From the IMG/VR virus record IMGVR_UViG_3300022749_000015, positions 1-20,415 of that record: a DNA stretch of 20,415 bases; one strand, written 5' to 3'. Under the pieces are notes generated by a model, which saw only the letters and a list, made by a program, of their open reading frames with translations, was not told where the DNA came from and searched no databases. A program made the translations under genes and the position numbers. Positions 1-20,415 of this stretch are shown here, piece after piece. This DNA comes from a virus. Within the stretch, counting starts at the first letter, position 1. Each line of letters starts with the position of its first letter.

Positions 1-78
1 ACCGAGATGAAGGTCCGGATCGACGCGGGCGTGAAGGCGCTCCACTGGCGCGGCCTCTACCGCAACGTCGGCGCCTGA
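1..78 (+). CDS. Probable major capsid protein, C-terminal end (partial)
   Basis: The frame is open from base 1 and stops at TGA 76-78, giving 25 residues that end in ALHWRGLYRNVGA. A basic or aromatic ending of this kind (a GVKAL-W-RGLY motif, then N-GA) is common at the end of phage major head proteins. The next gene is a DUF2190-type capsid cement protein, which normally follows the major capsid gene. The call rests mainly on position, because too little sequence is present for domain evidence. A different head protein, such as another decoration protein, cannot be excluded. Confidence 0.5.
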   Translation, partial: TEMKVRIDAGVKALHWRGLYRNVGA

Positions 79-85
79 TCGCCGC

Positions 86-110
86 GCGGCCGGCCGCCAT
101 AGCCGGCCGC
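86..110 (+). other. GC-rich hairpin after the capsid gene
   Basis: A perfect 9-base inverted repeat (GCGGCCGGC at 86-94, GCCGGCCGC at 102-110) with a 7-base loop lies 8 bases after the capsid stop and 64 bases before the next start. No T-run follows, so it is not a classical intrinsic terminator. It could protect the upstream mRNA 3' end or partly attenuate transcription between the abundant capsid protein and downstream genes. That role is inferred. Confidence 0.5.
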
Positions 111-173
111 ACCCTCACCCATCCCTGAACTCTCGGTCCGCGCGGGCGCGTCCCGCCGGCGCAGGAGCGCGTC

Positions 174-509
174 ATGAAGAACTTCATCCAGGAGGGCGGC
201 ACCCTCACCGTGGCGGCGCCCGCCGGCGGCGTTGTGAGCGGGGCCCTCGTCATCATCGGCCTCATGGTCGGTGTCGCCACCACGACTCAGCCGCAGGGCG
301 CGCCGGTCGCCGTGAAGACCACCGGCGTGTTCGAGTTCCCGAAGGTCTCGGCCCAGGCCTGGACCGTCGGACAGGCCGTCTACTGGGATGCCACCGCCGG
401 CAACCTCACGACGACGGCCGGCAGCAACACACTCGTCGGCTACGCGTCCGAGCCGGCGGCGAACCCCTCGGCGGTCGGCCGCGTCCGCCTGATCCCGCGC
501 GCCGCCTGA
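174..509 (+). CDS. DUF2190-type capsid cement / head decoration protein
   Basis: This 111-residue protein starts at ATG 174 behind an AGGAG at 163-167. The opening (MKNFIQEGGTLTV, then a small hydrophobic segment with G-V-SG-ALV-IG), the central G-A-VYWDATAGNLTTTA segment and the closing VGYASEP--VGRVRLIP are typical of the DUF2190 family, small beta-rich proteins found beside major capsid genes. Members are thought to coat and stabilise the capsid. The ALVIIGLMVGVA stretch is probably a beta strand region and not a membrane anchor. Length and position both fit. The same fold pattern seems to recur in the fiber region at 16628-17746. Confidence 0.78.
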   Translation: MKNFIQEGGTLTVAAPAGGVVSGALVIIGLMVGVATTTQPQGAPVAVKTTGVFEFPKVSAQAWTVGQAVYWDATAGNLTTTAGSNTLVGYASEPAANPSAVGRVRLIPRAA

Positions 510-513
510 CGCC

Positions 514-888
514 GTGATCGACTTCGCTGCCCTCACGCTCGCGCCGTGCATCGACATCTTTGCCCGGCCGATCATCGTGACGCCGCAGGCCTCGCAGCCT
601 GAACGCGTCGAGGGCGGCGTGACCATCCCGGCCGGCCAGCCCTACGCCTCCCGGGGCGTGTGGGCGAGCCGGCCGGTCGACGTGCCGACCGAGGACGGCA
701 TCATGTCCTCGCAGGTGCACAGCCTGGGCATCCAGGCTGCGGACTTCGCGATCCCGCCCGCGCCCGGCGACCTCGTCGAGATCCCCGCCGCCGGCAGCCT
801 GCCGCGCATCGGGCTGTGCGAGATCGAGGATACCGATGACGATGGCCAGGGCGGCACGTCGCTGTCGCTGAAGGTGCTTGAGCCATGA
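514..888 (+). CDS. Putative head-tail joining / head completion protein
   Basis: This 124-residue protein starts at GTG 514, four bases after the cement gene, with no strong ribosome site, so coupled translation is likely. The first in-frame ATG lies about 60 residues later, inside the apparent fold. The protein looks beta-rich: it has PIIVTPQASQP near the N-terminus and a conserved-looking SSQVHSLGIQAADFAIPPAPGDLV segment, split by prolines and glycines. That is typical of small neck proteins such as lambda FII-type joiners. It lies between the capsid genes and a tail-terminator candidate. It does not resemble Mu gp36, which has the same position. Function is inferred from position and architecture. 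Confidence 0.5.
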   Translation: MIDFAALTLAPCIDIFARPIIVTPQASQPERVEGGVTIPAGQPYASRGVWASRPVDVPTEDGIMSSQVHSLGIQAADFAIPPAPGDLVEIPAAGSLPRIGLCEIEDTDDDGQGGTSLSLKVLEP

Positions 889-1442
889 CGACCGAGGCGA
901 CCGCGATCCGCGACGCCATCGTCGACCGGCTCAAGACTCTACCGGGCTACAAGAAGCCGCCGCGCAAGGTGCCGCTGCCGCAGCAGCAGCCGACCGACCT
1001 GCCGCAGCTGTCCGTGTTCATCATGGGCGAGCGGTTGATGCCCGACGGCGACCCCGAAGAAGGCGACCTGCGCTTCGTGTCCGAGGTGACGATTGGTATC
1101 TCGGACATGCGCGGGTTCGAGAAGCCCGACGTGCTCGACGGGCAGAACGATGCCGCGGTGGACGCGATCGAGAAAAGGCTCCTCACGGATGCTTCGTTCA
1201 CGATCATGGGCCCCGATGCCCTCTTCGAGGCGGTGACCGGCATCACGCGGCGGCGGAACTACCCGCAGGACGGCGAGACCTACTTCGCCGAGCTTCGCCT
1301 GGAGATGACGTTCCGGAAGCGGCTCGAGTTCTGGCCGGAGACGCCGGACGATCTGCGCCATCTGAAGATCACCACGCGTCCCGCAGGCGCCAGCCCTGAG
1401 GCGCCGCCCATCAGCTCGCGTATCGACCTGCCCGGCGAATGA
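885..1442 (+). CDS. Putative tail terminator / minor tail protein
   Basis: This 185-residue protein overlaps the previous gene by four bases (ATGA). It opens with an amphipathic helix (TEATAIRDAIVDRLKTL), followed by alternating strands and a helix (LSVFIMGERLMPDG, then DAAVDAIEKRLL) and a second half ending in TYFAELRLEMTFR. This alpha/beta layout is what lambda gpU-like tail terminators show, and the gene sits where Mu has gp37. Terminators cap the growing tail tube and present the neck interface. The last 40 residues are proline-rich and probably disordered. The call relies on synteny and secondary-structure pattern, not on a clear motif. Confidence 0.5.
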   Translation: MTTEATAIRDAIVDRLKTLPGYKKPPRKVPLPQQQPTDLPQLSVFIMGERLMPDGDPEEGDLRFVSEVTIGISDMRGFEKPDVLDGQNDAAVDAIEKRLLTDASFTIMGPDALFEAVTGITRRRNYPQDGETYFAELRLEMTFRKRLEFWPETPDDLRHLKITTRPAGASPEAPPISSRIDLPGE

Positions 1443-1474
1443 CCGGCGCGCGACCGCTCACCCCGGAGACAGCC

Positions 1475-1747
1475 ATGACGCATGTTCGCGTGAAGCCCGC
1501 GCGCGAGGGTGAGAACCTCGTGCATCCGCTCGACGGCGCGCTCGCGGCCGACGGCGGTCTGTGGCGGCGTGACCAGTTCACCTTCAAGCGCCTGCGCGAC
1601 GGCGATGTCGTCGAGATCGACGAGAACGGAGCGCCCGTGTCGGCGCCGAATGGCGCAGGTGAGGCCCCCCCAACCCCGCCCGCGAAGTCCCGCTCCGCGC
1701 CCAGCCAGTCAACCGGCCCGTCCGCGGCCGACGCCTCTAAGGAGTGA
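1475..1747 (+). CDS. DUF2635 family protein (Mu gp38-like)
   Basis: This 90-residue protein starts at ATG 1475 behind GGAG at 1465-1468. An in-frame ATG at 1439 overlapping the previous stop would add 12 residues, but it has no comparable ribosome site. The first 50 residues follow the DUF2635 pattern: VRVKPAREGE near the start, a VHPLDG segment, then WRRDQFTFKRLRDGDVVEI. These small proteins sit just upstream of Mu-like sheath genes; their role is unknown. The C-terminal 35 residues are rich in P, A and S and look disordered. The DQFTFKR core recurs in a second gene at 18176-18604, with a 17-base identical DNA stretch. Confidence 0.75.
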   Translation: MTHVRVKPAREGENLVHPLDGALAADGGLWRRDQFTFKRLRDGDVVEIDENGAPVSAPNGAGEAPPTPPAKSRSAPSQSTGPSAADASKE

Positions 1748-1753
1748 TCCGCC

Positions 1754-3262
1754 GTGGCTTCGTTCATCCAGAGCATCAACAGCGGGTACAAGCTACCGCT
1801 GATCAACATCGAGGTCGATCCGTCCCAGGCCGGAACTCCGGTTCAAAACCTGGAGGCGCTTCTCGTCGGCTACATGCTTTCGACCGGCACTGCCCAGCCG
1901 AATAAGCCGGTGGCCTGCGGCAGCATCTCGAACGCCAAGACGCTGTTCGGCGAAGGCTCGATGCTCGCCCGCATGTTCGAGATGTATTTCGCGGTCGACC
2001 AAGGCACGCCGATCATCTGCCTCCCGGTTTCCGAGCCGAGCGCAGGGGTGGCGGCTACCGGGTCTGTCACGTTCGCCGGGCCCGCCGCCCAGCCCGGGAC
2101 GCTCAACCTGTACATCGCCGGGCAGAAGGTCTCGGTTGCGGTGGGGCTGGGCGACACCGCCGCGCAGCTCGCAACGAAGGCCGTTGCCGCTCTGAGCGCT
2201 GCGCCAAGCCTACCGGTGACTGCCGCGGTCGACGGAACCACGACCAGCAAGGTGAACCTCACCGCCCGGCACAAGGGCATCGCCCTGAATGAGATCCGCG
2301 TCGAGGATTCGATCCTCGGCATCAACGGCGGCGAGACTGTCCCGGCCGGCGTGACGATCACCTACCCGACCGGCAACGTGCTTTCGGGCGGGACCGGCGT
2401 GCCGGATTGGTCGACTCCGATCGGCGCGCTCAACGATGACCCCTACGAGTGGACGGCCATGCCGTTCACCGACACGGGTTCGCTGCAGGCATGGGACACC
2501 GAGTTCGGCTTCACCGACGCTGGCCGTTGGGGCTGGATCCGGCAGACCTATGGCCAGATCTTCCAGGCCCGCAAGGACACCTACCAGGGGCACTTCACTT
2601 GGGGGCAGCTGCAGAACTCCGGCGTCATCTCGACCATGGAGGACGAGCTCGCCTCGCCGACCCCGTCCTGGGAGCTCGCCGCGATCTACACGGCCGACGC
2701 CGCGAAGTCGCTGGGCAACGACCCCGGCCTGCCGCTCCAGTTCCTGCCGCTGACCGGGCATATCCCGGCACCTCGCGACCAGCGCTTCAGCCGCACCGAG
2801 CTGAACGGCCTCGCTCACGTCGGTCTCGCGATCAAGGATGTCCGCGCCGGCGTCTCGACGATCATGCGAGAGCAGACCCAGTACCAGAAGAGCGTGACCG
2901 GCCGGCCCGACAACGCCTACGAACTGGTCACGACCCTCTCGACGCTGGCGACCATCTTCCGCCGTCTCATCCAGGCGGTGGAGCAGACCTATGGCCGGTG
3001 CAAGCTCGCGGACGACGGGACGCGGATCAAGCCCGGCGCTCGGATCACCACGCCCGCGCTGGTGAAGGCGTTCCTGTGCGCGCTGTACGACCTGATGGAG
3101 GACGACGGCCTCGTCGAGAATTCGGACGCCTTCGCGGCCAACCTCGTCGTGCAGCGCGCCGCCGATGCCGACACGCTGGAGGTCTACTTCCCGCCGGACA
3201 TCATCAACGGGCTGCGCCGCTTCAACGTGCGTGCGGGCTTCCGCCTCCAGTTCCAGTCCTAA
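1754..3262 (+). CDS. Contractile tail sheath protein (Mu gpL-like)
   Basis: This 502-residue protein, close to the length of Mu gpL, starts at GTG 1754 with GGAG at 1741-1744. The N-terminal 60 residues (SGYKLPLINIEVDPSQAG, then LLVGYML) form the sheath N-terminal arm. An inserted beta domain covers roughly residues 95-200. The core sheath domain begins near the GGTGVPDWSTPIGAL stretch at about residue 212, with AYELVTTLSTLATIFRRLIQAVEQ in the second half. The C-terminus ends in FNVRAGFRLQFQS, the strand that links neighbouring subunits. It forms the outer contractile cylinder around the tube encoded next. This is one of the firmest calls in the window. Confidence 0.93.
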   Translation: MASFIQSINSGYKLPLINIEVDPSQAGTPVQNLEALLVGYMLSTGTAQPNKPVACGSISNAKTLFGEGSMLARMFEMYFAVDQGTPIICLPVSEPSAGVAATGSVTFAGPAAQPGTLNLYIAGQKVSVAVGLGDTAAQLATKAVAALSAAPSLPVTAAVDGTTTSKVNLTARHKGIALNEIRVEDSILGINGGETVPAGVTITYPTGNVLSGGTGVPDWSTPIGALNDDPYEWTAMPFTDTGSLQAWDTEFGFTDAGRWGWIRQTYGQIFQARKDTYQGHFTWGQLQNSGVISTMEDELASPTPSWELAAIYTADAAKSLGNDPGLPLQFLPLTGHIPAPRDQRFSRTELNGLAHVGLAIKDVRAGVSTIMREQTQYQKSVTGRPDNAYELVTTLSTLATIFRRLIQAVEQTYGRCKLADDGTRIKPGARITTPALVKAFLCALYDLMEDDGLVENSDAFAANLVVQRAADADTLEVYFPPDIINGLRRFNVRAGFRLQFQS

Positions 3263-3274
3263 GGAGCCAGCCCC

Positions 3275-3634
3275 ATGCCTCGTATCGCAGGCGTCGCGTC
3301 GTGGAATGTCGGCGCGCGCACCCTTGCCGTCAAAGGCAACCTCAACATCGGCTTGTCCGAGGTGGAGCGGGCCGGCATCGCCGGCCAAGACTTCGTGCAC
3401 GGCTTCAGCGAGAACCCCGTCGTCCCCTTCATTGAGGGCGACGTCTCGCTGCAGCCCGGCACGCTCGTGTCCGACCTTCTGGCGGTCACGAACGAGACGA
3501 TCACGGTCCAGGCCGCCGACAAGCGCACCTTCACCCTGAAAGAGGCGTGGCAGGCTGGCCGTGTCGAGGTCGGGACGAAGGAGGGGCAGTACCGCCTCCG
3601 CTTCGAGGGCACTTCGTGCCGTGAGATCGCCTGA
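3275..3634 (+). CDS. Tail tube protein (Mu gpM-like)
   Basis: This 119-residue protein starts at ATG 3275 with AAGGAG at 3261-3266, 12 bases after the sheath stop. Size, place after the sheath and sequence pattern match the Mu gpM tail tube family: RIAGVASWNVGARTLAVKGN at the start, the EVERAGIAGQDFVHGF loop, the IEGDVSLQPGTLVSDL segment and a C-terminal EVGTKEGQYRLRFEG strand. It polymerises into the hexameric inner tube through which DNA passes. Its stop overlaps the next ATG by one base. Confidence 0.9.
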   Translation: MPRIAGVASWNVGARTLAVKGNLNIGLSEVERAGIAGQDFVHGFSENPVVPFIEGDVSLQPGTLVSDLLAVTNETITVQAADKRTFTLKEAWQAGRVEVGTKEGQYRLRFEGTSCREIA

Positions 3635-3996
3635 TGGCTGACGAAGCTTCATCCGACTGGGCGGTGAAGGTCGGCCTCTCCACGCCGATCGAGCTCAAGG
3701 CCAAGGACAACGGCGAGGTGCTGGAAACGGTCTCGGAGATGCGGTTTCGCGAGCCGACCGCCCTCGACATGATCGAGGTCGGCGGCAATCCGGTCCGCAT
3801 GGACATGTACGACCCCGATCCGGTGTCCACCATGCACTTCGACGGCCGCCAGATGTCGCGCATGTTCTCGCGGCTGTCCGGCAAGCCCATGACGACGATT
3901 GAGAAAATGACCCCGGCGGACTGGACGCGCTGCGCCTGGGCGCTCTCGGGTTTTTTCATGCCGGCGCGGCCGACGCAGGCGTCCGCGTCCGGCTGA
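3634..3996 (+). CDS. Tail assembly chaperone, short form (Mu gp41-like)
   Basis: This 120-residue zero-frame product starts at ATG 3634, one base inside the tube gene stop. The VGLSTPIELK start, TVSEMRFREPTALDMIEVGG segment and SRMFSRLSGKPMTTIEKMTPADW region fit the phage tail assembly chaperone family (Mu gp41, P2 E). It binds the tape measure protein during tail assembly and is not expected in the virion. The last 12 residues (MPARPTQASASG) come after the slippery site and differ from the frameshifted form, as usual for the short partner of a G/GT-type pair. Confidence 0.85.
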   Translation: MADEASSDWAVKVGLSTPIELKAKDNGEVLETVSEMRFREPTALDMIEVGGNPVRMDMYDPDPVSTMHFDGRQMSRMFSRLSGKPMTTIEKMTPADWTRCAWALSGFFMPARPTQASASG

Positions 3997-4127
3997 AGCT
4001 CGCGCTGATCTACCGGACCAGCGAAAAAAGAATGCTGGGCGAGAGCGACGCCTACATCGCCTTCCTGCTGGAGCACACGCCCGACGTGCTCGACGACCTG
4101 ATCGAGGCGAACCTCTATGGCCGATGA
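3634..4127 (+). CDS. Tail assembly chaperone, long -1 frameshift fusion (gp41/gp42-like)
   Basis: A -1 slip in 3948-3957 joins the first 108 residues of the short chaperone to a 56-residue extension (SGFF then HAGAADAG) ending at TGA 4125-4127, 164 residues in all. The extension has protein-like composition: LKLALIYRTSEKRMLGESD and YIAFLLEHTPDVLDDLIEAN. Its frame opens only at 3903, just after a TGA, and has no ATG before 4032, so independent initiation is unlikely. In lambda, P2, Mu and many other tailed phages the long form is made in small amounts and is essential for tail length control. The extension overlaps the tape measure start at 4117. Confidence 0.82.
3948..3957 (+). promoter_or_regulatory. 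Programmed -1 ribosomal frameshift site
   Basis: Two overlapping canonical slippery heptamers occur in the zero frame: G GGT TTT at 3948-3954 and T TTT TTC at 3951-3957. A slip on either gives the same fusion protein. The site lies 39 bases before the short-form stop, as in other tail chaperone genes. No downstream pseudoknot was worked out. Confidence 0.82.
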
Positions 4128-6678
4128 AACCCTGCGCATGCAGGCCGAGGTCGTGGATCGGTTCTCCGGTCCGCTGAAGGCTCTGCGCGCGCACCTGCTC
4201 GACGCCGGCCGGGAAGGCGCGGCTCATGGCGAGATCCTGGCGAAGGGCGTCGGCAAGGCAGAGGCGGCCCTTCAGACGACCGCTAAGACGGCGCAGACGG
4301 TGCTGAATCCGGCGCTCGCAGCCCTCGGCGTGACCGGCCTCGGTGCTGGCGTCGCTGTAGCGGGCATCGCGAGCGCGCTGAACGGCCTCACGGGCAACCT
4401 GTCGACGCTCGGGCAGCTCTCCCGGGAAACCGGCATGGCTGCGGATCAGCTGCGGGTCTTCCAGTCCGTGGCCGGAAAGTTCGGGATCTCCAGCGACGCG
4501 TCTGCTGCGGCGGCGAAGACCTTTTCGGAGAACATGCGCGACATCCGCCGCGGCGTCGGCGACGTATCGGGCTTCCTGCAGTCGCAGAACCCGATCATCG
4601 CGCAGTACTATCAGCGGCTGCGCGGCACGAAGGACAACGACCAGGCCAACAAGATCGCCGAGGAGATGCTGGAGCATGTCCCGAACGCGATCGACCGCGG
4701 CCGGCTTGCTGCGCGGATCTACGGCAACTCTGACCTCGGCCGCCTGGGGGACCAGCACCTCGGCCCGATCTCCGGTCTGAACAAGAAGGCCGAGGAAAAG
4801 CTCGGCCCGCTGCCCGAGGGCGCAGTCGAGAGCGCCGAGCGGTACGAGCGTGCCATCGGCAATTTGCGCTCCTCGATGCAGAAGGTCGGCACGACGATCG
4901 CCCTTGAGCTGATCGGACCGGCCGAGCGGTTCACGTCGTGGATCGAGGATATCGTGTCGGACAAGCGCAAGGAGGGCATCGACGCCCTGCGCAGCGGCAT
5001 GCGGGACATCGGGGCGGAGCTCGGGAAGATCGACTGGAAGACCGCCGGCGAGTCCGCGAAGGACATGCTGGTCAACACCACCTCGCTCGTCGGCACCTTG
5101 GCCAAGGGCCTGAAGGATGTGGTGGACACCGTCCGCTACCTGCGCCAGGGCGAGTACATGCAGGCGCTGCGCGGTGCCGACGGCGCCTCCGGCTCGCTCG
5201 CGCGCAAGCTGGCGCCCCGCGTCGGCGATGACGAGATCGACGCCCGCGAGAACGTCGAGCGGCTGACCAAGCTGCGCGATGTGGCGAAGGAGGCATCGGA
5301 GCACCTGATCGGCCGCACGCAACAGCGTATGGGCCTGCTCGACAGCCCCGAAGGGGCGCAGCAGAAGCTGACGGCGGCCGAGGACGAGCTGAAGCGCCTC
5401 CAGGCACGCACGCCCGAGCAGCGGCAGAAGGACTTCGAGGCGAGCGACAAGCTGCGGCGCTCGATCGACAGCCTGACCGACGAGATGAAGGCGAAGCGCG
5501 GCGACGCGACTGCGCAGAAGTCATCTGCCGAGGGCGAGGGCCCGTTTGGCGGTGCCAGGATCCAGAGCGCGGCTTTCGGTGGCGGCGGTGGCGGCTTTAG
5601 CCGGATGCCGACCATTGGTGGCGGAGCGAACCTTCCGGGGAGAGGCTCCGGACCTGGCTACTCGGGGGAGCAGGGTGAGCGCAACGCGATGCGCGAGCGC
5701 TTCCGGGAACACCTGAAGCGAACTGTGCCGGGCTACGACGGCGGCGATACCGTGCCGGTCGCGCCAGGTGGGCGGGTGCCGCCGATGCCTGGGATGAGCC
5801 CGCGACCGTCAGGTATCGGCAGTGAGGATACTGACGCGCCGAGCGCCCCCGGCACCTATCGGCCGCAACGCAAACTGACCGAACGCGACCTCGACGACGA
5901 GACCGTCAGGACTATCGCGGGCGAAGCTCGGCTCGGATCGCCGGGCGGTGTCGACGCTGTCATCAACAACATGTTCAATCGCCTCGGCACGAAGGGGTGG
6001 GGTCCGAGCAAAGATCTCCATGATGTGGCTCGCGCGCCGGGGCAGTATGAGGGCTACAATCGGCGCGTGACCGCCGCACAGGCAGAGCAAATCCGTTCTC
6101 GCATCCGCGCCATCGCCTCGGGCGGCGTGCCGGACAATACGCAGGGCTCGAATAGTTTTCGTGCGAGCTGGTATCGAGGCCCCTGGTGGAAGCGCATCGG
6201 CCGCTTCGGTCGCGACGTCGGCGGCAATACCTTTGGGTTTGATCCGGGCATCCCAAACGGACCCTATGGCTCCTACAAGGAAGGCCAGAGCGCGCGTCTG
6301 CCGAGTGCACAGGAAGGTGATTTCCTTCCGAATGGTGCGCCGCGCGTGCTCAAGCCGAACAGCATGAAGGATGCCCCTGGCGTCACAATGGACGAGGCAG
6401 CCGCAGGGCGCGCGGGTCGGGCTGACGGTGAGGGGTGGGCGGCCCGAGAGAAGGCGCGCAAAGAATTTGAGGCCAAGATCCAGCAGGGCGAGGGCCGGCT
6501 TGACCGGTCAGCCGGCCGAGCGGGCGTGCTCGGCGGCCAGAGGCTGGAGGCGAACGGCTCTGTTAGTGTCGTTGTTCAGAAGCCTGGGCCCGAGACACAG
6601 GTTCGAACTTCGACAGCAGGCAACCTTTTCAAGGACGTTGTGCTGAGACGGGGCCGGCCAATGGCGGGCGCCGACTAG
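4117..6678 (+). CDS. Tail tape measure protein with C-terminal cell-wall-hydrolase-like domain
   Basis: This 853-residue protein starts at ATG 4117 inside the chaperone extension. Residues 1-60 are helical with basic and acidic heptads, about 60-95 form a glycine/alanine-rich hydrophobic segment, and 100-480 are mostly helical (LSRETGMAADQLRVFQSV, then KRKEGIDALRSGMRDIGAE and coiled-coil-like KL-AAEDELKRLQ). A glycine-rich linker (about 487-590) leads to a domain at about 589-712 that resembles the SleB/Hydrolase_2 fold: RTIAGEARLGSPGG-DAVINNMFNRL, then VARAPGQYEGYN. E603 of AGEA is the candidate catalytic acid. The tape measure sets tail length; a peptidoglycan-cleaving tail end would help DNA entry. 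The hydrolase call is pattern-based. Confidence 0.87.
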   Translation: MADETLRMQAEVVDRFSGPLKALRAHLLDAGREGAAHGEILAKGVGKAEAALQTTAKTAQTVLNPALAALGVTGLGAGVAVAGIASALNGLTGNLSTLGQLSRETGMAADQLRVFQSVAGKFGISSDASAAAAKTFSENMRDIRRGVGDVSGFLQSQNPIIAQYYQRLRGTKDNDQANKIAEEMLEHVPNAIDRGRLAARIYGNSDLGRLGDQHLGPISGLNKKAEEKLGPLPEGAVESAERYERAIGNLRSSMQKVGTTIALELIGPAERFTSWIEDIVSDKRKEGIDALRSGMRDIGAELGKIDWKTAGESAKDMLVNTTSLVGTLAKGLKDVVDTVRYLRQGEYMQALRGADGASGSLARKLAPRVGDDEIDARENVERLTKLRDVAKEASEHLIGRTQQRMGLLDSPEGAQQKLTAAEDELKRLQARTPEQRQKDFEASDKLRRSIDSLTDEMKAKRGDATAQKSSAEGEGPFGGARIQSAAFGGGGGGFSRMPTIGGGANLPGRGSGPGYSGEQGERNAMRERFREHLKRTVPGYDGGDTVPVAPGGRVPPMPGMSPRPSGIGSEDTDAPSAPGTYRPQRKLTERDLDDETVRTIAGEARLGSPGGVDAVINNMFNRLGTKGWGPSKDLHDVARAPGQYEGYNRRVTAAQAEQIRSRIRAIASGGVPDNTQGSNSFRASWYRGPWWKRIGRFGRDVGGNTFGFDPGIPNGPYGSYKEGQSARLPSAQEGDFLPNGAPRVLKPNSMKDAPGVTMDEAAAGRAGRADGEGWAAREKARKEFEAKIQQGEGRLDRSAGRAGVLGGQRLEANGSVSVVVQKPGPETQVRTSTAGNLFKDVVLRRGRPMAGAD

Positions 6679-6998
6679 CGTCGATCACGGCAGATTGGAA
6701 TGCGCGGCCGCGCCTTGCAGTACTGGTCGGCCGCGCCAACGCTGGACCCGAAGCCGACGATGTCGGAAGGGCGATCACCGAGGCACGAGAGGGCAAGCCG
6801 GAGCTTGCCCACGTCATCGGAGTTCTTCCCGCTCTCCAGCAGGCCCCACATGTAGATAGCCTCCTCGTCCTGGGACGAAGCCCATTGCTGGCAGGTCTGC
6901 AGGTTACGGGCTGCCGGCATCTCGGTGAGCCTTGGCATCGTCGCTTGAGCCTCATCGGCAACGACGACGAGAACGAGGGCGGCGAGGAGCGTGCGCAT
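6675..6998 (-). CDS. Small exported protein of unknown function (moron candidate)
   Basis: This 107-residue minus-strand protein starts at ATG 6998. The first 19 residues form a Sec signal peptide (MRTLLAALVLVVVADEAQA, predicted cleavage after AQA). The mature part has four cysteines (LQTCQQW, LSCLGD, QYCKA, IPICRD), suggesting two periplasmic disulfides, and a central DEEAIYMWGLLESG segment. I do not recognise the family. An upstream in-frame ATG at 7253 would give 192 residues, but that extension is arginine-rich, has no signal peptide at its start and crosses predicted hairpins. It is the only convincing minus-strand gene. Its stop shares CTAG with the tape measure stop. Exclusion or host-envelope modification is possible but unproven. 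Confidence 0.62.
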   Translation of the reverse strand: MRTLLAALVLVVVADEAQATMPRLTEMPAARNLQTCQQWASSQDEEAIYMWGLLESGKNSDDVGKLRLALSCLGDRPSDIVGFGSSVGAADQYCKARPRIPICRDRR

Positions 6999-7005
6999 GG
7001 CCGGC

Positions 7006-7033
7006 AAGGTAGCTGTCGCGCGTAGGTTGTCGA
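7006..7033 (-). promoter_or_regulatory. Possible promoter of the exported-protein gene
   Basis: Reading the minus strand, TCGACA (7033-7028) resembles a -35 box. It is followed after 16 bases by TACCTT (7011-7006), a weak -10 box. The predicted transcript would begin at or next to the ATG at 6998, which fits the lack of a Shine-Dalgarno sequence there (leaderless translation). The -10 match is poor, so this is tentative. Confidence 0.25.
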
Positions 7034-7034
7034 G

Positions 7035-7065
7035 TGGAACGGACCTGGAACGGAATTGGAAACCC
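7035..7065. repeat. Tandem 11-base-period direct repeats
   Basis: TGGAACGGA occurs at 7035-7043 and 7046-7054, and a degenerate third copy (TGGAAACCC) begins at 7057. The period is 11 bases, about one helical turn, so a protein could bind the copies on one face of the DNA. The array lies directly upstream of the putative -35 box of the minus-strand gene. Confidence 0.5.
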
Positions 7066-7080
7066 TGTCGTGGGAAAGCG

Positions 7081-7114
7081 GGCACAACGAAGCCGCGCCG
7101 CTTGCGTTTGTGCC
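7081..7114. other. Hairpin 1 of the intergenic region
   Basis: GGCACAA (7081-7087) pairs with TTGTGCC (7108-7114). Inside, AAGC and GCTT continue the stem around a CGCGCC loop, with small bulges between. About 13 base pairs can form. No T-run follows on either strand, so it is not a standard terminator. Confidence 0.5.
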
Positions 7115-7182
7115 GAAATAGAACAGGCTTCTTAAGATCCTTTAACCGGGTCTCTGCCTGATCACGGTAAGATCTAAGAGTT

Positions 7183-7196
7183 CCTCCGCAAGGAGG
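7183..7196. other. Hairpin 2: short stem with GCAA tetraloop
   Basis: CCTCC (7183-7187) and GGAGG (7192-7196) enclose GCAA, a GNRA-type tetraloop, which is unusually stable and often a docking element in structured RNA (plus-strand sense). The GGAGG arm also looks like a ribosome site, but no start codon lies at a suitable distance. Confidence 0.5.
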
Positions 7197-7198
7197 TC

Positions 7199-7239
7199 GG
7201 CGGTGGGGCGCAGGCCCTAGGAAGCTCAGCCCCACCGCC
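7199..7239. other. Hairpin 3: perfect 11-base-pair inverted repeat
   Basis: GGCGGTGGGGC (7199-7209) is the exact reverse complement of GCCCCACCGCC (7229-7239), with a 19-base loop containing the palindrome CCTAGG. It begins two bases after hairpin 2. It could be a regulator site in DNA or a strong RNA stem in the leader of the rha transcript. No T-run follows. Confidence 0.6.
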
Positions 7240-7247
7240 CGTTCGCC

Positions 7248-7269
7248 GCCCACGGTTCCAGCCGCGGGC
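7248..7269. other. Hairpin 4
   Basis: GCCCACGG (7248-7255) pairs with CCGCGGGC (7262-7269) with one A-C mismatch around a 6-base loop. It ends 18 bases before the TGAGG ribosome site of the rha gene, so folding could affect access to that site. Confidence 0.4.
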
Positions 7270-7298
7270 TACTTCCCAATCGATGATGAGGCCACCGA

Positions 7299-8003
7299 AT
7301 GAGCGACGACACCTATAGCACGTCAGGCGTGAACGCGCCCTCAACGATCCCGCTCACCATGTCGAGCCTGGAGATCGCAGGTCTGACGGGCAAGCGGCAC
7401 GATCACGTGCTGCGTGACGCCGACAAGATGCTCGACGAGCTTGGAGTTGACCGCCCCAAATTTGGGGGCGTCTACCTCGCGGGGAACGGGGAGGAGCGTC
7501 GCTGCCTCAACCTTCCGCGCCGAGAATGCCTGATCCTTGTGTCCGGCTACTCCGTGCGAATGCGAGCGGCAATCATCGACCGCTGGCAGGCCCTCGAGGC
7601 GGCGCTGGTCCAGCCGGTAGATGCCTTCGACATGAGGGCGGTAGGCGGCATGGTGAAGGGCATCCTCGCCAAGCAGTTGCATGAGATCGTGCCGAGCCTT
7701 GTGGCGGCCGAGATCGCCACCCAAACACTCACCATCAGGCGCGGCAAGACCGCTGGCCAGATCTGGAAAGAGGCCGGCTTTCCACCGATCCGCATCGGTG
7801 GCTGGTTCAGCCGTAAGCTACTGGAGATGGGCTGCGCGATTGAGGGCGGCGGTTGCGGCGAACTCGGCCTCACTACCGCCCGCCTCTTCGATCCCGACCG
7901 CTCCGCCGCGTGGCTGCGAAATGGTGGCCGTATGATGGTCGAGCGGAAGCTCGCCGAGCGGATGGGCCAGGGCAATCTGAAACTCGTGCGCCCGGCCGCC
8001 TGA
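7299..8003 (+). CDS. rha: Rha family phage regulatory protein
   Basis: This 234-residue protein starts at ATG 7299 with TGAGG at 7287-7291. Residues about 22-105 carry the Rha signature: SLEIAGLTGKRHDHVLRD with helix-turn-helix character, a PKFGG-Y segment, NLPRRECLILVSGYSV and IIDRWQALE. The C-terminal 110 residues (AGQIWKEAGFPPIRIGGWF, AAWLRNGGRMMVERKL) form a separate domain, perhaps a second DNA- or partner-binding unit. Rha proteins in P22-type and related phages are regulators; some block growth in hosts lacking integration host factor. They normally sit in early or regulatory regions, so a place between tape measure and gpN is odd. Its stop is six bases before a strong AGGAGG for the next gene. 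Confidence 0.82.
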   Translation: MSDDTYSTSGVNAPSTIPLTMSSLEIAGLTGKRHDHVLRDADKMLDELGVDRPKFGGVYLAGNGEERRCLNLPRRECLILVSGYSVRMRAAIIDRWQALEAALVQPVDAFDMRAVGGMVKGILAKQLHEIVPSLVAAEIATQTLTIRRGKTAGQIWKEAGFPPIRIGGWFSRKLLEMGCAIEGGGCGELGLTTARLFDPDRSAAWLRNGGRMMVERKLAERMGQGNLKLVRPAA

Positions 8004-8019
8004 AGTCCAGGAGGTCCGA

Positions 8020-8538
8020 ATGGCTGACAGCCCTTGGCGCGCTCGCCTACGCCCCGCATCGTTTCGCGGAGCAGGCTTCCATGTTGAAGTCGGGGCGCGA
8101 ACTGCAGGCCGGCGCCTCGCCCTGCACGAGTACCCGAAGCGCGACACGCCCTATGCCGAGGACCTCGGCCGACGGGGCATGTCGTTCCCGATCACCGGGT
8201 ACTGCATCGGACCCTTTTACCTCGACGACCGCGACGCGCTCCTCGATGCCCTTGATGCGGAGGGATCCGGCACCCTGGTGCATCCGACCCTGGGTGAATT
8301 TCTGGTCAAGGCCGGCCCGTGTGCCGCCCAGGAGCGACGCGAGCGCGGCGGCTATGTCGAGTTTGAGATGCAGTTCGTCGAGGCCGGCGAGGATGACGCC
8401 TTCGACGTGCAGGACGACACGCAGGCGATGACGCGGACCCAGGCTGCCGACGCCGGGCAGGCCGCCGCTTCGGGTGGCGATGCCCAGTTGGCCAAAGAGA
8501 ATGAGGCCCTGAACCGGGCCATAGCTGCGGGTGCCTGA
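8020..8538 (+). CDS. DNA circularization protein, N-terminal part (Mu gpN-like, split)
   Basis: This 172-residue protein starts at ATG 8020 behind AGGAGG at 8009-8014. It matches the DNA_circ_N domain: WRARLRPASFRGAGFHVEVG, the HEYPKRDTPYAEDLGR signature, then FPITGYCIG and GTLVHPTLGE. The last 45 residues are a polar Ala/Gln/Asp linker. In Mu the protein continues in one chain of nearly 500 residues that works at the tail tip or baseplate. Here the frame is closed by TGA 8536-8538, and the missing half follows in the same frame from ATG 8539. The product may be a free domain, or a longer chain may arise by UGA readthrough. Confidence 0.8.
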   Translation: MADSPWRARLRPASFRGAGFHVEVGARTAGRRLALHEYPKRDTPYAEDLGRRGMSFPITGYCIGPFYLDDRDALLDALDAEGSGTLVHPTLGEFLVKAGPCAAQERRERGGYVEFEMQFVEAGEDDAFDVQDDTQAMTRTQAADAGQAAASGGDAQLAKENEALNRAIAAGA

Positions 8539-9213
8539 ATGAGCCTTCGCCGCGACCAAGCCGCTCTGGACCTGATCGGCGCCATTCTGGATGCCATCCT
8601 GGCTTTCTCGGGCGCAGACGATCTCGGCACCGTTGGCGCGGATCTTGAGGCCGCTGTCGGCGACCTGCGGGCCTCGGCGCCACGATTGCTCCGTCACGGC
8701 GGCCTGCATGCGCAGTTGCTGACCTGCTTCGATCTCGCCCGGCAGACGGGCATGACGTTCGATACTGTGGAGCGCCTGAGAAAGACGGTCGCGTCGCTCG
8801 GCCCGGCAGATGCCCGTTCCATCGTCCTGCAAACCTACAGCGTCGCCTTCTGCTGCATCCAGGAAGCGGCGGTCGTCGCGGACACGGCTTTTACCAGCCG
8901 AGATGAGGTCGACCGCGTGACCGGTCTTCTGGCGGCCGCGTTCAGCGCCTCCCAGGACGCGATGGCGACGAACGGAGATGCCGCCACGTATCGTGCGCTG
9001 GTGAGCCTGCGCGCCGCTGCCGTGCGGGATCTGACCGATCGAGCCCGGCCGCTGCCGCAGCTCGTCACCTACGTGGAGGCCGTCAGCTTCTCGTCGCTCG
9101 TTCTCGCGCAGCGCCGCTACGGCGACGCCAGCCGAGCCGACGAGATCGTCGCGGAGAACGAAGTCGTGCACCCGCTCTTCATGCCGCTGACCGGCCGCGT
9201 GCTCTCGGCCTGA
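8539..9213 (+). CDS. DNA circularization protein, C-terminal part (Mu gpN-like, split)
   Basis: This 224-residue helical protein starts at ATG 8539, directly after the TGA of the N-terminal part and in its frame. The ending SFSSLVLAQRRYGDASRADEIVAENEVVHPLFMPLTG closely follows the C-terminus of gpN proteins (SLVLA-R-YGDA-RADEIV-N---HP-F-P). The middle is a set of helices with alanine-rich faces. No clear Shine-Dalgarno sequence precedes the ATG, so translation probably depends on termination-reinitiation at TGA-ATG. Together the two parts total 396 residues. Confidence 0.75.
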   Translation: MSLRRDQAALDLIGAILDAILAFSGADDLGTVGADLEAAVGDLRASAPRLLRHGGLHAQLLTCFDLARQTGMTFDTVERLRKTVASLGPADARSIVLQTYSVAFCCIQEAAVVADTAFTSRDEVDRVTGLLAAAFSASQDAMATNGDAATYRALVSLRAAAVRDLTDRARPLPQLVTYVEAVSFSSLVLAQRRYGDASRADEIVAENEVVHPLFMPLTGRVLSA

Positions 9214-9216
9214 TCC

Positions 9217-10329
9217 ATGCCCAATCCAAAGGAACTCGCCTACATCCTGGTCAACGGGAAGCGCTACCTCAACTGGAAGACGATCTCGGTCAATCGAACC
9301 TTCCAGGCGTTCGCGAGCACCTCGACGTTCTCGGCCGCATCTCCGAACGAATCCGGCTTGTCGACGTGGGACGCGCTGCGCCTTCGCGTGGCGGATCAGG
9401 CGAAGATCTGGCTCGGCGGGAAGCTCGTCTCCAGCGGCACGATTTCAGCCCGTCAGCCGGCCTACAACGACAAGGAGCATGGGCTCCAAATTACCGTGCT
9501 CTCGAAGGTCTCGGACATCGTCAACTCGACGGTCGACCATGAGAAGGGCGAGTTCAAAGGCTACACGCTGAGCCAGATCGCCGGCGCAGTGCTTCAGCCC
9601 TACGGGATCAAGTTCCAGCTTCAGGGCAGCACCGAGGGCGCCGACAAGGTGTTCCCGAAGGTGAACGTCCAGGCCGGCGAGACGGTGTTCGCGTTCCTCG
9701 AGCGCCTCTGCCGATTCCGTAACATCTTCCTGCGCGATGACGAGAACGGGAACATCGTCGGCTTCCGCAGCGGCAATCAGGCGGCCATGGGCGCCGAGCT
9801 CGAACTCGGTCGGAACATCAAGGCCGGCTCACTGCTGATGTGCGACGAGAACGCGCTCAGCAAGATCGAAGCGATCGGCCAGCGACCCGGCAACGACCAG
9901 AACTTCGGAGATGCATCCCGAGACGTGAAGGCGACCGTCACGAACCCGGCGGTGACCCGCAACCGGCCCTTCAGCCTCATGGCCGAGATGCCCGGCGACA
10001 AGCAGGACATGCAGATGCGCGCCAGTCATGAGCTGGCGGAAAACTACGTCACCATGCTGTCCGGCAGCTACACGGTGCAGGGTTGGTTCAAGGACAAATC
10101 CACCCTGTGGCTGGAGATGATCGGCAAGACGATCACGGTCTACGACCCCTTCATGTTCCCAGACAATCGCATGCAGCTCGCGATCCAGGGCGTCACCAGT
10201 ACGCAAGGGCCCGAGGGCACCTTGTCGGTGCTGGACATGTGCCTGCCGCGCCGGCTCGGAGGCGGCGACAGGATCGAAGCGGGCGGTGCGCCTGGCCTGT
10301 ACGGGCCCGGCACCGGGCAGGCGGCCTGA
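9217..10329 (+). CDS. Baseplate hub protein (Mu gpP-like)
   Basis: This 370-residue protein, about the size of Mu gpP, starts at ATG 9217 three bases after the previous stop. Sequence features of the T4 gp27-like hub family are visible: ILVNGKRYLNWKTISVNRT at the start, KIWLGGKLVSSGTI, a central FPKVNVQAGETVFAFLERLCRFRNIFLRDDENGN segment and the C-terminal SYTVQGWFKDKSTLWLEMIGKTITVYDP stretch. It forms the trimeric hub connecting tube and spike. The last 30 residues are glycine-rich. Confidence 0.87.
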   Translation: MPNPKELAYILVNGKRYLNWKTISVNRTFQAFASTSTFSAASPNESGLSTWDALRLRVADQAKIWLGGKLVSSGTISARQPAYNDKEHGLQITVLSKVSDIVNSTVDHEKGEFKGYTLSQIAGAVLQPYGIKFQLQGSTEGADKVFPKVNVQAGETVFAFLERLCRFRNIFLRDDENGNIVGFRSGNQAAMGAELELGRNIKAGSLLMCDENALSKIEAIGQRPGNDQNFGDASRDVKATVTNPAVTRNRPFSLMAEMPGDKQDMQMRASHELAENYVTMLSGSYTVQGWFKDKSTLWLEMIGKTITVYDPFMFPDNRMQLAIQGVTSTQGPEGTLSVLDMCLPRRLGGGDRIEAGGAPGLYGPGTGQAA

Positions 10330-10330
10330 G

Positions 10331-11551
10331 ATGCACAAGAACGCCGGTGACGGTCGTGCGGCTGATCGGATCGCGATGACGCTGTCGCGCGCCATCGTCT
10401 CGACGATCAACGATTCCGAGTTCATGCAGAAGCTCGGGGTGAAGATCCGCGGTCAGGAGATCAACACCGACGTCGAGCACTGGCACTCGGCCGGCGTCAC
10501 CCACTTCCCGATGCCGCCCGATGCGAAGGGCGCGGCCGAGATCATCCTCGCCACCCTGACCGGCAACAACTCGCACCCGATCGCGCTGCCGGCCGCGGAC
10601 CGCCGATTCCGCCCCAACGGCATGAAGCCCGGCGACACCGCGGTGGCCGACGCCAACAAGCAGACGATCCACCTCAATGAGGTCTCGGTCGTTCTGGACA
10701 GCCCGAAGCGGTTCGACCTGCGGGTGACGAGCGGCCAGGGCGCGGCGAAGGCCAAGAACGACGGCGCCGATCTCAACACCGAGAAGAAGTCGGCCACGAT
10801 CATCACCGGCAAGGCCTCGGGCACGCTGGCCACCACCTCGACGGATGCCACCACGGTCACGGGCAAGACAGTCGGCCTGACCGCCGGGACGAAGCCCGAA
10901 ACCGCCGGCAACCACGAGCTCAACCAGCAGCTGAAGGGCGTCGTCGCCCAGCTGACCCAACTGAAGGACTCGCACCACGCCCTGTTCGACGTGGTCTCGA
11001 AGCTGCGCGTGAACGCCGAGGGCGTCGTTCCGGCACTGGCGCCCATCAACGCCGCCACGCAGGTGACGGCGGCGCTCAGCGGCGACGCATCGGGCCTCGA
11101 CGTGATGAAGGCCTTGGCCGAGGGCAAGCTGCAGGACTACTTTCAGAACGCGATCAAGACCGCGCTCCAGGACTTTCTCAACCCAGCCCGGATGCTGGGG
11201 GCGGCGAGTGTCATGCCGAGCCCCGAAGCGCTGATCGCTCAGTCTCAAGCGCAGATCGCGAGCCTGATCGCGCAGAACCCGGTAGCGGCGCAGGTCGACG
11301 GCCTGCTCTCCCGGATCGAAGCGCTGGGCGACGCGCCGATCCCGTCCGACATCGCGGGCGCGGCCGTGGCGATGCTCCAGGCGCAGGTCGATCACCTCGC
11401 CGCTCAGAACCCGGTCGTGGCGCAGGTCGCGCAGTTGCGCGGCGCGCTCCAGGCGCTGATCGACGGGGCCGGCCCCGGCCTCGGTTTCCTCGCCCCGCAG
11501 CAGCGGCTCGTGCAGGGCCTCACCCGGTCGATGCTGTTCAGCAAGAGCTGA
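10331..11551 (+). CDS. Baseplate spike protein (Mu gp45-like) with long C-terminal extension
   Basis: The start is ATG 10331, one base after the gpP stop; an upstream in-frame GTG at 10286 lies within gpP. The product has 406 residues, about twice Mu gp45. Residues 20-140 form the gp45 domain: FMQKLGVKIRGQEINTDVEHWHSAGVTHFPMP, then FRPNGMKPGDTAV and ETVHLNEV-like strands. Residues about 150-200 are T/S/G-rich and may continue the beta spike. Residues 200-406 are helical and repetitive, with AQNPVAAQV at 314-322 and AQNPVVAQV at 358-366. gp45-type proteins form the membrane-piercing spike. The extension has no evident counterpart in Mu. Confidence 0.82.
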   Translation: MHKNAGDGRAADRIAMTLSRAIVSTINDSEFMQKLGVKIRGQEINTDVEHWHSAGVTHFPMPPDAKGAAEIILATLTGNNSHPIALPAADRRFRPNGMKPGDTAVADANKQTIHLNEVSVVLDSPKRFDLRVTSGQGAAKAKNDGADLNTEKKSATIITGKASGTLATTSTDATTVTGKTVGLTAGTKPETAGNHELNQQLKGVVAQLTQLKDSHHALFDVVSKLRVNAEGVVPALAPINAATQVTAALSGDASGLDVMKALAEGKLQDYFQNAIKTALQDFLNPARMLGAASVMPSPEALIAQSQAQIASLIAQNPVAAQVDGLLSRIEALGDAPIPSDIAGAAVAMLQAQVDHLAAQNPVVAQVAQLRGALQALIDGAGPGLGFLAPQQRLVQGLTRSMLFSKS

Positions 11552-11559
11552 GGACGCAG

Positions 11560-12048
11560 TTGCCCGACATCATCGTCGTCCATTCCCGCCGCGCGGTGAC
11601 GCGCGAGTGGCTTCTGACCCCCGTGGATCAGCGCGACCCGTCGCTCGACCTCGTCGACTGCGTGGTGATCGCGCTGGGCACGGACCGGCTGGCTCGGGCG
11701 GACGACAAGCTGCCGGTCCGCGGCGACACGGACCGCCGGGGCTGGTGGGGCGATCTGGACGCTGCCGGGATCCGCGATGGCTGGCCGATCGGCTCGCGCC
11801 TGTGGCTGCTGCGGCGGGTGACGATCACCGGGCCAGAGGCGCGCCAGGGCAGCACCGTCGCCCGGGCGGAGGACTACACGCGGGAGGCGCTCCAGCCCTT
11901 CGTCCAGAAGGGTGTGGCGTCCCGGCTCAGCGTGGTCGGCGAGCGCATGAGCATCGAAGGCATCGACGTGAAGGCGACCCTTTTCAGGGGCGACCTGCCT
12001 GCGCTCTCTCTTCGGTACGCGACCTTGTGGAACGGGATCAGGGCCTGA
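11560..12048 (+). CDS. Baseplate protein (Mu gp46-like)
   Basis: This 162-residue protein has a TTG start at 11560 with GAGG at 11550-11553. It carries the hallmark of the gp46 family at residues 58-80: DRRGWWGDLDAAGIRDGWPIGS and the following LWLLRRV. The C-terminal half is beta-rich (VVGERMSIEGIDVKATLFRGD). Family members are equivalents of T4 gp25-type wedge proteins. It lies between the spike and the baseplate J genes as in Mu. Confidence 0.86.
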   Translation: MPDIIVVHSRRAVTREWLLTPVDQRDPSLDLVDCVVIALGTDRLARADDKLPVRGDTDRRGWWGDLDAAGIRDGWPIGSRLWLLRRVTITGPEARQGSTVARAEDYTREALQPFVQKGVASRLSVVGERMSIEGIDVKATLFRGDLPALSLRYATLWNGIRA

Positions 12049-12051
12049 CGC

Positions 12052-13146
12052 ATGCCGCTCCAGATCCCCACGCTCGCCGAGACCCGCGGGCTCAGCCGCG
12101 ACGCCGTCATTGAGGCGCTGCGCGTCGGCGCGCTGCCCGGCAACTGCCCGGCCGGCATCCTCGCCGACGACAACGGCGCGCTCGCCTTCCTGGTGCTCCA
12201 GTACATCGCTCGGCAGGCAAAGGAGTACCTGCCGGACGAGGCCGGTGAGCAGATGCTCCAGCGCTGGGCGGACATCTTCCTCCCCGGCGGTCAGAAGGCG
12301 GCCACCTACGCCATCCTCGCCGCGACGCTATCCGGTCCGGCCGGCACGGTGGTGACCCAGGGAACGCAGTTCACCCAGGGCGGCATCCTGTTCCAGACGA
12401 CCGCCGATGCGACGCTCGGTGGCACCGACGTCCTGACGCCGATCACCGTGCGCGCGCTCACCGCCGGCATCGTCGGCAACCTGCCGGCGGACAGCACCCT
12501 GTCGCTCGTCGCGGCGATCTCGGGTGTCACCGCCTCCGCCACCGTGACCAGGATCACGAGCTACGGCGTCGACATCGAGAGCATCGACAGCCTCCGCGAC
12601 CGGGTGCTGTTCCGGATCCGCAAGCCGCCAATGGGCGGCGACGCCGACGACTACGTGGCCTGGGCGCGCGAGGTGCCGGGCGTGACCCGGGCGTGGTGCG
12701 CGCCGAATGCGATGGGGCCCGGCAGCGTCACCATTCGCTTCATGATGGACGAGCTGCGGGCTTCGAGCGGCGGCTTCCCCACCACTGACGATTGCGCGGC
12801 GGTGAAGGCCTACCTCGACACGGTGCGACCGGTGACGGTGCGGGACCTGTTCGTGTTCTCGCCGATCGCCCAGCCTGTTGACGTCGCCATCGGCAACCTG
12901 TCGGTCTCGAATGCCTCGACGCAGGCGGCAATCGTCTCCAGTCTCAAGGCGATGCTGATGCAGCGCGCGGCGCCTGCACGGGCCGTGAACGGGTCGCGGG
13001 TTGATGCGCAGACCATCTACGCGGCTTGGGTGTCCGAGGCGATCTCGGCAGCGGAGGGCGTCGACTACTTCGACCTCGTCTTTGCCGACTCCGTGATGGC
13101 CAACAACGGCTGCATGGCCACCCTTGGCACGGTGACGTTCCTCTAA
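12052..13146 (+). CDS. Baseplate J-like wedge protein (Mu gp47-like)
   Basis: This 364-residue protein starts at ATG 12052, three bases after gp46. The order of segments is that of the baseplate J family: helical AFLVLQYIARQAKEYLPDEAGEQMLQRWADIF, then GTVVTQGTQFTQGGILFQTT, the LPADSTL and SGVTASATVTRI strands, and the SIDSLRDRVLFRIRKPPMGGDADDYVAWAREVPGV stretch, followed by a C-terminal domain with RPVTVRDLFVFSP. It forms the baseplate wedge ring that triggers sheath contraction. Its TAA shares one base with the next ATG (TAATG). Confidence 0.92.
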   Translation: MPLQIPTLAETRGLSRDAVIEALRVGALPGNCPAGILADDNGALAFLVLQYIARQAKEYLPDEAGEQMLQRWADIFLPGGQKAATYAILAATLSGPAGTVVTQGTQFTQGGILFQTTADATLGGTDVLTPITVRALTAGIVGNLPADSTLSLVAAISGVTASATVTRITSYGVDIESIDSLRDRVLFRIRKPPMGGDADDYVAWAREVPGVTRAWCAPNAMGPGSVTIRFMMDELRASSGGFPTTDDCAAVKAYLDTVRPVTVRDLFVFSPIAQPVDVAIGNLSVSNASTQAAIVSSLKAMLMQRAAPARAVNGSRVDAQTIYAAWVSEAISAAEGVDYFDLVFADSVMANNGCMATLGTVTFL

Positions 13147-13892
13147 TGGCCGACTCGTTCGTCCGTCGATCGGCCGACGACTACGCCGAGGGCCTATCCG
13201 ATCTGCATCCGGTCGGCCCGGCGTGGCCGCGCGCCGCGCCGCCAGCGCCAGATGATGATGCGCTGCGCGGCGACGACGAGGCACTCTCGGACCTCGACCG
13301 CGGCCTCGCCAAGGTCTGGGGTGACAAGGTCGACGCGCGTGCGGCGGACCTGCTCTTCATCGAGACCGACCCGCGGTTCACGCACGAGCTGCTCGTCGAT
13401 TGGGAACGGGCCTATGGCCTCCCCGATCCCTGTGTGCCTGTCGTCCAAACCCTCACCGAGCGCCGGCAGGCGCTTGTCGCCAAGATCACGACCGAGGGCG
13501 GCCAGTCGCGACCCTTCTTCATCGGGGTTGCCGCGATCCTCGGCTACAGCATCACCATCACCGAGTACGTCCCGTTCCAGTTCGGGCTATCGTCGTTCGG
13601 CGGCCCCCGAGGCCGGCTGAACCCGCCGGGCATGCGCTACGTCTGGCGTGTGCGGGTCGGTGGCGGACGGTCCACCCGGTTCCAGTTCGGTGCGTCATCT
13701 TTCGGGCGCGACTCGCTCTTGGAGATCCGCAGAGCCGAGGACCTCGAGTGCATCTTCCGGCGCTGGAAGCCAGCGCACACGCTGATGTTCTTCGACTACG
13801 GCGACCCCACACCGGTCATCAAGAAGGACCGGTTCGACTTTGGCACCTCAAGGTTTGGCAACGATCCGCTGCTGCGCCTGACGGCCTCCTGA
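13146..13892 (+). CDS. Baseplate / tail protein (Mu gp48-like, DUF2313) with FQFG repeats
   Basis: The start is ATG 13146, overlapping the gp47 stop; an in-frame ATG at 13026 lies within gp47. Of 248 residues, the first 125 follow the gp48 family: YAEGLSDLHPVGPAWPR, LAKVWGDKVDARAADLL, ETDPRFTHELLVDWERAYGLPD and RRQALVAKITTEGGQSRPFF. The C-terminal half has three related motifs with FQFG at 144 and 179 and FDFG at 230, of form F-x-FG-x-S-x-FG; the last two continue with xDxLL. gp48-type proteins connect wedge and fibers. The repeats may form a fiber or host-contact module. Confidence 0.85.
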   Translation: MADSFVRRSADDYAEGLSDLHPVGPAWPRAAPPAPDDDALRGDDEALSDLDRGLAKVWGDKVDARAADLLFIETDPRFTHELLVDWERAYGLPDPCVPVVQTLTERRQALVAKITTEGGQSRPFFIGVAAILGYSITITEYVPFQFGLSSFGGPRGRLNPPGMRYVWRVRVGGGRSTRFQFGASSFGRDSLLEIRRAEDLECIFRRWKPAHTLMFFDYGDPTPVIKKDRFDFGTSRFGNDPLLRLTAS

Positions 13893-13974
13893 CGGCCGCG
13901 CCTTCGCCCGCCTGCTTTGAACCGGTCGCGCTCGGCGTGGCCCGCCCACCGGGCATTCACCGGAGAGAGATGCC
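13893..13974. promoter_or_regulatory. Leader before the fiber cassette
   Basis: This 82-base gap is the largest between 8004 and the 19031-19141 gap. It contains a small hairpin (GCCCG 13940-13944, CGGGC 13950-13954) and the GGAG ribosome site at 13962-13965 for the GTG start at 13975. No convincing promoter or terminator was seen. Confidence 0.3.
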
Positions 13975-15069
13975 GTGCGCAAACACTATCCGCTCAACAT
14001 CAACGGCGTCGAAGATGCAGGGGAGTTGCCCTGGAAGGACGGCGATCCCGAGACCGACGTCGAAGGCTCGTATCCGGGCCAGGCGCTGTTCACCGACACG
14101 GAAGCCGAAATCCTGGCGGCGGTGGCCGCGTCGGGGCAGCCCCAGAACGGCGCCGACCTCGCGCAGATGGCGCAGGCTCTCAGCCGCGGGGTCTTCCTTG
14201 GGACCTACGGAGGCACGGCCAATGCCCTGACCGCCGGCATCCCGAACGGCGTGATCTTCCCAGCCCTGTTGCCGGGGATGCGCTTCACGGGGTTCTCGAC
14301 CGTCACCAACTCCGGCAGCGCGACCGTCGCGATCGGCGGCATTGGCAGCGCCGGAACGCCGGCCGTGGCGATCCCGCTGCTGCGGCGCGCCGGCGGGGCT
14401 CTGCAGGCCAACGACATCCCGGTCGGCCAACCCTACGACATCATCTTCGACGGAGCGGCTTTCCGCTTCCTGGGTCTCACCGCCCAGGAGGTCGGCGTCC
14501 GCAAGGTGCAGGTCCTTCTGACGCCCGGCTCCGGGACATGGACCTGCCCGGCCGGGGTGTACTTCGTCCTGGTCGAGATCTGGGGCGGAGGTGGCGGTGG
14601 CGGTGGCGGCAATGGCTCAGGACAGGCCGGCGGCGGCGGGGCGAGCGGCTCGTACTGCGCGGCTTTCGTCCCTGTCGTCCCAGGCACGACCTACAGCTAC
14701 AACATCGGCGCTGGCGGCCCCGGTGGCGCCATCGGCGCCCCGACCGGGTCGAGTGGCGGCACGACGTCGATCACTATCGGCGGCCGAACGCTGACGGCAC
14801 CAGGCGGCGGCGGAGGCTTCGGAGGCGCGTCTACTGCACTCGGCGGTAGCCCCGGTATCTCGACGGGCGGTGACGAGAACATCACCGGCAGTCAGGGCGG
14901 CAATTACTTCTCGACGACGATTGCCGGCATGGGCGGTTCTGCCCCCCGCGGCGGCGGCGGCTCTGGCTCCGGCAATGCCGGCAACCAGCCCGGCGGCGGC
15001 GCGGGCGGCGGCTCGGTCTCGCAGGCCGGCCCGCTCGGCGCCAACGGCGCCATCCGCATCACCTATTGA
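13975..15069 (+). CDS. Tail fiber protein with glycine-rich C-terminal domain
   Basis: This 364-residue protein has a GTG start at 13975 behind GGAG (13962-13965). An ATG at 13970 is in another, non-coding frame. Residues 1-70 are a polar head with DGDPETDVEGSYPGQALF, probably the baseplate-attachment part. About 70-175 are beta-rich shaft (TNSGSATVAIGGIGSAGTP). From about 175 on comes a glycine-rich domain: KVQVLLTPGSGTWTCPAGVYFVLVEIWGGG, with many G-runs and short strands, ending in NGAIRITY. Such domains form polyglycine-helix receptor-binding tips or beta sandwiches in phage adhesins. It is the first fiber gene and probably contacts the host surface. Confidence 0.78.
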   Translation: MRKHYPLNINGVEDAGELPWKDGDPETDVEGSYPGQALFTDTEAEILAAVAASGQPQNGADLAQMAQALSRGVFLGTYGGTANALTAGIPNGVIFPALLPGMRFTGFSTVTNSGSATVAIGGIGSAGTPAVAIPLLRRAGGALQANDIPVGQPYDIIFDGAAFRFLGLTAQEVGVRKVQVLLTPGSGTWTCPAGVYFVLVEIWGGGGGGGGGNGSGQAGGGGASGSYCAAFVPVVPGTTYSYNIGAGGPGGAIGAPTGSSGGTTSITIGGRTLTAPGGGGGFGGASTALGGSPGISTGGDENITGSQGGNYFSTTIAGMGGSAPRGGGGSGSGNAGNQPGGGAGGGSVSQAGPLGANGAIRITY

Positions 15070-15078
15070 GGTCGACCG

Positions 15079-15591
15079 ATGCTGACTTTTGCTCTCGTGC
15101 TCGGCAGCGAGCCGCGCGTGTATCAGGTGGCGCCTGGAGTCGGGGACGAGCGGACCGAGGAGCCGTTCACCGTCGCCGAGCCGTACCGCTGGGTGCCCTG
15201 TCCGGAAGGCACGACCGAGTTCCACACCTTTGACGGCCAGGAGAGCTTCTCTGCCCCCATGGCGGCGCCGACGCCCCCGCCCGACATCTCGGACCGCCAG
15301 TTCGCGGCTGGCCTCTGGGAGGACGGCATCATCACCTACGCGGACTTCCTCGACTTCATTGGTCCAGGCAAGATCCCGGCACCGATGCAGGCCATCGTCG
15401 ACACCCTGGCAGACGATGACACCGGCCAGCCCACGCCGCGCAAAATGGCCGTCGGATTCCTGACCGGGTCGAAGACCTACGAGTTCGCCCACCCGCTGGT
15501 CGAGGAGTTCCGGCAGGCGATGGCAGCTCAGGACAAGAAGTGGACGCCCGACTTCCTCCGTCAGCAGTGGCTGACCTGGGCGACGCTGTAG
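15079..15591 (+). CDS. Fiber-associated protein of unknown function (possible fiber chaperone)
   Basis: This 170-residue protein starts at ATG 15079, ten bases after the fiber stop with GAGG upstream. Residues 1-65 are a small beta domain (FALVLGSEPRVYQVAP). Residues 70-125 hold PDISDRQFAAGLWEDGIITYADFLDFIGPGKIP, a pattern (ISDRQF, G-IT, P) seen in small proteins next to phage fibers. The end has YEFAHPLVEEFRQAM and a tryptophan-rich tail. Position right after the fiber suggests a fiber assembly factor or an attached subunit. I cannot assign it to a named family. Confidence 0.55.
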   Translation: MLTFALVLGSEPRVYQVAPGVGDERTEEPFTVAEPYRWVPCPEGTTEFHTFDGQESFSAPMAAPTPPPDISDRQFAAGLWEDGIITYADFLDFIGPGKIPAPMQAIVDTLADDDTGQPTPRKMAVGFLTGSKTYEFAHPLVEEFRQAMAAQDKKWTPDFLRQQWLTWATL

Positions 15592-15600
15592 GCCCGAGCC

Positions 15601-15972
15601 ATGACGACGACGCCCGATCCCGCGCAGGTCGCCATCAGCCGGTACGTCGGCTACGCGTGGCGCGTGCCCGCCCAGATGACCGCTCTGGACGGGACTCCGC
15701 TCGACATCTCGACGTGGACGATCGGCGGCGACCTGTACGTGCCGGGGCAGCTGGCGCCGTCGCCGATCAGCGCGCGCATGGTCGACGTGCCGAACGCCAA
15801 GTTCGAGTTCTACCTGACTCCGGATCAGACCAAGGGCATCAAGCCTCAGAGCCGGGATGCGACCGGCTACCCCTGCCGGATCATGGTGACCTACACCGAT
15901 GCCGGCGGCGAGACCTACCCCTATGGGCTGATCTACATCCTGCCGCTCGATCCGCGGACCTTCGTGCCATGA
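15601..15972 (+). CDS. Hypothetical fiber-region protein (BppU N-terminal-like pattern)
   Basis: This 123-residue protein starts at ATG 15601, nine bases after the previous stop. The pattern W-VPAQMTALDGTPLDISTWTIGGDLYVPG, a middle FYLTPDQTKGIKP and a final YGLIYILPLDPRTF resembles the beta-sandwich N-terminal domain of BppU-type baseplate attachment proteins. If so, it could anchor fibers. Its stop overlaps the next ATG by four bases (ATGA). Function is inferred. Confidence 0.5.
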   Translation: MTTTPDPAQVAISRYVGYAWRVPAQMTALDGTPLDISTWTIGGDLYVPGQLAPSPISARMVDVPNAKFEFYLTPDQTKGIKPQSRDATGYPCRIMVTYTDAGGETYPYGLIYILPLDPRTFVP

Positions 15973-16628
15973 GCCGCGTCGTGGGTCTGCTCCGGTCCGA
16001 GGATCCGGTCGCGCTGCGCTTGAACGAGCAACCGCCCGTCGTCCTACGCGTGGTGGATCAGCCGACGCGCCTCGCGCTGACGCCGGCGCCCTCGACGCTC
16101 TTGGTGACGGATCAGCAGGGCCCGCCCGGACCGGCGGGCCCTCGCGGTGCGCCGGGGGACTACGGCTCGATCCGCTACGACGAGGTGACCGCCAACACGA
16201 TCACGCTCCTCCCAGGCCAAACGAAGCCTCTGTTCCTCGCCGCCCCGGTGATGATGACCAACAGCCTGCGAGGGCCGTTCGCCGATTTTCAGTTTCTGGA
16301 TGAGGACGGGAAGACGATCCATGCTCGCGCGAGCGGCGACAGCTATCTGCTTCGCGCCCGCATGTCAGTCGTCGCCTCGCAGGCGAGCGGGTCGTTCACC
16401 ACCGACCTCTCCGTGATCGGCAGCACGTCGGCCAACGCCGGACCATCTTCCACGCGCCCGCGCAGCCTGCTCAAGCCGGCGGGCACGCCCGACCTGGTCG
16501 ACGAGCTGTTCCAGGTCTTCCCTGGAGCCGGCTTCGCCGCGAACGGCGCGCTGCTCATGCTGTCCGCGTCGGTGCCGGTCGTGGTGACCCCGCAGACTAT
16601 CTTCGTGACGCCGATCGAGGCGGCCTGA
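15969..16628 (+). CDS. Fiber protein with short collagen-like segment
   Basis: The start is ATG 15969, overlapping the previous stop (ATGA); an open frame continues upstream but lies in another gene. Of 219 residues, 1-48 are beta-strand-like with VALRLNEQPPVVLRVVDQP. Residues 51-66 form five Gly-X-Y triplets (GPPGPAGPRGAPGDYG), a collagen-like trimer. Residues 68-219 form a beta-rich end (TITLLPGQTKPLFLAAPVMM). Collagen-like segments are common in phage fibers. The codons make a perfect 9-base inverted repeat at 16118-16141. Confidence 0.6.
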   Translation: MSRVVGLLRSEDPVALRLNEQPPVVLRVVDQPTRLALTPAPSTLLVTDQQGPPGPAGPRGAPGDYGSIRYDEVTANTITLLPGQTKPLFLAAPVMMTNSLRGPFADFQFLDEDGKTIHARASGDSYLLRARMSVVASQASGSFTTDLSVIGSTSANAGPSSTRPRSLLKPAGTPDLVDELFQVFPGAGFAANGALLMLSASVPVVVTPQTIFVTPIEAA

Positions 16629-17221
16629 TGCCCGTCGTCTTCTTCGACACGAACGCCCTGTACATCCAGGGCTACCGGGACTCGTTCACGGCTGGCAGCC
16701 TGACGGCAGACTTCACAGGGATCGGCGTCGGCATCCGCGTCCTTCACGGGTCCGATTACCTCGTGAACGACGTGTGGACGAACTACACGCGGCTCGACGG
16801 CAGCGCCTTCGCTTCGCCCGACGAGTTGATGGCCTACCTGCTGAGCGAGTTCTCGAAGCGTCGGCTGATTAGCATCCTCTCCGACCCCTATGTGGCGGCG
16901 GCGGACCTCGGCGGCCACCGCGTAGTGTGCGCTGTCCCAGGCGGCGTCGGTCTCGCCTCGAGCGACGATGCGGATCGTGCCTGCGCGGTGATCGGCCTGA
17001 CGACCGCTGCGGCCGTAGCGGGAGCCGCCGTTCCGGTGGTGACCTATGGCCCGGTGATCGAGCCCTCGTGGTCCTTCGCGCTCGGGCCTGTCTTCCTGGG
17101 GCTCGACGGGCTCCTGACCCAGGATCCGCCTGCAACCGGCTGCGTCCTCCGGATCGGCCGGGCCACGGCGCCCACCGTCCTCCTCGTCGACCTCGACGAA
17201 CCGTACTTCCTCGCAGCGTAG
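16628..17221 (+). CDS. Fiber-region protein with capsid-cement-like C-terminal domain
   Basis: This 197-residue protein starts at ATG 16628, sharing one base with the previous stop. Residues 1-75 (VFFDTNALYIQGYRDSFTAG) are of unknown type. From about residue 100, ACAVIGLTTAAAVAGAAVPVVTYGPV, then W-FALG-VFLGLDGLLTQDPPATGCVLRIGRATA-TVLLVDL, gives the strand order of cement-type domains (V-V-G-V, G-VFL, LTQ-PP-G, IGRA). The same pattern appears in the next gene and in the DUF2190 protein at 174-509. It probably decorates fibers; function is unproven. Confidence 0.52.
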   Translation: MPVVFFDTNALYIQGYRDSFTAGSLTADFTGIGVGIRVLHGSDYLVNDVWTNYTRLDGSAFASPDELMAYLLSEFSKRRLISILSDPYVAAADLGGHRVVCAVPGGVGLASSDDADRACAVIGLTTAAAVAGAAVPVVTYGPVIEPSWSFALGPVFLGLDGLLTQDPPATGCVLRIGRATAPTVLLVDLDEPYFLAA

Positions 17222-17230
17222 GAGCCGCAC

Positions 17231-17746
17231 ATGGCCGCAAAGACGTTCGCCCGCCGGGTTGCCGGTGTCTGGCGCGAGATCCTCGGAACCGTCGTCTCGG
17301 CCGGCGCGGCCAATGCGGGCGACATTCCGGCTCTGGACGACACCGGCCACTTGGACCCGTCGGTGATGCCGGTCGCCTATGGCGCCGACGTGAAGGTGCT
17401 TCCAGCCACCGAAGCGCTCTCGGCCGGCAACCTCGTTTCGCTCTGGAATAGCAGCGGCACGGCATCCGTGCGCAAGGCCGATGCGACCGCAGAGGGCAAG
17501 CCCTGCCACGGCTTCGTGCTCGATTCCGTCGCGTCCGGCGCGCAGGTGACCGTCTACTTCGGTCGCAAGATCACCGGGCTGTCCGGCATCATCCCTGGCC
17601 AGCGGTACTACCTCGACACCACGGCCGGCGGCTTCACCGCGACGCCGATCAGCGGCGCAGGCAAGATCGACCAGTTCATCGGTGAGGGGATCTCCACCAC
17701 AGAGATCGGCTTCGAGCCCGACGACTACGTGGTGAAGGCGGCCTGA
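17231..17746 (+). CDS. Fiber-region protein, cement-like beta domain
   Basis: This 171-residue protein starts at ATG 17231 behind GGAG at 17221-17224. The first 60 residues (FARRVAGVWREILGTVVSAGAANAGDIPALDDTGHLDP) resemble linker regions found in tail fibers. The rest, VTVYFGRKITGLSGIIPGQRYYLDTTAGGFTATPISGAGKIDQFIGEGIS, has G-RYYLD-TAGG-TATP and QFIG matching cement-type proteins. It probably acts in a multi-part fiber. No closer family is recognised. Confidence 0.52.
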   Translation: MAAKTFARRVAGVWREILGTVVSAGAANAGDIPALDDTGHLDPSVMPVAYGADVKVLPATEALSAGNLVSLWNSSGTASVRKADATAEGKPCHGFVLDSVASGAQVTVYFGRKITGLSGIIPGQRYYLDTTAGGFTATPISGAGKIDQFIGEGISTTEIGFEPDDYVVKAA

Positions 17747-17747
17747 G

Positions 17748-18131
17748 GTGACCCAGCGCCGGCCGATCTATCGAGCCGGGGGCACGTACCGGGAGATCCC
17801 GGTCGGCGACAAGCCTATCGGCTCCTGGGCTAAAGCGATCACCGTGCCGGTGGGCGGCGTGTTCTCGCAGGACATCCCGGCCGGCATCTTCGCCGCCCTG
17901 CCGGTCATCCGCCATACTGTCCAGGCCGCGGGCACTCGCGACTACGTCGTGCGCCTGACAGGGGTGACGCTGAACGCCACCACGAAGGTCATTACGGTCG
18001 CCGGCATCGTTCGCGAGTCCCGCACCATGCCGGCGGTGATCTCGCTGCTGAGCAGCCTCGCGAACTACGACCCGTTCCAGCCGGCCTCGACCGCACTGAC
18101 GCTGCACCTCTCCGCCGAAGAGAGCGATTGA
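17748..18131 (+). CDS. Hypothetical fiber-region protein
   Basis: This 127-residue protein has a GTG start at 17748, one base after the previous stop. It is beta-rich: GGTYREIPVGDKP near the start, VPVGGVFSQDIPAG, and VRLTGVTLNATTKVITVAGIV with alternating strand character. It shows no signal peptide, membrane segment or catalytic motif. Tight packing on both sides supports co-translation with the fiber genes. Its role is unknown. Confidence 0.5.
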   Translation: MTQRRPIYRAGGTYREIPVGDKPIGSWAKAITVPVGGVFSQDIPAGIFAALPVIRHTVQAAGTRDYVVRLTGVTLNATTKVITVAGIVRESRTMPAVISLLSSLANYDPFQPASTALTLHLSAEESD

Positions 18132-18175
18132 TGCTCCTACCCGACGGCACCGCCAGTCCCGCGAAAGGACCCGCC

Positions 18176-18604
18176 ATGTCCGATACAGCGACGGTCGCCG
18201 TCGAGGTGACCGACAATCGCTATCTGACGCTCGTCCATCAGCCCGACGGGATCGGCTTCAGCGCTGATGGCACCGCGGTTTGGCCAGCCGACCAGTTCAC
18301 CTTCAAACGGATCCTAGACGGTAGCATTCGCCTGAGCGGTGGCGGGACGCCGCTCCCGCCGCCCACACCCGTGCTTGCCGGCGACGTGATCAGCATGCGG
18401 CGGTCCGGCCTGCAGAGCACGTTCAGCGTAGCCGACCTGCTCGCGTTCTTCAGTGTCTTCGTGACGCTGCCGCGCAACCCGCTGCCGGCCGACATCCCCG
18501 CCGGCACAGCCCGCATCGTCAAGAACACCACCACCGGCCGCCTGAGCCTCTGGGCCAACGACGGCGGTGCGATGGTCGACCTTCTCACGCTTGCCACATC
18601 CTGA
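18176..18604 (+). CDS. Fiber-region protein containing a second DUF2635-like motif
   Basis: This 142-residue protein starts at ATG 18176 with AAAGGA at 18164-18169; earlier in-frame starts (TTG 18128, ATG 18131) lack a good site. Residues 20-50 read LVHQPDG--FSADGTAVW, then DQFTFKRILDG, clearly related to LVHPLDG--AADGGLW, DQFTFKRLRDG of the DUF2635 gene at 1475-1747. The following part has LPPPTPVLAGDVISMRRSG. The end (AGTARIVKNTTTGRLSLWANDGG) is a common ending for phage fiber proteins. It may be a DUF2635 head joined to a fiber end. Its role is unknown. Confidence 0.58.
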   Translation: MSDTATVAVEVTDNRYLTLVHQPDGIGFSADGTAVWPADQFTFKRILDGSIRLSGGGTPLPPPTPVLAGDVISMRRSGLQSTFSVADLLAFFSVFVTLPRNPLPADIPAGTARIVKNTTTGRLSLWANDGGAMVDLLTLATS

Positions 18605-18616
18605 CGGGGAGCACCC

Positions 18617-19030
18617 ATGATCCGCCTCGCAACCGCGGCTCTGGTCGCGCTCATCTGTCTTGCCGCGCCGCTCGAACTTGCCTCGCCCGTCACGGCCCAG
18701 GTCGCCGTCAACGGCCCTCTCAGCGTCAAGCGCGCCGGCTCGACCGGTACGGACTACTCCGCCAACGCGGCCACGGTGCCGATCGCGGGCTACATGCTGC
18801 TCCAGACGATCCCGGCCACGCCTGGCCGCGCCTACGTCGAGGTGCAGAACCAGTCGGCCAACACGATCCAGGTCGTGCGTGACGACGGCAACGGCGGCAA
18901 CCTGACCTCGATCCTGCTCACGGGCGTGGGCGCTGGCCAGCAAGGCGCGGGCACGTCGTCCGACACGTTCAAGGGCCGCCTGCGGATCTACGGGCCGGCC
19001 GGATCCCAGATCGCAGCCTATCAGGACTGA
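18617..19030 (+). CDS. Exported beta-rich protein of the fiber region
   Basis: This 137-residue protein starts at ATG 18617 with GGGGAG upstream. The N-terminus is a Sec signal peptide: MIRLATAALVALICLAAP, hydrophobic core, predicted cleavage after VTA near residue 27. The mature part (VNGPLSVKRAG, YVEVQNQSANTIQVVRDDGNG, RLRIYGPAGSQIAAYQD) is a small beta sandwich without cysteines. Virion fibers are assembled in the cytoplasm, so an export signal is unexpected. It may be a surface protein, or the segment may be kept as a membrane or assembly tag. Confidence 0.58.
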   Translation: MIRLATAALVALICLAAPLELASPVTAQVAVNGPLSVKRAGSTGTDYSANAATVPIAGYMLLQTIPATPGRAYVEVQNQSANTIQVVRDDGNGGNLTSILLTGVGAGQQGAGTSSDTFKGRLRIYGPAGSQIAAYQD

Positions 19031-19031
19031 T

Positions 19032-19062
19032 CGCCGGCCGCTGCGCGCCTGAGCGCCGGCCG
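19032..19062. repeat. Short direct repeat between two signal-peptide genes
   Basis: CGCCGGCCG occurs at 19032-19040 and 19054-19062, and the intervening bases allow a small stem (CGCT with AGCG). It lies within the 111-base gap 19031-19141, which holds no gene. With such GC content this may be chance. Confidence 0.25.
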
Positions 19063-19141
19063 AGCCCACCCCGCCAATCCGCCTGAGATCGCCCGCGCGC
19101 TCTGCGCCGCCGGGATCTCCCGCCATGCCTGAGGCCTCCCG

Positions 19142-20415
19142 ATGAAGCTCCTGCGTTCCCTCGCGGTGCTCCTGTGCCTGATGCCGTCGTTGGCGATGGC
19201 CGCGGGGGCGAGTTTACCGCCATTCACGGTCAACTCGCCCGTCGTCATCAACACCATCCCGACCACGCTCGGAGCTGCCGTCGGACGCCTCCAGGCAAAG
19301 GACGTGACCCAGCGCGCGCCCTTGGCGACCGACGATTGGTCGGCGGGCTACTATGCGGCGGGTTCCGTTTCCGATGTCGGCACGACAGCGCTCGGTAGCG
19401 GGTACACGACCGCGACCGCGGCCTTCTCTGCCTCAGGCAATACCTGTTCGGTGGTCGGCACGCTTCAGCCGGTCGTCTACAACGGCCAAGTCATCGCGAT
19501 CCGGCAGAAGACGCCCTCGACAGGCTGCTCGGTCGGTAACGTCCCGCCGACCATCGTCATCTCGGGTGACGGCACAGGGGCGGCAGCAACCGCGAAGATC
19601 GCCCCTGTCGGCGCCGGCTGGATCGACCAGAACGGCGCTGTCTACCGCATGTTGCGGGACACCCCCGGCGCCGCGATGTGGCAGCGCCAGTTCCTGTCGG
19701 CGAACGCGCGCGCGGCCGATGTGGCGACCGGTGCCGCCTTCGCGTGCGGCGAGGATCTGCTTCGGGCGGGCTACACGGGCGCCGCCTTCAACGCCGCCCG
19801 CGTCGATGGCACGGCGGCCAAGGATATCGGCTTCGTCGGCGGCTCGCTCGACTATGGGAGCCTCGACGCCTACGCGGCCGGCAAGGCGACGGGCGTCGCC
19901 ACCTGCTACGATCAGGTCGGAGCGAACAACGCGGTCGGGCAGAGCGGCGTCGGCACGCTGATCGCCATGACGGCGAAGGCGGTCGGGACCGGGTACGCCT
20001 CGGCGCCGACCGTGGCCTTCTCGGGCTCCTGCACAACGCTTCCGACCGCGACTGCGACCGTGAGCGGCGGCGGCGTGACGGGCTACTCCATCACGGGAGC
20101 CGGTGCCGGCTGCACGACCGTGCCGACCGCGACGCTCTCGGGCGGGGGCGGGTCCGGCGCGACCTTCACCCTTCAGGTCGGTTCCCAGCCGCAGCTCCCG
20201 CCCATTCCCGTCGTGGGGAACGGCCGCGGGATGGTGTTCGATAACGTCGTGGAGGTGAACAGCCTCGGCGGTAACTATCGCACCGCCAACCCGGGGGTCA
20301 TGAAGTTCCGGCAGGGGCTGACGATCCCTTCCGGACTGGTGCTGAACACGCAGGCGCAGACCGTGATCGTGCTCGCCGCGATGGGCCAGTCCCAGAAGGA
20401 TGCGCCACTCGTCGA
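19142..20415 (+). CDS. Large tail fiber or surface protein with AbfB-like module (partial, runs off the window)
   Basis: The frame is open from ATG 19142 to the window end (424 codons) behind GAGG at 19131-19134. Residues 1-20 look like a signal peptide (MKLLRSLAVLLCLMPSLAMA). A G-GY-TAT-AFSASG repeat domain with two cysteines spans about 75-160. Residues 200-258 resemble the start of the arabinofuranosidase-B catalytic fold used in many phage fibers: CGEDLLRAGYTGAAFNAARV, DIGFVGGSLD, YDQ at 256-258. About 268-347 is a second repeat domain (GTGYASAPTVAFSG, SITGAGAGCTTVPTATLSGGG). The module resumes with SQPQLPP at 348. It probably binds or cleaves a surface polysaccharide; activity is unproven. 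Confidence 0.7.
   Translation, partial: MKLLRSLAVLLCLMPSLAMAAGASLPPFTVNSPVVINTIPTTLGAAVGRLQAKDVTQRAPLATDDWSAGYYAAGSVSDVGTTALGSGYTTATAAFSASGNTCSVVGTLQPVVYNGQVIAIRQKTPSTGCSVGNVPPTIVISGDGTGAAATAKIAPVGAGWIDQNGAVYRMLRDTPGAAMWQRQFLSANARAADVATGAAFACGEDLLRAGYTGAAFNAARVDGTAAKDIGFVGGSLDYGSLDAYAAGKATGVATCYDQVGANNAVGQSGVGTLIAMTAKAVGTGYASAPTVAFSGSCTTLPTATATVSGGGVTGYSITGAGAGCTTVPTATLSGGGGSGATFTLQVGSQPQLPPIPVVGNGRGMVFDNVVEVNSLGGNYRTANPGVMKFRQGLTIPSGLVLNTQAQTVIVLAAMGQSQKDAPLV

Follow-up and report, generated by a model that had tools for sequence, protein, structure and literature searches.

What lies between the tail tape measure gene and gpN in this Mu-like phage, and do the genes found there belong together? 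The window (the whole stretch of DNA that was analysed, 20,415 bases) is a complete IMG/VR record, and its tape measure protein (TMP) gene is separated from gpN by a minus-strand gene for a small exported protein, an intergenic region of 300 nt and a plus-strand gene for a Rha-domain regulator. A first-pass annotation had taken the exported protein and Rha to be a single lysogenic-conversion unit. The reading favoured here, which we consider somewhat better than even, is that the junction holds two independent insertions, an SOS-controlled exported-protein cassette and a Rha regulator. The features of the junction are as follows.

4117..6678, plus strand: tail tape measure protein (TMP), 853 aa, left flank of the slot; PHROG tape measure families, E 2e-15.
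6675..6998, minus strand: exported 107-aa four-cysteine protein (P0001, family F1), the cassette gene; homologues and dN/dS.
7006..7011, minus strand: -10-like TACCTT, 7 nt 5' of the ATG; promoter alignment, with a presumed leaderless geometry.
7029..7034, minus strand: -35-like CTCGAC, exactly 30 nt 5' of the ATG; CTNGAC invariant in 10 aligned promoters.
7037..7051, minus strand: GTTCCAGGTCCGTTC, that is GTTC-N7-GTTC, the alphaproteobacterial LexA/SOS box; exact match to the published consensus.
7048..7062, minus strand: overlapping TTTC-N7-GTTC with one mismatch, its third half-site 11 bp upstream; sequence match.
7183..7239, no strand assigned: two adjacent hairpins (CCUCC/GGAGG; 11-bp GC stem) between the promoter and Rha; z -2.74.
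7299..8003, plus strand: Rha-domain regulator, 234 aa; PF09669.
8020..8538, plus strand: N-terminal half of gpN (DNA_circ_N), right flank of the slot; PF07157, E 1e-28.
8539..9213, plus strand: C-terminal half of gpN, a separate ORF; PHROG 184, profile positions 273-401.

The flanks are as first described, the PHROG tape measure and PF07157 matches identifying TMP and gpN, and TMP normally stands directly before gpN, as had been assumed. The two genes are adjacent, with a gap of -1 to 25 nt, in many relatives, among them Methylobacterium sp. J-030 (L065), Faunimonas (L067), Bradyrhizobium (L069) and prophages of Pseudomonas and Gilliamella. In the closest relatives, whose gpN is 83% identical, other exported genes occupy the slot. 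Such cargo is typically a small exported or membrane protein encoded on the minus strand and running into the TMP stop. Proteins of 83 and 113 aa are found in L004-L007, and a 129 aa protein with an HSDR_N protein in Methylobacterium soli (L066). Exported or membrane-type cargo is accompanied by a Gp49/HI1420-type toxin-antitoxin pair in L136 and by a CHAP-like protein in L143/L144, and also occurs in L135, L138, L139, L141 and the Pseudomonas prophages L087 and L093. Aligned with L004, the window loses DNA similarity at 6665, some 11 bases short of the TMP stop codon, and regains it precisely at the ATG of gpN (8020). Since similarity breaks at these two points and the cargo between them differs, the slot is read as one for replaceable cargo. 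The GC content of the cassette is about 0.61-0.67, with 0.64-0.71 in TMP and 0.61-0.70 downstream. The genes are not a constant part of this junction in related phages, the outcome that would have spoken against accessory cargo, and the proposal of a moron-like insertion stands. Moron is a fair label because the cargo varies and TMP directly precedes gpN in many relatives. The insertion separates genes that are neighbours in related phages and has its own predicted promoter, a conserved element at a fixed distance from the start codon; a terminator of its own was not found, 6600-8100 showing no terminator pattern.

The exported gene was correctly recognised in the first-pass annotation. The N-terminus of P0001 is hydrophobic (Kyte-Doolittle peak of 3.06 over 12 residues) with an AxA-like site at 17-19, and its four cysteines are all C-terminal to the hydrophobic stretch; export of this and the other cassette proteins was called from N-terminal hydrophobicity only. 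All four cysteines are kept in homologues of the 107-residue protein from L153, L106 and L112; identities to the three relatives compared range from 50% and 51% to 60%. A single-sequence search of the viral contigs gave no match, and a three-sequence alignment used as query recovered L153. Judged by its substitutions relative to the nearest relative (dS 1.52, dN 0.32), the ORF is a real gene under purifying selection, and dN is low against dS in every exported family tested. The family is absent from the plasmid and phage records searched and is rare outside phages, with two copies in the sampled genomes, one chromosomal and the other in a mobile region (about 1,080 genome searches within the same family, order and class, where absence is weak evidence). 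The mobile-region copy adjoins a resolvase and copper-resistance-like genes. The exported families have nothing above cut-off in Pfam, NCBIfam or PADLOC and no confident fold. Assignment of P0001 to HdeA/HdeB (PF06411; 13.3 bits, cut-off 22) or RskA_C (PF10099; 17 bits, cut-off 29.4) was rejected. Its predicted structure is a four-helix model of moderate confidence (pLDDT 72.6) without a match in the PDB.

The control of this gene is suggested by an element that the earlier annotation had not recorded, a minus-strand promoter with its box, spanning 7006-7062. Read towards the exported gene, GTTCCAGGTCCGTTCCACTCGAC is followed by 30 nt and then by the ATG. GTTC-N7-GTTC is the SOS box of Caulobacter (PMC9578287, Table 1; PMC12700426), a Caulobacter/alphaproteobacterial consensus applied here to a contig whose nearest named relative is Methylobacterium. 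The candidate operator is exact at 7037-7051 and, lying 2 nt from CTCGAC, abuts the -35-like element, so that both the operator and the placement at a promoter seen in a LexA regulon are found. All parts of the predicted promoter fall within 64 nt of the ATG of the exported gene. Ten aligned promoters agree throughout in the two GTTC half-sites and in CTNGAC, and differ in the bases of the N7 spacer. The box is rare, with 34 exact matches in 1.41 Mb and 0.44 expected per 20 kb. Because the -10-like hexamer is only 6-7 nt 5' of the ATG in the aligned promoters, the cassette mRNA is probably leaderless. In related hosts the recA promoter has a box of this type, perfect in Bradyrhizobium and off by a single base in Methylobacterium and Faunimonas.

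GTTC-N7-GTTC might be read by a regulator other than LexA, from the phage or the host. The assignment to LexA comes from sequence matches, and a tail gene contains one more exact copy of the box (9802-9816), no more than chance would give. The box of the cassette is nevertheless the exact published consensus, adjoins the -35 and is of the type found at host recA promoters, which makes a different regulator unlikely. Since the promoter sequence is that of a host LexA operator, it suggests expression upon DNA damage or prophage induction and not in steady lysogeny. Some leaky expression of the gene in lysogeny may still occur.

The promoter is not confined to the window. When 2.9 million viral contigs were scanned for the element, a 23-nt pattern returned 10 contigs, with a start at the predicted place in 7, and a pattern that included the ATGCG start returned 11. 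A small exported ORF opens at the predicted start in 10 of these 11; the contig end of the remaining one (L155) falls shortly after the start, before TMP. Three contigs (L163, L167 and L169) were new from the promoter scan, not having been reached by protein searches, and carry a fourth protein family. Four unrelated families lie directly behind the promoter, eight if second genes are included. The element stands at the window's exact distance from the ATG in L004, L005 and L153 and one nt further away in L007, and the proteins behind it in L004, L005 and L153 resemble neither the window's type nor one another's. Some slots (L066, L135, L136, L138, L139 and L143) have cargo without the SOS box. 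Among 298 genomes of the M. soli family the SOS promoter pattern has three matches, none of them a cassette, and the F2 protein is absent from 298 genomes of the same order.

The position of the cassette is also conserved. It converges on the 3' end of TMP in 9 of the 11 scan contigs, as it does in the window; convergent cassettes are those of the window, L004-L007, L153, L154, L159, L163 and L169. The last cassette stop overlaps the TMP stop or falls a few to about 12 bases away, and in the window the two stops share the tetranucleotide CTAG (a 4-nt overlap). An exception is L167, whose cassette is flanked by tail assembly chaperone and baseplate genes, with no TMP recognised there. A convergent cassette is found with at least three types of tail: Mu-like with gpN, that of L153/L154 and that of L163. 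The P0001 family is the second gene of the cassette in L153, whose TMP is essentially unrelated to that of the window (22% identity over 232 aa). The A2 profile for gpN has no match in the L153 record, consistent with a different tail type. The exported family does not track the type of TMP, and a cognate pairing of exported protein and TMP was downgraded because one family adjoins unrelated TMPs.

These observations are best explained by a transferable cassette in which a LexA-box promoter would drive, probably from a leaderless start, a small exported protein whose gene opposes the late operon and has its stop on that of TMP. Host LexA would repress the cassette and DNA damage would release it, so that the protein would be made upon damage, while the prophage may be induced. 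The protein would reach the periplasm, form disulfide bonds and alter the envelope of the producing cell such that other phages, or the progeny, could not inject or re-adsorb. The task assigned to the cassette, superinfection exclusion timed to induction or a block to re-adsorption, is tentative, is drawn by analogy and is the least certain part of this account. Ltp of TP-J34 and gp15 of HK97 come from temperate phages; both are small, exported or membrane-bound, and have been linked to TMP-dependent DNA injection (PMC3952083, PMC10883804). The cassette proteins are likewise small and apparently exported by a hydrophobic N-terminus; they differ in being predicted soluble periplasmic proteins with cysteines, and a block to injection is suggested for them by analogy. 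Recognisable homology to known superinfection exclusion families was not found.

Two other tasks compete with exclusion. The exported proteins could be antagonists induced by the SOS response and released on lysis in the manner of bacteriocins, with a conserved promoter and a fast-changing mature part. Unrelated cysteine-containing mature parts do stand behind a conserved promoter and ATGCG start, and colicins are usually under SOS control. An immunity gene is absent beside the cassette genes, no toxin family is matched and the convergence on TMP would be left unexplained, and such a role is distinctly unlikely. The minus-strand transcript might instead serve mainly as antisense RNA that upon SOS induction continues beyond the exported ORF into TMP, thereby holding back or stopping either the making of tails or a superinfecting relative. 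The stops overlap by 4 nt with no terminator pattern found between them, and STnc6030 of prophage BTP1, which is antisense over structural genes, mediates superinfection exclusion (PMC7067206). Against this, selection on the reading frames is purifying, and proteins that are unrelated still share the exported character, making a mainly antisense function quite improbable.

The second insertion is the Rha gene. The call of a Rha-family regulator at 7299-8003 on the plus strand is secure with respect to PF09669 (E 3e-15; 56.8 bits, cut-off 29.9); the score against NCBIfam TIGR02681 is 16.6 bits, under the 45.95 cut-off. The protein consists of a Rha domain (residues 21-100), a helical linker and a C-terminal domain at about 147-224 with the conserved motifs GKTAGQIW and RLFDPD. 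The C-terminal domain is common to KilA-N-type proteins (L002, L003 and L103), a BRO-like protein (L104) and a Rha protein (L100) that sits in an early-type region; the KilA-N calls are from Pfam for L002 and L003 and by eye for L103, and the BRO-like N-terminus of L104 was also called by eye. Modelling of the whole protein is poor (pTM 0.35) with weak PDB matches, and only the winged helix of the C-terminal domain is fair (pLDDT about 78-88). The protein thus resembles the Rha/KilA-N/BRO antirepressors in both domains and differs from them in lying in the tail module instead of an early region. With a predicted winged helix like those of phage antirepressors, Rha would probably target the switch between lysis and lysogeny rather than the cassette.

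Rha is found in none of the other surveyed TMP-gpN slots, and in L004-L007 and L169 the same promoter lies directly at gpN without it. Because the promoter abuts gpN in L004-L007 and the other surveyed slots are without Rha, the gene looks like a separate, later insertion between promoter and gpN. The hairpins at 7183-7239 come with it. The intergenic region had been described as structured, which applies only to these local hairpins (z -2.74; 2 of 200 shuffles as good); the 300 nt as a whole fold little better than shuffled sequence (z -1.19; 19 of 200). The hairpins have no T-run, the intergenic region has no Rfam match, and an RNA structure functioning as an element was rejected on the missing Rfam match and the overall z. 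A joint lysogenic-conversion unit of exported protein and Rha, with Rha controlling the exported gene, as the divergent neighbours and their common 300-nt intergenic region might suggest, is very improbable, since relatives hold either one without the other (the exported family occurs without Rha in the different phage type L153), the promoter is complete near the exported ATG and abuts gpN in L004, and nothing supports control by Rha of a promoter that reads as a host LexA operator.

Under the reading of two independent insertions, the cassette has partial counterparts. Tum of coliphage 186 is a prophage gene under host SOS (LexA) control, and the likeness lies in a host LexA-type box on a prophage gene; Tum is an antirepressor whereas the product here is an exported protein. 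The morons of Mu-like phages in the P. aeruginosa regions of genomic plasticity (PMC4378225) are also short extra ORFs with their own promoter between otherwise adjacent genes. Unlike these, the cassette combines one conserved SOS-box promoter with interchangeable exported products in unrelated tail types, and is oriented against the late operon, in most cases beside the 3' end of TMP, with no terminator found. It is conceivable, if rather doubtful, that temperate phages of Alphaproteobacteria with unrelated tails share a portable LexA-promoter cassette of one or two swappable exported proteins at the TMP 3' end that represents a new, fast-diversifying class of induction-timed superinfection exclusion. 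The promoter pattern of about 58 nt provides a sequence handle that predicted the starts of small unannotated exported phage proteins across the collection. If SOS control and the proposed function are true, host DNA damage would be linked to remodelling of the envelope by phages whose own repressors need not be SOS-sensitive, and several unannotated protein families would be defined in one step.

The junction between the tail tape measure gene and gpN, a Mu-like tail gene, is a variable cargo site that holds the following genes in some of the compared prophages:

L066, 5836-6954, minus strand: protein containing the HSDR_N nuclease domain of type I restriction enzymes (Methylobacterium soli)
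L136, 5823-6414 (reverse-complemented coordinates): Gp49/HI1420-type toxin-antitoxin pair
L087, 6745-6954, minus strand: small membrane protein (Pseudomonas Mu-like prophage)

The HSDR_N-domain protein is a candidate defence gene. The toxin-antitoxin pair adjoins another exported cysteine-containing protein, and a second Pseudomonas Mu-like prophage (L093) likewise carries a minus-strand small membrane protein at this junction. The gene that follows is divided in the window:

8020-8538 and 8539-9213: gpN as two neighbouring ORFs, the stop of the first followed at once by an ATG

The two-ORF form is also found in the closest relatives (L004-L007) and in the M. soli prophage, while gpN is a single 400-aa protein in other Mu-like relatives.

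Relatives of both cargo proteins of the window occur in other settings:

L100, 2675-3376: Rha homologue in an early-type region, with an in-frame stop within its N-terminal domain
L113, 7453-7830: relative of the 107-aa exported protein, overlapping a second exported gene

The latter adjoins a resolvase within a copper-resistance-like mobile region. A C-terminal domain with GKTAGQIW and RLFDPD motifs, which belongs to no Pfam family, is joined in phages to various N-terminal partners, among them KilA-N, BRO-like and Rha domains (L002, L003, L103, L104 and L105).

A single genome harbours both L135 and L136, prophages whose exported proteins have a nearly identical predicted signal peptide (ACLAPGAAGAAE) and mature parts that are unrelated to each other. 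This combination suggests that mature parts have been exchanged behind the signal sequence.
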